From contig CALVGV010000007.1 in NCBI GenBank assembly GCA_944327195.1, forward strand, positions 1 to 59,364: 59,364 nucleotides of DNA, given 5' to 3'. Every line of letters starts with the position of its first letter. Position 1 is the first letter of the stretch. The notes under the pieces are model-generated. The model made no database searches and was not told the DNA's origin. It saw nothing but the letters and a program-made list of their open reading frames with translations. The translations under genes were made by a program, and so were the position numbers. The stretch comes from an uncultured Limosilactobacillus sp. (GTDB taxonomy: Bacteria; Bacillota; Bacilli; Lactobacillales; Lactobacillaceae). Positions 1 through 59,364 of this stretch are shown here, one piece after another.

Positions 1-24
1 CTAAAACTAATTTAAGGCCAACAA

Positions 25-50
25 AACCAGAGCTGGCGTGGGCTCTGGTT
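25..50. other. Perfect 9-bp inverted repeat before the LysM/Apf gene
   Basis: AACCAGAGC (25-33) and GCTCTGGTT (42-50) form a perfect 9-bp stem with an 8-nt loop, followed by a short CTTT. It may be the terminator of a gene left of the window or a leader hairpin of the downstream surface protein; the T-tract is too weak to decide. The next start codon lies 30 bp downstream. Confidence 0.45.
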
Positions 51-79
51 CTTTAAGGTGCTTTCAAGTTTCAGTTTAT

Positions 80-994
80 ATGAAGTTCAATAAGAAAGCA
101 TTTCAAGTAACTGCTGCTGTTGCCGGTGCGGTCGCATTGGGAACAATTGCTTCAGCAACCACGGCCAGCGCAGACTCCATCTACACTGTGCAATCTGGCG
201 ACACGCTTTCTGGTATTTCAATCAAGTTAGGACACGACTTGACTTACGTTGATACCCTGGCCCAAAACAACAGCATTGCAAACAAGGACCTGATCTACGT
301 TGGTCAAAAGCTTTTGATCAAGGACGATGGCGAAGTTACTAGCGCTACCTCCGAAGAAGTTGCCACCCTGCCATCCGCAAGCGCCGACTCCTCTGCCGCC
401 GCTTCGGCCGCTACTAGCGCAACCTCCGACGAAGCAAGTGCTGCTTCGACCGCTGACTCCAGCGCAAGCGACTCGACTGCTTCGGCCGCAACCAGCGACG
501 CAACGAGCGCCGACTCCGCCTCTGCTTCGGCTTCTGCCGCAACCAGCGACAGCACGGTAACTTCCGACAGTGCTTCGGCCACTGAAGTAAGCAGCGCCGC
601 TTCTGACTCGGCAACGGTAACCACTACCGCCGCTTCTGCAAGCGACTCGACGTCGACTTCGACTGACTCCGCTAGCGCAAGCTCCTCCTCGACCACTACG
701 ACGACGACCACCACGACTACGTCCTCAAGCTCCTCGTCGACTTCGACGAGCTCGACTTCTTCCTCCTCTTCTGAAGAAGAAGCAGCCCGGCTGTGGATCA
801 TCCAAAAGGAATCTGGTGGTGACTACACTGCCGTAAACGGTTCCTACTACGGGGCATACCAACTGGACATCTCCTACCTCAACGGGGACCTGTCCGCTGA
901 AAACCAAGACAAGGTTGCCAACGAATACGTGATGAGCCGCTACGGTTCTTGGGTTGCCGCAAAGGCCTTCTGGGAACAAAACGGTTGGTACTAA
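80..994 (+). CDS. LysM-domain extracellular protein with Apf-type C-terminus
   Basis: A secreted wall-associated protein of 304 aa. Residues 1-32 form a Sec signal peptide (MKFNKK, a hydrophobic Ala/Val/Gly stretch, then a likely TASA-D cleavage site). A LysM domain follows directly (YTVQSGDTLSGIS ... LIYVGQKLLI), then about 150 residues of low-complexity Ser/Ala/Thr/Asp linker ending in poly-Thr/Ser and EEE, then a C-terminal module of about 70 residues (WIIQKESGGDYTAVNG ... WEQNGWY). That module matches aggregation-promoting-factor (Apf) proteins, which resemble transglycosylase-like folds and affect cell shape and wall turnover in lactobacilli. Start 80 is chosen because it gives an intact signal peptide; the GTG at 38 lies inside a hairpin. 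The SD (AAGGTG, about 55-60) is rather far away. Function is by homology; enzymatic activity is unproven. Confidence 0.85.
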   Translation: MKFNKKAFQVTAAVAGAVALGTIASATTASADSIYTVQSGDTLSGISIKLGHDLTYVDTLAQNNSIANKDLIYVGQKLLIKDDGEVTSATSEEVATLPSASADSSAAASAATSATSDEASAASTADSSASDSTASAATSDATSADSASASASAATSDSTVTSDSASATEVSSAASDSATVTTTAASASDSTSTSTDSASASSSSTTTTTTTTTTSSSSSSTSTSSTSSSSSEEEAARLWIIQKESGGDYTAVNGSYYGAYQLDISYLNGDLSAENQDKVANEYVMSRYGSWVAAKAFWEQNGWY

Positions 995-1014
995 AAACAA
1001 GCGCATTGCGCTTA

Positions 1015-1047
1015 AAGAAGCTGGGATTGTCCCGGCTTCTTTTTTTG
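1015..1047 (+). terminator. Rho-independent terminator of the LysM/Apf gene
   Basis: AAGAAGCTGGGA, loop TTG, TCCCGGCTTCTT, then a run of T. The stem has an internal imperfection. It sits 21 bp after the stop codon. Confidence 0.85.
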
Positions 1048-1056
1048 ACTAAAAAA

Positions 1057-1109
1057 GGTCAAAGAAAGTCAGAAAATCATCTTGACTTTCTTTGACCTTC
1101 GCGGATAAT
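1057..1109 (+). promoter_or_regulatory. Promoter with two opposed CtsR-type operators before hsp20
   Basis: GGTCAAA-GAA-AGTCAGA (1057-1073) matches the CtsR heptad-repeat consensus RGTCAAANANRGTCAAA. A second copy lies on the opposite strand at 1081-1097 (GGTCAAA-GAA-AGTCAAG), so the pair also forms a large inverted repeat. The second copy overlaps the -35 TTGACT (1082-1087); a -10 GATAAT follows at 1104-1109 with 16-bp spacing. CtsR is the class III heat-shock repressor of Firmicutes, and this placement predicts occlusion of RNA polymerase. Confidence 0.85.
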
Positions 1110-1148
1110 AGTAGGTGTAGAGAGAGATTTGAGAAAGGAAGTCTTATT

Positions 1149-1571
1149 ATGATGAATGGATTACAACGGCGCGATGACTTCATGAACAACATGCTGTCCT
1201 GGTTTGACGACAGCTTCGCTCCCTTCACCAACCACGAGAGCGGCGAAATGCGGACCGACATTACCGAGGACGACCACAAGTACCAGGTAACGGTGGACCT
1301 GCCGGGCTTTAGCAAGAAGGACCTCCACCTAAACTACGCCCAAAACATCCTGACGGTTAGCGGCCGGCGCGAAACGGTGGCTGACCAGGCCGACCACGAG
1401 GGCAACCTCCTCCACTCCGAGCGGCGCTACGGCCAGTTCAGCCGCCAGTACCGCCTGCCAAACGTTGACCAAGCGGGGATCAACGCCAAGTACGAAAACG
1501 GCGTGCTGACGATCACCTTGCCAAAGCTGACGGCAACCGACAAGGCTGGCGCCGAGATTGAGATTGACTAG
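1149..1571 (+). CDS. Small heat-shock protein, Hsp20/alpha-crystallin family
   Basis: ATP-independent holdase chaperone of 140 aa that binds unfolding proteins in the cytoplasm. After an N-terminal arm (residues 1-32, RRDDFMNNMLSWFDDSF) comes the alpha-crystallin domain: DITEDDHKYQVTVDLPGF, LTVSGRR, and the C-terminal GVLTITLPK signature. The start at 1149 (MMNG) is set by an AAAGGAAG Shine-Dalgarno at about 1134-1141; longer in-frame starts lack one. Length fits bacterial Hsp20. It is monocistronic, with a CtsR-operator promoter upstream and a strong terminator downstream, so heat induction by CtsR is expected. Confidence 0.95.
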   Translation: MMNGLQRRDDFMNNMLSWFDDSFAPFTNHESGEMRTDITEDDHKYQVTVDLPGFSKKDLHLNYAQNILTVSGRRETVADQADHEGNLLHSERRYGQFSRQYRLPNVDQAGINAKYENGVLTITLPKLTATDKAGAEIEID

Positions 1572-1591
1572 TGTTGGGAAATGACCACAAT

Positions 1592-1632
1592 AAAAGCGGG
1601 TCCAGTGACGGTTTTCACTGGACCCGCTTTTT
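1592..1632. terminator. Terminator between hsp20 and the converging tetR-type gene
   Basis: AAAAGCGGGTCCAGTGA and TCACTGGACCCGCTTTTT form a long near-perfect stem with A and T flanks on both sides, so it can serve both convergent genes. Confidence 0.9.
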
Positions 1633-1641
1633 GCGGTCTGT

Positions 1642-2196
1642 TTACTTGTTATCCGGAAGGGTGGTGGACTCCAGGTCCGGCAGGTTTTCGATCACCATCT
1701 GGTAGAGCTGGTGGCCAACCTCTTGGACGGTGAGTTGGTTGATCACCCGCAACCAGGAGAAGAAGACGCTCAGCATCCCGCCGGTGATGTATTCGAGGTG
1801 CATTTGGTTAACGAGGCCGTTGTCGCCGTACTGGAGGAGTTCCTCCACGATCGTCCGTGTCTCGTCAAAAATCAGGTTGGAAAAGCCGCTGGCTTCCATT
1901 GCCAGGTATTCCGCATGGTACTGACCGTAAAAGGCGAAAACCTGGGTAATGTTTTCTTCCGAAAGGAGCATGCCCGTCTCATTGGCCTTGTCCAACTCCG
2001 GCATGATTTGGCGGTGGAGGCGGTGGAGGAAGGAGACGATGATCGATCGTTGGTTGGTAAAGAAGAGGTTGTACTCATCTTGGCTTACACCCGCCTGTTC
2101 AATGATTTCGGCGGTCGTGATTACGTCGTTAGGCATCATCTTTAGTAGTTCGAGAAAGGCAGTCTCAACTTTTACTTTTACTTCATCATGTTCCAT
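1642..2196 (-). CDS. TetR/AcrR-like transcriptional regulator
   Basis: Putative one-component repressor of 184 aa. The N-terminus (VKVETAFLELLKMMPNDVITTAEIIEQAGVS) is a TetR-like helix-turn-helix, though somewhat divergent, followed by QDEYNLFFTNQRSIIVSFLHRL at the end of the DNA-binding domain. The rest is all-alpha, as expected of a ligand-binding/dimerisation domain. The start (2196) is set by AGAAAGGAAACC just upstream; a longer ORF starting at 2223 ignores that site. No target gene is adjacent in the same direction. An inverted repeat 27 bp upstream could be its own operator. The ligand is unknown. Confidence 0.8.
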   Translation of the reverse strand: MEHDEVKVKVETAFLELLKMMPNDVITTAEIIEQAGVSQDEYNLFFTNQRSIIVSFLHRLHRQIMPELDKANETGMLLSEENITQVFAFYGQYHAEYLAMEASGFSNLIFDETRTIVEELLQYGDNGLVNQMHLEYITGGMLSVFFSWLRVINQLTVQEVGHQLYQMVIENLPDLESTTLPDNK

Positions 2197-2222
2197 GGTT
2201 GGTTTCCTTTCTAGCGCGGGCA

Positions 2223-2247
2223 ATTAATCACCCATCGTCTGATTAAT
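2223..2247. promoter_or_regulatory. Candidate operator (inverted repeat) upstream of the TetR-like gene
   Basis: ATTAATCA - 9 nt - TGATTAAT is a perfect 8-bp inverted repeat in the leader/promoter region of the TetR-like gene. TetR proteins often bind such palindromes in front of their own gene; the assignment is inferred from position only. The remaining bases up to 2385 are AT-rich non-coding DNA with no other feature I can support. Confidence 0.45.
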
Positions 2248-2385
2248 AGAATAGCCGGCGGCCATACCAACTAAATATACCATCTTTTCCCCGGTAATCG
2301 ATAGCTAATCGGGAAAATCTTTAAATTTATTCCTTGTAATTAACAAATGAAGTGATACTCATATATTTATGCAGGATAACAGAAT

Positions 2386-2420
2386 AACCGGGCGCCGCCT
2401 CCCTAGGCGCCGCCCGGTGT
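2386..2420 (-). terminator. Hairpin terminating the perR / small ORF transcript
   Basis: ACCGGGCGCCGCCT, loop CCCT, AGGCGCCGCCCGGT: a 14-bp stem with one mismatch, directly after the stop codon of the 57-aa ORF. The downstream T-tract on the minus strand is interrupted (TTATTCTG). Confidence 0.65.
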
Positions 2421-2422
2421 GG

Positions 2423-2596
2423 TTAACGGTCGAGGTGCTCCTTGATGCCGTTGGGGAAGTCTTTATCGATTTCCTTCAGGATCGGCAGAAGGGCATTCAC
2501 GTAGTCGTGGTAGGCCTCGAGGGGCTTGTCGGCGCTGGCCGTCTTGGCAACCAGGGCAAGGGCAATCTCGTGGGCCCGCTGTTCGTTTGAAATCAA
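2423..2596 (-). CDS. Small 57-aa protein translationally coupled to perR
   Basis: Unrecognised small acidic cytosolic protein (begins MISNEQRAHEIALALVAK, ends GIKEHLDR). It starts with TTG one base after the TAG of the PerR gene. Its Shine-Dalgarno GGAGGTGA lies inside the last codons of that gene, so translational coupling is expected. It is predicted mostly helical with no Cys and no membrane segment. Short ORFs with the same SNEQRAH-like opening occur in other lactobacilli (recollection, not searched). The perfect SD, coding-like codon choice and a terminator right after the stop support it as real. Function unknown; the PerR partnership is inferred from the operon. Confidence 0.75.
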   Translation of the reverse strand: MISNEQRAHEIALALVAKTASADKPLEAYHDYVNALLPILKEIDKDFPNGIKEHLDR

Positions 2597-2597
2597 G

Positions 2598-3071
2598 CTA
2601 GTTCACCTCCGTTGCCACCGTGGTTAAGCCCAGCTTGGCTTGGCAGTCCGGGCAGAGGCCGTGGACCTCGATGTCGGAGCGGGTGACCAAGTAGTGGGTT
2701 TGTTCGCGGGTGATCTGGCCGAGTTCCTTGGTCAGGTCAGCGAACTGGCTGGCAAAAACGTCGGTGATCTTCCCGCAGTTGTCACAAACCACGTGGTAGT
2801 GGGGGCGACCAAAGTAGTCGTAGTGGGTGGAACCATCGCCGTTTTTGAGTTCAATTACCAAGTGGTAGTCGACCAGGAGACGAACCGTGTTGTAGACGGT
2901 GGCGATGCTAATCGAATCATCGTGCTCCTTGAGGTCAGAATAGATCATTTCCACGCTCGGGTGAGTGTGGTGGTCGATCAGGTACTTTAGAATTGTTTTG
3001 CGTTGCGGCGTCAAGCGAACCCGGTGCTCCTTCAAGAGCGCAAGGGCGTGCTGGTATTCATCCTGGGCCAT
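2598..3071 (-). CDS. perR: Fur-family regulator, PerR type (peroxide sensor)
   Basis: Cytoplasmic metal-dependent repressor of 157 aa. The winged helix spans about residues 10-85 (RLTPQRKTILKYL, SIATVYNTVRLL). The dimerisation domain has the HYHVVCDNCGKITD segment and two CxxC pairs (CDNC, CPDC) for the structural zinc. The regulatory-site ligands known from B. subtilis PerR are conserved: His in HTHP, Asp in YDYF, His in HYH, and Asp in KITD. That last Asp is typical of PerR, while Fur has Glu. SD GGGAGGG precedes ATG. It is divergent from an MFS exporter, with PerR-box-like sequences between. Zur is less likely. Subfamily call is by motif reading only. Confidence 0.85.
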   Translation of the reverse strand: MAQDEYQHALALLKEHRVRLTPQRKTILKYLIDHHTHPSVEMIYSDLKEHDDSISIATVYNTVRLLVDYHLVIELKNGDGSTHYDYFGRPHYHVVCDNCGKITDVFASQFADLTKELGQITREQTHYLVTRSDIEVHGLCPDCQAKLGLTTVATEVN

Positions 3072-3100
3072 TTTGATCCCTCCCTTAATTTATCATTCTT

Positions 3101-3170
3101 CAATTGTTATTATAGCATTTACAGATTGAATTGAAAATCCTATAATGGGCAATGTTGATAATAATTCTAA
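3101..3170. promoter_or_regulatory. Divergent perR / MFS promoters with PerR-box-like sites
   Basis: Plus strand: -35 TTTACA, 17 bp, -10 TATAAT (3141-3146) for the MFS gene. Minus strand: -10 TATAAT (3109-3114) for perR. At 3156-3170, TGATAATAATTCTAA matches the PerR box TTATAATNATTATAA at 13 of 15 positions and lies just downstream of the MFS -10. A weaker match (3101-3115) overlaps the perR -10, suggesting autoregulation. Promoters are directly visible; operator identity is inferred. Confidence 0.65.
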
Positions 3171-3187
3171 ACTAGGAGATGGAGAGA

Positions 3188-4621
3188 ATGGAATCATCAA
3201 TTGACCAAACCGGCCGGTCCTACAGCCGGTTCTGGTTTATCTTAACCCTCTTGACCGGGACCTTCACGATGTCGATCAGCCAGTCGTCTTTGTCGACGGC
3301 CTACCCGACCTTGATGAAGAGTTTCGGCATTTCGGCCTCAACCGTCCAGTGGCTGACCACCGGCTTCATGCTGGTAATGTGCGTTTCGATGCCGATTTCG
3401 CCCTGGCTCTTGAACAACCTCAGCTTCAAGAAGATGTTCGTCTTGGCCCTGGCCCTCTTTGACCTCGGGACGCTGATGATCATCTGCACCCCGGTGAGCT
3501 GGGGGGCGGCCGGCTTCTGGTTCATGATGGTCGGGCGGACGGCCGAGGCCTTTGCCGTCGGCGTCCTCTTCCCGTCCTACCAGACGGTGCTCCTGGAGAT
3601 TACCCCCAAGGAAAAGCGGGGGACGACGATGGGGATTGCCGGCCTGGTAATGGGGTCGGCCTTGGCCTGTGGCCCGATCATTTCCGGGATCGTCCTCAAG
3701 TTCTTCACCTGGAAGGCAATCTTCGTCTTCTTCGTTTGCGTGATCACGGTTGTCTTGATCCTGGCCCAAACCGGCCTGATCCGCGACGTGATGGTCCGCA
3801 AGCCCAACCAGCTGGACTGGCTGTCGGTCTTCTTGCTGCTGGGCCTGATCGGCCTGATGGAGGTCATCGACCAGCTGGGCAAGAACGGGGTCAACTGGTC
3901 GCTCAACCTGGTGATCTTCGTGGTTAGCCTGGCAATGCTGGCCTGGTTCATCACCCGCCAGTTCAAGCAGGAGCGGCCGCTCTTACAGCTGCGGGTGCTG
4001 TTGACCTTCAACTACGACCTGGCAATCCTTCTGACCTCGATTTCCTACATCGCCTTGATCGTCACCACGATCATCTTCCCCCTCTACTACCAGGGGGGCC
4101 TCGGCGTCAGTCCCTTTGTTTCCGGGATGTCCCTTGTTCCCGGGGCGGTCTTCTTGAGCCTGCTCAACCCCTTGACCGGGAAGCTGGCCGACAAGCTGGG
4201 CTTTAAGCCGACCCTCCTGCTGGGGATGGCGATGATCGTCCTCGGCTGGACCGCCGGTCGCTTCGTCCTCGACGCCCAGCAACTGTGGGCAATGATCCTG
4301 GTGGCAATGGTGATCGAGGGCGGTAACGCCTTCGTGATGATGCCGGCGGTCACCCTCGGCGCCAACTCCCTGCCCAACGACCTGGTTTCCCACGGGACGG
4401 CGGTGATTACCACCATCCGGCAGGTGCTCGGCTCAACCGGGGTGGCGGTGGCCACCATCCTGCTGACCACCGGGACCAGCCACTCCCTGGCCCGGGGGCT
4501 CTCGAGCAAGGCCGCGGCCCTCTCCGGCTACCACCTGGTCTTCTCGACGATGATTGCCGTTGAAATCGTCGGCTTCATCCTGGCCCTGATTCTGAAAAAT
4601 TCTGCCAAGCAAAGCGAGTAA
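3188..4621 (+). CDS. MFS multidrug efflux transporter, DHA2 (14-TM) type
   Basis: Integral membrane proton-coupled exporter of 477 aa, matching the length of EmrB/QacA-like 14-TM transporters. It shows many hydrophobic segments, a loop-2/3 region (NNLSFKKMFVLALALFDLG) and the antiporter motif C-like GLVMGSALACGPIISG in TM5. The start at 3188 is 9 nt from AGGAG, whereas ATG 3179 would sit on that SD. It is divergent from perR and has a PerR-box-like element over its promoter, so oxidative-stress or metal-linked control is plausible. Substrate unknown. Confidence 0.85.
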   Translation: MESSIDQTGRSYSRFWFILTLLTGTFTMSISQSSLSTAYPTLMKSFGISASTVQWLTTGFMLVMCVSMPISPWLLNNLSFKKMFVLALALFDLGTLMIICTPVSWGAAGFWFMMVGRTAEAFAVGVLFPSYQTVLLEITPKEKRGTTMGIAGLVMGSALACGPIISGIVLKFFTWKAIFVFFVCVITVVLILAQTGLIRDVMVRKPNQLDWLSVFLLLGLIGLMEVIDQLGKNGVNWSLNLVIFVVSLAMLAWFITRQFKQERPLLQLRVLLTFNYDLAILLTSISYIALIVTTIIFPLYYQGGLGVSPFVSGMSLVPGAVFLSLLNPLTGKLADKLGFKPTLLLGMAMIVLGWTAGRFVLDAQQLWAMILVAMVIEGGNAFVMMPAVTLGANSLPNDLVSHGTAVITTIRQVLGSTGVAVATILLTTGTSHSLARGLSSKAAALSGYHLVFSTMIAVEIVGFILALILKNSAKQSE

Positions 4622-4688
4622 TTTTCGCCAAATCCGCGTATATATAAAGTAGGGGGTTCCCCAATTCTTTTTCCGAGGAGGAAGCACG

Positions 4689-5225
4689 ATGGAACAACAC
4701 TACCCGGACTGGGCGACCAGTCCACTGATGCGAGATTACTACGCCAACGAGTGGGGGAAGCCGGTTCACGGCGAGGACGAACTCTACGGCCTCTTTTGCC
4801 TCGAACTCTTCCAGGCCGGCCTGAAGTGGGAGAGCGTCCTCAAGCGGCGGGCGGCGCTGACGACGGCCTTTGCCGACTTTTCGATCGAGGAGGTCGCCCG
4901 CTTTGACGCCGCCCGGATCGACCTGCTCTGCCAAAACGCGGCGATCATCCGCAACCGGATGAAGATTACCGCCTGCGTCCATAACGCCCAGTTGCTGGCG
5001 GAGTGGCACCAAGCCGGCAAGTACTTCAGTCCCTTCTTGTGGGCCTACAACGACGGTCAACCGGAGCGGCTGGTGCCGGCCGAGGACGGCAGCCTGCCGG
5101 CAACCACCCCGAAGGCGACCGCCCTGGCCAAGGAAATGAAGAAGGCCGGCTTTGCCTTTGCCGGGCCGAAGGTGGTCTTCTCCCTGCTGTGCGCGGCCGG
5201 GATCGTTAACGGCCGGCTGGATTGA
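4689..5225 (+). CDS. tag: DNA-3-methyladenine glycosylase I (Tag family)
   Basis: Base-excision enzyme removing 3-methyladenine from alkylated DNA; 178 aa against about 187 in E. coli. The fold is recognised by ANEWGKPVHG, CLELFQAGLKWESVLKRR (catalytic-pocket Glu and Trp retained), NAAIIRNRMKI, FLWAYNDGQP and GFAFAGPKVVFSLLCAAGIVN. The zinc-snap ligands of E. coli Tag are absent: no N-terminal Cys, Tyr in place of His17, and the protein ends at NGRLD before the C-terminal His/Cys. SD CGAGGAGG precedes ATG. It lies 67 bp after the MFS gene and may be co-transcribed or have its own promoter. Confidence 0.9.
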   Translation: MEQHYPDWATSPLMRDYYANEWGKPVHGEDELYGLFCLELFQAGLKWESVLKRRAALTTAFADFSIEEVARFDAARIDLLCQNAAIIRNRMKITACVHNAQLLAEWHQAGKYFSPFLWAYNDGQPERLVPAEDGSLPATTPKATALAKEMKKAGFAFAGPKVVFSLLCAAGIVNGRLD

Positions 5226-5228
5226 CGA

Positions 5229-5265
5229 AAAAACGGCGTCCCTGGTATGCGGGGACGCCGTTTTT
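5229..5265. terminator. Bidirectional terminator between tag and the converging membrane-protein gene
   Basis: AAAAACGGCGTCCC, 8-nt loop, GGGGACGCCGTTTTT: strong stem with A/T tracts on both sides. Confidence 0.9.
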
Positions 5266-5280
5266 GTGATTGCGATTAAA

Positions 5281-6012
5281 TTAGCTCCAGTAGGTGAAGA
5301 CCAGGACCAGCATCTCGACTAAGGAGGTTAAGAGGAGGGTCGGCCGCGGGGCCTTCTTGATGAGGTTGAAGACCGCCCAGACCAGCACCAGGCCGATCGC
5401 CGCCGCCAGGGGTAGGCGCCACGGCCGGGCAGTGACCGAGACGATCAAGAGGGCGGCGCTGATCAGGAGCAACACCGTTTGCTTGGTTCCCCGCTCAACG
5501 AAGAAGGGGAGGAGGAAGCACCAGTTGGCCGTGATCACCGGCAGCAGGTAGACAACGATTTCCCAGGAAACGAAGTGGAGGCTGGTGTAGGCGCAGCCAA
5601 CCGAGGCGGTCAGGGCCAGCAGGGCGCCGAAGGTGAAGAGGCCGAAGCCGTTTTGCAGGTCGAAGCGGTCAATCGCCAAAAGGGCAGTGAAGACCGGCAA
5701 GAGCAGGAGCAGGATCATCACCAGCGGGGCGGTTGAGAAGCCGGCGACCGCGCTGATTACGCTCACCCCCAAGAAGAGGTAGGTGAGGACCGAGTGGAAC
5801 TCGGTCGCAAGCATCAGGACCAAGGCCATCGCCAGGCAGAACTCGTAGAGGAAAAAGAAGCCCATGTTGGCGCTGAAGTGGGTGCCCGAAACCCCGACCG
5901 CGTAGCTGAAGGGGGCAAAGGACCAGCCGATGAAGATGATTGCCGCCGTGGCGAGGGTCAGCCGCCAGCGGGTTGCGGTTGCCGCATTTAGGTATTGATT
6001 TAATGGGTGCAT
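5281..6012 (-). CDS. Polytopic membrane protein, unknown function
   Basis: A 243-aa protein made almost entirely of hydrophobic helices, about eight TM segments by eye, with short polar connectors (ATATRWRL, DRFDLQNG, RPWRL, KKAPRP). I do not recognise the family. The start at ATG 6012 (MHPLNQYL) is chosen because GGGAGG is 8 nt upstream; a GTG at 6021 would abut the SD. It is monocistronic between the metK promoter region and a shared terminator. No catalytic motif stands out, so a transporter-like or regulatory membrane role cannot be decided. Confidence 0.8.
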   Translation of the reverse strand: MHPLNQYLNAATATRWRLTLATAAIIFIGWSFAPFSYAVGVSGTHFSANMGFFFLYEFCLAMALVLMLATEFHSVLTYLFLGVSVISAVAGFSTAPLVMILLLLLPVFTALLAIDRFDLQNGFGLFTFGALLALTASVGCAYTSLHFVSWEIVVYLLPVITANWCFLLPFFVERGTKQTVLLLISAALLIVSVTARPWRLPLAAAIGLVLVWAVFNLIKKAPRPTLLLTSLVEMLVLVFTYWS

Positions 6013-6091
6013 TGCTGCCACCTCCCGATAAATTTCCCCCTTATTATACCAGTTTTATCATAAGTTCGAAACATGCAGCCGTCATCGTCCA

Positions 6092-6120
6092 TTGAATCGG
6101 CCCCTTCGGTGTGCTATGAT
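6092..6120 (+). promoter_or_regulatory. metK promoter
   Basis: -35 TTGAAT (6092-6097), 17-bp spacer, -10 TATGAT (6115-6120). The predicted start near 6127 is about 10 nt before the riboswitch aptamer. Confidence 0.8.
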
Positions 6121-6136
6121 TGGCTCGTTATGAAGC

Positions 6137-6215
6137 AAATTCCCGATGGGAGGGAAGGCTCGCCTTCTCGCTGCCTTGTAACCGCACACTCAAGCACTTG
6201 AAGTATGGGGGAATT
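6137..6215 (+). promoter_or_regulatory. SMK-box (SAM-III) riboswitch controlling metK translation
   Basis: The leader contains the SMK hallmarks in order: TTCCCGA (6140-6146), the core GCTGCCTTGTAACCG (6170-6184), and GGGGGAAT (6207-6214), which includes the metK Shine-Dalgarno. The 5' TTCCC can pair with the SD GGGGAA when S-adenosylmethionine is bound, blocking initiation at ATG 6219. This class is established upstream of metK in Lactobacillales (first described in Enterococcus). Between the conserved blocks lie variable hairpins (GGGAAGGCTCGCCTTCTC; CAAGCACTTG). Confidence 0.9.
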
Positions 6216-6218
6216 ACA

Positions 6219-7403
6219 ATGAAGAAACACTTATTTACTTCGGAATCAGTCTCTGAGGGGCACCCGGATAAGATTGCCGACCAAATCTCGGACGCAATCC
6301 TCGATGCCCTCCTCGCCCAGGACAAGGACGCCCGGGTGGCAGTCGAAACCTCGGTCACCACCGGGCTGGTTTTGGTCTTCGGGGAAATCTCGACCAGCGC
6401 CTACGTTGACATCCAGGCCGTCGTGCGCAAGACGATCAAGGAGATCGGCTACAGCAACGGTAAGTACGGCTTCGACGGCGACAACTGTGCCGTGATCGTT
6501 TCGCTCGACGAACAGTCACCGGACATCGCCCAGGGGGTTGACGACTCGCTGGAAACCCGCGACGGGGCGGCCGACCCGCTCGACCAGATCGGTGCCGGCG
6601 ACCAGGGGCTGATGTTTGGTTACGCCACCGACGAAACGCCGGAATACATGCCGCTGCCGCTGATGCTTAGCCACCACCTGATGCAGCGGATTGCCAAGCT
6701 CCGCAAGACCGGGGCGCTGACCTACCTTGGCCCGGACGCCAAGGCCGAAGTAACGGTGGAATACGATGAAAACGAGGTCGCTCAACGGATCGATACGGTG
6801 GTCCTCTCGACGATGCACGCCGCCGAGGTTGGCCTCGACCAGATCCGCGAGGACGTCTTGAACCAGGTAATCAAGCCGGTGATCCCGGCCAACCTGCTGG
6901 ACGAGCAGACCAAGTACTTCATCAACCCGACCGGCCGCTTCGTGATCGGCGGCCCGCAGGGGGATGCCGGCCTGACCGGGCGCAAGATCATCGTCGACAC
7001 CTACGGCGGGGCCGCCCACCACGGTGGCGGGGCCTTCTCCGGCAAGGACGCCACTAAGGTTGACCGGTCGGCTTCCTACGCCGCCCGCTACATCGCCAAG
7101 AACCTGGTGGCCGCCGGCTACGCCAAGCGGCTGGAAATCCAGATTGCCTACGCGATCGGGGTGGCCAAGCCGGTTTCGATTTCGATCGACGACTTTGGCA
7201 CCGGCACCAAGCCGGAGGCCGAGCTGATCGCCGCCGTCGAAAAGGTCTTTGACCTCCGCCCGGCCGGGATCATCCAGATGCTCGACCTGAAGCGGCCGAT
7301 CTACAAGCAAACCGCCGCCTACGGGCACTTCGGCCGGACCGACATCGACCTGCCGTGGGAAAAGCTCGACAAGGTGGATGAGCTGAAGGCCATCTTAGGC
7401 TAA
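6219..7403 (+). CDS. metK: S-adenosylmethionine synthetase
   Basis: Makes S-adenosylmethionine from methionine and ATP in the cytosol; 394 aa, the family's usual length. Signatures: [17 protein letters not shown] at the N-terminus, [17 protein letters not shown] (methionine/ATP loop), and the GGGAFSGKD phosphate-binding motif. The in-frame upstream extension (33 codons) is the riboswitch, so ATG 6219, 7 nt after the sequestrable GGGGG, is the true start. Monocistronic, with a terminator 12 bp after the stop. Feedback control by SAM through the SMK box is expected. Confidence 0.98.
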
Positions 7404-7415
7404 AAAATCATGATT

Positions 7416-7458
7416 AAAAGAGGTTAGGAGGAAACCCATTTCTTCCTAACCTCTTTTC
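7416..7458 (+). terminator. metK terminator
   Basis: AAAAGAGGTTAGGAGGAAA, short loop, TTTCTTCCTAACCTCTTTT. Shares its loop-proximal GGAnGAAA/TTTCTTCC part with the terminators at 20,987 and 36,556. Confidence 0.9.
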
Positions 7459-7495
7459 GTTTCTTCCCAGCTTACTTTTGTCCCCGCCGCTTTGC

Positions 7496-7523
7496 TTGAC
7501 CTTTCCATTTGGGGTGATAGAAT
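7496..7523 (+). promoter_or_regulatory. Promoter of the Cof-type phosphatase gene
   Basis: -35 TTGACC (7496-7501), 16-bp spacer, -10 TAGAAT (7518-7523). Confidence 0.7.
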
Positions 7524-7563
7524 TAGTGCAAACGCTTACAAGAAGAAAGGGCGGGTGATCCGC

Positions 7564-8388
7564 ATGACAAAGGTGATTCTCTTAGACATTGACGGCACGA
7601 TTTGTGATCCGGCAGGCAAAATTCCCAAAACAACCGCGGTGGCGATTGCCGCCGCGCGCAAGGCCGGCAACCTGGTTTACCTCAACACCCGCCGGAGCAC
7701 GATTGAGGTGGCCAAGCCGGTCTGGGAGCTGGGCTTCGACGGCATCATCAGCGGGGGCGGGAACTTCGTTAAGAGCGGCGACCGGGTGATCTACCACCGG
7801 CCGCTGGCGGCGACGGCCGAAACGGCGATCGTCGACTGGCTGCGCCGCCACCAGGCCCCCTTCTACCTGGAAACCAACGCCGGCTTCCTGGCCGACGCGG
7901 AATCGGTGGCGGCCCTCCAGGCGGTCCCGGCCACCGACCTGATCTACCAGAGCGACCTGACCCCGCTGGCCGAGGCGGCCACCGCCCTCTACCGGTCAGA
8001 CGTCAACAAGATCTGCTTCCGCTTCGCCCCGCAAATGACGGTGGCGGAAGTGGAGGAGGCCTTCCCGGCCCAGAAGCTGACCACCTGGGGAATCAAGGAT
8101 GGCCGGCCGGTCTGGGGGGAGCTGCGGCCGCTCAAGATCAGCAAGGCCCGGGCGGTGGTAACCTTGCTGAGCCACCTCAACCTGACCCTCAACGACGTGG
8201 TGGTGATCGGCGACGACGTGACCGACGTGCCGCTCTTTCAGCTCTGCGAAACCAGCGTCTGCATGGGCAACGGCAGCCCGGCGGCCAAGGCGGCGGCCGA
8301 TTACGTCACCGCCGCGGTTGACGACGACGGCCTGGCCGAGGCCTTTGCCAAGCTGGAACTGGTGGGGCCGGTGAAGAAGGGCGCTTAA
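7564..8388 (+). CDS. Cof-type HAD-superfamily phosphatase
   Basis: Cytosolic sugar-phosphate or nucleotide phosphatase of the HAD IIB (Cof) class, 274 aa. Motif I is DIDGTICD (nucleophile Asp and acid/base Asp), motif II lies near YLNTRRS, motif III is a conserved Lys (LKISKA), and motif IV is GDDVTDVPLF. A variable cap domain lies between about residues 80 and 190. Start 7564 gives MTKVILLDIDGT; a GTG 9 bp upstream is an alternative, closer to the AAAGGGCGG SD. Substrate not predictable. Own promoter; terminator shared with the convergent PAP2 gene. Confidence 0.9.
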   Translation: MTKVILLDIDGTICDPAGKIPKTTAVAIAAARKAGNLVYLNTRRSTIEVAKPVWELGFDGIISGGGNFVKSGDRVIYHRPLAATAETAIVDWLRRHQAPFYLETNAGFLADAESVAALQAVPATDLIYQSDLTPLAEAATALYRSDVNKICFRFAPQMTVAEVEEAFPAQKLTTWGIKDGRPVWGELRPLKISKARAVVTLLSHLNLTLNDVVVIGDDVTDVPLFQLCETSVCMGNGSPAAKAAADYVTAAVDDDGLAEAFAKLELVGPVKKGA

Positions 8389-8436
8389 TAACAAATCGGG
8401 GGACCGGATCAAAAATCCAGTCCCCCGATTTGTTAT
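8387..8436. terminator. Bidirectional terminator shared by convergent genes
   Basis: ATAACAAATCGGGGGAC ... GTCCCCCGATTTGTTAT, a stem of about 20 bp with one mismatch. It contains or touches the stop codons of both flanking genes. Confidence 0.9.
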
Positions 8437-9071
8437 TCCGCTGTGAGCCGGTCCCTACCGGTGAAGAGGGCGGTGTTTCCCAGGACCACCAGCACCCCGA
8501 GGCACCAGCCGGCCAGGACGTCGCTGGCGTAGTGGGCGCCGACGTAGACCCGCGAGAAACCAATCAGCAGGCAGCCAGCGGTCAAGAGAATCGTCCAGGC
8601 CCACTTGGCCCGGTGCGAAAGGTGGCTCTCCCAGGTGAGGACGATCAGGCTGCCCAAAACGAGGACGACCCCGCTTGAGTGACCGCTGGGGAAGCTGTAG
8701 CCGCCGTAGTGCATCAGCCGGTCGTAGCCGGGGCGCGGCCGCAGGACCAGGTGTTTGATCAGCTTGTTGAGGCCGGTTCCGACCACCATCGTCACCAGGT
8801 ACTGGTAGCAAAAGTGGCGCCGCCCCCGCAGCCAGCAAAGGCCGACGATCAGGACGCTCCAGGTCACCGTTGGCCAGAAGTTGAAGGCCCGGGTGATGGT
8901 GGTAAAGAAGGCGTTCATGGCCGGGTTACGCCGGGCGTTTAGGAAGTGGCGAACGGCGCGGTCGAGGCCGTCAAGGGTGGGGTTGTGGCTGGCCACCAGG
9001 GCCCAGAGGAAGAGAAAGATCACCAGGGCGGTGGCAAAGAGAATGGTCTGAAAGCGGGTTAGGCGGTTCAA
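8433..9071 (-). CDS. PAP2-family phosphatase (PgpB / undecaprenyl-PP phosphatase-like)
   Basis: Membrane phosphatase of 212 aa with about six TM segments and the three PAP2 motifs: K-x6-RPRPGYD (KHLVLRPRPGYD), SFPSGHS, and SRVYVGAHYASDVLAG. The motif His and Arg residues are intact. Family members dephosphorylate lipid pyrophosphates such as undecaprenyl-PP or phosphatidylglycerophosphate on the outer membrane face, recycling wall lipid carrier. Exact substrate cannot be read from sequence. The start at 9071 follows TAAGGAGTAGCC. Monocistronic. Confidence 0.9.
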   Translation of the reverse strand: MNRLTRFQTILFATALVIFLFLWALVASHNPTLDGLDRAVRHFLNARRNPAMNAFFTTITRAFNFWPTVTWSVLIVGLCWLRGRRHFCYQYLVTMVVGTGLNKLIKHLVLRPRPGYDRLMHYGGYSFPSGHSSGVVLVLGSLIVLTWESHLSHRAKWAWTILLTAGCLLIGFSRVYVGAHYASDVLAGWCLGVLVVLGNTALFTGRDRLTAE

Positions 9072-9126
9072 TTTGGCTACTCCTTAATCAAAAATCAAAG
9101 CTAATTGTAACATTTTCTCCTTTCGC

Positions 9127-9155
9127 TTGACGAGGCCGCCGCGGCCCCCTAGACT
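9127..9155 (+). promoter_or_regulatory. Promoter of the GcvH-like / DUF2785-like pair
   Basis: -35 TTGACG (9127-9132), 17-bp GC-rich spacer, -10 TAGACT (9150-9155). Confidence 0.6.
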
Positions 9156-9192
9156 GAAAAAAGTAACTAGCTTGAAAATGGGGGAACCGCAG

Positions 9193-9492
9193 ATGCGTCA
9201 ACTCGAAAATCCGTGGCTGATCCAGCGCACGGGAAAAATCCTTACCCTGAAGCTGACCCCGGTTGCCTACCGGCAGTTCGGCCGCTTGTACTTTGTTGAC
9301 CTGCCGGCGGTGGGGGCCAAGTTGAAGCCACAAATGAACTTTGCCACCCTCGAGGGCGAGCACTGGCTCTTGACCCTCGCTTCGCCGGTGGCCGGCACGG
9401 TGGTGGCCACCAACCCCGAATTGGCCGGCCCCCTGCAACCGGCCCGCTGGGGGGACGACTGGCTGGTGAAGGTTCGGGAAGGGGAGAATTAA
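9193..9492 (+). CDS. GcvH-like (lipoyl-domain fold) protein lacking the lipoyl-lysine
   Basis: A 99-aa protein aligning over its length with glycine cleavage H protein: LTLKLTPVAYRQFGRLYFVDLPAVG, then ASPVAGTVVATNPEL, then WGDDWLVKV. In true GcvH the hairpin between these blocks reads ESVKA and its Lys carries lipoate. Here the aligned residues are EGEHW, so Lys is replaced by His. It therefore should not be lipoylated and cannot act as a conventional H protein. SD GGGGGAA sets start 9193. The TAA is directly followed by the ATG of the next gene (TAAATG), implying coupling. No gcvT/gcvP genes are in the window. Confidence 0.8.
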   Translation: MRQLENPWLIQRTGKILTLKLTPVAYRQFGRLYFVDLPAVGAKLKPQMNFATLEGEHWLLTLASPVAGTVVATNPELAGPLQPARWGDDWLVKVREGEN

Positions 9493-10458
9493 ATGGAAGA
9501 AAAATTTGCCGACTTGGAGCATAAACTGGTCTTCTTGCACCAGCAAGTGGCGGCCGGGGAGCTGTACTACGATCTCGGGCCACGCCTGCTGAAGCTGGCC
9601 GAAAAGACCCGGGGGCAAAAGAAGGCCCCCTTTACCGAGCCCCCGGTGTCCGCCCTCTTCATGGTGGAGGTCCACCTGCGGCTGACCGGACCGAAGAACG
9701 GCCCCCAGCCGCCCTTTGACGACGAGTTTCTCACCTCCCTGCTCGAGGCGAGCCAGTCGGCCGACCCGCCAATCCGCAACCAGGTGCTCAACCTGGTTAA
9801 CTGGGCCAACGATCAGCAGATCCTCACCAAGGAGCAGCTCCAGTGGCTGGTCATCCACTTAAGCCAGCCCAAGTACCTCTACTACCACCTCGGTGAGCGG
9901 CGCTCGGCCGGCCTCTTTGCCCGCACCAACGCCCTGACCATCCTCCGCTACGCCCTCTACGCCAGCCGCCGCCAAGCGGCCCTGGTTCCCACGACCACCC
10001 TCCAGCGGCTCATTCCGCGCCTGGCAACGATCCTCTTGGCCGAGCGCGACTTCCGCGGCTTCGTCGAGGGCAACGGCTGGGGGCAAACGATGGCGATCCT
10101 TCCCGGGGTGATCAACGAGCTCTGTGCCGACGAGCGGCTCACCCGGGGCGACAAGCTCTTCTTGATGGGCTGCCTGCTGGTGGCCTACCGGCGGGTGGGG
10201 GCGCCGCTGACGATGGGCGAGCCCGACGAGTGCGCGATCCTGCTTTGCCAGCTGGTGAAGCGCCACCCGCTCTACGCCCGCTACTTCATCCGCGAGCTGA
10301 CCAACTGGCGCAAGGAGCTCGACCAGCTCAACACCAGCAAGACCGCTACCTGGCACCGGGTCTTCAATTACCGTCACCTGATGCAGGCGATGCTCCTCGA
10401 CGCCGGCCTGCCAAACACGGTGGCCAGCGCGATCATGGACCAGGATAATTATGGCTAA
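9493..10458 (+). CDS. DUF2785-like helical protein
   Basis: A 321-aa, mostly helical cytosolic protein without signal peptide or TM segments. The central ERDFRGFVEGNGWGQTMAILPGVINEL resembles the conserved D-RGYVE-KGWAHS-AH segment of DUF2785 proteins, and the following region (GEPDECAILLCQLVKRHP) also fits. The His residues of that segment in typical members (AHS-AH) are GQT-AI here, so this is a divergent member. It starts immediately after the GcvH-like gene and has its SD (GGGGAG) within it, so the two are made together. Function unknown. Confidence 0.65.
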   Translation: MEEKFADLEHKLVFLHQQVAAGELYYDLGPRLLKLAEKTRGQKKAPFTEPPVSALFMVEVHLRLTGPKNGPQPPFDDEFLTSLLEASQSADPPIRNQVLNLVNWANDQQILTKEQLQWLVIHLSQPKYLYYHLGERRSAGLFARTNALTILRYALYASRRQAALVPTTTLQRLIPRLATILLAERDFRGFVEGNGWGQTMAILPGVINELCADERLTRGDKLFLMGCLLVAYRRVGAPLTMGEPDECAILLCQLVKRHPLYARYFIRELTNWRKELDQLNTSKTATWHRVFNYRHLMQAMLLDAGLPNTVASAIMDQDNYG

Positions 10459-10475
10459 CCGGGGTGGCTTCATGG

Positions 10476-10481
10476 TATAAT
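10476..10481 (+). promoter_or_regulatory. Extended -10 promoter of ddl
   Basis: TGGTATAAT (TG at 10473-10474, -10 at 10476-10481), with no good -35. An extended -10 alone can suffice. The start is about 45 nt before the ddl ATG. Confidence 0.6.
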
Positions 10482-10530
10482 AAGGCTTCTAGGAAATTCG
10501 GTAGAAATAACAATAATTAAGGAGAGACAA

Positions 10531-11664
10531 ATGACTCAAGAGAAACTTCACGTTGCCCTCCTGTTCGGGGGGAACTCCTCCGAACACGATGTTTCCAAGC
10601 GTTCGGCCCACAACATCTACGACGCGATGGATAAGGAAAAGTACGACGTTAAGCTCTTCATGTTCACCAAGGACGGGATCCTGATCGACGACGCCTCCTC
10701 GCGGCGCATCTTCGACGGCGAACCGGAAGACCAGGTGGTCAAGGAGGCCTACGCCAAGATGGACCTGGACAACCCGCTGGCCCCGCTGAAGGTGCTGGAA
10801 GAGGCCGGCCCGATTGACTTCTTCTACCCGGTTATTCACGGGAACCTCGGCGAGGACGGGACCGTGCAGGGGCTCTTCCGCCTGCTGAAGAAGCCATACG
10901 TTGGGTCCGGGATCGCGGCCTCGGCAATGGCCTTCGACAAGGACCTGACCAAGCGGATCCTCGACCAGGCCGGCGTTCGCAACACCCCTTACCTGCTCTT
11001 GACCCCGGAAAACCGGGAAGACTACCCGTGGAGCAAGGTCGAAGCGGAACTGGGCGGCCTGGTCTTCGTCAAGCCGGCCAAGCAGGGTTCCTCGGTCGGG
11101 ATCCACAAGGTAACCTCGGCGGCCGAGTACGCCGCCGCCCTCGACGATGCCTTCACCTACGACTTCAAGGTGCTGGTTGAACAGGGGTTGGATCACCCGC
11201 GCGAGATCGAGATCTCGATCCTCGGTAACGAGCAACCAATCGCCTCCAAGCTAGGGGCGGTCCGCGTACCGGCCGACGACGACTTCTACAGCTACGACAA
11301 CAAGTTTGTCGACGCCTCCAAGGTGGTCTTCGACCTGCCGGTGCCGACCACCGCGGCCCTGCGCGACGAAATCACCGCGATGGCCCTCAAGGCCTACAAG
11401 GCGCTGGGGATGAAGGGGATGGCCCGGCTCGACTTCCTGGTCGACAAGAACGACGTCCCGTACCTCGGCGAGCCAAACACCCTGCCGGGCTTCACCAACA
11501 TCAGCCTCTACCCGCAAATGTGGAAGGTCTCCGGGATCGACTACTCCGAACTGATTGACCGCCTGATTGAACTGGGGATTGAAGAGTTCCAGCGCAACCA
11601 GGAAATCAGCTACTCCTTTAAGGCCCTCGGCGAGGAAAAAGTCGGCAAGAAGGAGTACCACTAA
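10531..11664 (+). CDS. ddl: D-alanine--D-alanine/D-lactate ligase
   Basis: ATP-grasp ligase of peptidoglycan precursor synthesis, 377 aa. N-terminal LLFGGNSSEHDVS; ATP-binding KPAKQGSSVGIHKV; catalytic EISILGNE and C-terminal EPNTLPGFTNISLYP (Mg and substrate loop). In the omega loop, the position of E. coli DdlB Tyr216 (YDYEAKY) is Phe here (YSYDNKF). That exchange is the established marker of ligases that prefer D-lactate and give D-Ala-D-Lac-ending precursors and intrinsic vancomycin insensitivity, as in Leuconostoc and heterofermentative lactobacilli. SD AAGGAGAG. Monocistronic. Confidence 0.95.
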   Translation: MTQEKLHVALLFGGNSSEHDVSKRSAHNIYDAMDKEKYDVKLFMFTKDGILIDDASSRRIFDGEPEDQVVKEAYAKMDLDNPLAPLKVLEEAGPIDFFYPVIHGNLGEDGTVQGLFRLLKKPYVGSGIAASAMAFDKDLTKRILDQAGVRNTPYLLLTPENREDYPWSKVEAELGGLVFVKPAKQGSSVGIHKVTSAAEYAAALDDAFTYDFKVLVEQGLDHPREIEISILGNEQPIASKLGAVRVPADDDFYSYDNKFVDASKVVFDLPVPTTAALRDEITAMALKAYKALGMKGMARLDFLVDKNDVPYLGEPNTLPGFTNISLYPQMWKVSGIDYSELIDRLIELGIEEFQRNQEISYSFKALGEEKVGKKEYH

Positions 11665-11750
11665 TCGATCGAATTTACTAATGTAAACTCTGACCGCCGG
11701 CCCGGTGGCGTGGCCCTGGCGGCGGGGCGACTTTAGATAAATAACGAAAA

Positions 11751-11810
11751 AAGGCAGCCCGCTTAACGTATTGCCGCCATTTGCGGCTGAAAAAAGTGGG
11801 GGCTTTTTTT
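11751..11810 (+). terminator. ddl terminator region with compound hairpin
   Basis: AAGGCAGCCC pairs with GGGGGCTTTTTTT around a second small hairpin (GCCGCCATTTGCGGC), giving a branched terminator. Just upstream (11,692-11,729) lies a further GC-rich stem (CCGCC ... GGCGG). Confidence 0.7.
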
Positions 11811-12056
11811 GTGGTCAATTTTCCGACTGGGTTATCGGGAGATTGCCGCTAATTTTTGTGGTTCATTAGAAGATTTAAACCATAATGACTATTAGATTGG
11901 CTGAATCGATAACCAAATCTTATTAAAAAATAATATGTTATATTTTTTGAAGCGAATCTTTTTCCTTCACATAATTTTTGTGGTAAAGTATTGACAAGAA
12001 AGAAAACAAGCGATTTGTCTTAAAACAATAAGAGATCAAGGAGAGAAGGAATAACC
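11811..12056 (+). promoter_or_regulatory. AT-rich upstream region of the PlcR-type regulator with three 10-mer repeats
   Basis: This 246-bp gap is strikingly AT-rich beside its GC-rich neighbours. TTTTTGTGGT occurs three times (11806-11815, 11853-11862, 11975-11984); the last two extend to a 13-mer starting TAA. A TTGACA (11991-11996) could be a -35 for the regulator, but no good -10 follows at 17 bp. A 19-codon hydrophobic ORF (11935-11994) overlaps the third repeat but has no Shine-Dalgarno. Regulator binding to the repeats is inference. Confidence 0.5.
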
Positions 12057-12902
12057 ATGCGTTTAAAAGGGGACGTACTTAAGCAAATTCGTCGCAAGCG
12101 GGGCCTCTCACAAACCGCCCTCTCGGAAGGGATTTGTACCCAGGCCACGATCAGCCTGATGGAAAAGCAAAACCGAATTCCAAAGATGAACATCCTGACG
12201 GCGATTTGCGCCCGCCTGGACATCAGCGTTGATAAGATCATCGAAAACGACGACGTTTCGATGACCGCCCAGTTCGACGAAATCAGCAGCCTGATTGTTC
12301 GCCACGACTACGAGGAGGCGGACGTCCGCATCCACAAGATCAAGGTCAAGAAGCTGCAAAACGACTTTGATAAGCAGCGCTACTACTACCTGCTGGGGAT
12401 CCTCCAGGTTTCCCAGGGGGAAGTGGACGACGCGATCTTCAACTTCGAGCTGATCCTGACCCAGTTCTCCACCATGTCGGCCAACATCTACTGGGCGCTG
12501 ACGACGGTCGGGATGGCGATGGCCTACGAGAAGCGGGGCAACGAGGAGCGGGCGCTCAAGTTCCTCCAGCGGGCGGTTACCCTGATCGACGAAAAGCAAC
12601 TGACCGGGGGCAAGCGCCAGTGGATCATCATTTACCGCAACATCGCCGACCTCTACCTGAAGCTCAACCAGACTGACGACGCGATCGAGATTGCCGAGCG
12701 GGGGATTGAGCTCTGCCGCAACGACCTGTCGATGTTCCTGCTGAGCGATTACTACCAAATCATCGCCCAGGCCCAGGAAATTGAGGGCAACAAGGAGGGG
12801 GCAATCGAAAACTACGTGATTGCCAAGAGCCTGTTGACGATCACCCAGGACGTCGACGGCGACGGGCAGGTCAGCGAAAAGCTGGCGGCCCTGCGGGCAT
12901 AA
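12057..12902 (+). CDS. PlcR/Rgg-like (RRNPP-type) XRE-TPR transcriptional regulator
   Basis: A 281-aa regulator. Residues 4-65 are an XRE helix-turn-helix (LKQIRRKRGLSQTALSEGICTQ, then ISLMEKQNRIPKMNILTAICARL). The rest is a helical TPR superhelix (GEVDDAIFNFELIL; RGNEERALKFLQRAV; QTDDAIEIAERGIEL; GNKEGAIENYVIAKSLL). Size and architecture match PlcR-type regulators, which bind small secreted and re-imported peptides. The N-terminal GICTQATIS resembles PlcR's ICHQSEVS. SD AAGGAGAGAAGG. No convincing peptide gene is adjacent (see findings). An intracellular metabolite-sensing XRE-TPR protein is the alternative. Confidence 0.8.
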   Translation: MRLKGDVLKQIRRKRGLSQTALSEGICTQATISLMEKQNRIPKMNILTAICARLDISVDKIIENDDVSMTAQFDEISSLIVRHDYEEADVRIHKIKVKKLQNDFDKQRYYYLLGILQVSQGEVDDAIFNFELILTQFSTMSANIYWALTTVGMAMAYEKRGNEERALKFLQRAVTLIDEKQLTGGKRQWIIIYRNIADLYLKLNQTDDAIEIAERGIELCRNDLSMFLLSDYYQIIAQAQEIEGNKEGAIENYVIAKSLLTITQDVDGDGQVSEKLAALRA

Positions 12903-12912
12903 GAGCATGAGA

Positions 12913-12952
12913 AAAACCAGGTGGCCAATTGAGAGGCTACCTGGTTTTTTTC
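12913..12952 (+). terminator. Terminator of the PlcR-type regulator
   Basis: AAAACCAGGT, 16-nt loop with further pairing GGCC/GGCT, ACCTGGTTTTTTT. Confidence 0.9.
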
Positions 12953-12968
12953 GTTCTTTACTGGGAGC

Positions 12969-13008
12969 AAAAAAGCGACGGTGCGGAAAGAAATTCCCGC
13001 CCGCCGCC
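12969..13008 (-). terminator. Terminator of the VOC-family gene
   Basis: On the minus strand GCGGCGGGCGGGAA, loop TTTCT, TTCCGCACCGTCGC, then TTTTTT. The stem has one or two mismatches and a G-U pair. Confidence 0.7.
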
Positions 13009-13025
13009 TTTTGGCATGCTGCTGA

Positions 13026-13433
13026 TTACTTTACGATTTCGCAGAATTCCAGCGTTTCGCTGTTTGGCCCTTCGATGTTGAAGAACTTGATCCCCTTGTC
13101 CCAGAAGTCGAGGTGTTGCACTTCGTCTTCCTTCATCTTGAAGCCGGCCGCCTTGGCTGCCTTGTAGGCCGCGTCGGCGTCGCTGGTGTTCAGGGAGATG
13201 TGGTTGATGGCCCCGGTTTGGTGAACCGCGCCGTCGCCGGTCCAGATTTCCAAGGTCAGGTGGGCCAGGTTCATGAAGACCACTTGGTTGCCCTGGTCGT
13301 CGGTGTCGAAGTTCCCGATCATCTTGAAGCCGAGCTTTTCGTAGAAGGCAACCGTCTTTTCCAGGTCGTCGGTTGGCAGCCCGATGTGTTGAATGTCGTC
13401 AAAGTAACCCGCTAAACTCTTGTTAAAAGCCAT
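13026..13433 (-). CDS. VOC-superfamily (glyoxalase-like) protein
   Basis: A 135-aa single-chain protein with two beta-alpha-beta-beta-beta modules typical of the vicinal-oxygen-chelate fold: IQHIGLPTDDLEKTVAFYEKLGFKMIG (module 1) and INHISLNTSDADAAYKAAKAAGF with a terminal SETLEFCEI (module 2). Likely metal-site residues: His16, Glu62 (TLEIW), His79 (NHIS) and Glu131 (LEFCE), so the H/E/H/E set is present. Family roles include glyoxalase, dioxygenase and antibiotic-binding; the substrate here is unknown. SD GAAAGGAAG. It is followed by a terminator and may be co-transcribed with the membrane-protein gene upstream on the minus strand (32-bp gap). Confidence 0.85.
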   Translation of the reverse strand: MAFNKSLAGYFDDIQHIGLPTDDLEKTVAFYEKLGFKMIGNFDTDDQGNQVVFMNLAHLTLEIWTGDGAVHQTGAINHISLNTSDADAAYKAAKAAGFKMKEDEVQHLDFWDKGIKFFNIEGPNSETLEFCEIVK

Positions 13434-13465
13434 TGTAAAAACTTCCTTTCAAAATTGACTATCAA

Positions 13466-14194
13466 TTAGTTCCCAAGGTCGAGCGCCTGGTGCTTCAGTT
13501 TGCTGAAGACGTGGCGGTCGGCCCAGCCAGTGATTGCCCCTTGGAAGAGGAGGGCGAAGATCGTCCCGAGCCCGAAGTTTGCTAGCCCCATCTTTGGCAG
13601 GGCGATCAGGGCAAAGATCGTCGGCGGAATGTAGGACATCCACATCGAGACGGTTGCGTTCCCCTTGCAGAAGCGGAAGCGCAGGATTTGGTAGAGGTCA
13701 TCGGCCGGGTGCAAGACCAGGTTTACCCGTTGGTAGATCGAAATTGCAACCCCGATGAAGGCGACCCCCAAGAAGTTAATCAACACGTAGAGGATGACCA
13801 TTGGCAGCGAGTGGGCGTCCGGCATGATCCGGTTGAAGATGTTGGAGAACCACTGGATGAAGATCGAGAAGGGGAGCATGAAGACGAAGTTGCCCCCGAT
13901 CCGCTTCCAGTCCCACTTCTTCATCAGGATGGCGTTCAAGACCGACGTCAGCATCCCGAGGACCATGAAGGCCCAGAAGAGGGCCAACGAGTTGTCCTTG
14001 CCGAGGATGGCGTACCCCAAGTTGTTTTCCGCCGCCGTCCAGTAGGCCGAGCCCAAAAAGGCAGGGTGGATATGTGAACTTGTCACAAGCGTTAAGACGT
14101 TCCCCATCGAGTTGACCACAATTGACAGGGAGAAGTAGGCAATGCTCGTGGCCATTGAAATTGACCGTTGGCTTACCTGACTAGTTTCTTCCAT
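13466..14194 (-). CDS. YczE/YyaS/YitT-like integral membrane protein
   Basis: A 242-aa membrane protein with five to six TM helices (SIAYFSLSIVVNSMGNVLTL; ALFWAFMVLGMLTSVLNAIL; MLPFSIFIQWFSNIF; MVILYVLINFLGVAFIGVAISIY; then two more near the C-terminus). The architecture and the GVAISIY-R-NLVLHPADDL stretch fit YczE/YyaS-type proteins, whose transport function is unknown. SD CAAGGAGGAAAG directly before ATG. A strong promoter lies upstream and the VOC gene downstream. The family call rests on overall pattern; function is not predicted. Confidence 0.7.
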   Translation of the reverse strand: MEETSQVSQRSISMATSIAYFSLSIVVNSMGNVLTLVTSSHIHPAFLGSAYWTAAENNLGYAILGKDNSLALFWAFMVLGMLTSVLNAILMKKWDWKRIGGNFVFMLPFSIFIQWFSNIFNRIMPDAHSLPMVILYVLINFLGVAFIGVAISIYQRVNLVLHPADDLYQILRFRFCKGNATVSMWMSYIPPTIFALIALPKMGLANFGLGTIFALLFQGAITGWADRHVFSKLKHQALDLGN

Positions 14195-14225
14195 TTTCTC
14201 TTTCCTCCTTGGTGAAATCCTTCAC

Positions 14226-14267
14226 TTTACGGTAAAAGATTGTATAACCGTTCACAGCGCATGTCAA
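14226..14267 (-). promoter_or_regulatory. Promoter plus palindrome for the YczE-like gene
   Basis: On the minus strand: -35 TTGACA (14267-14262), 17 bp, -10 TACAAT (14244-14239), an almost consensus sigma-A promoter. Just downstream lies the palindrome TTTACNGTAAA (14226-14236), at a position where a repressor would block transcription start. The cognate regulator is unknown. Confidence 0.75.
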
Positions 14268-14353
14268 CCGCTTGACAGAAAAAATATTTTTCGTCGGCGG
14301 GGGCGGATAGTATGGTAAAATTAGAATACGATTAGAGACAAGGGGATGTTGAG

Positions 14354-15169
14354 ATGAAAAGAACGGTTCAAGCCTTAACGATTGCCGGCCACGACTCCGA
14401 CGGCAGCGCCGGGATGCCGGCCGACCTACACGCCTTCTTTGCTGACCACGTTTACGGCCACGGGATTTTGACCGCCGCCGTTGCCGGCAATTCGACCGGG
14501 ATCTACGCCAGCCAAATCATGCCGGTGGACTTCATCGCCAAGCAGTTTGAGGTGCTGGCGGCCGACTATGCCATCACGGCCGCCAAGACCGGGATGTTGG
14601 CCAACGAGGCGGTGATCGACGTGGTGGCCGACCACTACCACCCGGAAGACTTTGGCCCGCTGGTGGTGGACCCGGTGATCATCACCAAGCACGGGGCGAT
14701 GCTCTTAGAGCAAGGGGCCTACGATCGTTTCCGCGAGCGGATCATCCCGCTGGCAACGGTGATCACCCCCAACTTCTTTGAGGCCCAGAAGTTGACCGAG
14801 CGCCGGCTGGATACCCCGGCCGAGATCCGGGCGGCGGCCGCCGATCTCCACCGCCTCGGCGCCAAGAACGTCGTCATCAAGGGCCGCCACGAGCCCGGCC
14901 AAACGGAACCGGTCCGCGACTACCTCGACCTGGCCGACGGCACCCAGGCCTGGTTATCCCAGCCCTATTTAGCCACCGACCGGGTGAACGGCACCGGCGA
15001 CACCTTCTCGGCGATTGTGGCCGCCGAGTTGGCCAAGGGCAAGCCGGTGACGGCGGCGATCAAGCGGGCCAATAAGATGACCCACGCCGCGATTGCAAAT
15101 GAGTTGACGGTTGGCCACCAGTATGGTCCAATTAATCACTGGGCCGGGATGGCAGCCGCCAAAGACTAG
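14354..15169 (+). CDS. ThiD/PdxK-family kinase (pyridoxal or hydroxymethylpyrimidine kinase)
   Basis: Ribokinase-fold small-molecule kinase of 271 aa. N-terminal ALTIAGHDSDGSAGMPADL corresponds to the ThiD-like GSDPSGGAG motif, followed by AAKTGMLAN, VVDPVI, and the anion-hole/catalytic Asp motif VNGTGDTFSA. It phosphorylates hydroxymethylpyrimidine in thiamine synthesis or pyridoxal/pyridoxine in B6 salvage. Firmicute members of this subgroup are often pyridoxal kinases, and no thiamine genes are adjacent, so PdxK is slightly favoured. The first Ser of the canonical motif (GSD) is His here. Extended -10 TGGTAAAAT about 45 bp upstream; followed 17 bp later by a DUF1304 gene. Confidence 0.85.
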   Translation: MKRTVQALTIAGHDSDGSAGMPADLHAFFADHVYGHGILTAAVAGNSTGIYASQIMPVDFIAKQFEVLAADYAITAAKTGMLANEAVIDVVADHYHPEDFGPLVVDPVIITKHGAMLLEQGAYDRFRERIIPLATVITPNFFEAQKLTERRLDTPAEIRAAAADLHRLGAKNVVIKGRHEPGQTEPVRDYLDLADGTQAWLSQPYLATDRVNGTGDTFSAIVAAELAKGKPVTAAIKRANKMTHAAIANELTVGHQYGPINHWAGMAAAKD

Positions 15170-15186
15170 CCGGCCGGAGGAATCAT

Positions 15187-15564
15187 ATGAACGTCTTATT
15201 ACCCGCAGAAATTCTGACCCTGTTGGTGGGGGTTGAGCACCTGGGGATCATGGCCCTGGAAATGTTTGCCAGCCCGGCCAAGCAGGCGGCCGCCTTTGGC
15301 CTCCCCGAAGCCTACACCAAGCAGAAGGAGGCCCGGGTGGCGATGGCCAACCAGGGGATCTACAACGGCATGCTCGGCCTCTTGCTGGTGGCCACTAACT
15401 GGCTCTTCGACTTCCCGGAGCGCCTCCAGGTGTGGGCCCTCCTGCTCCTCTTCGTCGTGGTGGTCGCCTTTTACGGTGGCCTGACGGTGGGCAAGAAGGT
15501 CTGGCTGATGCAAATGCTGCCGGCCCTGCTGGCCGAAGTGCTGGTGGTGGCGGTCCTAATCTAA
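15187..15564 (+). CDS. DUF1304-family membrane protein
   Basis: A 125-aa membrane protein with four TM helices. It matches DUF1304 by EILTLLVGVEHLGIMALEMFASP, FGLPEAY, the signature ANQGIYNGMLGLLLV and the C-terminal GKKVWLMQMLPALLAE. Function of the family is unknown. Its SD GCCGGAGGAATC lies 17 bp after the kinase stop, so the two form a bicistronic unit ending at a terminator. No biochemical link between them is apparent. Confidence 0.9.
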   Translation: MNVLLPAEILTLLVGVEHLGIMALEMFASPAKQAAAFGLPEAYTKQKEARVAMANQGIYNGMLGLLLVATNWLFDFPERLQVWALLLLFVVVVAFYGGLTVGKKVWLMQMLPALLAEVLVVAVLI

Positions 15565-15572
15565 GCCAAGTG

Positions 15573-15613
15573 AAAAAGGCATCTCCCGGCGGGCGCCAGG
15601 GGGATGCCTTTTT
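15573..15613 (+). terminator. Terminator of the kinase-DUF1304 unit
   Basis: AAAAAGGCATC-CCC, loop, GGG-GATGCCTTTTT. Confidence 0.85.
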
Positions 15614-15623
15614 GTTGTGGGAT

Positions 15624-15659
15624 CAAAAAAAGCCCCGGTCGTAAAGACCGGGACTTTTG
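15624..15659 (-). terminator. rpsD terminator
   Basis: On the minus strand AAAAGTCCCGGTC, loop TTTAC, GACCGGGGCTTTTTTT, 17 bp after the rpsD stop. Confidence 0.9.
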
Positions 15660-15676
15660 GTAACCGCGCTAAGGGA

Positions 15677-16285
15677 TTAGCGACGGTTGTAGAATTCAAC
15701 GACGAGGGCTTCGTCGATGTCGGCATTCATGTCTTCCCGAGCTGGGAGGCGGGTCAGTTGCCCTTCGAGCTTGTCAGCGTCGAATTCAACGTAGGACGGG
15801 CGAGCCACAACGGCTTCAACCGCATTCTTGATGATTTCGAGGTTCTTGGACTTTTCGCGAACCGCGATCACTTGACCAACCTTAACTTCGTAGGAAGGAA
15901 TGTCAACGCGCTTGCCATCAACGGTGATGTGGCCGTGGTTAACCAGTTGCCGTGCTTGCCGCCGGGTAGTGGCCAAGCCAAGCCGGTAAACCATGTTGTC
16001 CAGCCGCCGTTCGAGCAGGATCATGAAGTTAGTACCGTGGGTACCTTCCTTGATCTTGCCGGCCTTCTTGAAGAGGTTGGCGAATTGGCGTTCAGTCATG
16101 CCGTACATGAAACGCAGCTTTTGCTTTTCGCGCAGTTGCGTCCCGTATTCGGAGATCGAACCGCGGCGGTCGTTCCCGTGGTCACCAGGAGCGTACGGAC
16201 GACGAGCCAATTCCTTCCCCGTACCAGAAAGGGAAACGCCGAGACGGCGGGAAAGCCGCCAAGATGGACCAGTGTAACGTGACAT
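15677..16285 (-). CDS. rpsD: 30S ribosomal protein S4
   Basis: Primary 16S rRNA-binding protein that nucleates small-subunit assembly; 202 aa. N-terminal [34 protein letters not shown], then the S4 RNA-binding domain ([40 protein letters not shown]). It is the zinc-free form, lacking the Cys knuckle. Start 16285 follows GGAGGAATTTACTT; a longer in-frame start at 16369 has no SD and would run through the leader. Monocistronic as in other Firmicutes. The leader of about 165 nt suggests autoregulation by S4. Confidence 0.98.
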
Positions 16286-16488
16286 AAGTAAATTCCTCCA
16301 AAAAATTTGATTGGAGTAAAATAACGATTTGTGCGGTTGGCATTCGTGCAGCCTGATTGGATCGTTCACCCTTGCAGCCGGGGTACTAGAAACACCATGT
16401 TGGCATCAGTCTGTTGACGAGCTTGCTCCACACTGCTGCATTATTTTACACAAGACTAAGCATACAATAGTCGTTCCCAAAAAGTCAA
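16286..16488 (-). promoter_or_regulatory. rpsD promoter and candidate S4 autoregulatory leader
   Basis: Minus strand: -35 TTGACT (16488-16483), 18 bp, -10 TATGCT (16464-16459). The mRNA leader is then about 165 nt and contains several possible helices before the SD. In Bacillus, S4 represses its own gene through a structured leader; similar control here is inferred from length and position. I did not match the sequence to a defined motif. Confidence 0.55.
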
Positions 16489-16571
16489 TAAAAATCTTTG
16501 CCGCCCTTAGGCAAGCCGCTTGTAATCTGGTATACTTTAACATAAGGATATTCATATAGGTGGGATTAACA

Positions 16572-18284
16572 ATGGTGCAAGTTTTAGTTGGGGTGCTGGT
16601 GATCGCACTGCTGGTCATCATCGGCCTCTTCATTTACCAACGGCAGACCTTAAAGAAGCTCCAGGACTACGCGGCGCGCCTGGCGGCCTTGCCGACCAAG
16701 CAGATCGACCAGCGGCTCGATAAGGAGCGGGTTGGGGCGTTAATGGGGGAGTCCTTGCGCTCCTTCACCCGCTTGCGGGAGCGCTACGATAAGGACCTCC
16801 TCCCGGCGATCAAGCGGGCCGAGGGGCAGGTTGAGGACCTAAGCCTCCAGGCCAAGACGACCAACCTCTTTTCGATCGGCGAGGCGGTCAAGGAGCTTGG
16901 CGAGGTGGTCAACGGGGCCGAGGAAACCTGCCAACAGCTTCAGCAGACCCTCAACCAGCTCGACCAGTCGGTCAAGAGCCAGGAGCAGGCCCTGACCAAG
17001 CTGCGCAAGCAATACAACGACTTTGGCCGCACCCTCGACGAGCAGGCCTTCCAGTTTGGCGACAGCCGGGTTCAGCTCCACGACCAGCTGGTCGGCCTGC
17101 AGGAAAAGTTTGAGCGCTTCGCCAAGGTCGCCAACCAGGGGGACCACGAGGCGGCCCAGGAGATCCTGGACGAACTGGAGGGGGAAACCAGTGATTTTGC
17201 CCACCTGCTAAAGGAGGTGCCAACCCTCTACAAGCCCCTCTACGCCGTCTTTCCCGACCAGTTGAGCGAGCTGGGCAACGGTTACCAGGAACTGAAGCAG
17301 GAACACTACAACTTCACCGAGGACAACATCCCGGCCCAACTGACCGAGCTGGGCGAGTTGCAAAAGCAGGCGTTGGGTGCCCTCAAGGTGCTGGACCTGG
17401 CCCCGGTTAAGGCCACCAACGACCACCTGGCCAAGGCCATTGACCACCTGTATGAGGTCATGCAAACCGAGCTCGACGCCCGGCCGCAGGTTGAAAAGCG
17501 CCTGCCGCTTTACGAGGACCACCTCGACCACGCCGAGCAGCAAAACCGCCAGCTGCTAAACGAGCTGGAGCGGCTCAGCATCAGCTACACCCTCAACCAC
17601 AACGAACTGGCCGACGCCCGCGGCCTCGGCGAGCAGCTCCGCCAGCTGCGTAAGGCCCTGGTGGCCGACAAGGGGGACCGCGACGCCCACACCGCCATCG
17701 ACAGCCAGCTACTGGAGCGGCTCAAGAAGGGCGAGGGTGAGCTGGTGGCAATCGAAAAGCAGCAGCAGTCGATCAACCAGGGCGTTGCCGACCTCCAGGC
17801 CGACGAGCAGCGGGCCCGGGCGGCCCTGCAACGCTTCGCCACCAACCTGAAGGCCACCAAGCGGCGGGTCGAAAGCCTCAACCTGCCGGGGATCCCGCAG
17901 GAGTACCTCGACTACTTCTTTGTCGTTTCCGACGAGGTCAAGAAGCTTTCGCAGGCGATGAACCAGCCGCAGATCAACATGGAAGAGATCACCAAGCAGT
18001 TGCTGGTGGTCCAGGAGGATTCGCAAACCCTTCAGGAGCGAACCGACGAGCTGCGGGATAGCGCCGAGCTGACCGAGCGGATGATCCAGTACGCCCACCG
18101 CCTGAGCGTTGATCACGAGCAGGTGGCGCCGGAAATCGAAAAGGCCCGCCGGCTCTTCAACGAGTACAAGTACACCGACAGCCTGGAGACAATCGGCACC
18201 GCGATCGAGGAGGCCGAACCGGGCGCCTTCAAGCGCCTCGAGCAGGCCTACTACGATGAAGTGGGGGCAACCAAGGCCCAATAG
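16572..18284 (+). CDS. ezrA: Septation ring formation regulator EzrA
   Basis: Membrane-anchored negative regulator of FtsZ ring assembly that also links division to wall synthesis; 570 aa, family-typical. One N-terminal TM helix (residues 3-22, VLVGVLVIALLVIIGLFIYQ) is followed by a cytoplasmic spectrin-like array of coiled coils rich in Glu/Gln/Leu. The start at ATG 16572 is 7 nt from AGGTGGG; the earlier GTG 16560 lies within that SD. An extended -10 TGGTATACT lies about 40 bp upstream. Monocistronic with a strong terminator. Gln codons are almost all CAG, unlike the atp operon. Confidence 0.95.
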   Translation: MVQVLVGVLVIALLVIIGLFIYQRQTLKKLQDYAARLAALPTKQIDQRLDKERVGALMGESLRSFTRLRERYDKDLLPAIKRAEGQVEDLSLQAKTTNLFSIGEAVKELGEVVNGAEETCQQLQQTLNQLDQSVKSQEQALTKLRKQYNDFGRTLDEQAFQFGDSRVQLHDQLVGLQEKFERFAKVANQGDHEAAQEILDELEGETSDFAHLLKEVPTLYKPLYAVFPDQLSELGNGYQELKQEHYNFTEDNIPAQLTELGELQKQALGALKVLDLAPVKATNDHLAKAIDHLYEVMQTELDARPQVEKRLPLYEDHLDHAEQQNRQLLNELERLSISYTLNHNELADARGLGEQLRQLRKALVADKGDRDAHTAIDSQLLERLKKGEGELVAIEKQQQSINQGVADLQADEQRARAALQRFATNLKATKRRVESLNLPGIPQEYLDYFFVVSDEVKKLSQAMNQPQINMEEITKQLLVVQEDSQTLQERTDELRDSAELTERMIQYAHRLSVDHEQVAPEIEKARRLFNEYKYTDSLETIGTAIEEAEPGAFKRLEQAYYDEVGATKAQ

Positions 18285-18298
18285 GAAAATAATTTGAT

Positions 18299-18338
18299 GC
18301 GGCGGGGAGCCAATCCTTTCTTCCCCGCCGCTTTTTTT
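18299..18338 (+). terminator. ezrA terminator
   Basis: GCGGCGGGGA, loop, TTCCCCGCCGC, T7. The -10 TATAAT of the next gene (18340-18345) begins right after the T-run, and its -35 TTTCTT lies inside the terminator. Confidence 0.9.
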
Positions 18339-18442
18339 GTATAATGGTTGGCGTTTAGAGTCGAACCGCGGGCCGTCCGCCCGCAACGCCTACCTGATTC
18401 CCGGACCGCCAATTAGTCCGCGAAGGTTAAGGAGGAACATTT

Positions 18443-19591
18443 TTGATTTACTTTGATAACAGTGCCACCACGCGGGTTTGGCCGGATGTTTTGGCCACCT
18501 ACGACCAGGTGACCGAAAAGATCTGGGGCAACCCGTCCAGCCTGCACCGCCTGGGAGAGCCGGCCTGGAACCTCTTGGAACAGTCCCGCCGCCAGATTGC
18601 CGACCTGATTGGCGCCAAGCCGGGGGAGGTCTTCTTCACTTCCGGTGGCTCGGAAGGGGACAACTGGGTGATCAAGGGGACCGCCCTGGCCAAGCGCAAG
18701 TTTGGCAAGCACATCATCACCTCGGGGGTCGAGCACGCCGCCGTCCGCAACGCGATGGCCCAGCTGGCTGGCCTTGGCTTTGAGATCACCACCCTGCCGG
18801 TCGACGAGGAGGGCCGGGTCAAGCCGGCCGACGTCAAGGCCGCCCTCCGCGCCGACACGATCCTGGTTTCGATCATGGCCGTCAACAACGAAATCGGCGC
18901 CATCCAGCCGATCAAGGAGATTGGTGAAATCTTAAAGGACTACCCGCGGGTTCACTTCATGGTCGACGCCGTCCAGGCAATCGGCAAGGGGCTTGACGAC
19001 CTGGTCTTCTCCGACCGGGTCGACTTCGCCACCTTCTCCGGCCACAAGTTCCACGCCCCGCGGGGGACCGGCTTCATCTACGCCAAGCAGGGCCGCCGGC
19101 TGGAACCGCTGATCAACGGCGGCGGCCAGGAACGCGGCCAGCGCTCGGGGACCGAAAACGTTGCCGGGGCGGCCGCGATGGCGCGTGCCCTCCGCAAGGT
19201 CAAGGAGGGCGAGGCCGAAAGCGTCAAGCGCGAGCAGGCCGTTCGCCAATCAATCGCCGACCACCTGCGCCAGTTTGACCACGTCCACCTCTTCTCCGGC
19301 TTGAACGACCACTTTGCCTCCCACGTCCTCTGCTTTGCCATTGAGGGGGTGCGCGGCGAAACGATCGTCCACGCCTTTGAGGAGCGCGACATCTACATTT
19401 CCACCACCAGCGCCTGCTCGTCGAAGAAGCAGGCCGAAGCCAGCACCCTGGCGGCGATGAAGGTTCCGGCCACCGTCGCCGAATCGGCCGTCCGGATCAG
19501 CCTCGGTGACCAAAACACCCTCGCCGAGGCGGCTGCCTTCAACCAGGCCTTCGACGAGATCTACGCTGGCTTCAAGAAAATCATCGATTAG
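18443..19591 (+). CDS. Cysteine desulfurase (NifS/IscS-like, NifZ type) paired with thiI
   Basis: PLP enzyme converting cysteine to alanine plus protein-bound persulfide, 382 aa. N-terminal [18 protein letters not shown] lysine in [27 protein letters not shown], and the active-site Cys in [13 protein letters not shown]. It begins at TTG 18443, 7-8 nt after GGAGGAAC. It lies 11 bp upstream of thiI. In B. subtilis the equivalent NifZ-ThiI pair makes 4-thiouridine in tRNA, which is the likely role here rather than general Fe-S assembly. The leader of about 95 nt contains a perfect hairpin (GCGGGC/GCCCGC) of unknown role. Confidence 0.93.
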
Positions 19592-19602
19592 GAGGTGCTT
19601 TC

Positions 19603-20832
19603 GTGGCAAAAATTCAATACGACGAAATCATGGTCCGCTACGGGGAACTATCCACCAAGGGCCACAACAAGAAGAGCTTCATCGACCGGCTTGGCACCAA
19701 CGTCCGCAAGGCCCTGCACGACTTTGACGCCGTCAAGGTCCACGCCAACCCCGACCGCCTGCACGTCCTCTTGAACGGGGCCGACAGCGACCAGGTGATT
19801 GAGCGGCTCAAGAAGGTCTTTGGGATCCAAACCTTCTCGCCCTCGCTGCGGGTTGAGAAGGACTTTGCCGCCGTTTGTGCGGCGGCCCGCGCCCTGATCG
19901 CCAAGCAGGTCGACCACCCGGTGACCTTCAAGGTTGAGACCAAGCGCAGTGACCACAAGTTCCCGATGGGGACCTTCGAAATGAACCGCGAGCTCGGTGG
20001 CTACCTGCTCAAGGAGTTTCCGGACCTACTGACGGTCGACGTCCACCAGCCGGACATCGAGATCCGGGTGGAAATCCGCCTCAACGGCATCTTCCTCACC
20101 AGCGAAATCATCAAGGGGGCCGGCGGGCTCCCGGTTGGTTCGGCTGGCAAGGGGATGATGATGCTCTCCGGCGGGATCGACTCCCCGGTTGCCGCCTACC
20201 TGGCGATGAAGCGCGGCGTCTCGCTGGAAATGGTCCACTTCTACAGTCCGCCTTACACCAGCGAACAGGCGCTGGCCAAGGCCAAGGAACTGACCGGCAA
20301 GCTGGCCCAGTACTCCGGTAGCATCCGCTTCATCCAGGTGCCCTTCACCGAGATCCAGGAAACGGTCAAGGAGAAGGTGCCGGAGGGCTACCTGATGACC
20401 GTCCAGCGCCGCTTCATGCTCCGCCTGGCGGTCGAGATTGCCAAGCGCCGTCACGGGCTGGCGATCTTCAACGGCGAGTCGCTGGGCCAGGTGGCCTCGC
20501 AGACGATGGAGTCGATGCTGGCGATCGAGGCGGTCACCAACCTACCGGTCCTGCGGCCGGTCCTCTCCTACGACAAGACCGAGATCATCAAGATCGCCGA
20601 GCAGATCGACACCTACGACCTCTCGATCCTGCCCTACGAGGACTGCTGCACCGTCTTCACCCCGCCGTCGCCAAAGACCAAGCCGAACCTGGAAAAGGCG
20701 GCCAAGTACGAGGGCTGGCTCGACGTCGAGGGCCTGATGGAGCGGGCCTTGGCCGGGATCAAGATCGAAGAAATCCACGCTGGCCAGGAGTTCCTCAACC
20801 AAAACGAGGACGTCTTTGCCGAGTTGCTCTAA
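19603..20832 (+). CDS. thiI: tRNA 4-thiouridine synthetase ThiI (no rhodanese domain)
   Basis: Adenylates U8 of tRNA and inserts sulfur to make 4-thiouridine; 409 aa. An N-terminal ferredoxin-like plus THUMP region ([18 protein letters not shown] ... [14 protein letters not shown]) is followed by a PP-loop ATPase with [17 protein letters not shown]. It ends without the C-terminal rhodanese domain of the 482-aa E. coli protein. That is normal in Firmicutes, where the partner desulfurase passes sulfur directly. A thiamine role is then unlikely. GTG start preceded by GGAGGTGC. Confidence 0.96.
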
Positions 20833-20846
20833 AATGATTCAAGCAC

Positions 20847-20964
20847 AAGCTGGGAAGAAAGGTTCAAAGCGCTCCGTACAGCTAAGTGAGAACGGGCTTT
20901 GGCACAGAATGGGCCAGAGTTCGTTCTTGCGCAGCTGCTAGGAGCGTCCTTTCTTTCCGCGATT
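20847..20964 (+). repeat. Structured dispersed element, copy 1
   Basis: A 118-bp non-coding element downstream of thiI. Its inverted counterpart is at 36,618-36,737. It folds as one long hairpin: GGAAGAAAGG/CCTTTCTTTCC, GCGCTCC/GGAGCG(T), CAGCT/AGCTG, AGAACG/CGTTCT and CTTTGGC/GCCAGAG, separated by symmetric internal loops (GTA/CTA, AAGTG/TGCGC). Both copies share the paired core almost base for base (GCGCTCCGTACAGCTAAGTG, AGAACGGGCTTTGGCAC, GAGTTCGTTCTTGCGCAGCT). It could be a structured RNA, a 3'-UTR stabiliser or a small non-autonomous mobile element. Confidence 0.85.
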
Positions 20965-20986
20965 ACTGTGTAATAGTCGAAGAATA

Positions 20987-21035
20987 GCGTAAAGAGGTTG
21001 GGAAGAAACATGTTTCTTCCCAACCTCGCTTTTTT
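20987..21035 (+). terminator. Terminator downstream of thiI and repeat copy 1
   Basis: GAGGTTGGGAAGAAA, loop CATG, TTTCTTCCCAACCTC, GC, T6. Near-perfect 15-bp stem related to those at 7,416 and 36,556. Confidence 0.92.
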
Positions 21036-21082
21036 GATGCTGCCGTGGCCAAAAAAACTTACAAAAAAGTGAGTGAAAAGTC

Positions 21083-21111
21083 TTGCCCGCCCGTTTGAGT
21101 GGTGTTATCCT
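21083..21111 (+). promoter_or_regulatory. Promoter of the 25-aa peptide gene
   Basis: -35 TTGCCC (21083-21088), 17 bp, -10 TATCCT (21106-21111). The leader of about 58 nt then contains a GC-rich hairpin (TTCCC ... GGGGGAA) before the SD. Confidence 0.65.
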
Positions 21112-21175
21112 AGCCCAATCATCATTCTTCCCGGTGCGCCCCTGGCCGCCGGGGGGGAAAACGGGAGGAAGCAGG

Positions 21176-21253
21176 ATGAATGCGCAAGTCATTGGCAGCC
21201 TGGTGATGCTCGGAATCTTGTTGATCCTGATCACGCCGACCGGGCACTTCTAA
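21176..21253 (+). CDS. 25-aa hydrophobic membrane peptide
   Basis: MNAQVIGSLVMLGILL, then ILITPTGHF: one TM helix (residues 5-20) with a short polar N-terminus and TPTGHF tail, no charged C-terminal tail. SD GGGAGGAAGCAGG lies at ideal spacing to ATG 21176. It has its own promoter and a terminator 18 bp after the stop, so it looks like a genuine monocistronic mini-gene. It does not resemble Fst/Ldr-type toxins, which carry a charged tail. Possible roles are as a regulator or subunit of a membrane complex; none can be assigned. Confidence 0.7.
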   Translation: MNAQVIGSLVMLGILLILITPTGHF

Positions 21254-21271
21254 ATTTTTAATTGAACCAAC

Positions 21272-21308
21272 AAAAAAACCGGCAGGCGATTTCTCGCTTG
21301 CCGGTTTT
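21272..21308. terminator. Bidirectional terminator (mini-gene / LCP gene)
   Basis: AAAACCGGCAGGCGA, loop TTTC, TCGCTTGCCGGTTTT. The T-run is longer on the minus strand, serving the LCP gene; it also follows the 25-aa gene. Confidence 0.85.
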
Positions 21309-21319
21309 CAGCTTAGTGC

Positions 21320-22645
21320 TTAGTAGTAGCTACTGGTTGTCCCGGTTGAGCCCGTCGAACCGGTGGAGCCAGTTGACGTTGACCCGTAGAGGGAACTGGT
21401 GCTACCGTAGCTCGAGGTCCCGTAGGAAGAAGTTCCGTAGGATGAGGAGCTGGAAGTAGACGACGAGGACGAGGAAGTCCCACTGCCGGCCACGTTGTAG
21501 GTGGCGTTGTTTGGCAGGGTGAATTCGGTGTTGGTGTAGCCGTCGTAGGTCGTTTGCTCGTTGTACATCTTGGTTTCGGCGTTGGTTACCTTGGTGTACT
21601 TGGTGCCGAGGGCCTTGTGGATCAGCTTGGAGATCCGGTTAATTTCCTTCGGACTGGCAATTTGGAAGGAGATGCCGTCGATCGTTGCGTCCTTCCCTTG
21701 GAAGTGGTAGGTCTTAACCGAGTTCATTGCCGACCGGTAGTTGGAGTAGAGCGAGGACACGCTGTCGAGCGGGATGTTGGTCTTGACCCCGTCCTTGATG
21801 GCATCGAGGATCTTGTTGACCGCCGAGAGCGACCCCTTCTTCTTGAAGGTGTTGATGACACTCTTCATGACTTGCTGTTGCCGCTTTTGCCGGCCGTAGT
21901 CCCCGTTCGGGTCAGAGTAACGCATCCGCGAGTACTTGAGGGCCAGCGCCCCGTTCAGGTGCTGCTTCCCCTTCTTGAAGTGGTGGCCTTCGTAGGTGAA
22001 GGCGAACGGGTTGTTGACGGTAACCCCACCAACGGCGTTAACCACCTTCTTGAGAACCCCCATGTTAACCACGGCGTAGTAGTCGATGTCGATATTCAAC
22101 AGTTCCTCGACTTGCTTGACCGTTTGCTTGGCGCCCCCGATCGAGTAGGCGGCGTTGATCTTAACGTAGTCGGCCCCCTTGCTGGTCTTAACCTTCACCA
22201 GGGTGTCCCGTGGAATCGAGGTCATCGTGATCTTTTCCGTCTTCGGGTTGATGGTGATGACTTCGATCGTGTCGGTGTTCCCCCCGGAGTTCCCCCGGTT
22301 GAGCGCCCCGACGTCGGTCCCCAGGGCGAGGACGGTGATCGGTGACCCGTTCTTGAGCTTCTTATCGAGCTTACCGTCGCCGCTAGAGAAAACGGAGGTG
22401 GCCGTCGAGTGGAGCTTGTGGTACTCGTAACCGCCGAGACCCATCACGATCAGGATGATCAGGATGATTACCCGGCGGACCCACTTGAAGGCGTCGCCGT
22501 GCTTGCGGTGGTGCGGCGGCCGCGGTGGCTGGCCGCCACCGTTGCCGCCGGTCGTCCCATCGACTTGCTGTTGGTCAACCCGGCTGGCAACTTGGTTTTC
22601 CATTTCCTGCCGGTATTGCGCCCGCGTTTCTAGTTCGTCGTTCAT
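21320..22645 (-). CDS. LytR-CpsA-Psr (LCP) family wall-polymer ligase
   Basis: Membrane-anchored enzyme that transfers teichoic acid or polysaccharide from lipid carrier to peptidoglycan; 441 aa. A cytoplasmic N-terminal stretch (QQQVDGTTGGNGGGQPPRPP, basic HHRKHGDAFKW) precedes one TM helix at about 53-75. The LCP domain follows with VLALGTDVGA, RGNSGGNTDTIEVITINP (conserved Arg/Asp), SIPRDTLV, and LKYSRMRYSDPNGDYGRQKRQQQV. The C-terminal 60 residues are a low-complexity Ser/Thr/Gly/Tyr tail with YGTSS and GST repeats. Start 22645 follows TTTGAGGAGCAAAAC; the 40-codon upstream extension lacks an SD. Confidence 0.93.
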   Translation of the reverse strand: MNDELETRAQYRQEMENQVASRVDQQQVDGTTGGNGGGQPPRPPHHRKHGDAFKWVRRVIILIILIVMGLGGYEYHKLHSTATSVFSSGDGKLDKKLKNGSPITVLALGTDVGALNRGNSGGNTDTIEVITINPKTEKITMTSIPRDTLVKVKTSKGADYVKINAAYSIGGAKQTVKQVEELLNIDIDYYAVVNMGVLKKVVNAVGGVTVNNPFAFTYEGHHFKKGKQHLNGALALKYSRMRYSDPNGDYGRQKRQQQVMKSVINTFKKKGSLSAVNKILDAIKDGVKTNIPLDSVSSLYSNYRSAMNSVKTYHFQGKDATIDGISFQIASPKEINRISKLIHKALGTKYTKVTNAETKMYNEQTTYDGYTNTEFTLPNNATYNVAGSGTSSSSSSTSSSSSYGTSSYGTSSYGSTSSLYGSTSTGSTGSTGSTGTTSSYY

Positions 22646-22666
22646 GTTTTGCTCCTCAAATTTGTA

Positions 22667-22694
22667 TTTTGCTAACTCTTTTAAATTAGCAAAA
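22667..22694. promoter_or_regulatory. Inverted repeat upstream of the LCP gene
   Basis: TTTTGCTAA - 10 nt - TTAGCAAAA, perfect 9-bp arms, 22 bp before the LCP start codon. It may be an operator or a leader hairpin near the ribosome binding site; nothing further can be said. The rest of the gap to 22,842 shows no clear gene. Confidence 0.45.
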
Positions 22695-22842
22695 GCCCAT
22701 TGGTGGCGCAACTTATTGGGAGGGGATTTAAACAAGTCGTAAAAAACAGGGGCCAAAAACGCCACAAATGACCATTGCTACCGGCGAAAAGCCCACTCCG
22801 GCCGCGGTTTGTGAAGAAAATGTGGCGGGCGAAACAAAGTGC

Positions 22843-22911
22843 TTGACGGGGACGGAAAATTGCCCTATTCTGTAATTCGTTCGATTCCTAATGATTATAT
22901 TCCTAACGATT
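22843..22911 (+). promoter_or_regulatory. Promoter and tandem 15-bp repeat operator of the MarR-ABC operon
   Basis: -35 TTGACG (22843-22848), 17 bp, -10 TATTCT (22866-22871). Immediately downstream, ATTCCTAAYGATT occurs twice (22884-22896, 22899-22911) with 15-bp periodicity, ending just before the SD. The placement suggests autorepression by the MarR protein encoded next. Confidence 0.7.
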
Positions 22912-22927
22912 TTTGAGGGGAAAGCAA

Positions 22928-23395
22928 ATGGAAAGCATCAAATTGATTGATCACTGGTGGGGGCTGCGGATGCGGATCGGCCGCCTGATGCGGGCCCACA
23001 CCAGCAAACAGCACCGGACGGCGATCCGCGGCCGCGACCGGATCATCGGCATCATCGCCCACGACGGGCCCGACCTGTCGCAGCGCCAGCTGGCCGACCG
23101 GGTCCACATGAAGCCGGGCTCACTCACCGAGGCCCTCGGTCACCTCGAAGACGAGGGCTACGTCACCCGCACCCGCGACGAGAAGGACCGCCGGATCCTG
23201 CGGGTCAACCTGACGGCTAAGGGCAAGCAGCAAAACGCCCAGAACCTGAAGAACCAGCGCCAGTTCGTGGAAAACCTGCTCGCCGGGATTGACCCGGCCG
23301 ACCTGGCCGCCACCAACCGGGTGCTGACCCAGATGATCGATAACTTCGATCGCAACTACGGCGAGGCCACCCCGCCGAAGAAGGGAGAAAAGTAA
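22928..23395 (+). CDS. MarR-family transcriptional regulator of the ABC exporter operon
   Basis: Winged-helix repressor of 155 aa. The DNA-binding part is DLSQRQLADRVHMKPGSLTEALGHLEDEGYVTRTRDEKDRRILRVNLTAKGK, including the wing DxxDRR. Start 22928 follows GAGGGGAAAG; the TTG at 22913 overlaps that SD. Its stop codon overlaps the start of the first exporter gene (TAATG), so the three genes are one operon. It probably represses the exporter until a drug-like ligand binds; tandem repeats at the promoter are the candidate site. Confidence 0.9.
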   Translation: MESIKLIDHWWGLRMRIGRLMRAHTSKQHRTAIRGRDRIIGIIAHDGPDLSQRQLADRVHMKPGSLTEALGHLEDEGYVTRTRDEKDRRILRVNLTAKGKQQNAQNLKNQRQFVENLLAGIDPADLAATNRVLTQMIDNFDRNYGEATPPKKGEK

Positions 23396-25128
23396 TGGTA
23401 AAAATTATCCGCAAGAACCTGCGCTGGCTACCGACCCTGCTGGCGATCCTCTTCTTGCTCGCCCAGGTCTGCGCCGACCTCTACCTGCCGACGATCACCG
23501 CCGACCTGATCGACAAGGGGGTCCTAAACCACGACCTGGCCTACATCAAGCAGGAGGGGGTCACCATGCTGGTGGTGGCCCTGATCGGGCTGCTGGCCGC
23601 CGGCGGCAACATCTACTTCGCCGCCACCCAGGCGATGGGCGTCGGCCAAAAGCTGCGCCAACAGATCTTTGCCAAGGTACTCAAGTTCTCCGGCCAGGAG
23701 ATTAGCAGCCTCGGCGATTCGTCCCTGATTACCCGCTCGACCAACGACATCGTCCAGGTCCAAACCGTCATCTTCCAGGCGATGCGGATGATGATCCAGT
23801 CGCCGGTGATGATGATCGCCGCGATCGCGATCGCCTTCCACCGCTCGGCCAAGCTGACCGAAATCTTCGTCGTCAGCCTGCCGGTCCTCGCCCTGGTGGT
23901 GATCTTGGTTCTGCGCCAGGCGGTGCCGCTCTTCCGCAGCATCCAAAAGAAGACCGACCGGATCAACCTGATCTTCCGCGAGGGGCTGACCGGGGTGCGG
24001 GTGATCCGCGCCTTCAACCAGGACCAGCGGGAGCAGGACCGCTTTGCCACCGCCAATGAGGATTACACCCAGACCGGGATCAAGGCCTACACCCTGGTGG
24101 CGGCCCTGATGCCGGTGATGACCTTGATCCTGAGCCTGACCAACATCGCCATCATCTGGATCGGCGGCCACCTGGTGGCCCACCAGCAGCTGGCGGTCGG
24201 TAACCTGGTTTCCTTCATGACCTACGCCGCCCAGATCCTCTTCTCGGTGATGATGCTGGCGATGGTCTTCGTCTTCGTGCCGCGGGGAATGGCCTCGGCC
24301 AAGCGGGTCAACGAGGTCCTCGATTACGAGGTCGCCGTCCAGGACCCGGCCGAACCCCAGCAAGTGGAGGACCGGCCGGCCAGCCTGACCTTTGACCAGG
24401 TCAACTTCCGCTACCGCGGGGCCGAAAAGCTGGCCCTGCCCGACCTCAGCTTCCGGGTGACCGCCGGGCAGACCCTGGCGATCATCGGCGGGACCGGGTC
24501 CGGCAAGTCGACCCTCCTCAACCTGATCGCCCGCCAGTTTGACGCCGAAAGCGGCCAGGTCAGGGTCAACGACTACCCGGTTGAGCAGATCAGCCAGCAC
24601 GACCTTCATCAGCTGGTTTCTTTGACCCAGCAAAAGGCGGTCCTCTTCTCGGGGACGATTCGCTCCAACCTCCAGTTTGGGAACCCGGCGGCCGACGAAA
24701 AGGCAATGTGGCACGCCCTGGAAATCGCCCAGGCGGCCGACTTCGTCAAGGAAGCCGGCGGCCTCGACGCGGTGGTTGACCAGGATGGGGCCAACTTCTC
24801 CGGGGGCCAGCGCCAGCGGCTGGCGATCGCGCGGACGATCATCAAGCAAGCCAGCGTCTACCTCTTTGACGACTCCTTCTCGGCGCTCGACTTCAAGACC
24901 GACGCCAAGCTCCGTCAGGCCCTCAAGGCCGACGGCGAGCTGAAGCAGGCAATCAAGGTGATCGTTGCCCAGCGGGTGGCCACCGTGGCCGACGCCGATC
25001 TGATCCTCGTTCTCGACGACGGTCACCTGGTCGGCAAGGGGACCCACCAGGAACTGAAGGCCACCAACCCGACCTACCAGGAAATCATCGCTTCGCAAAT
25101 TGAAAAGGGGGACCAAGCCAATGCATAA
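23395..25128 (+). CDS. ABC exporter subunit with degenerate ATPase residues (heterodimer partner 1)
   Basis: TM domain plus NBD half-transporter, 577 aa. Six TM helices lie in the first 320 residues, then Walker A GGTGSGKST, signature FSGGQRQRLA, and Walker B YLFDDSFSALD. The residue after the Walker B Asp is Asp instead of catalytic Glu, and the H-loop His is Gln (VAQRVAT). These are the classic changes of the inactive-site subunit in heterodimeric exporters such as BmrC/LmrC/TM287. It would pair with the next gene. Its signature motif is canonical, as expected. Substrate likely a drug or lipid-like compound. Confidence 0.92.
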   Translation: MVKIIRKNLRWLPTLLAILFLLAQVCADLYLPTITADLIDKGVLNHDLAYIKQEGVTMLVVALIGLLAAGGNIYFAATQAMGVGQKLRQQIFAKVLKFSGQEISSLGDSSLITRSTNDIVQVQTVIFQAMRMMIQSPVMMIAAIAIAFHRSAKLTEIFVVSLPVLALVVILVLRQAVPLFRSIQKKTDRINLIFREGLTGVRVIRAFNQDQREQDRFATANEDYTQTGIKAYTLVAALMPVMTLILSLTNIAIIWIGGHLVAHQQLAVGNLVSFMTYAAQILFSVMMLAMVFVFVPRGMASAKRVNEVLDYEVAVQDPAEPQQVEDRPASLTFDQVNFRYRGAEKLALPDLSFRVTAGQTLAIIGGTGSGKSTLLNLIARQFDAESGQVRVNDYPVEQISQHDLHQLVSLTQQKAVLFSGTIRSNLQFGNPAADEKAMWHALEIAQAADFVKEAGGLDAVVDQDGANFSGGQRQRLAIARTIIKQASVYLFDDSFSALDFKTDAKLRQALKADGELKQAIKVIVAQRVATVADADLILVLDDGHLVGKGTHQELKATNPTYQEIIASQIEKGDQANA

Positions 25129-26950
25129 CCACAATCGCGGCCCGGCCGAGCGGGCCAACCAGTTTTGGCCGAGCACCCGCCGCTTGCTGAGTTACTTGCG
25201 GCCGTGGCGGGCGGCAATGATCGTGGCAATCATCTTTGCGATCGGCTCGGTCGTCACCAACGTCCTCGCCCCGAAGATCCTCGGGGAGGCCACCACCACG
25301 ATTTACGAGGGGATCACCAAGGGGCTGGCCGCCGAAAAGCTCGGCGCCCACCTCAGCCAGTGGCCGATTGACTTCACCAAGATCGCCCACATCGCCGTGA
25401 TCGTCTTCATCCTGTATTTGGCCTCGGGGATCCTCAGCATGGGCCAGCAAATGATCATGACCCGGGTCGCCCAGCGGGCGGTCTTCAACCTGCGGCGCGA
25501 CCTCAAGGCCAAGCTGGCCAAGGTGCCGGTTAAGTACTACGACCAGCACAGCAACGGCGATTTGATGAGCCGGATGGTCAACGACATGGACAACATCGCC
25601 TCGGCCCTCCAGCAGGGGATCATCCAGCTGATCACCAGCCTACTGACGGTGATTGGGGCCCTGGCCCTGATGCTCTCGATTAGCTGGAAGCTGACCCTGG
25701 TAGCCCTGGTCACCCTGCCCCTGTCGGCCCTGGTGGTCGGCCTGATCGCCCCGGCGGCCCAGAAGCGCTTCGCCCGCCAGCAGGCGACCCTGGGGAAGAT
25801 CAACGCCCAGGTCGAAGAGGTCTACGCCGGCCACGCGATCGTCTGCGCCTTCAACCACGAGGAGGACGAACAGGAGAAGTTCGCCAAGCACAATGCCGCC
25901 TACTACCAGGCCGCCTGGAAGGCCCAGTTCTTCTCGGTGCTGATCTTCCCGCTGATGAACTTCATCAAGAACGTCGGCTACCTGCTGGTGGTCGTGGTCG
26001 GCACGATCCAGGTGGCCAACGGGCAGCTGAGCCTCGGGAACGTCCAGGCCTTCATCCAGTACGTCAACCAGTTCACCCAGCCGATCACCCAGCTGGCCAA
26101 CCTCTCGAGCACGATCCAGCAGACGGTCGCCTCGGCCGAGCGGATCTTTGAGGTCCTCGACGCGCCGGAGATGGTCGCCGACGAGGCGCTAACGGCAGTC
26201 AAGCCGGCCCCGCAGCCGATGATCGAGTTCAAGGGGGTCGACTTTGCCTACGAAGCCGACCAGCCACTGATCGAAAACTTCAGCCTCGCCGCCGAAAAGA
26301 ACGAGATGGTGGCGATCGTCGGGCCAACCGGGGCCGGGAAGACGACGATCATCAACCTGCTGGAGCGCTTCTACGAGGTTGACGGCGGCCAGATCTTCCT
26401 CAACGGCCAGGATACCAAGACGATGAGTCGTCAGACCCTCCGCCAGCACCTGGGGATGGTTCTGCAAGACACCTGGCTCTTTACCGGGACAATTTTTGAC
26501 AACATCAAGTACGGTCGCGAATCGGCCAGTGAGGAGGAGGTCTACGAGGCCGCCCGCCTGGCCCGGGCCGACAACTTCATCCGCGAGTTGCCAAACGGCT
26601 ACCAAACGGTGCTCGACGAAACGGCCTCTAACATCTCCCAGGGCCAGCGGCAACTGCTGACGATCGCCCGCGCCTTTCTGGCCGATCCGGAGGTCTTGAT
26701 CCTCGACGAGGCCACCAGTTCGGTTGACACCCGGACCGAGGTGCTGATCCAGGAGGCGATGAAGAAACTCCAGGAAAACCGCACCAGCTTCGTCGTCGCC
26801 CACCGGCTGTCGACGATCCGCAAGGCCGAAAAGATTATTGTCCTAAATCACGGCCACATCGTGGAAACCGGCAACCACGACCAGCTGATGGCCAAGGGCG
26901 GCTTCTACGCCGACCTCTACAATAGCCAGTTTATCGGCCAGCAAATCTAG
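25121..26950 (+). CDS. ABC exporter subunit with catalytic ATPase site (heterodimer partner 2)
   Basis: Second TM-NBD half-transporter, 609 aa. Walker A GPTGAGKTT, Walker B VLILDEATSSVD with catalytic Glu, and H-loop VAHRLST are intact, while its signature is non-canonical (ISQGQRQLL for LSGGQ). This complements the first subunit: one active and one degenerate composite site. Start 25121 overlaps the previous gene by 8 bp, with SD AAAGGGGG inside it; the ORF's earlier start at 25100 has no SD. The pair resembles LmrCD/BmrCD multidrug exporters. Terminator follows. Confidence 0.93.
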   Translation: MHNHNRGPAERANQFWPSTRRLLSYLRPWRAAMIVAIIFAIGSVVTNVLAPKILGEATTTIYEGITKGLAAEKLGAHLSQWPIDFTKIAHIAVIVFILYLASGILSMGQQMIMTRVAQRAVFNLRRDLKAKLAKVPVKYYDQHSNGDLMSRMVNDMDNIASALQQGIIQLITSLLTVIGALALMLSISWKLTLVALVTLPLSALVVGLIAPAAQKRFARQQATLGKINAQVEEVYAGHAIVCAFNHEEDEQEKFAKHNAAYYQAAWKAQFFSVLIFPLMNFIKNVGYLLVVVVGTIQVANGQLSLGNVQAFIQYVNQFTQPITQLANLSSTIQQTVASAERIFEVLDAPEMVADEALTAVKPAPQPMIEFKGVDFAYEADQPLIENFSLAAEKNEMVAIVGPTGAGKTTIINLLERFYEVDGGQIFLNGQDTKTMSRQTLRQHLGMVLQDTWLFTGTIFDNIKYGRESASEEEVYEAARLARADNFIRELPNGYQTVLDETASNISQGQRQLLTIARAFLADPEVLILDEATSSVDTRTEVLIQEAMKKLQENRTSFVVAHRLSTIRKAEKIIVLNHGHIVETGNHDQLMAKGGFYADLYNSQFIGQQI

Positions 26951-26955
26951 CAATT

Positions 26956-26998
26956 GAAAATGAGCCCGTTGACCCTCGGTGGTCAGCGGGCTCATTTT
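26956..26998 (+). terminator. Terminator of the MarR-ABC operon
   Basis: AAAATGAGCCCG-TGACC, loop, GGTCA-CGGGCTCATTTT. Confidence 0.9.
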
Positions 26999-27030
26999 GC
27001 TTGGGTGCGGAGACAAATTCTGGTGATTTT

Positions 27031-27062
27031 TAGTGGACAAAAGCCACTATCTGCGCTAGGAT
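27031..27062 (+). promoter_or_regulatory. Promoter/operator of the MarR-GNAT pair
   Basis: -35 TGGACA (27034-27039), 17 bp, -10 TAGGAT (27057-27062). The -35 is embedded in the inverted repeat TAGTGG - 7 nt - CCACTA (27031-27049), a likely MarR operator. Confidence 0.6.
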
Positions 27063-27084
27063 AATTAACCAAAGGAGGGATTCG

Positions 27085-27525
27085 ATGCTCACCACCGAGA
27101 AAATCAGGCGGATTCGCCAGTTGAACCGCGATTACACCCGGGTGCTGGGGGTGATGAACAAGCAGATCTTCGGCACCACCCTTTCCTGGCCGGAGGGGCG
27201 GATCATGATCGAAATCGGCCTCAACCACCTGACCGCCCCGATGCAGGTGGCCAGCCGGCTCGGCCTCGACCGCAGCTACACCAGCCGGACGATCAATCGC
27301 CTGGTCAAGCGGGGGCTGATCGAGAAGCTGCCCTCGCCGACCGATTCGCGTTCGGTCCAGCTCCGCTTGACGCCGGAAGGACGCCGGGTCTTTGCGCAGA
27401 TCAACACCCGCTCCGATGACCAGCTGGTTGACCTGATTCGCGACCTGAGCACGGCCGAGCAGGAAGAGCTGTACGCCAGCTTCGCAACGATTGATAAGCT
27501 GTTATTTAAGAGAGAAGGAAAGTAA
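27085..27525 (+). CDS. MarR-family transcriptional regulator
   Basis: Winged-helix regulator of 146 aa: MQVASRLGLDRSYTSRTINRLVKRGLIEKLPSPTDSRSVQLRLTPEGR. The wing uses DSRS rather than DxRDRR. SD AAAGGAGGG before ATG 27085. The next gene, a GNAT acetyltransferase, starts 1 bp after this stop (TAAAATG), so they are co-transcribed. The inverted repeat over the -35 suggests autoregulation. MarR-GNAT pairs are common; the ligand is unknown. Confidence 0.9.
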   Translation: MLTTEKIRRIRQLNRDYTRVLGVMNKQIFGTTLSWPEGRIMIEIGLNHLTAPMQVASRLGLDRSYTSRTINRLVKRGLIEKLPSPTDSRSVQLRLTPEGRRVFAQINTRSDDQLVDLIRDLSTAEQEELYASFATIDKLLFKREGK

Positions 27526-27526
27526 A

Positions 27527-27982
27527 ATGTGGCAAGTAAAGACTTTCAAGCAACTGACGGTTGAGGAATTCTACCAGATCCTGTACCTGCGGACGAAGAT
27601 CTTTGTCGTCGAGCAGGACCGCGTCTACCAGGAGGTCGACCAGATCGACCCGCAGGCCCTCCACCTCTTCAAGACCGCCCCGAGCGGCGAGGTGGTGGCC
27701 TACGCGCGGATCTTCTTGAGCGACGACGGCCAGAAGGTGGTCTTCGGCCGGGTGGCCACCAGCAAGGCCGTCCGCGGCCAGGGGGTCGGGCGCGAGTTGC
27801 TCGAAGAGATCATGAAGGTGATCGGCGACCACTACCCGGAACTGCCGGTCGAAATTGAGGCCCAGATCCAGGTTCAGGGCTATTACGAGCGGGCCAACTT
27901 CCGCGCGGTGGGCGACCAGTTCATCTTCAACCACACCCCCCACATCAAGATGGTCCACGCCCCGCTGAAGGCCGAAGGCTGA
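27527..27982 (+). CDS. ElaA-like GNAT N-acetyltransferase
   Basis: Acetyl-CoA-dependent acetyltransferase of 151 aa. The N-terminal block FYQILYLRTKIFVVEQDRVYQEVDQIDPQALHLF is the ElaA signature (LR..VFVVEQ.C.Y.E.D..D). The acetyl-CoA loop is VATSKAVRGQGVGRELLEEI (R/Q-x-x-G-x-G/A). It is coupled to the MarR gene upstream by a 1-bp gap, with its SD (AGAAGGAAAG) at the 3' end of that gene. Substrate unknown; a terminal amine or protein target is possible. Confidence 0.88.
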   Translation: MWQVKTFKQLTVEEFYQILYLRTKIFVVEQDRVYQEVDQIDPQALHLFKTAPSGEVVAYARIFLSDDGQKVVFGRVATSKAVRGQGVGRELLEEIMKVIGDHYPELPVEIEAQIQVQGYYERANFRAVGDQFIFNHTPHIKMVHAPLKAEG

Positions 27983-28035
27983 CTTGACAGCCGCCAGCGG
28001 AGGCGGCATCCTAGGGGGAAAGAGAGGATGATTTA

Positions 28036-29064
28036 ATGGTTGACCTACGAGCAAAATACCCCCGCACCCTGGCCGCCCTACGCCAGCTGCGAGAAGAAGC
28101 GATCGCCCCGGCCCTGTCCTACGCCCTGTTTGAGGGGGCGGCGACCCTCCGCCAGGAGACCGGCAATGCCTGCCTGACCCCCAAGCGGATCCCCCTACGC
28201 CCGGGGATGTACTACGACCTGGCCTCGCTGACCAAGGTGGTGGCCACCACCCCGACCCTGGCCCGCCTGGTGCAGGCCGGTGAACTCTCCTGGGACGACC
28301 CGGTGGCCAAGTACCTACCCCAGCTAAGGGGCGGCGCCCTGGTCCGCGACCTGTTGACCCACTCGGCCGGCATCGAGGGCTACATTCCCCACCGCGACGA
28401 GCTGAACCAGCAAGAGCTGCTGGCGGCCCTCCTGAAGGAGGAAAGCTTTGGTAGCAACTTGGCCAAGAACATTTGCTACACCGACCTCGGCCTGATCTTT
28501 GCCGGCCTGATCGCCGAAAAGATCACCGGCAAGCCGATCCAGCGCCTGGCCCAGGAAGAGATCATTGCCCCCCTTCACCTGGAAGGGGAATTGACCTACC
28601 GGCCGCCAAGGGGGGAGGCGGTGGCCACCGAGCTGATCGCCAAGCGCGGCCTGGTGGTCGGCGAACCCCATGATCCCAAGGCGGCCGTTTTGGGGGAACA
28701 CTGCGGCAGTGCCGGCCTCTTCGCCACCCTGGCGGGCCTGGAGGCCTACGCCCACGCCCTGCTGGAAACCAACCTGGAGGGCCTGTTGACGGAAGAGGCG
28801 ATGACCGAGTTATTCACCGACCAGACCCGCCTGCCGGGCCAGCACAACCGGGCGCTGGGCTGGAAGCTCTTTGCCAGCCGCGGGGCCGACCGCCATCCGG
28901 TGGTGGCCCACACCGGCTTCACCGGCACCTTCATTGTTCTCGACCGCCAGCAAAACTGCGGCCTGATTGTGCTGACCAACCGGGTCCACCCGACGGCCAA
29001 GAACGACGCCTTCCTCGACTGGCGCGACCAGCTCTTTGCCACCTACCTCAACGAGAAGGGCTAA
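28036..29064 (+). CDS. Serine hydrolase of the class C beta-lactamase / penicillin-binding-like family
   Basis: A 342-aa serine-active-site hydrolase without an evident signal peptide. Motif 1 SLTK (S-x-x-K) lies in YYDLASLTKVVATTPTLARLVQAG; motif 2 is YTD (CYTDLGLIFAGLIAE) in the Y-x-N place; motif 3 is HTGFTG. Paralogues act as esterases, D-aminopeptidases or wall hydrolases rather than true beta-lactamases, and lack of a leader peptide argues for a cytosolic esterase-type role. SD GAGAGG 9 nt before ATG. It follows the GNAT gene after 53 bp and is closed by a terminator. Confidence 0.87.
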   Translation: MVDLRAKYPRTLAALRQLREEAIAPALSYALFEGAATLRQETGNACLTPKRIPLRPGMYYDLASLTKVVATTPTLARLVQAGELSWDDPVAKYLPQLRGGALVRDLLTHSAGIEGYIPHRDELNQQELLAALLKEESFGSNLAKNICYTDLGLIFAGLIAEKITGKPIQRLAQEEIIAPLHLEGELTYRPPRGEAVATELIAKRGLVVGEPHDPKAAVLGEHCGSAGLFATLAGLEAYAHALLETNLEGLLTEEAMTELFTDQTRLPGQHNRALGWKLFASRGADRHPVVAHTGFTGTFIVLDRQQNCGLIVLTNRVHPTAKNDAFLDWRDQLFATYLNEKG

Positions 29065-29065
29065 A

Positions 29066-29103
29066 AAAGACCTTGTTCCCAAAATTGGGAGCAAGGTCTT
29101 TTT
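29066..29103. terminator. Bidirectional terminator between the serine hydrolase and DUF1440 genes
   Basis: AAAAGACCTTG-TCCCAA, AATT, TTGGGA-CAAGGTCTTTTT, near-perfect. Confidence 0.9.
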
Positions 29104-29116
29104 GCTTGGTAACCTA

Positions 29117-29614
29117 TTATTTGTCGTTGGTCAATTGGTGGTAGAGCTGGGCGGCCACCAGGTCGGTCGTCCACATCCAAACGGCGTGGCCGAGCAGCTC
29201 GGACAGGTGCTCTTCGGCCGGTTGGTCCTTGGCGCTCGGCACCGTCTTCAGGGCCGGCAACAAACCGAGGTGAAAGGCTCCCCAGACGCCGAGACCAAAG
29301 GGCACCCCATGGCCCTTCTTCAGCCACGGGGCCAGTTGACCGCCGACGCTGTAGAGGGCGCCGAAGCCGGTCGAGAAGCCGAAGTGGACCAGGTAGCTTA
29401 CCCCCGGCAGGTCGTGGCCGGAGTAGGAGTAGGTGGCGTGGGTCACCTCTTTTGGCACCCCCAGCTGTTCCAGGAGGCGTTGCGGGGGATTGGTGGCGTC
29501 GCGCTTGGGCGTCCGCGGGGGCAGGAGGTTCTCCCAGCCCAACTTAACCAGGCCGGAGATCACTCCGGCCGCAATGCCGGCGGTCAAGGCCGCCTTGACG
29601 TTTACTTTTGCCAT
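29117..29614 (-). CDS. DUF1440 (YagU-like) membrane protein
   Basis: A 165-aa protein with an N-terminal TM helix (AALTAGIAAGVISGLVKLGWENLLPPR) and two further hydrophobic segments (YLVHFGFSTGFGALYSVGG; VPFGLGVWGAFHLGLLPAL). The P-P-R-TP-R-ATNPPQ stretch and GHAVWMW near the C-terminus are typical of DUF1440/YagU inner-membrane proteins, in E. coli linked to acid tolerance. Start 29614 (MAKVNVKAAL) is 10 nt from AGGA; the GTG 9 bp earlier is too close. Function unproven. Confidence 0.85.
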   Translation of the reverse strand: MAKVNVKAALTAGIAAGVISGLVKLGWENLLPPRTPKRDATNPPQRLLEQLGVPKEVTHATYSYSGHDLPGVSYLVHFGFSTGFGALYSVGGQLAPWLKKGHGVPFGLGVWGAFHLGLLPALKTVPSAKDQPAEEHLSELLGHAVWMWTTDLVAAQLYHQLTNDK

Positions 29615-29657
29615 TGGCTTCACTTCCTAATTCTTAACGTGTCTGCAACGAGTCATC

Positions 29658-29951
29658 CTAATTATTTAACCGCCGCTCCTCCTGGTCAAGGCGCATGATC
29701 ACGATCGTCTCGAACAGGACCAACATGCAGGAAAGGGGCATGAAGAGGTGCTCGGGCAGGACCAAGACGGCGAAGACAATTACCCAGGAAAACATGTTCC
29801 AGCGGCGCTCCAGCCGCAAGACGTGCTGGACCCGGTCCTTGGAATCGCCGCGAAGGGCGGGTTCCTCGCGGGTCAGCCGGCTGTAGAGGCGGACCTCCCA
29901 GAAGGATTCGACGAAGAAGATTAGCACCATCAGGGTTGAAAAGGCGTCCAT
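29658..29951 (-). CDS. 97-aa membrane protein at the end of the murT-gatD operon
   Basis: Unrecognised protein with three TM helices (LMVLIFFVESFWEVRLY; WNMFSWVIVFAVLVLPEHLF; PLSCMLVLFETIVIMRL) and basic/acidic cytosolic loops (LTREEPALRGDSKDRV, RLDQEERRLNN). It starts 10 bp after the gatD stop behind GGGGGACC, so it is the third gene of that operon. Context suggests a link to peptidoglycan amidation or the membrane site of lipid II modification, but this is inference only. Confidence 0.75.
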   Translation of the reverse strand: MDAFSTLMVLIFFVESFWEVRLYSRLTREEPALRGDSKDRVQHVLRLERRWNMFSWVIVFAVLVLPEHLFMPLSCMLVLFETIVIMRLDQEERRLNN

Positions 29952-29961
29952 CGTGGTCCCC

Positions 29962-30693
29962 CTAGAAGGTTGGCGCGATCTTTAGCGCCTGCTGGGCACT
30001 CAAATCGGCGGTCGGGTACTTCTTTTTCAGGGCGGCCAGCAGCATCCGCTTGGCCAGTTCGCCGTTGCGGGTCAGGATTGGGCCGTGGAAGTAGGAGCAG
30101 TAGGTCTGCTTGTAGATGGCCCCCTCGGTTTGGTCCTCGCCGTTGTTGCCGTGACCCTCCTGAACGATCCCCAGCGGCCGTTCGCCCTCGCCGAGGAAGG
30201 TGCGGCCGTTGTGGTTTTCAAAGCCATGGTATTCCTGGCCGGTTTCCTCGTTCTTGATCGTGATATCACCGATGAAGCGGGCCTTGTTGGCCTGGTCGGT
30301 CCGGTGGTCACTCTGGGTCAGGGTGTAGTGGGGGAGGATCCCGGCGCCGGGAATCTTGGTGCCGTCGGCGGCCACGTAGTACTGGCCGAGCAACTGGTAG
30401 CCCCCGCAGATGGCCAAAAGCGGCTTGCCCTCGTTGACGAACTTGGCCAGTTCGGCCTGCTTCTTGGGGATGTCCTTTGAGACCACCATTTGCTCGTAGT
30501 CCTGACCGCCGCCGAAGAGGGCGAGGTCGAAGTCATCCGCCTTGAAGTCCTCCTCGATGCTGACGATTTGGCTGGTGATTTCGGTGTCCATCTGCTTGGC
30601 ATAGTAGCGGAGGGCGATGATGTTGCCCTCGTCGCCGTAGGTGTTCAGTAAGTTGCCATAGAGGTGGGCGAGATTCAGTTGGTACTTGGCCAT
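29962..30693 (-). CDS. gatD: Lipid II isoglutaminyl synthase, glutaminase subunit GatD
   Basis: Class I (triad) glutamine amidotransferase subunit, 243 aa, which supplies ammonia to MurT for amidation of D-Glu in peptidoglycan stem peptides. [20 protein letters not shown] at the N-terminus, the nucleophile Cys96 in [25 protein letters not shown], and the catalytic His in SYFHGPIL. It overlaps murT by a single base (TAATG). The pair is conserved across Gram-positive bacteria, and MurT-GatD amidation matters for efficient cross-linking and lysozyme resistance. Confidence 0.95.
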
Positions 30694-32030
30694 TAGTCCA
30701 TTCCTCCCTTGATGTAGCCCTTTTCGGCCAGTTGCTTGCGGAGCTGGAGGACCGCCGTGTAGGTGGCCAGCAGGTACACGTGCTCGGTTGGCATCCGCTT
30801 GATTTCTTCCAGCACGTCGCTCAGGTCGGGCTTGGTCGTTAGTTCCTCGATCCCGGCCATCTTCAGCCGGGTGGTGATGTCCTTGTAGCGTTCCCCCCCG
30901 GTCATGAAGTAGGGGATCTGGTGATCCTTGAGTTGCTCAAAGTTGCCGTCCCAGATCCAGGAGGTGTCGATCCCGTCGGCGTAGTTGGCATTTAATAGGA
31001 AGCCAAAGGAGAAGGGCGCCGGGTCGGTCAGGATCATATCGAGCACCTGGTTGAGGCCGACCGGGTTCTTGACCAGGATCAGGGTGACCTCCTTGCCATC
31101 GACCTTGATCACTTCTTGGCGGCCAAAGACCCGCTCGTCGGATTCGAAGGCGCGCTTGATCTGGGCCTGGTCGACGCCGAGGAAGCGGCCGAGGGCGTAG
31201 GCGGCCAGGGCGTTGTAAATGTTGTAGAGGCCGCCGATGCCGATCTTGTACTCCTGGCCGTCAAGTTCGAAGGTCGAGCTGGTCGGCGTCAGTTGGCCGA
31301 GCTTGGTAACGGCGTAGGTCAACTCCGGCCGCTTGAAGCCGCAGTGCGGGCAGAAGTAGTCGCCGAGGTTGGCGTAGGTCCGCAGGTGGTAGTGGAGGAT
31401 GTGCTGGCACTTCGGGCAGAGCAGGCCGTCGGTATTGGCCGGGGCCTGGCTGTCGGCCACGTGGTTGTGGTTGAAGCCGTAGTAGATGACCGGGTTCGGC
31501 AGGTCCTTGGTGTTGAAGATCTGCTCGTCGCCGTTGGCAATGATCGTGGCCTGCGGGGCCAGCTTGACCCCGGCAAGGATCTTGTCGTAGGTGGTGTAGA
31601 TTTCCCCGTAGCGGTCCATCTGGTCGCGGAAGAGGTTGGTCATCACGAAGGCGACCGGGGTGATGTACTTGCAGACCTTGACCACGTTGGCCTCGTCGAC
31701 TTCTAGCACCGCCAGCCCCTTCTTCTTCGGCCGCGGGGCCGTGATGAAGGTGGTGACAATCCCCTGGGCCATGTTGGAGCCGGTCGGGTTGGTCAGCACC
31801 TGGGGATACTTTTCCTTTAATACCCGGACGCTGAGCGCGGTCGTCAGCGTCTTGCCGTTGGTCCCGGTGATGATCACCAGGTCGTACTTTTTGCTGAAGG
31901 CCTGGAGGATGTTGGGATCGAGTTTGAGGGTAATCTTACCCGGCAGGGAGCTGCCGCCCTTGAAGAAGGTGTGCAAGAACCAGTAACTAGACCGCCCGGC
32001 GGCCTCAGCGAGTGTGCTTTTGACAGACAT
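30693..32030 (-). CDS. murT: Lipid II isoglutaminyl synthase, Mur-ligase subunit MurT
   Basis: ATP-dependent Mur-ligase-like subunit, 445 aa, which activates the D-Glu carboxylate of lipid II for amidation with GatD-derived ammonia. The Walker loop is [11 protein letters not shown] (about residues 54-64); the central [32 protein letters not shown] is typical. A four-Cys zinc ribbon (CPKC and CPHC) sits at about 205-230, and a MurT C-terminal domain follows. SD AAAGGGGAATT before ATG. A minus-strand -10 TATAAT lies at 32072-32067, 42 bp upstream. Confidence 0.95.
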
Positions 32031-32151
32031 TTCAATTCCCCTTTAGTTCGCAAGTTATATTCTGAAATTATAGTCGTTTCCGGCGGAAAAGAAAAGCGAT
32101 CGGTCTCTTGGGCGCTTGGCGACAATCCAGCGAAGAAATTGGCCAAATTTA

Positions 32152-32180
32152 TTTAAAAGTTGCCGCGCGTCCGTTATAAT
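32152..32180 (+). promoter_or_regulatory. Promoter of the tdk-prfA-prmC-tsaC operon
   Basis: -10 TATAAT (32175-32180) with a weak -35 TTTAAA (32152-32157) at 17 bp. It is back-to-back with the murT promoter. Confidence 0.55.
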
Positions 32181-32214
32181 ATAAGTCACTACGCAATCAA
32201 AAAGGGTGAATGAT

Positions 32215-32802
32215 TTGGCACAGTTATTTTTCAAGTACGGGGCAATGAATTCGGGCAAGTCGATCGACATCCTGAAGGTCGCCCACAACTACGAGGAACA
32301 GGGCAAGCCGGTCCAACTCTTCACGAGCGGCGTCGACACCCGGGCCGGCCGGGGGATCATCGCCAGCCGGATCGGCCTCAAGCGCCAGGTAACCCCGGTG
32401 ATGGAAGACACCGATATCTTCGCCGAAGTCCAGGCCGTCGACCACCCACTCTACTGCGTCTTGATTGATGAGGCCCAGTTTCTCACCAAGGCCCACGTCC
32501 TCCAGCTCACCAAAATCGTCGACGAGCTGGGGATCCCGGTGATGGCCTTTGGCTTGAAAAATGACTTCAAGAATGAGCTCTTCGAGGGGTCGAAGTACCT
32601 GCTCATTTACGCCGATAAAATCGAAGAGATGAAGACAATCTGCTGGTTCTGCAAGCACAAGGCGATCATGAACCTCCGCGTTCACGACGGCAAGCCGGTC
32701 TACCAGGGCGAGCAGGTCCAGATCGGGGGTAACGAGTCCTACTACCCGGTTTGTCGTCATCACTACTTTCACCCCGCGCCCTTAGAGAGAGGTAAGAACT
32801 AA
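32215..32802 (+). CDS. tdk: Thymidine kinase
   Basis: Type II thymidine kinase for deoxythymidine salvage, 195 aa. P-loop [17 protein letters not shown] (catalytic Glu / Mg site), the lasso-loop region, and a zinc ribbon (CWFC ... CRHH). TTG 32215 is preferred because it gives the usual [15 protein letters not shown] start with AAAGGGTGA 7 nt upstream; the GTG at 32206 is inside the SD. Its stop overlaps the prfA start (TAATG). Pyrimidine salvage also includes upp and the uracil permease a few kb downstream. Confidence 0.94.
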
Positions 32803-33890
32803 TGCAAATGGACGAAATTTTTGACAAGTTGCAAGCGGTCGCCGACCGTTACGACGAGCTCAACGAGCTGATTTCCGACCCGGAAGTGATCGCCGACTCG
32901 CAACGCTTCATGAAGCTCTCCAAGGAAGAGGGGAGCCTGCGCGAAACGGTGGAAAAGTACCACGAGTACCAGGAGGTCACCCAAACGATCAAGGACGACG
33001 AGGAACTACTCCGCGATTCCTCCGACCCGGAGCTGACCGAGCTGACCAAGGAGGAACTCTCCGAAAGCAAGCAGCGCCAGGCCGAGCTGGAAAAGGAACT
33101 GGAAGTTCTCCTGATTCCAAAGGACCCCAACGACGACAAGAACATCATCATGGAAATCCGCGGGGCGGCCGGCGGGGACGAGGCCTCGCTCTTTGCGGCC
33201 GACCTCTACAGCATGTACCTGCGCTACGCCGAAAAGCAGGGCTGGAAGGTTGAAATCATCGACCAGACCGAAACCGAGGTTGGCGGCTTCAAGGAAATCG
33301 CGATGATGATCACCGGCGACAACGTCTACTCCAAGCTCAAGTTTGAAAACGGCGCCCACCGGGTTCAGCGGGTGCCGGTAACCGAATCGGCCGGCCGGGT
33401 GCACACCTCCACCGCCACGGTCGGGGTAATGCCGGAGGCCGAGGACGTGGAAATCGAGCTCGACCCCAAGGACATCCGGGTCGACGTTTATCGCTCCTCC
33501 GGGGCCGGGGGCCAACACATCAACAAGACCTCCTCGGCCGTGCGGATGACCCACCTGCCAACCGGGATCGTGGTTGCGATGCAAGACGAGCGTTCGCAAC
33601 AGCAAAACCGGGCCAAGGCGATGCGGATCCTGAAGGCGCGGGTTTACGACTACTACCAACAAAAGGAACAGTCGGCCTACGACGCTAAGCGCAAGGACGC
33701 CATCGGGACCGGGGACCGCTCGGAGCGGATCCGGACCTACAACTTCCCGCAAAACCGGGTGACCGACCACCGGATCGGCCTGACCCTGAACAAGCTGGAC
33801 AAGGTAATGGCCGGCGACCTCGACGAAATCATCGAGGCCCTGATCATCGCCGACCAGGCCAAGAAGTTGGAGCAGCTCCGCGATGAATAG
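32802..33890 (+). CDS. prfA: Peptide chain release factor 1
   Basis: Decodes UAA/UAG and triggers peptide release; 362 aa. A helical N-terminal domain is followed by the RF1 tripeptide PVT in [15 protein letters not shown] and the catalytic GGQ in [17 protein letters not shown]. Translation is coupled to tdk upstream (1-bp overlap) and to prmC downstream (8-bp overlap). PrmC methylates the GGQ glutamine, so factor and modifier are made together. Confidence 0.97.
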
Positions 33891-34743
33891 CAATTGGACC
33901 TACTTTGAAGCCCAGCGGTGGGCTTCTTCTTTTTTGCGGGAAGCGGGGATGGACCCCGCCACCCCCCAGTTCATCCTCGAAATGATTCACGACTGGAAGC
34001 TGACTGACCTGGTTCTGCACAACCGCGACCAGATGCCGGCCGACGAGGTCCTGCGCTTTCGCCGGGCGGTCGAGCGGATCGCCAAGGCCGAGCCGCCCCA
34101 GTACGTGGTCGGCAAGGCGCCCTTTTACGGCCGCGTCTTCGTCGTCAACAAGGACGTCCTGATTCCGGAGAGCGAGACCGAGGAGCTGGTTGAGTGGGTG
34201 CTCGATTCGGTGCCGGCCGACCAGCCCTTGAAGGTGCTCGACCTCGGTACCGGGAGCGGGGTGATTGGGATCACCCTCGCCCTCGAGCGGCCCAACTGGC
34301 AGGTTACCCTAAGCGATATTTCGACCGGGGCCCTGCGGGTGGCGCTGGCCAACCAACGCCTCCACGGCACCAACCTTCCCCAGGTCGAAAGCGACCTCTT
34401 CGCCAACCTGCGCGGTCAGCAGTTCGACCTGATCGTCACCAACCCGCCCTACATCGGCCTCAACGAGCTGCCGGAGATGGACCAGGCGGTGATCAACTAC
34501 GAGCCGCCGTTGGCCCTCTTCGCCGCGGAAAACGGCCTCGGCTTCTACCGCCGCCTCTTTGGCGAACTGGAGGAGTACCTGACCCCGACCGGCCAGCTCT
34601 TTGGCGAAACCGGCTGGCGCCAGGAAGAGGCGATCAAGGACCTCTTTAAGGAGGTCGGGGTGGCCGGCAAGCTGACCACCAAGCACGACATCGCCGACCG
34701 GATGCGGATGATCCGCGTTCAGCGCGACCGGCCGGGCGAGTGA
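33883..34743 (+). CDS. prmC: Release factor glutamine methyltransferase PrmC
   Basis: SAM-dependent N5-methyltransferase acting on the GGQ glutamine of release factors, 286 aa. A helical N-terminal domain (with [35 protein letters not shown]) precedes a Rossmann domain with [17 protein letters not shown] and the catalytic NPPYIGLNE (NPPY). Starts inside the prfA 3' end; SD is GGAGCAG. The order prfA-prmC is conserved in many bacteria. Confidence 0.96.
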
Positions 34744-34789
34744 TCACCGTTCCCGGTTACCAATCTTTATAATAGGAAGGAAGATACGC

Positions 34790-35812
34790 GTGGAAACCAA
34801 GATTTATTCAATTGAGGACTTGCAAGAGGCCGCTCAAGCCATCAAAGCCGGCAAGCTGGTGGCCTTTCCGACTGAAACCGTCTACGGTCTCGGTGCCGAC
34901 GCCACCAACGAACAGGCCGTCAAGCAGGTTTACCTGGCCAAGGGGCGGCCGAGTGACAACCCGCTGATCGTGCACGTGGCCTCGCTGGCAATGGTCGAGC
35001 AGTACGCCGCCGAAATCCCGGCCAAGGCGCGGGCGCTGATGAAGGAGTTCTGGCCGGGCTCGCTGACGATCATCCTGAAGATCAAGCCCAACACCCTTTC
35101 CAAGGCGGTGACCGGCGGGCTGGACACGGTTGCCTTCCGCTTCCCGGCCAACCAGGCCACCCTCGATCTGATCAAGCAGGCCGGGGTGCCGCTGGTCGGG
35201 CCGTCGGCCAACACCTCCGGCAAGCCAAGCCCGACCACGGCCAACCACGTCTTCCACGACCTCAACGGCAAGATTGCCGGGATCCTCGACGACGGCCCGA
35301 CCAGGGTGGGGGTCGAATCGACCGTCCTTGACCTGTCGACCGCTCAGCCGGTGATCCTGCGGCCGGGGGCGGTCACCAAGGCTGCCATTGAGCGGGTGAT
35401 CGGCTCGATTGAGCTCAACCACCACAAGGTCAAGCAAGACGAAATTCCCAAGGCCCCGGGGATGAAGTACAAGCACTACGCCCCGAACGCCCAGGTCTAC
35501 ATCGTTGATCCGGGGAGCGACTGGGACCGGGTGGCCACCTGGATCAAGGCCCAGCCGGGAACGGTCGGCGTGATGGCCACCGCGGCGGTCTTTGCCACCA
35601 CTGACTTCCCGCTCAACGCCGAGCACTTCTCTCTGGGGACCGACGTCGTGTCCGCTGCGCACCTGCTCTTCGACGGCCTGCGCGCCTTCGACCAGCAGCC
35701 GGAAATCAAGCAGATCGTCGTCCAGGGCTTTGCCAACGACGGCCTGGGGGCGGCCTACATGAACCGGCTCAACAAGTCGGCCGGCGGCACCCACTGGGGG
35801 CAGGCAGACTAA
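34790..35812 (+). CDS. tsaC: L-threonylcarbamoyladenylate synthase (Sua5/TsaC)
   Basis: Makes threonylcarbamoyl-AMP for t6A37 of ANN-decoding tRNAs; 340 aa, the long Sua5 form. The YrdC domain (1-205) has LVAFPTETVYGLGADATN, the KGRPSDNPLIVHV substrate motif, FWPGSLTIIL and SANTSGKPSPTTA. A linker containing PKAPGMKYKHYAP (typical of Sua5) leads to a C-terminal Rossmann-like Sua5 domain. GTG start behind GGAAGGAAG, 46 bp after prmC; probably the last gene of the tdk-prfA-prmC operon. Confidence 0.95.
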   Translation: METKIYSIEDLQEAAQAIKAGKLVAFPTETVYGLGADATNEQAVKQVYLAKGRPSDNPLIVHVASLAMVEQYAAEIPAKARALMKEFWPGSLTIILKIKPNTLSKAVTGGLDTVAFRFPANQATLDLIKQAGVPLVGPSANTSGKPSPTTANHVFHDLNGKIAGILDDGPTRVGVESTVLDLSTAQPVILRPGAVTKAAIERVIGSIELNHHKVKQDEIPKAPGMKYKHYAPNAQVYIVDPGSDWDRVATWIKAQPGTVGVMATAAVFATTDFPLNAEHFSLGTDVVSAAHLLFDGLRAFDQQPEIKQIVVQGFANDGLGAAYMNRLNKSAGGTHWGQAD

Positions 35813-35857
35813 GCCGGCAGAAAATTTCATTTTGGGCCACCAAGGGGCCGGGTTCTT

Positions 35858-35866
35858 TGGTACAAT
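35858..35866 (+). promoter_or_regulatory. Extended -10 promoter of upp
   Basis: TGGTACAAT (TG-n-TACAAT, -10 at 35861-35866), 30 bp before the upp start; no clear -35. Confidence 0.6.
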
Positions 35867-35896
35867 GGTTGAGAAACCAAAAGGGAGTGGAATAAC

Positions 35897-36532
35897 ATGG
35901 GCAAGTTTGAAGTTTTGGATCACCCACTGATCCAGCACAAGTTGACGATGATTCGTGACAAGAGGGTGGGGACCAAGGTCTTCCGCGAAACGGTCAGGGA
36001 ACTATCGACCCTGATGGCCTACGAGGTCGCCCGGTCGATGCCGCTGAAGGACGTTGAGGTGGAAACGCCTATCACCAAGACCACCAAGAAGGAACTGGCC
36101 GGCAAGAAGGTGGCCATCGTGCCGATTCTGCGGGCCGGCCTCGGGATGGTCGACGGGATGACCGAACTGATCCCGGCGGCCAAGATCGGCTTCATCGGGA
36201 TGTACCGCGACGAGGAAACCCTCAAGCCGCACGAATACTTCGTTAAGTTGCCAAACGATATTTCCGAGCGGCAACTCTTCATCGTCGACCCGATGCTCGC
36301 CACCGGGGGGTCGGCAATCATGGCGATTGAGGCCTTGAAGAAGCGCGGGTGCCAAGAAAAGAACATGAAGTTCGCTTGCCTAGTGGCGGCGCCGGAAGGG
36401 GTCCAAGCCGTTCGTGAGGCCTTCCCGGACGTTGACCTCTACACGGCGGCCCTGGACGACCACCTCAACGAGGACGGCTACATCGTGCCGGGGCTCGGGG
36501 ACGCGGGAGACCGCCTCTTCGGGACGAAGTAA
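35897..36532 (+). CDS. upp: Uracil phosphoribosyltransferase
   Basis: Converts uracil plus PRPP to UMP; 211 aa. N-terminal [38 protein letters not shown]-binding [14 protein letters not shown] and C-terminal [28 protein letters not shown]. Monocistronic, ended by a strong terminator. It links functionally to the uracil permease gene 2.4 kb downstream and tdk upstream. Confidence 0.98.
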
Positions 36533-36555
36533 AAATTACGAATTAACTGCCAAAC

Positions 36556-36597
36556 GGGGCGGGGAAGAAATGAGTTTCTTCCCCGCCTCTTTTTGAC
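36556..36597 (+). terminator. upp terminator
   Basis: GGCGGGGAAGAAA, loop TGAG, TTTCTTCCCCGCC, T5. Same loop-proximal stem as the terminators at 7,416 and 20,987. Confidence 0.93.
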
Positions 36598-36617
36598 TTC
36601 TCCTAATGTTACTCTGC

Positions 36618-36737
36618 AATTGCGGGAAAAAAGGTCGCTCCTAGCAGCTGCGCAAGAACGAACTCCGGCCCGGTCCCCGTGCCAAAGCCCGTTCTCACTT
36701 AGCTGTACGGAGCGCTTTAAACCTTTTTTTCCAGCTT
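36618..36737 (-). repeat. Structured dispersed element, copy 2 (inverted relative to copy 1)
   Basis: The reverse complement of this segment matches 20,847-20,964 over about 120 bp. It has the same outer stem (here GGAAAAAAAGG/CCTTTTTTCC), the identical GCGCTCC-CAGCT-AGAACG arms and a changed apex (CACGGGGACCGG). Base differences are concentrated in loops or preserve pairing. No ORF spans it, and it is in the upp-yibE gap. The remaining bases of this 348-bp gap (36,738-36,880) show no promoter I can defend. Confidence 0.85.
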
Positions 36738-36880
36738 CGTTTTCTGCTAGTGAAGAATTACTTATAAAAGGGTAAAGAAGGGCCGCCCCTGGGGGAGAAG
36801 GGTGTAAAATTTGATACTGATTTTGTGAATTGGTTCGGCGAGTACCTTACTGGTCGGACCAAGCAGAGAGGGGACAGAAA

Positions 36881-37987
36881 ATGAATTGGCAACTTGCCGG
36901 TTGGCGCAAGCGCCTGCTCGGCCTCTTTTTGGTGGTCGGGGTGGCGCTTTGGTTTTTCATGGGCCACAACCAGCGCCTCTACCAAAAGCCAATCGCCCGC
37001 GTCGAGGCGGCGCAAACGGTCAAGACGACCCGGGTCAAGGACCAGTTTGAAAACGTTGACTACCAGATCACCCAACGGCTCAAGCTGCGGTTGCTCAACG
37101 GAACCTACCGGGGGAAGCGCCTGACCGTTACCAACACCTACACCAAGTCCCAGGGGCTCGACCAGGCCTACAAGAAGGGAAACCAAGTCTTCCTGACCCA
37201 ACTGGTTAAAAAGCACGGCCGGCTGACGGCCGAGGTCAGCGGCTACAAGCGCGACCGCCCGCTAGTGATGCTGGCCTGGCTGGTGATGATGCTTTTGATC
37301 CTGACCCTCGGCACGGCCGGCAGCCTGGCCCTGGCCTCGGTGCTCTTGAACGTCCTCCTCTTCGTGATTGCGATCGAGGTGGACCTCAAGTTCCAGGACT
37401 GGAACGCCTTTTGGATCTTCGCCATCCTGGCCCTCTGCTTTGCCGCCGCCAGCCTGGTGATCGTCCTCGGGCCAACCAAGAAGATGTTGGCCACCCTGGC
37501 GGCCACGATTTTGGCAACGGCGGTGGCGGTGGGGCTCAGCGCCCTGGTGATCACCTGGACCGGGGCCCGCGGGGTCTACTACGAGTCAATGCAGTACGTC
37601 ACCCAGGTGCCGCGGCCGCTCTTCTTGGCCGAGACCCTGCTCGGCTCGCTCGGGGCGGTGATGGACGAGGCCTCCGACATCGTGGCGACCCTCTTTGAGC
37701 TCAAGACGCTCGACCCGGACGTCTCCTTCGGCCAACTCTTCTGGTCGGGCCGCAACGTCGGCAAGTCAATCATGGGGCCGCTGGTCAACGTCTTGTTCAT
37801 GATCTTCTTGGCCGATACCTTCACCTCGGCTTTGATGTACCTCAAAAACGGCAATTCGTTGGCCTACACCTTCAACATGAACATGAGCCTCGGGACGGTC
37901 CAGAGCCTGATCTCGGGGATCGGGATCGTGCTGGCGGTGCCGCTGGTCAGCCTCTTTGCCGCCATCTTGCTCGGAAGGAGGGGGTAG
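36881..37987 (+). CDS. YibE/F-family membrane protein (first of pair)
   Basis: A 368-aa protein: N-terminal TM (KRLLGLFLVVGVALWFFM), an extracytoplasmic domain of about 95 residues (VEAAQTVKTTRVKDQFEN ... YKRDRP), then about seven TM helices carrying the YibE/F signature (LLGSLGAVMDEASDIVATLFEL; GRNVGKSIMGPLVNVLFMIFLADT). Conserved acidic/Asn residues in TM helices suggest a transporter, but no substrate is established. Start 36881 follows GAGAGGGGAC; a 17-codon upstream extension lacks an SD. Coupled to the second YibE/F gene by a 1-bp gap. Confidence 0.88.
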   Translation: MNWQLAGWRKRLLGLFLVVGVALWFFMGHNQRLYQKPIARVEAAQTVKTTRVKDQFENVDYQITQRLKLRLLNGTYRGKRLTVTNTYTKSQGLDQAYKKGNQVFLTQLVKKHGRLTAEVSGYKRDRPLVMLAWLVMMLLILTLGTAGSLALASVLLNVLLFVIAIEVDLKFQDWNAFWIFAILALCFAAASLVIVLGPTKKMLATLAATILATAVAVGLSALVITWTGARGVYYESMQYVTQVPRPLFLAETLLGSLGAVMDEASDIVATLFELKTLDPDVSFGQLFWSGRNVGKSIMGPLVNVLFMIFLADTFTSALMYLKNGNSLAYTFNMNMSLGTVQSLISGIGIVLAVPLVSLFAAILLGRRG

Positions 37988-37988
37988 C

Positions 37989-38759
37989 ATGTCAACAATT
38001 AACGCCCTCGGGCTGATTCTCCTGGTCCTGATGGTCCTGGTGGGGGGCAAGCAGGGCTGGGCGGCCTTCTTGAGCCTGCTCTTCAACTTCGGCTTCCTCT
38101 ACTTTGGCCTGATTCTGATTGCCCTCCAGGTGCCGGCGGTCTGGGTGAGCGCCGGCCTCGGGGTGGTCATCCTGGCGATCACGATTTTCATGGGAGAAGA
38201 CGACCTGAAAACCACCATCCCGGCCTTTTTGGCCTCCTGCATCGTGGCGGCGGCCATGCTCGGCTTGATCATCTTAATCGAGCACCTCGTCCTGGTTCAG
38301 GGCTTTAGCCTCGAAGACAGCGACGACCTCGAGGGGATGTCGATTCAGATCGGGATTTCCTACCTGAGCGTGACGATCGCGGCGGCCTTCCTGTCGACCC
38401 TCGGGGCGATTGCCGAGGCGGCGATGGCGGTCGCCGCCGGGCTGACCGAGATCCTGGCCACCCACCCGAACCTGCCCAACCGGCGCCTCTTTGGCAACGG
38501 GATGATGATCGGCAAGCAAATCATCGGCACCACCCTCAACACCCTCTTCTTCGGCTTCGCCGGCAGTCTGCTGGCGCTCTTCATCTGGTTTTTGGGCCTC
38601 CACTACTCGCTGGGGACGATCTTGAACAACAAGATCTTCGGTCACGAGATGGTGATCGTCCTGGTCTCCTTTGCCGCGGTGATCATCACCGTCCCGGTCA
38701 CCGCCGCGATGGTGATCTACCGGCGCAACCATTCGCCGGAAAGCGGTTCAAATGTTTGA
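37989..38759 (+). CDS. YibE/F-family membrane protein (second of pair)
   Basis: A 256-aa polytopic membrane protein with about seven TM segments. It repeats the YibE/F core of its neighbour (STLGAIAEAAMAVAAGLTEILATHP; GNGMMIGKQIIGTTLNTLFFGFAGS) without the extracytoplasmic domain. It starts 1 bp after the first gene, with the SD (AAGGAGGGGG) inside that gene, so the two are probably subunits of one complex. Its stop codon lies inside the -35 hexamer of the uracil permease promoter. Confidence 0.87.
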   Translation: MSTINALGLILLVLMVLVGGKQGWAAFLSLLFNFGFLYFGLILIALQVPAVWVSAGLGVVILAITIFMGEDDLKTTIPAFLASCIVAAAMLGLIILIEHLVLVQGFSLEDSDDLEGMSIQIGISYLSVTIAAAFLSTLGAIAEAAMAVAAGLTEILATHPNLPNRRLFGNGMMIGKQIIGTTLNTLFFGFAGSLLALFIWFLGLHYSLGTILNNKIFGHEMVIVLVSFAAVIITVPVTAAMVIYRRNHSPESGSNV

Positions 38760-38784
38760 CAGGGCTCGGCCGATTCAGTAGAAT
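38756..38784 (+). promoter_or_regulatory. Promoter of the uracil permease gene
   Basis: -35 TTGACA (38756-38761, consensus), 17 bp, -10 TAGAAT (38779-38784). Confidence 0.85.
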
Positions 38785-38799
38785 AAGCACAATCAAGCA

Positions 38800-38906
38800 A
38801 AAAGGTCCTTTAATGCGGGTCCCGTGAGGCCCCAAAGGTGCGTAGAATGCGGTGGGGGATGCCACCAAAACGCCTCTGGGGAATTGGACCCCGGGGGCGT
38901 TTTTGG
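38800..38906 (+). promoter_or_regulatory. PyrR-type transcription attenuator in the uracil permease leader
   Basis: The leader holds GGTCCCGTGAGGCC (38818-38831), which fits the PyrR-binding anti-antiterminator consensus ARUCCNGNGAGGYU. It is flanked by CCTTTAAT and CAAAGG, which pair to close the binding hairpin. A terminator follows: AAAACGCC-C-GGGG, loop, CCCC-G-GGCGTTTTT (38867-38905). When UMP/UTP is high, PyrR would stabilise this hairpin, let the terminator form and shut off the permease. Mechanism known from B. subtilis pyr genes; applied here by motif. Confidence 0.88.
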
Positions 38907-38922
38907 TGAAAGGAGTTTGCGC

Positions 38923-40188
38923 ATGCAAGACAAGCGTGACGTCGTGCTGGATGTCGACGAGCGGCCGGCCCCCCTGCAATGGTTTGGCCTCTCTTTGCAG
39001 CACATGTTTTCAATGTTTGGGTCGACGGTCCTGGTGCCGATCCTGGTGGGGCTCAACCCGGGGATCGCTCTCTTTAGTTCCGGGGTCGGGACCCTGATGT
39101 ACCTCTTGATCACCCGCCACAAGATCCCGGCCTACATGGGGTCGAGTTTTTCCTTCATCGTGCCGATGATGGCGCTGATGAAGACCACCGGCTACCCGGG
39201 GATCGCCCAGGGGACGGTGGCCGTCGGCTGCGTCTACCTGATCGTATCCCTGATCGTGTCAGCGGTCGGGTCGGACTGGATCGACAAGGTCCTGCCGCCA
39301 ATCGTGGTCGGCCCGATCGTGATGGTAATTGGTTTATCCCTGGCGGCGACCGCGGCCAAGGACGCGACGATCAACGGCAGCACTTATGATTTGAAATACT
39401 TCGTCGTCGCCCTCTTGACCCTCCTGATCACGATCACCTTCAACATGTACTTCAAGGGCTTTTTAGGGCTGATCCCGATCCTCTTGGGGATCGTCGGCGG
39501 CTACCTGATTGCCTGCCTCTTTGGGATCGTTGACTTTTCCGGGGTTGCCAGTGCCCACTGGTTCAGCCTGCCGGACTTCCAGGTGCCCTTCGTGACCTAC
39601 CACCCGAAGTTTTACTGGGGGGCGATTTTGAGCATGGCGCCGATCGCCTTCGTTACCATGACCGAGCACCTCGGTCACATCATGGTCTTAGACGAACTGA
39701 CCGGCCGCAACTACTTCAAGGATCCGGGCCTCAACCACACCCTCGCCGGGGACGGGACGGCCTCGATCATTGCCGGCTTCGTCGGGGGCCCGCCGGTGAC
39801 CTCCTACGGGGAAAACATCGGCGTGCTGGCGATCACCCGGGTCCACTCGGTCTTCGTCCTCGCCGGGGCGGCCGCCTTCGCCATCTTCTTCAGCTTCGTC
39901 GGCAAGCTCTCGGCTTTGATCGAATCGATCCCGTCGCCGGTGATCGGGGGGATTTCCTTCCTCTTGTTCGGGGTGATTGCCTCCTCCGGCTTGCGGGTGT
40001 TGATCGAGCGCCACGTTGACTTCAACCAGAAGCGCAACCTGATGATCGCCTCGGTGATCCTGGTGATCGGGATCGGCAACGCCTACCTCAAGCTCGGCCA
40101 GTACGAGTTCTCCGGCCTGGCGGTGGCCGCCGTCCTCGGAATCGTCCTCAACCTGATCCTTCCCGAAGAGGCGCGGAGCGAGGAGTAG
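38923..40188 (+). CDS. pyrP: Uracil permease (NCS2 / UraA family)
   Basis: Proton-coupled uracil importer of 421 aa with 14 TM helices in the UraA fold. APLQWFGLSLQHMFSMFGSTVLVPILVGLNPG is the family N-terminus. TEHLGHIMVLDELTGRNYF carries the substrate Glu and His. Also FVGGPPVTSYGENIGVLAITRVHSV and IPSPVIGGISFLLFG. Uracil rather than xanthine specificity is supported by the PyrR attenuator in its leader. Start 38923 (MQDKRD) follows AAAGGAG; a longer ORF start at 38824 lies in the attenuator. Confidence 0.95.
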   Translation: MQDKRDVVLDVDERPAPLQWFGLSLQHMFSMFGSTVLVPILVGLNPGIALFSSGVGTLMYLLITRHKIPAYMGSSFSFIVPMMALMKTTGYPGIAQGTVAVGCVYLIVSLIVSAVGSDWIDKVLPPIVVGPIVMVIGLSLAATAAKDATINGSTYDLKYFVVALLTLLITITFNMYFKGFLGLIPILLGIVGGYLIACLFGIVDFSGVASAHWFSLPDFQVPFVTYHPKFYWGAILSMAPIAFVTMTEHLGHIMVLDELTGRNYFKDPGLNHTLAGDGTASIIAGFVGGPPVTSYGENIGVLAITRVHSVFVLAGAAAFAIFFSFVGKLSALIESIPSPVIGGISFLLFGVIASSGLRVLIERHVDFNQKRNLMIASVILVIGIGNAYLKLGQYEFSGLAVAAVLGIVLNLILPEEARSEE

Positions 40189-40252
40189 TCCCTTTCCGGG
40201 GCATCCGTCGCAGGAAGGAACGGCTGGATTAGATTTAGTTATAATTGCCCAA

Positions 40253-40345
40253 TTGCCGCTGGCGGGAGACCAGCGCTGCGGCAGGGCGGTTCGACAAGCG
40301 GGGAGAGATATCGTCTTTTGCGATATTCCTCCCCGCTTGTTTTTG
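40253..40345 (+). ncRNA. Hairpin-terminator unit between pyrP and atpB (3'-UTR or small RNA candidate)
   Basis: CGCTGG-CGGGAGA-CCAGCG (40257-40275) is followed by a strong terminator: ACAAGCGGGGAG ... CTCCCCGCTTGT with T5 (40294-40345), with an inner ATATCG/CGATAT stem. The unit begins 65 bp after the pyrP stop, just after a TATAAT (40240-40245) that has no good -35. Either it is the pyrP 3'-UTR or a short independent RNA of about 95 nt. The following 200 bp up to the atp promoter show nothing I can name. Confidence 0.4.
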
Positions 40346-40553
40346 ATTTTGGGGGCACTTGGGCGGCCGCGGGTGGCCAATCGAAGCGGGGGCGCTGGGG
40401 GTGATGAGTCCCACGGTGAGAATCTCATGAGAGTTTGCCCCGGTCGGCGGCCCCTTAAATAAGAAAATGCGATTAACGGCCGTCAAATTGGTGAACCGCT
40501 TCCTTCCTTAAATCCCGGGCGTTGGTAGCGGTTTGCCGGTAAAATAAGCGGTT

Positions 40554-40582
40554 TTGAATTTTTCCTTAAACAATGCTATATT
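40554..40582 (+). promoter_or_regulatory. Promoter of the atp operon
   Basis: -35 TTGAAT (40554-40559), 17 bp, -10 TATATT (40577-40582). The leader of about 85 nt includes CTTAG-GTGT-CTAAG followed by T6, a weak attenuator-like hairpin. No atpI gene precedes atpB. Confidence 0.8.
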
Positions 40583-40671
40583 ATTTTCTGTAACTTAGGT
40601 GTCTAAGCTTTTTTAGTGATTAAGGCAATAAATTACAATTCAATGTTATGAGAAAAAGAGGTGAGATGTAA

Positions 40672-41382
40672 ATGGGCGGTGATGCGTTTACTTTTGAGCT
40701 GTTCGGCTTGACCTTCAACTGGGCCAACATTCTCTCTGGAACCTTGGTCTTCGTGTTGACCTTCTTCATCCTGTTTGCCCTTTCGCGCAAGCTAACCCTG
40801 AAGCCAACCGGGGGCCAGAACGTGATTGAGTGGATCATCGACTTTACGAACGGGGTTGTCCGCTCGCAAATGCCGGCCGACCAGGTGGGCAACTACAGCT
40901 TCTTCATCTTCGTGCTGTTTGTCTTCCTGTTCATTGCCAACCAACTGGGGTTGATTCTCCAATTCGGCTGGAATGGTCACGAATTGATCAAGAGTCCAAC
41001 GGCTGATCCGGTGGTAACTTTAACCTTCTCGCTGTGTGTCATTACCCTGACCCACTTCGCGGGGATTTCCCAAAAGGGTCTCAAAGGCTACTTCAAGGAG
41101 TACCTCTCCCCGAGTGCGTTAATGCTTCCCATTAACCTCGTCGAGGAATTTAGTAATTTCTTAACGCTGGGGCTCCGGATCTTTGGTAATATTTTTGCTG
41201 GTGAAATGCTGTTGAAGCTATTAGCCGAAATGGCCTTTTCCCATGGGATTCCAACGATGATCGTTAGCCTGCCACTGGAAATGATTTGGCAAGCCTTCTC
41301 GGTCTTCATTGGCTCGATCCAAGCATATGTCTTTGTAACATTAACGACGGTTTATATTTCTCGGAAGGTAACTGAGGAATAA
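40672..41382 (+). CDS. atpB: F1Fo ATP synthase subunit a
   Basis: Fo proton channel subunit, 236 aa, five to six TM helices. The essential Arg lies in [28 protein letters not shown] before ATG 40672. First gene of atpBEFHAGDC. In lactic acid bacteria the enzyme runs mainly as an ATP-driven proton pump for pH homeostasis. Confidence 0.98.
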
Positions 41383-41622
<240 letters not shown>

Positions 41623-41656
41623 GAATTTACTCGTGAATGGAAAGGAGGTGCAATAG

Positions 41657-42155
41657 ATGTTGGTAATTGCTGAGTCCAACAGCTTGTACCTTGGCGACAT
41701 GCTCTTTTACTTGGTTTCATTCATCATCATGGCCCTCTTGGTATGGCACTTCGTTTGGAAGCCAGTAACCCAGATGATGGAAAAGCGGGCCAAGACGGTC
41801 GCTAGCGACCTCGACAACGCCAAGCAGGCGCGCGAGGAAGCAACTGCCCTGGCTGCCAAGCGGCAAGAAGAACTGAAGGGTTCTCAAGCCGAAGCTGCCA
41901 AGATCGTTGACCAAGCCAAGAAGTCGGCCCAAACCCAAGGGGACCAGATTGTGGCAACGGCCCAAGCCGATGCGCAAAACCTCAAGGCCCAGGCCGAAAA
42001 GGACGCCAAGCAAGCCCGCGAAGATGCCCTTCGTGGTGCCAAGGACGAAGTTGCAAACCTGTCTATTGAGATTGCTTCCAAGCTCATCCAAAAGGAATTA
42101 AACGCGGATGATCAAAAAGCCTTAATTGATTCGTACATTGAAGGGTTGGTAAAAC

Positions 42156-42166
<11 letters not shown>
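41657..42166 (+). CDS. atpF: F1Fo ATP synthase subunit b
   Basis: Peripheral stalk subunit, 169 aa. One N-terminal TM helix (about 14-35, [20 protein letters not shown]) precedes a long charged amphipathic coiled coil rich in Ala/Lys/Gln/Glu and a C-terminal delta-binding part. SD AAAGGAGGTG. Overlaps atpH by 11 bp. Confidence 0.97.
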
Positions 42167-44268
<2,102 letters not shown>

Positions 44269-44301
44269 GAATTGACCGCGAAGAAAGGACGGTGAGATTT
44301 A

Positions 44302-45222
44302 GTGCCAGCTTCATTAGCTGCCGTTAAGCGGCGCCTGGAGTCCACGCGCAACACGCGCCAGATTACCTCGGCCATGCAAATGGTTTCCACGGCCAAGCTC
44401 AACCAGATTCAGGGTCACATCAAGACCTACGAAGATTACGCAGCCCGGGTTAAGTCGGTGCTTGCGAGCCTGGTTAAATCTCATAACGCGACCTTAAAGA
44501 ACGGGGTTTCCGATGATAAAGACCACCTCGGGACCCTCTTCACCAAGCGTCCGGTCAAGAAGACCGGGATCTTAGTCGTGACGTCCGACCGCGGGCTGGT
44601 GGGATCATACAATAGTAACGTGATCAAGGCCACCCTCGACCGGATGAAAAAAGAAGGTCTGACCAAGGAAAACACCGTCTTCCTGACGGTGGGGCGGACC
44701 GGGACCGAGTTCTTTAAGAAGCGTGGAATGAACGTTGTCTTTGAATCGACCGGGATTAGCGACGTCCCGACCTACCGGGAGGTCCACGGAATCGTTCGCG
44801 GGGCGGTAAAGATGTACGCGGATGGCATTTACGACCAGTTGTACCTGGCCTACAGCCACTACGTGAACCGGATCGTTTCCCACGACCGGGTGGAACTTGC
44901 CCTGCCGATTTCGGCGGAGTCCCTGGCGATGCACGAAGACCACGCTAGCAAAGGGCCGATTGGGGCCGAATACGACCTCGAACCAGACCTGTCTGAATTG
45001 ATCAGCAAGCTGGTTCCCCAATTTGCCGAGAGTTTGATTTACGGGGCGATTTTGGATGCCAAGACGAGCGAGCATGCCTCGAGTGCCAACGCAATGAGTT
45101 CGGCCTCGGACAACGCCGACGAGATTATTTCAACCCTCCAGTTGCAATATAACCGCGCCCGGCAAGCCGCCATCACGACCGAAATCACCGAAATCACCGG
45201 TGGGATGACCGCCCAAGAATAA
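44302..45222 (+). CDS. atpG: F1Fo ATP synthase subunit gamma
   Basis: Central rotor shaft, 306 aa. N-terminal ASLAAVKRRLESTRNTRQITSAMQMVSTAKL and C-terminal TLQLQYNRARQAAITTEITEITGG form the coiled coil. GTG start preceded by AGGACGGTGAG. Confidence 0.98.
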   Translation: MPASLAAVKRRLESTRNTRQITSAMQMVSTAKLNQIQGHIKTYEDYAARVKSVLASLVKSHNATLKNGVSDDKDHLGTLFTKRPVKKTGILVVTSDRGLVGSYNSNVIKATLDRMKKEGLTKENTVFLTVGRTGTEFFKKRGMNVVFESTGISDVPTYREVHGIVRGAVKMYADGIYDQLYLAYSHYVNRIVSHDRVELALPISAESLAMHEDHASKGPIGAEYDLEPDLSELISKLVPQFAESLIYGAILDAKTSEHASSANAMSSASDNADEIISTLQLQYNRARQAAITTEITEITGGMTAQE

Positions 45223-45227
45223 TTTGA

Positions 45228-46664
<1,437 letters not shown>

Positions 46665-46675
46665 GAGGGTTGACC

Positions 46676-47098
46676 ATGGCTGATTCGACTTTTGACGTCA
46701 CCATTGTCACTCCTGATGGGACCGTGTACAACCACCCCGCAACGATGCTGATCATGAAGACCAGCGAGGGGCAAATGGGCTTACTCAAGAACCACCAACC
46801 AATCATCGCGGCATTGGCCATCGATGAGGTGCGCTTAAAGCACGATGGTGAGGGGGCAGACACCGTTGTTGCCGTCAACGGGGGCTTCATTGACTTCGAC
46901 GGTCAAAAAGCGACCGTCGTGGCTGGTAGTGCCGAGCTCGCGGGCAAGATTGATGTCAAGCGGGCCCAGGACGCCAAGACCCGGGCGGAAGAGGCAATTG
47001 CCCACGCCAAGCAGGAACACAACGCCGACGAACTGGCCCGTGCCGAGGTTCACTTGGCCCGCGCCCTCAACCGGCTGCGCGTTTCGGGACAACAATAG
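46676..47098 (+). CDS. atpC: F1Fo ATP synthase subunit epsilon
   Basis: Regulatory F1 subunit, 140 aa. N-terminal beta-barrel (FDVTIVTPDGTVYNHPATMLIMKTSEGQMGLLKNHQPIIAAL) and C-terminal helical hairpin (AEEAIAHAKQEHNADELARAEVHLARALNRLRV). Start 46676 follows AGGAGGGTTGACC; the TTG at 46670 lies within the SD spacing. Last gene of the operon; terminator follows. Confidence 0.97.
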   Translation: MADSTFDVTIVTPDGTVYNHPATMLIMKTSEGQMGLLKNHQPIIAALAIDEVRLKHDGEGADTVVAVNGGFIDFDGQKATVVAGSAELAGKIDVKRAQDAKTRAEEAIAHAKQEHNADELARAEVHLARALNRLRVSGQQ

Positions 47099-47114
47099 GT
47101 TCAACCGAGTGGTT

Positions 47115-47153
47115 AAAAGGCAGAAGCAGGAATTTCCTGGTTCTGCCTTTTTT
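47115..47153 (+). terminator. atp operon terminator
   Basis: AAAAGGCAGAA-CAGGAAA, TTTCCTG-TTCTGCCTTTTTT. Confidence 0.9.
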
Positions 47154-47253
47154 GTTCGGCAGACTTAGTGAAAATTTAAAATTTAGCTGGTAAAATTAAG
47201 AAAGTCGGGCGCCCTTAGTGCGGTGCCCATTTACGACAGAAAGGATCGATTTG

Positions 47254-47484
47254 GTGGAATATCAGGGTACTAGCTCGCTCATCAACCTCCTGGTTCAGGT
47301 TGGCTTCATCTTCATCACCCTCTGGGGGCTGAAGACGCTCAACCTCGAGCGGGCCTTCCGGCGGCCACCGCAGAGCCTGCCGCTGGTCTTGGTGCTGGTG
47401 GCGGTCGCCGTCGGCAGCGGCTGCGCAAACTTCTTCATTGGTTTCTTCACGGTCCTTCGCGGGGCCCTTGGCATGTTAAATTAG
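47254..47484 (+). CDS. DUF1146 family membrane protein (YwzB-like)
   Basis: A 76-aa protein with two TM helices (LINLLVQVGFIFITLWGLKTL; LPLVLVLVAVAVGSGCANFFIGFF) joined by a basic loop (ERAFRRPPQS). DUF1146/YwzB sits between the atp operon and a murA gene in many Firmicutes, as here. GTG 47254 has AAAGGA at 8 nt; TTG 47251 is also possible. An extended -10 TGGTAAAAT lies at 47188-47196. Function unknown. Confidence 0.85.
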   Translation: MEYQGTSSLINLLVQVGFIFITLWGLKTLNLERAFRRPPQSLPLVLVLVAVAVGSGCANFFIGFFTVLRGALGMLN

Positions 47485-47490
47485 GTGAGA

Positions 47491-48744
47491 ATGGTGACTG
47501 AGTTAAAGGTAATTGGTGGTGCCCCCCTGCGGGGAACGGTGGAAATTTCAAGTGACGAGCAGGCGATCCTCGCCTGCCAGGCGGCCAGCCTGCTGGCCAC
47601 CAGCGGAACGGTGATCCTCGATCACGTGCCGGCCCGCGCGGCGGTGGTGGCGATGAATAAGTTCCTCCAGCAACTGGGGGTGCGGATCGTCTTTGACCGC
47701 CCAAAGCAGGTCCTCAAGCTCGACGCCGGCTGGCACATTACCCCGGCCCCGCTCGAGCTGGGCAACCTCCTGGCGGCCGGAACGGTGCTGGCCCGCTGCC
47801 AGCAGGTGACCCTGCCGGCCGGCAAGACGGCGGAAATTTCCCGGGAAATACGGGAAATCACGAAGGTCCTCACCCAGCTGGGCGCCCAAGTGGAAAACGA
47901 GGGCAACGCCACCAAGCTGACCGCCCAGTTCTTGACCGGGACGACCCTCGACCTCGGTGGGGTCAGCCTGGCGGCGGCGGTGACGGCGATCACCGTTGCC
48001 ACCCTCACCCGCGGGATCACCGTCCTCAATCGGGTGCCCAAGGTTCCGGCCCTGGCCGAACTGGTTGCCCTCCTGCAGAAGATGGGGGCGCGGATTCACG
48101 AGGGAAAGGGGCAGACCCTCCGCATCCAGGGGGTGACCGCTCTCCACTCCGCCGACCACTACATCAACGATGACCAGGGCGAGGCGGCCGTCTACCTGGT
48201 GGCCGGGGCCCTGACCGCCGGCGACCTGCTGGTAAGCGGGGCGATGGCCGATTACCTCCAGCCCCTCCTCGACCACCTCGAGGCGGCCGGCAACACGGTG
48301 ATCGTTCAGCGCAACGGCATCCGGGTGATCGGCACCCGGATCCTCTTGCCGGCCGACGAGCAACCGGCCCTGACCAAGCTGGCCGACCCGCGGGTGGAGG
48401 CGGCTCTCCTGGCCCTCCACGCCCGCCAGCTCGGCGGCAGCCGCCTGGCCAAGCCCTTCTTCTGGCCCGAACTGGTCGAAAGCCTGGGCACGGTGATGCA
48501 GGAAGACGGCGGCGACCTGGTGAGCCACGGCCCGCTGGCCCAGATGCCCGAGGAGGCCCACTACGTCAGCGCCGCCGCCGGCCTGGCCCTCTACTTGCTG
48601 GCCCTGCCGCTCAAACAAAACACCTGGCTGCCCGAGGTTGAGCGGATCGAGGAGGCGGTGGTTAACCTAACGGACCGCCTCCAGGGCCTGGGGGCCAACC
48701 TGGTTCGCGGGGTAGCGACGGTGGACTCCTTGCGTTTTGGTTAA
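47491..48744 (+). CDS. MurA-fold protein with degenerate active site
   Basis: Aligns along its length (417 aa) with UDP-GlcNAc enolpyruvyl transferase MurA: KVIGGAPLRGTVEIS at the N-terminus, SLAAAVTAITVATLTRGITVL and LQKMGARI in the middle, LQGLGANLV at the end. Key residues are lost. The SGAKN motif is SSDEQ (Lys22 and Asn23 gone), the active loop LPGGC-IG-RP is LPAGKTAEISR (Cys115 is Lys, Arg120 is Ser), the PTDMQ Asp305 region is DPRVEAAL, and HLDRGY is EVERIE. It should not catalyse the MurA reaction. It occupies the usual murA locus between DUF1146 and mbl. Start ATG 47491 or GTG 47494, coupled to DUF1146. Confidence 0.85.
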   Translation: MVTELKVIGGAPLRGTVEISSDEQAILACQAASLLATSGTVILDHVPARAAVVAMNKFLQQLGVRIVFDRPKQVLKLDAGWHITPAPLELGNLLAAGTVLARCQQVTLPAGKTAEISREIREITKVLTQLGAQVENEGNATKLTAQFLTGTTLDLGGVSLAAAVTAITVATLTRGITVLNRVPKVPALAELVALLQKMGARIHEGKGQTLRIQGVTALHSADHYINDDQGEAAVYLVAGALTAGDLLVSGAMADYLQPLLDHLEAAGNTVIVQRNGIRVIGTRILLPADEQPALTKLADPRVEAALLALHARQLGGSRLAKPFFWPELVESLGTVMQEDGGDLVSHGPLAQMPEEAHYVSAAAGLALYLLALPLKQNTWLPEVERIEEAVVNLTDRLQGLGANLVRGVATVDSLRFG

Positions 48745-48775
48745 GACCGGCCAAGGCCAGCCCAGTTTGCCCGGG

Positions 48776-48786
48776 GTGTGGTATAA
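48776..48786 (+). promoter_or_regulatory. Extended -10 promoter of mbl
   Basis: GTGTGGTATAAT: TG-n-TATAAT about 40 bp before the mbl ATG; no clear -35 at 17 bp. Confidence 0.6.
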
Positions 48787-48824
48787 TATCAAACGATTTA
48801 GCAAAGTTTCGGAAGGAGAACAAG

Positions 48825-49847
48825 ATGGCAAAGGATATCGGAATTGACCTTGGTACGGCAAACGTCCTGATTTATGTGCAAGGGAAGGGGATCGTGTTGA
48901 ACGAGCCTTCCGTGGTTGCAGTTGACACGCAAACCAATAAGGTGTTGGCCGTCGGTTCCGAGGCGTACCGGATGGTTGGCCGGACCCCAAGTAACATTCG
49001 GGCAATCCGCCCACTGAAGAACGGGGTAATTTCCGACTTTGATATTACCCAGGAAATGTTGGCCTACTTCATTGGCAAACTGAGCGTGAAGGGCTTCGTT
49101 TCCAAGCCCAACATCATGATCTGCGCCCCAACCAACATCACCGAAATCGAACGCAAGGCGATCATCCAGGCCGCCGAGCAAGCCGGTGGGGGCAAGGTCT
49201 ACCTTGAATACGAGCCGAAGGTGGCCGCAATCGGCGCCGGGCTCGACATCTTTAAGCCAAGCGGCAACATGGTAATCGACATGGGGGGTGGGACCTGCGA
49301 CATCGCTGTCCTCTCCCTCGGCGACATCGTCACCAGCCAGTCCCTGCGCCTGGCTGGGGACCAGATGAACCAGGACATTGCCGCAATGATTAAGGAGAAG
49401 CACGGGCTGGTAATCGGTGAACACACCGCCGAGAAGATCAAGATCGAACTCGGGACCGCCCTCAAGGTGGCCGAACCGAAGACGATGGCCGTCCGTGGTC
49501 GCGACGTGGCCACCGGGATGCCAAACCAGGTCGAAATCAACCAAAACGAGGTTGAAGAGGCCCTCCACGACACCCTACAACAAATTGTCAAGGCGGCGAT
49601 TTCGGTTCTCGAAACGGTGCCGCCGGAACTGGCCAGCGACATCATCGACCGCGGGGTCATGCTGACCGGGGGGACGTCGCTTCTGTCCGGCTTGGACCAA
49701 CTCTTCAGCGAACACCTGAAGGTGCCGGTAGTGGTTTCCCAAGACCCGTTGGACAACGTGGCCAAGGGGGCCGGCGAGATGCTGGAACGGATGCAGGGCG
49801 ACGAACCGAAGCAACGCAAGCGCAAGAAGCGCCGTCATGGGAAGTAA
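48825..49847 (+). CDS. mbl: MreB-family actin homologue (Mbl type)
   Basis: Cytoskeletal ATPase guiding lateral wall synthesis (elongasome), 340 aa. Actin-fold motifs: phosphate 1 DIGIDLGTANVLIYVQGKG, connect 1 and PTNITEIERKAI, phosphate 2 VIDMGGGTCDIAVLSLG, adenosine motif GVMLTGGTSLLSGL. The ANVLIYVQGKGIVLNEPSVVA start is typical of Mbl/MreB. A basic C-terminal tail (KQRKRKKRRHGK) is unusual and may bind membrane or RNA. SD GGAAGGAGAAC. Followed by yidD (overlap), DUF2969 and rodA, forming a wall-elongation operon. Confidence 0.95.
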   Translation: MAKDIGIDLGTANVLIYVQGKGIVLNEPSVVAVDTQTNKVLAVGSEAYRMVGRTPSNIRAIRPLKNGVISDFDITQEMLAYFIGKLSVKGFVSKPNIMICAPTNITEIERKAIIQAAEQAGGGKVYLEYEPKVAAIGAGLDIFKPSGNMVIDMGGGTCDIAVLSLGDIVTSQSLRLAGDQMNQDIAAMIKEKHGLVIGEHTAEKIKIELGTALKVAEPKTMAVRGRDVATGMPNQVEINQNEVEEALHDTLQQIVKAAISVLETVPPELASDIIDRGVMLTGGTSLLSGLDQLFSEHLKVPVVVSQDPLDNVAKGAGEMLERMQGDEPKQRKRKKRRHGK

Positions 49848-50082
49848 AATTGTGGTTCGACTGGTGCGGTGGTACCAACGGGGAATTTCTGCCCGGCGGC
49901 CCTACCGCGTTTGTCGTTTTGAACCAACTTGTTCGGAGTACATGGTCGAGGCCGTGGAGGGCTTCGGCTGGTGGGGAGTAATCCTGGGATGCTGGCGCCT
50001 GTTGCGTTGCCAGCCCTTTTCCAAGGGCGGTGTCGACCCGGTGCCGGTGAAGTGGCTCGGAATGAAGAGAAAAGATTGGTAG
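49837..50082 (+). CDS. yidD: Membrane protein insertion efficiency factor YidD
   Basis: An 81-aa basic amphipathic inner-membrane-associated protein assisting YidC/Sec insertion. Signature VRWYQRGISARRPYRVCRFEPTCSEYMVEAV with the three Cys (one in CRF, one in PTCS, one in GCWR), then a GGVDPVP ending. It overlaps the 3' end of mbl by 11 bp. In most bacteria yidD lies near rpmH/rnpA, so location in an mreB-rodA operon is a lactobacillus-type arrangement. Confidence 0.95.
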   Translation: MGSKIVVRLVRWYQRGISARRPYRVCRFEPTCSEYMVEAVEGFGWWGVILGCWRLLRCQPFSKGGVDPVPVKWLGMKRKDW

Positions 50083-50092
50083 AGGTGAAAAC

Positions 50093-50317
50093 GTGGCAAA
50101 AAAGGAAAAGACGATTTCTGTCAGTGTGAATGATATTGAACGCCAGGGGCAATCGGTGGAACAGGTATTGATCCGCGACCGGGTGATTGGCGAAGTGATC
50201 GCCGACGGCACCCGCTTTAAGGCAACCTTAGAGGACAGCGGCGAGACCTTCTCCGTCAAGTCGCAAGAGGAGGGGCTGGAAACGATCCTGGCCCAGTACC
50301 ACTTGCACCAAGGCTAG
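50093..50317 (+). CDS. DUF2969 family protein
   Basis: A 74-aa cytosolic protein with a beta-rich pattern: KKEKTISVSVNDIERQGQSVEQVLIRDRVIGEVIADGTRFKATLEDSGETFSVKSQEEGLETILAQYHLHQG. DUF2969 occurs only in Lactobacillales-type genomes and lies consistently next to rodA/mreB genes, suggesting a role in elongation; no biochemistry is known to me. GTG start with SD TAGAGGTGAAA. Confidence 0.85.
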   Translation: MAKKEKTISVSVNDIERQGQSVEQVLIRDRVIGEVIADGTRFKATLEDSGETFSVKSQEEGLETILAQYHLHQG

Positions 50318-50337
50318 AGTGAAGGAGAGAGAAAATA

Positions 50338-51537
50338 ATGCAACGCTCGCAACGAAATGAGAACGAGTCGCGAATCGACTGGGGGATCATTTTTTGCGTT
50401 CTTCTGCTGGCCTTGATTGGACTGGCGGCGATCTACGTCGCGGCGGTTCATGATAAGACGAGCGTCAACGTGACCCGGACGGTCCTGATGCAGCTGGCCT
50501 GGTACATCATCGGGACGATCATGATCGTGGTGATCATGCAGTTTGACTCGGAGCAGCTTTGGAAGGTGGCCCCGCTGGCCTACTGGCTGGGGATCTTCCT
50601 GATGTATGCGATCCTGGTCTTCTACAGCCGGTCCTACTACGTTAGCACCGGGGCCAAGTCGTGGTTTGCGATTGGTTCGATCACCTTCCAGCCATCGGAA
50701 ATCATGAAGCCGGCCTACATCCTGATGATGGGGCGGGTGATCACCGTCCACAACAACCAGTACTCCCGCCACACGATGGGGAGCGACTGGCGCCTGATTG
50801 GGAAACTCTTCTTGTGGCTCTTGCCAATCCTGATTTCCCTCCACTTCCAAAACGACTTTGGGACCTCGCTGGTCTTCGTGGCGATTTTTGCTGGGATGAT
50901 CCTCGTTTCCGGGGTCACCTGGCGAATCCTCGCCCCGGCGATCACCGCGGCGGTCGTAATCGGCGGGAGCGCCCTGGCGATGGTGACCTCCGACACCGGG
51001 CGGGCGATCCTGGAAAAGATCGGCTTCCAGTCCTACCAATTCGAGCGGGTCGACACCTGGTTGCACCCCTCGCAGGATACCACCAACAACGGGTACCAAC
51101 TGTGGCAAAGTATCAAGGCGGTCGGTTCCGGGGGCCTGACCGGGACCGGCTTCAACAACTCGAAGGTCTACGTGCCGGTTCGCGAATCGGACATGATCTT
51201 CTCGGTCATCGGCGAAAACTTCGGCTTCGTCGGCGGGGTCTGCCTGATCCTCTTGTACCTGCTCTTGATCTACCTGATGATCCGGGTGACCTTCGATACC
51301 AAGAACGAGTTCTACGCCTACATCGCCACCGGGGTGATCATGATGATCCTCTTCCACGTGTTTGAAAACATCGGGATGAACATCGGGCTCCTGCCACTGA
51401 CCGGGATCCCGCTGCCGTTCATTTCCTCCGGGGGGTCGTCGTTGATCGGGAACCTCCTCGGGGTGGGGATGATAATGTCGATGCGCTATCACCACCACTC
51501 CTACATGTTTAGCAACAAGAACCGCGAGTTCCACTAG
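50338..51537 (+). CDS. rodA: SEDS-family peptidoglycan glycosyltransferase RodA
   Basis: Polytopic lipid II polymerase of the elongasome, 399 aa, ten TM helices. Conserved features: GAKSWFAIGSITFQPSEIMKPAYILMM, the long extracytoplasmic loop with the catalytic Asp (ERVDTWLHPSQDTTNNGYQLWQS), GSGGLTGTGFNNSKVYVPVRESDMIFSVIGENFGF, and GLLPLTGIPLPFISSGGSSL. SD AAGGAGAGAG. Last gene of the mbl-yidD-DUF2969-rodA unit. Confidence 0.96.
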   Translation: MQRSQRNENESRIDWGIIFCVLLLALIGLAAIYVAAVHDKTSVNVTRTVLMQLAWYIIGTIMIVVIMQFDSEQLWKVAPLAYWLGIFLMYAILVFYSRSYYVSTGAKSWFAIGSITFQPSEIMKPAYILMMGRVITVHNNQYSRHTMGSDWRLIGKLFLWLLPILISLHFQNDFGTSLVFVAIFAGMILVSGVTWRILAPAITAAVVIGGSALAMVTSDTGRAILEKIGFQSYQFERVDTWLHPSQDTTNNGYQLWQSIKAVGSGGLTGTGFNNSKVYVPVRESDMIFSVIGENFGFVGGVCLILLYLLLIYLMIRVTFDTKNEFYAYIATGVIMMILFHVFENIGMNIGLLPLTGIPLPFISSGGSSLIGNLLGVGMIMSMRYHHHSYMFSNKNREFH

Positions 51538-51548
51538 AAACTCAAGCA

Positions 51549-51583
51549 ACGCAGCTGTCCATACCGGGCGGCTGCGTTTTTGG
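51549..51583 (+). terminator. rodA operon terminator
   Basis: AACGCAGC, 17-nt loop, GCTGCGTT, T5. Confidence 0.8.
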
Positions 51584-51688
51584 TAAGGCGAAATGGGGGC
51601 ATTTTGGCGGCGGGGTCGCTATAATGGGGATATTCTCGGGGACTAGCCTTCTTCCGGTTCTCGCATTCTGTTCAGAAAGGAAATCACC

Positions 51689-52357
51689 ATGGAACTGACC
51701 CTGCTTGATCTCTACCAGAAACTGCGCCGCGAAATGGGCCCCTCCGGCTGGTGGCCGGCCGATACCAAGGCCGAGATCATCATTGGCGCCATCCTGATCC
51801 AAAACACCAACTGGCGCAACGCCGACCGCGCCCTGGCTGGCCTCCGCCAGGCAACCGCCCTTGAGCCCGACCGGCTTTTGGCTCTGCCGGAGGCCGACCT
51901 CCAGGCCCTCGTTCGGCCGGCCGGCTTCTACAAGAACAAGTCCCGCGCCCTGGTCAGCGTCTTCTCCTGGTTGCGCCGGTGGGACTACGACTATTCGCAA
52001 ATCGCCGCCCACTTCGGCCCCGCTCTGCGCACGCAGCTGCTGAACCTGCGCGGGGTGGGGGAGGAGACGGCCGACGTCTTCTTGACCTACGTCTTCGAGC
52101 GGCCGGCCTTCGTCGCCGACAAGTACGCCCGCACCCTCTTCACCCACCTGGGGGTGACGGGGTTGACCGACTACCGCAGCCTGGCCCGCCGCTGCCCGCT
52201 GCCGGCCGAATTCACGGTCGAAATGGCCCAGGACTTCCACGGCCTGATCGACGAGTTCGGCAAGGCTTACTTTCACCCCCGGTCCCGCTTTGCCGAAAGC
52301 TTCCTGGCGGGCGACCGCTTGTACCTACCCGACCAGTCACCGGCCGGCAAAAATTAG
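51689..52357 (+). CDS. Endonuclease III-like DNA glycosylase (HhH-GPD, no Fe-S cluster)
   Basis: DNA repair glycosylase of 222 aa in the EndoIII/MagIII group. N-terminal IIIGAILIQNTNWRNADRAL fits the ILIQNT motif. The helix-hairpin-helix-GPD block is LLNLRGVGEETADVFLTYVFERPAFVADKYARTLF. The GPD catalytic Asp is present (FVADKYAR), but the lyase Lys of EndoIII (GVGRKTA) is Glu (GVGEETA). The C-terminal four-Cys Fe-S loop is missing. It is therefore probably a monofunctional glycosylase such as a 3-methyladenine glycosylase of the MagIII kind. SD AGAAAGGAAA. With tag it gives two alkylation-repair candidates in this window. Confidence 0.87.
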   Translation: MELTLLDLYQKLRREMGPSGWWPADTKAEIIIGAILIQNTNWRNADRALAGLRQATALEPDRLLALPEADLQALVRPAGFYKNKSRALVSVFSWLRRWDYDYSQIAAHFGPALRTQLLNLRGVGEETADVFLTYVFERPAFVADKYARTLFTHLGVTGLTDYRSLARRCPLPAEFTVEMAQDFHGLIDEFGKAYFHPRSRFAESFLAGDRLYLPDQSPAGKN

Positions 52358-52366
52358 CGGTGCCCC

Positions 52367-52395
52367 TTGCCAAGGGCGGCAAAGCTTGCTAAGAT
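52367..52395 (+). promoter_or_regulatory. leuS promoter
   Basis: -35 TTGCCA (52367-52372), 17 bp, -10 TAAGAT (52390-52395). Confidence 0.7.
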
Positions 52396-52404
52396 AGAAG
52401 GCAA

Positions 52405-52636
52405 TCTTAGTCGTTTGGGAATAGTAGCCGGCAGGGCGGTCTGCAGCGACCGTGGGGTGGTGCAACCACGGGGCTTGCCGCCGGTGAACTGGCCCGAAGC
52501 AATCAACCGCTGAACCGGCAGTAGGCGGTTGCGTGGGTTCGCGTTACGAACTTGAGCGCTACGTATGTAGAAGCACGGGTGGTACCGCGGAGTTTTTCGT
52601 CCTGTTGTCAATTGGCAACGGGGCGTTTTTATTTTC
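52405..52636 (+). promoter_or_regulatory. T-box leader controlling leuS
   Basis: The canonical T-box GGGTGGTACCGCGG lies at 52577-52590, followed by the terminator CGTCCTGTTG, loop, CAACGGGGCG, TTTTT (52598-52635). Stem I covers about 52,420-52,500 with AATAGTAG at its base and a long GC-rich apical hairpin (CCGTGG ... CCACGG). In the specifier loop GGTGAA-CTG-G the codon CTG (52489-52491) fits leucine. Uncharged tRNA-Leu would stabilise the antiterminator and raise leuS expression. T-box identity is certain; the specifier assignment is by inspection. Confidence 0.93.
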
Positions 52637-52667
52637 AAGCGACGGCACTAATTCAAGGAGGATCGAA

Positions 52668-55088
52668 ATGGGATACGATCACTTAGACATCGAAAAGAAA
52701 TGGCAGAAGTACTGGAAGAAGAATAAGACCTTTAAGGCGACGATCAAGCCGGGGCAAAAGAAGTACTACGCCCTCGACATGTTCCCCTACCCGTCCGGCC
52801 AGGGGCTGCACGTTGGCCACCCCGAAGGGTACACCGCCACCGACGCGATGGCCCGCTTCAAGCGGATGCAGGGCTACAACGTTCTGCACCCGATGGGCTT
52901 TGACGCCTTTGGGTTGCCGGCCGAGCAGTATGCCTTAAAGACCGGCCACAACCCAAAGGGCTTCACCAACCAAAACATCGACCACTTCCGCGACCAGATC
53001 CAGTCGCTGGGCTTCTCCTACGACTGGGACCGCGAAGTCAACACCACCGACCCGAACTATTACAAGTGGACCCAGTGGATCTTCGAGCAGCTCTACAAGA
53101 AGGGGCTGGCCTACGAGGACGAGATCATGGTCAACTGGGCACCGGACTTCATGGGCGGGACCGTCGTTGCCAACGAAGAGGTGGTCGACGGCAAGACCGA
53201 ACGCGGGGGCTACCCGGTTTACCGCAAGCCGATGCGCCAGTGGGTGTTGAAGATCACCGCCTACGCCGACCGGCTGATTGACGACCTTGACCTGGTCGAC
53301 TGGCCGGAAAGCGTCAAGGAAATGCAGCGCAACTGGATCGGCCGCTCGGTTGGGGCTTCGGTCAAGTTCAAGGTGGCCGGCCACGACGACAAGGAGATCG
53401 AGGTCTTCACCACCCGTTGCGACACCCTCTTCGGCGCCGCCTACGTTACCCTGGCACCGGAGCTCGACCTGGTCAACGAAATCGTGACCGACGAGCAAAA
53501 GGCCGCCGTCAAGGCCTACCAGGAGGCAACCGAGCGCCGGTCTGACCTCGAACGGACCGACCTCAACAAGGACAAGACCGGGGTCTTCACCGGGGCCTAC
53601 GCCATCAACCCGGTCAACGGCAAGAAGCTGCCGATCTGGATTTCCGACTACGTGCTGGCTTCCTACGGGACCGGGGCGGTGATGGCCGTGCCGGCCCACG
53701 ACCAACGCGACTGGGACTTCGCCAAGAAGTTTGACCTGCCGATGACCCGGGTGGTCGAAGGCGGCGACATCGAGGAAGAGGCCTACGCCGGCGACGGTGC
53801 CCACGTCAACTCCGACTTCCTCGACGGCCTCAACATCGAGCAGGCCAAGGAAAAGATGGTTGCCTGGCTGGAAGAACACAATGCCGGGGCCAAGAAGGTC
53901 AACTACCGCCTGCGCGACTGGATCTTCTCCCGCCAACGCTACTGGGGGGAACCGATCCCGGTCATCCACTGGGACGACGGCACGACCTCGCTCGTGCCGG
54001 AAGACCAACTGCCGCTGACCCTGCCGGACACCGACGAAATCAAGCCGTCCGGGACCGGGGAAAGCCCGCTGGCCAACATTGAGGACTGGGTCAACGTCTA
54101 CGACGAAAACGGCCGCCACGGTCTGCGTGACACCAACACGATGCCGCAGTGGGCCGGGTCGTCCTGGTACTGGCTGCGCTACACCGACCCGGACAACGCC
54201 GACAGCTTCGCCGGCAAGGAGGCGCTCGACTACTGGTCCCCGGTTGACCTCTACGTCGGCGGGGCCGAACACGCCGTCCTTCACCTCCTCTACGCCCGCT
54301 TCTGGCACAAGTTCCTCTACGACCTCGGCCTAGTGCCGACGCCGGAACCGTTCATGAAGTTGGTCAACCAGGGGATGATCCTCGGGTCTAACCACGAAAA
54401 GATGTCCAAGTCGAAGGGCAACGTGGTTAACCCGGACGACATCGTGGAAGAATACGGGGCCGACACCCTGCGCCTCTACGAAATGTTCATGGGCCCGCTG
54501 GAAGAAAGCGTGCCGTGGGACGAAAAGGGCCTCCACGGGGCCAACAAGTGGCTCCACCGGGTATGGCGGCTCTTGATTGACGACAACAACCACCTCCGCG
54601 ACCGGGTCTCGACGATCAACGACGGCAAGCTGGACAAGGTTTACAACCAGACGGTCAAGAAGGTCACCGACGACTACGAGCGCCTTCACTTCAACACCGC
54701 CATCTCCCAGCTGATGGTCTTCGTCAACGAGGCCTACAAGGCCGACGACCTGCCGGTGGAATACATGCAGGGGCTGGTCAAGATGCTGTCGCCGATCGCG
54801 CCGCACCTGGCCGAAGAACTCTGGGAAAAGCTCGGTGGTACCAGCACGATCACCTACGAGGATTGGCCGACCTACGACGAAAGCAAGCTGGTTGAGGCCA
54901 ACGTCGAGATGATCGTCCAGGTTAACGGAAAGGTGCGTGCCAAGCTGACCCTGCCGAAGGACGTTGCCAAGGACGAGGCCGAAAAGGCGGCCCTGGCCGA
55001 CGAGCACGTGCAATCCTTCACTGATGGCAAGGAGATCAAGAAGGTCATCGTGATCCCGAACAAGATCATCAACATCGTGGCCAAGTAG
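52668..55088 (+). CDS. leuS: Leucyl-tRNA synthetase
   Basis: Class I synthetase charging tRNA-Leu, 806 aa. The HIGH-type motif is HVGHPEG within [22 protein letters not shown]; the CP1 editing domain covers about 220-410 ([33 protein letters not shown]); the KMSKS loop is [14 protein letters not shown]; a C-terminal anticodon-binding domain follows. SD AAGGAGGAT before ATG 52668; longer in-frame ORF starts lie in the T-box. Followed by a terminator. Confidence 0.99.
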
Positions 55089-55103
55089 GTAATTTTAAAA
55101 CTA

Positions 55104-55142
55104 GCGCAGGGGTTGAAGGGAGCTTCAATCCCTGTTCTTGTA
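55104..55142 (+). terminator. leuS terminator
   Basis: GCAGGG-TTGAAG, GGAG, CTTCAA-CCCTG(T), TTCTTG: stem of about 11 bp with one bulge, weak T-tract. Confidence 0.7.
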
Positions 55143-55165
55143 TCTAGCGAGCAAAGGAGAAAACG

Positions 55166-55438
55166 ATGGAACACAGCCTCGTATCCTACCCGGTGATTAT
55201 TTCCCGGGAAAAGGAGCAAACCCGGATTCACTTTCCCGACCTGCCGGCGGCCGACGTGGTTGACGCCAACGAGTACCAGGCCCGCCTCCGCGCCCAGATC
55301 GGCCTGGCGATCGTGATCATCGACCTCGAGAGTCACCACGAACCGGTGCCGGCGCCCAGCGACCCGGCGACCCTGGCGGCCAAGCTCAAGGCGGGGGAGC
55401 AGATCGACCTGGTCACCACCGACCTCGACGAATATTAA
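55166..55438 (+). CDS. HicB-like small protein (solitary)
   Basis: A 90-aa acidic protein whose first half (YPVIISREKEQTRIHFPDLPAADVVDANEYQARLRAQIGLAIVI) follows the HicB antitoxin RNase-H-like pattern: YP-v, a strand, FPDL, then a helix rich in Ala. The C-terminus is acidic with no DNA-binding ribbon-helix-helix or HTH, and no HicA toxin gene is next to it. It may be a solitary partial-HicB-fold protein with a different job. SD GCAAAGGAGAA. Similar lone proteins are common in lactobacilli (recollection). Confidence 0.7.
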   Translation: MEHSLVSYPVIISREKEQTRIHFPDLPAADVVDANEYQARLRAQIGLAIVIIDLESHHEPVPAPSDPATLAAKLKAGEQIDLVTTDLDEY

Positions 55439-55465
55439 ATTCTGGTCAAAAAAAGCAAAATTAAA

Positions 55466-55507
55466 TTGCACGGGCGCAACAATCGGAATAAAATGTTTAA
55501 GTTAAAC
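55466..55507 (+). promoter_or_regulatory. Promoter and palindrome before the murJ-like gene
   Basis: -35 TTGCAC (55466-55471), 17 bp, -10 TAAAAT (55489-55494). The 13-bp palindrome GTTTAA-G-TTAAAC (55495-55507) immediately follows, covering the start site: a possible operator. Confidence 0.65.
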
Positions 55508-55532
55508 TAACGAAAAGAGGTCTCAAGGGAGC

Positions 55533-57158
55533 ATGGGAGCGGAAAAGAAAACTGGTGGCGACGCCCAGGCAAAGATGTTGAGCGGGTCGGCCTGGATGAC
55601 GGCGGGGTCAATCACCTCGCGGATCCTCGGCGCGATCTACATTATCCCCTGGACGACCTGGCTGGGGTCCTACAGCACCCAGGCCAACGCCCTGTACGCT
55701 CAGGGGTATAACATCTACAACCTCTTCCTGACGATTGCCACCGCCGGCCTGCCCTCGGCGATTTCAAAGCTGGTGGCCCATTACAACGGCCTCGAGGAAT
55801 ACGAGGTCAGCCGCCGCCTCTACCGGTCGGGGATGTACGTTTCGCTGGCGATGGGGGTCATCTGCGCCACGGTAATGTTCTTCGGCGCCAACCTCTTCAA
55901 CAACGGGGACGCCAACGTCACCCCGGTCATCCGCTCGCTCGCCTGGGCGGTGCTGGTGATCCCGGCCCTGGCGGTCACCCGTGGTTACTTGCAGGGTTAT
56001 AACTGGATGGCGCCCTCGGCGATGTCGCAGTTCTTTGAGCAGCTCTTCCGCGTGATCTACATGCTGGCGGCCACCTACCTGATCATGAAGATGCATCCGA
56101 CCCACTGGGTAGCGGCGGTCACCCAATCGACCTTCGCCGCCTTCATCGGGGCGGTGGCGGCCATCCTGATCCTCGGCTGGGCGCTGATCAAGCGGACCCG
56201 CCAGCTCCGCGAACCGGGGCTGGAAAGTGCGGACCGGGTGCAAACCGGCCGGCTGATCTTCAAGGTGATCTACCAGGCAATCCCCTTCATCGTGATCGAA
56301 TCGGGGATCGCCATCTTCCAGCTGATCGACCAGTACTCCTTTAAGCGGATCATGACGATGATGGGCGGCTACACCAGCTACGAAATCAACACCGTCTACG
56401 CCCTCTTCGCCTTCAACGCCAACAAGCTCTACATGATCGTGATCTCGCTGGCCTCGGCGATGGCGGCAACGGCGATCCCGCTGCTGTCGATGGCCCGCGC
56501 CCGCGGCGACGTCAGGAGCATGCGCAAGCAGATCGAAAACGGCCTGATGCTCTTCTACTTCATCATGATTCCGGCCGCGATGGGCTTGGCGGCGGTCGGT
56601 CAGCAGGTCTACACCGTCTTCTACCGCTACAACGCCGCCGGGGTGACGATCCTCGAGTTCGCCGCCTTCATGTCGATTCCGTACGGGATGTACACCGTCG
56701 GTGCGGCGATGATGCAGGGGCTGTCGGAAAGCAAGAAGATGATGACCTACCTCGGGATCGGGGTGGTGCTCAAGCTGATTCTCCAGGTGCCGGCGGTGAT
56801 CTTCCTCAAGGGGATGGGGCCGCTCTTGGCCACCGGGATCGCGATGCTGATCGTCTTCTACCTGATCATCCACTCCTTTAACATGGAGTTTGGCCTCCGC
56901 TTCCACCAGATGGCACGGCCGACCAATCAGATCCTGGCCTACTCGGTGGTGATGTTCATCGCCGTCAAGTTGGTAATGGTGGGCTTGGGGCTCTTCATTG
57001 ACCCCCACGGCCGCTACACTGCCTTCTTCGTCTTGATCATCGGCGTGGCCCTCGGGGCGGCCATCTTCGGCTACCTGGCCCTGCGCAACGAGCTGGTCGA
57101 CACGATCATGGGCCCGGCCCGCGCCGACGCCCTGCGGCGGAAGTTCCACTTGAACTAA
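55533..57158 (+). CDS. MATE/MOP-type lipid II flippase (YtgP/MurJ family)
   Basis: Polytopic membrane transporter of 541 aa with about 14 TM helices. LSGSAWMTAGSITSRILGAIYIIPW is the family N-terminus. Other conserved blocks: ATAGLPSAISKLVAHYNGL, ALAVTRGYLQGYNWMAPSAMSQFFEQLFRVIYML and IGVVLKLILQVPAVIFL. In Firmicutes this family (B. subtilis YtgP) moves lipid II across the membrane as the MurJ-type flippase; related SpoVB proteins act in sporulation. The leuS neighbourhood is common for ytgP. SD AGAGGTCTCAAGGGAGC. Confidence 0.9.
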   Translation: MGAEKKTGGDAQAKMLSGSAWMTAGSITSRILGAIYIIPWTTWLGSYSTQANALYAQGYNIYNLFLTIATAGLPSAISKLVAHYNGLEEYEVSRRLYRSGMYVSLAMGVICATVMFFGANLFNNGDANVTPVIRSLAWAVLVIPALAVTRGYLQGYNWMAPSAMSQFFEQLFRVIYMLAATYLIMKMHPTHWVAAVTQSTFAAFIGAVAAILILGWALIKRTRQLREPGLESADRVQTGRLIFKVIYQAIPFIVIESGIAIFQLIDQYSFKRIMTMMGGYTSYEINTVYALFAFNANKLYMIVISLASAMAATAIPLLSMARARGDVRSMRKQIENGLMLFYFIMIPAAMGLAAVGQQVYTVFYRYNAAGVTILEFAAFMSIPYGMYTVGAAMMQGLSESKKMMTYLGIGVVLKLILQVPAVIFLKGMGPLLATGIAMLIVFYLIIHSFNMEFGLRFHQMARPTNQILAYSVVMFIAVKLVMVGLGLFIDPHGRYTAFFVLIIGVALGAAIFGYLALRNELVDTIMGPARADALRRKFHLN

Positions 57159-57173
57159 GATTGATTGCGAGGA

Positions 57174-57205
57174 GCACCTTCCCGGATTGGGGAGGTGCTT
57201 TTTGC
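57174..57205 (+). terminator. Terminator of the murJ-like gene
   Basis: AGCACCT-CCC, GGATT, GGG-AGGTGCT, T5. Confidence 0.88.
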
Positions 57206-57266
57206 TGGGCTTGACTTGCCACTGTCTCGGGGAGATTCTTGAGGAGAAATTGAAGGAGGGACACCA

Positions 57267-57665
57267 ATGAGAAAATCTTTCGAAGGCCGGCTGGCGGAAG
57301 CGCGGAAGAAGGCAATCGCGCAAAAGGAGCAGGTCGACTGCTACGGCTTCATCAAGTCCCTGCTGGAACTGGGGGTCGGAGCGTGCACGATCGTCGACCT
57401 CCTGGTACGAAACCTGGGCCTCAGCGAGCAGGTCGCCTGGGGCTATTTCCGCGATTTTAGTGCGCAAGCGGAAGCGGGGGTGGAGAACCTACGCGCCGTC
57501 CTTTCTCCGGAAGAGATTGACCACCAGGCCGGGGTAAAGCTTGCGGAAAGGCTGCTGAAGCTTGGCTACGAGTCTGATCAAATCATTCCGGAAATCATGG
57601 ACCGCCTGGGGGTTGATGAGGAAGCGGCGGAGGATTGCTACGAGGAGGCAGAGGCGGAATACTAG
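57267..57665 (+). CDS. Helical protein of unknown function, 132 aa
   Basis: Soluble acidic helical protein I do not recognise. Two similar halves may exist: VDCYGFIKSLLELGVGACTIVDLLVRNLGLSEQVAWGYF and GVKLAERLLKLGYESDQIIPEIMDRLGVDEEAAEDCY. Both show a L-x-LG/GY...I...L-GL/V-(S/D)E-x-A pattern, like repeated small helical DNA- or protein-binding bundles. SD TTGAAGGAGGGAC before ATG, and coding-like codon use. Monocistronic. An internal duplication is inferred by eye. No function proposed. Confidence 0.75.
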   Translation: MRKSFEGRLAEARKKAIAQKEQVDCYGFIKSLLELGVGACTIVDLLVRNLGLSEQVAWGYFRDFSAQAEAGVENLRAVLSPEEIDHQAGVKLAERLLKLGYESDQIIPEIMDRLGVDEEAAEDCYEEAEAEY

Positions 57666-57667
57666 CG

Positions 57668-57708
57668 AAAATTCCCGGCCAACCAAGGTGGTGGTTGACC
57701 GGGAATTA
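57668..57708. terminator. Bidirectional terminator after the 132-aa gene
   Basis: AATTCCCGG-CAACCA, loop, TGGTTG-CCGGGAATT; flanked by a possible gene remnant on the minus strand. Confidence 0.8.
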
Positions 57709-57794
57709 TTAGTTTCTAAACAGGGGTAGGTCGCCCATCAGGTCCGCCAGTTGCTGGGCGCTTCTGCGGTGACTAACGGCTTTGCGGAAGAGGG
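57709..57794 (-). pseudogene. Possible C-terminal gene remnant
   Basis: On the minus strand an open stretch of about 27 codons with coding-like composition (SLFRKAVSHRRSAQQLADLM, then GDLPLFRN) ends in TAA directly beside the bidirectional terminator. It is preceded in frame by a stop. There is no start or SD. It looks like the 3' end of a lost gene that once converged on the 132-aa gene. Could also be chance. Confidence 0.3.
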
Positions 57795-57809
57795 ATTAGC
57801 TGATAAAAT
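57782..57809 (+). promoter_or_regulatory. Promoter of the 63-aa membrane protein
   Basis: -35 TTGCGG (57782-57787), 16 bp, -10 TAAAAT (57804-57809). Confidence 0.55.
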
Positions 57810-57875
57810 GGTTGATGAGAAGACCCGGTACTTTGAATGCCGGGCACGAAGATCATTAGGGGAGGGGGAGCGCGG

Positions 57876-58067
57876 ATGCTAACCGCAGCAGAATTCTTGG
57901 GGAACACCATCTTGGCGGGGTGGCTTGGGACCTACGTATACCGTCACCGCCACGATAAGCTGAAGGGGGCCGCCGTTCGCTACTACAGAGTGACTAAGTG
58001 GGCCCTTGTGGCCGGAATTATTCTTTGGGCGAGCTACTTTGGCCTCCTGCTTTATTGGGGATGGTAG
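57876..58067 (+). CDS. 63-aa two-TM membrane protein, unknown
   Basis: Begins MLTAAEFLGNTILAGWLGTY, then a basic loop VYRHRHDKLKGAAVRYYR, then a second TM WALVAGIILWASYFGLLLYW ending GW. SD GGGGAGGGGGAG lies ahead of ATG 57876. The positive loop predicts both termini outside. It has its own promoter and a downstream terminator. No family recognised. Confidence 0.7.
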   Translation: MLTAAEFLGNTILAGWLGTYVYRHRHDKLKGAAVRYYRVTKWALVAGIILWASYFGLLLYWGW

Positions 58068-58095
58068 GGAGCACCCTGACTTTTGCCAAAGTTAA

Positions 58096-58141
58096 TTAAA
58101 CTAGCCGTTTTGGGAAAAGTGTTTCCTAAGCGGCTTTTTTC
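58096..58141 (+). terminator. Terminator of the 63-aa gene
   Basis: AGCCG-TTTTGGGAAA, AGTG, TTTCCTAAG-CGGCT, T6; the middle pairing is imperfect. Confidence 0.7.
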
Positions 58142-58154
58142 GTTCGAAAAGTGG

Positions 58155-58183
58155 TTTCCACCAGTTAAAGTAAGCGCTATCAT
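58155..58183 (+). promoter_or_regulatory. Promoter with overlapping cre-like site for the acetoin reductase
   Basis: -35 TTTCCA (58155-58160), 17 bp, -10 TATCAT (58178-58183). AGTAAGCGCTATCA (58169-58182) matches the CcpA cre core TGNAANCGNWNNCA except for its first base and covers the -10. Carbon catabolite repression is expected. Confidence 0.65.
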
Positions 58184-58222
58184 GAAGGCGAAGCAAGCAA
58201 AATCAGGAAAGGAAGTCTTAAG

Positions 58223-58984
58223 ATGGCAAAAGTGGCAATGGTAACTGGGGCCGGCCAGGGGATCGGCGAGGCGATCGCCAAGCGGCTGGCAAGAGACGGC
58301 TTTCAGGTGGCGGTGGCCGACCTGAAGGCGGACCAGGCCCAACGAGTGGCGGACGAAATCAGTCAGGCCGGCGGGGCGGCCCTGCCGATCACGGTGGACG
58401 TCGCCGACCGGGAGGCAATATTTGCGGCCGTCCGGCAGACGGCGTCCCACTTCGGCGGCTTCGACCTCCTGGTCAACAACGCCGGCCTCGGCCCGGTGAC
58501 CCGGATCGACGACGTCACCCCGGAGCTCTTCGACCAAGTAATGCGGGTCAACGTTGCCGGGGACATGTGGGGGATCCAGGCGGCCAAGGAGCAGTTCGAA
58601 AAGAAGGTGCGCCACGGCAAGGAAGTGGTGGGTAAGATCATCAACGCCACCTCCCAGGCCGGCGTCCGCGGCAACTTGAACGAGTTGCTGTACTCGAGCA
58701 CCAAGTTTGCCGTTCGCGGCCTGACCCAGGTGGCGGCCCGCGACCTCGGCCCGGCCGGGATCACGGTCAACTGCTACGCCCCGGGGATCGTCGACACGCC
58801 GATGATGCGTAAGCTCGCCGTCGACCAGGGACGGACGATGGAGAGCTACGAGCCGCTGATCAGCGTCCGCAAGATCACGGATCCGGAAGAAATCGCCGGG
58901 GTGGTCTCCTTCCTCGCCTCCGAGAAGGCCGATTGCATCAACGGCCAGACGATTCTGTGCGACGGGGGGATGCAGTTCGAGTGA
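58223..58984 (+). CDS. Short-chain dehydrogenase: diacetyl/acetoin reductase (2,3-butanediol dehydrogenase type)
   Basis: NAD(H)-dependent SDR of 253 aa. Cofactor motif TGAGQGIGEAIA, NNAGLG, catalytic Ser in INATSQAG, Y-S-S-T-K (tetrad Tyr/Lys), and NCYAPGIVDTPMM. Asp in VADLKADQ at the end of beta-2 indicates NAD preference. The sequence, including GQTILCDGGM, is that of acetoin reductase / meso-2,3-butanediol dehydrogenase, which reduces diacetyl to acetoin to butanediol as an electron sink. SD AGGAAAGGAAG. Monocistronic, with a cre-like site. Confidence 0.9.
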   Translation: MAKVAMVTGAGQGIGEAIAKRLARDGFQVAVADLKADQAQRVADEISQAGGAALPITVDVADREAIFAAVRQTASHFGGFDLLVNNAGLGPVTRIDDVTPELFDQVMRVNVAGDMWGIQAAKEQFEKKVRHGKEVVGKIINATSQAGVRGNLNELLYSSTKFAVRGLTQVAARDLGPAGITVNCYAPGIVDTPMMRKLAVDQGRTMESYEPLISVRKITDPEEIAGVVSFLASEKADCINGQTILCDGGMQFE

Positions 58985-59033
58985 TTCTTACTCGGTTAAG
59001 GGTAAGTTAGATGGGTGGAAAAGGATAAAGTTA

Positions 59034-59089
59034 GTAAAGCGTTTCCATACGTTTTATTTTTTGATAGAATTAAAGCAAAATGTGATAAA
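59034..59089 (+). promoter_or_regulatory. cre-like site and promoter before the last ORF
   Basis: GTAAAGCGTTTCCA (59034-59047; reverse reading TGGAAACGCTTTAC) fits the cre core with two mismatches. -35 TTGATA (59061-59066), 17 bp, -10 GATAAA (59084-59089) lie just downstream. Confidence 0.5.
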
Positions 59090-59121
59090 ACCGTTTTACT
59101 ATGAAGTGTTTTGGGGGAGAC

Positions 59122-59292
59122 ATGGGGGAAGTTTTAACTTTAACGCGTGATCGTCGAAATAAAATGTTAGCGCAACTAAGTCAAGAGCAAGTAGATGCGT
59201 TGAGAACGTATATGACGTATTGCGTAAGATCAATTTTTCATACTAATAACTATTTGATTGATACTGATTGGGACCTTATTGGTATAGAATAG
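59122..59292 (+). CDS. Small protein of unknown function, AT-richer than the window
   Basis: A 56-aa protein beginning MGEVLTLTRDRRNKM with LAQLSQEQVDALRTYMTYCV and a C-terminal IDTDWDLIGIE. Start 59122 is chosen after GGGGGAGAC, though the spacing is short; ATG 59101 is an alternative. Codon use (TTA, ATA, AAT) is clearly more AT-rich than in neighbouring genes, suggesting recent acquisition. Not recognised. A hairpin GAAATAG/CTATTTC follows at 59,304-59,322 near the window end. Confidence 0.5.
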   Translation: MGEVLTLTRDRRNKMLAQLSQEQVDALRTYMTYCVRSIFHTNNYLIDTDWDLIGIE

Positions 59293-59364
59293 ACCTCCGC
59301 GGAAATAGATAGCCTATTTCTAGCAGTTCTCGAAATTATAAATCCCACAGATCAAACTAAAGCG

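Follow-up and report, generated by a model that had tools for sequence, protein, structure and literature searches.

A covarying repeat at gene 3' ends in Limosilactobacillus, very probably mobile and similar in layout to the EFAR elements of Enterococcus

Introduction

Two inverted, near-identical segments lie in a stretch of DNA of 59,364 nucleotides (the window) from an uncultured Limosilactobacillus, and the question they raise is what kind of element they represent. The initial annotation had proposed a small RNA family, a 3'-UTR element or a MITE-like repeat, with a simple local duplication as the trivial alternative. We judge the element to be a Lactobacillaceae member of the EFAR-like miniature mobile repeats and not a small RNA family. 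In our estimate, a non-autonomous mobile 3'-end cassette of EFAR-like kind is the right reading with a probability of roughly three in four. Of the parts of this reading, the mobility of the covarying 3'-end cassette is very probable. The EFAR-like class, previously known to us only from Enterococcus, is extended to Limosilactobacillus and other Lactobacillaceae. A literature search with most subscription journals outside its coverage found no description of the repeat in lactobacilli.

Two inverted copies in the window

The segment at 20,847-20,964 matches the reverse complement of 36,618-36,737 at 107 of 120 aligned columns, confirming the positions and the near identity first given for them. 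In a repeat search the match between them splits into two inverted blocks, one of 59 nt (95%) and one of 74 nt (84%). Each copy was said to form one long hairpin, and the predicted RNA folds agree, at -67.5 kcal/mol (z -8.35) for copy 1 and -64.6 kcal/mol (z -7.79) for copy 2, with 0 of 200 shuffles equally stable in either case. The opposite strands fold more weakly (-49.2 and -54.9 kcal/mol, respectively). The stem differences singled out as preserving pairing are present in both copies. The features of the two sites are listed below; the stems are taken from the fold, and two-sided change refers to the alignment described further on.

19,603-20,832, + strand: thiI (Pfam ThiI), stop codon at 20,830-20,832, 12 nt upstream of the copy 1 match
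20,845-20,984, + strand: copy 1 of the structured repeat, covariance model R1, 153.4 bits
20,852-20,862, + strand: P1 outer stem, 5' arm (partner 20,948-20,958); helix 1, two-sided change at 11 of 13 pairs
20,869-20,875, + strand: P2, 5' arm (partner 20,941-20,947); helix 2, two-sided change at 7 of 7 pairs
20,879-20,883, + strand: P3, 5' arm (partner 20,933-20,937); helix 3, two-sided change at 6 of 8 pairs
20,886-20,903, + strand: P4 apical stem, 5' arm (partner 20,913-20,930); helix 4, two-sided change at 11 of 15 pairs
20,962-20,974, + strand: small hairpin 2 (ATTAC-TGT-GTAAT), weaker, two-sided change at 3 of 5 pairs and 76.2% of cells paired
20,994-21,027, + strand: terminator-like hairpin at the 3' end of the copy 1 unit, T-run from 21,030
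35,897-36,532, + strand: upp (Pfam UPRTase), with the copy 2 unit at its 3' end
36,556-36,589, + strand: terminator-like hairpin of the copy 2 unit, T-run towards upp (+ strand), opposite to the repeat
36,598-36,739, - strand: copy 2 of the structured repeat, R1, 155.6 bits, antisense to upp and yibE/F

Copy 1 lies behind thiI, in the sense orientation, and is equipped with a terminator. Copy 2 lies between upp and the yibE/F gene and is antisense to both, with the T-run of its terminator on the upp side; it is therefore not obviously transcribed. The direction relative to the upstream gene thus differs between the two sites, as the initial annotation had it.

Copy number and extent of the unit

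A DNA search of the source genome (1.79 Mb, 52 contigs) found 17 strong copies on 12 contigs, where only two had been recognised. The covariance model built from these copies, R1, recovered the same 17 at 140-169 bits. Its other matches are 17 antisense echoes of these copies, a degenerate copy at C5:63208 (38.5 bits) and two weak ones (E 0.3-0.4). Two near-identical copies about 15.7 kb apart are what a simple local duplication of one window segment would leave. That explanation is already refuted by the copy count; matches also occur in other species, and its probability is negligible.

The unit is also longer than the approximately 120 bp first described, at about 180 bp. It starts near AAGCTGGGAA and runs through the long hairpin and the small hairpin, usually to a terminator. 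The DNA match extends through a GGCTGGGAAGAAA-type terminator hairpin in 12 of the 17 copies (query position >=187 of 211). As delimited by an automatic hairpin finder, 14 of the 17 units measure 170-186 nt and the rest 194, 224 and 232 nt. Some copies (L003, L008, L016, L017) end in unrelated hairpins. Hairpins like the terminator hairpin also occur where the repeat does not match, at C35, C16 and C19.

Covariation and strand polarity

Pairing was assessed in a structure-free MAFFT alignment (A4) of 47 copies from 16 genomes, a subset of the 123 copies placed below, with long and degenerate forms left out and one row (L172) clipped at its 5' end. The hairpin consists of 87.5% standard pairs, and both sides have changed at 38 of the 48 pairs, which supports the original description of a dispersed, structured, non-coding element. 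The covariation score is 0.473 against 0.202 for shuffled alignments (0 of 500 as high, a figure that is no probability since the copies are related), and slid-partner controls give 0.08-0.14. Helices 1-4 are well supported and small hairpin 2 less so.

G-U cells (241) far outnumber A-C cells (54), and the strand of copy 1 is thus the folding one, as had been proposed. The initial annotation went on to read this G-U tolerance as a pointer to RNA. Such polarity, however, is not enough to distinguish RNA from single-stranded DNA.

GCTGGGAA recurs in both the P1 5' arm and the terminator 3' arm, and antitermination by pairing of these two arms was considered. It was set aside because some copies in the source genome end in unrelated hairpins and the two arms of P1 covary.

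Placement relative to genes

In total, 123 copies were placed with a simple ORF picker rather than gene annotation; L122 was left out of this set, and ends are approximate for L111, L126, L130 and the partial matches. By this rough ORF reading, 84 of the 123 start no more than 30 nt from a stop codon on their own strand, 113 have some gene end close by and 65 lie between convergent genes. Between tandem genes there are 34 sense and 17 antisense copies. The genome of L. panis DSM 6035 (G051) largely repeats the relative G052 in these counts; without it, 68 of 102 copies are near a stop, 93 near a gene end and 57 between convergent genes, and the tandem ratio of sense to antisense is 25 to 15.

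The proximity to stop codons bears directly on the option of a small RNA family. Independent genes with their own promoters and terminators would account for a structured, multi-copy element with a terminator at copy 1, yet most copies begin close to a same-strand stop codon, no sigma-70-like promoter site was found near copy 1 or copy 2, and Rfam gave no match at gathering score for the whole window, the copy 1 region, another locus of the same genome (L006) or six loci of relatives. With a lax E-value, Rfam returned only sub-threshold matches at the repeat. We regard small RNA genes as very improbable.

A further alternative is a host-selected 3'-UTR RNA acting in cis. The hairpin would then be kept for stabilisation or processing of the mRNA and its mobility would be incidental, as the strong covariation, the strand polarity and the sense excess between tandem genes, with or without G051, might suggest. 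Copy 2 and 16 others are antisense to both neighbours, however, and antisense copies are the commoner kind between tandem genes in the source genome (3 to 1) and in G038 (4 to 2). Furthermore, repeat sites turn over between relatives, and copies without the apical arm persist. These observations make a purely host-selected 3'-UTR RNA improbable. The best fit is a mobile repeat ending up as a 3'-UTR element; two of the options originally listed, the 3'-UTR element and the MITE-like repeat, can thus hold together.

The positions behind thiI and upp are not conserved. A second covariance model built from 45 copies, R2, was run over 30 thiI loci, out of 50 genomes with thiI, and 20 upp loci, likewise out of 50. 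Only two thiI loci match, those of the source genome and of G008, where the match lies further downstream; among the upp loci, only the source genome and G019 have a match, that of G019 at a distance of about 480 nt. Behind thiI, G019 carries a plain terminator-like hairpin. By eye, an apparent repeat tail and a terminator-like hairpin follow upp in G008 (L237, about 2148-2223).

Distribution in relatives

With R1, 16 of 50 genomes of the genus match at E 0.001, the source genome counted, and with R2, 24 of 37 match at E 0.0001. Across the family, with 10 candidates scored for each genome, R2 matches at least 31 of 301 genomes, which fall into 9 of 40 genera. Across the order it matches at least 8 of 395 genomes at E 0.001 (8 candidates scored per genome), one of them outside the family (L291 1501-1636, - strand, genome G517, 48.8 bits). 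Some genomes hold many copies: G008 has at least 88 R2 matches and G051 has 44, counts that may include antisense echoes. A copy is also present in an L. fermentum DR9 record (58.8 bits). Relatives carry the same fold with different, lineage-specific sequences.

One long-form query found no match in phages. Partial matches occur in plasmid records of two L. fermentum and three Lactiplantibacillus or Lentilactobacillus, and neither copy 1 nor the locus outside the family (L291) matched a plasmid. An exact-pattern scan of genome contigs also found no match.

Site turnover and modules

The comparison of G051 with G052 allows individual sites to be followed. Both flanks are >99% identical at 7 of 10 loci with matching fetched flanks. 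The flanks of nine G051 sites lacking a fetched counterpart were then sought in G052, and at five of the nine an unrelated hairpin stands where G051 has the unit (L131/L265, L124/L266, L132/L267, L129/L268, L123/L270). L131/L265 has near-identical flanks, and the sole difference there is the unit versus the other hairpin. This alternative hairpin has no T-run in this direction; by eye, there is one on the other strand. Flank matches at the four other such sites are 80-99%. The remaining four sites comprise two with other genes or insertions, one without one flank and one without both. We infer that the unit arrived at the differing sites rather than having been lost from them.

No target-site duplication is visible at L131/L265, the single clean site. 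A plain mobile repeat had been pictured as many copies without covariation and with target-site duplications; the many copies are there, but covariation is strong and the clean empty site shows no such duplication. The same site speaks against a classical MITE, in which a resident IS would supply the transposase and the GAAGCTGGGAAAA and TTTTCTCCCAGCCTC ends would be the terminal inverted repeats that this enzyme cuts. The ends are near-complementary in many copies, as this would require, and the unit is oppositely oriented in two relatives at L113/L135 (around 1000-1260). Among 76 copies having a AAGCTGGGA start, however, a pattern-based count finds the matching terminator end in 37 and none in 39, and we consider a classical MITE quite unlikely. 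The flanks at L113/L135 are only about 90% identical, so separate insertions are as likely there as an inversion. By eye, the unit stands directly behind a stop codon in each of these two relatives.

Units also differ internally. The two relatives carry different internal modules at one and the same site at L103/L134, where flanks are >99% identical, and at L112/L138, where part of L138 is masked; both differences would be accounted for by gene conversion. Copies in relatives may hold one or both of two 22-23-nt inserts, whose positions on the 3' strand are fixed, and some lack the apical arm. The copies of the source genome contain neither insert. Read as its reverse complement, insert 2 resembles insert 1. 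In five chosen two-insert copies the pairing score of the inserts is always above the shuffle mean (3.7-5.2). It exceeds all 2000 shuffles in L118 (19, maximum 12) and L114 (17, maximum 14), equals the maximum in L082 (12) and falls below it in L287 (14 of 15) and L085 (9 of 13).

Group II introns adjoin terminator-like hairpins or repeat copies in G052, a relative of L. panis (L268, L270, L115, L104). L268 406-2230 encodes a reverse transcriptase with a maturase domain, and Rfam intron models match L268, L115 and L104. The repeat was considered as a group II intron remnant and this was rejected, as at these three loci the models match intron parts only and no shared sequence is seen by eye.

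Comparison with EFAR and other repeats

EFAR, said to have been described by Venditti et al. in 2007, are reportedly modular miniature repeats of E. faecalis, mostly 170 bp long and with two stem-loops. They are said to be inserted in place of stem-loops, with part of the target stem kept at their termini. EFAR may be the same as Efa-1, which is listed as an intergenic E. faecalis repeat of 163 bp in 65(18) copies with an adjacent pair of stem-loops (PMC2267715). The Limosilactobacillus unit resembles EFAR in its length of approximately 170 bp, in combining a long hairpin with a second stem-loop, in its length modules and in standing in place of unrelated stem-loops. It differs in adding a small second hairpin before the terminator. 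It also differs in that kept target stems are not above chance: complementary flanks of 37 units did not exceed within-genome permutation, 216 and 334 of 500 permutations being as high, whereas at L131 flank complementarity is visible by eye.

For a direct comparison, 800 kb of the 2.87-Mb genome G577, which we take to be E. faecalis-like from a 100% match to a piece of 16S, were read for repeats. These comprise one of 281 nt, another long one (L324), two of approximately 170 nt and shorter pieces. By fold, the two repeats of approximately 170 nt have the same order of parts as the Limosilactobacillus unit: an outer stem with a bulged U near its foot, a bulge of 4-6 nt, inner stems, CCCGC, a linker and a terminator-like hairpin. 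R2 scores them at 30.3 and 27.1 bits, the best two values in the 80 kb tested, against a background in which unrelated hairpins reach 25.3 bits in another 100 kb. The two longer repeats gave no full-length R2 match on the right strand, and a default R2 search of G577 found no repeat (best E 7.5). Sequence homology to the Enterococcus repeats is accordingly marginal, the two being too diverged for a firm call. The unit works in the manner of EFAR and shares its layout, and common descent is likely rather than proven. Repeated terminator-like hairpins with a AAAAATCACTTTGG-type loop region also occur in G577, by eye without the long hairpin (L303 542-620, L309 19247-19309, L319 8861-8939).

Other families can be likened to the unit by description. 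The ERIC/IRU repeats of enterobacteria share the intergenic position and single long stem-loop, and bcr1-bcr3 of the Bacillus cereus group are MITE-like, intergenic and often in UTRs. To our knowledge, the former have no built-in terminator and the latter are not known for terminator replacement. The BOX elements of Streptococcus pneumoniae are likewise modular, hairpin-forming and intergenic. Yersinia ERICs have been reported to affect neighbouring genes via RNA hairpins (PMC2267715), and transcripts carrying bcr3 have longer half-lives (PMC3446304).

A possible route of spread

For a mobile 3'-end cassette, the following course of events may be proposed. The unit would settle at the 3' end of a gene by replacing the resident hairpin, and the same strand would then fold in the tail of the mRNA, where the hairpin may shield the 3' end of the host transcript. 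Movement would probably need a folded single strand, either DNA or RNA, and gene conversion may homogenise the copies. A broader version is that mobile terminators spread across the order hairpin for hairpin via a folded single strand and leave no target duplication, with selection on the fold and homogenisation by gene conversion within species. This generalisation is speculative and we consider it rather unlikely. Should the replacement reading hold, the 3' ends of genes would be interchangeable in these bacteria, and it becomes a testable question by what means a cassette of 180 bp swaps for a hairpin without visible target duplication.

Other features of the window

Shortly behind the copy 1 unit, 21,176-21,253 (+ strand) may encode a hydrophobic peptide of 25 residues, MNAQVIGSLVMLGILLILITPTGHF, which by our impression resembles small membrane or holin-like peptides. 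Further along the window, a T-box leader lies at 52,401-52,607 (+ strand), matching Rfam RF00230 at 97 bits against a gathering score of 93.
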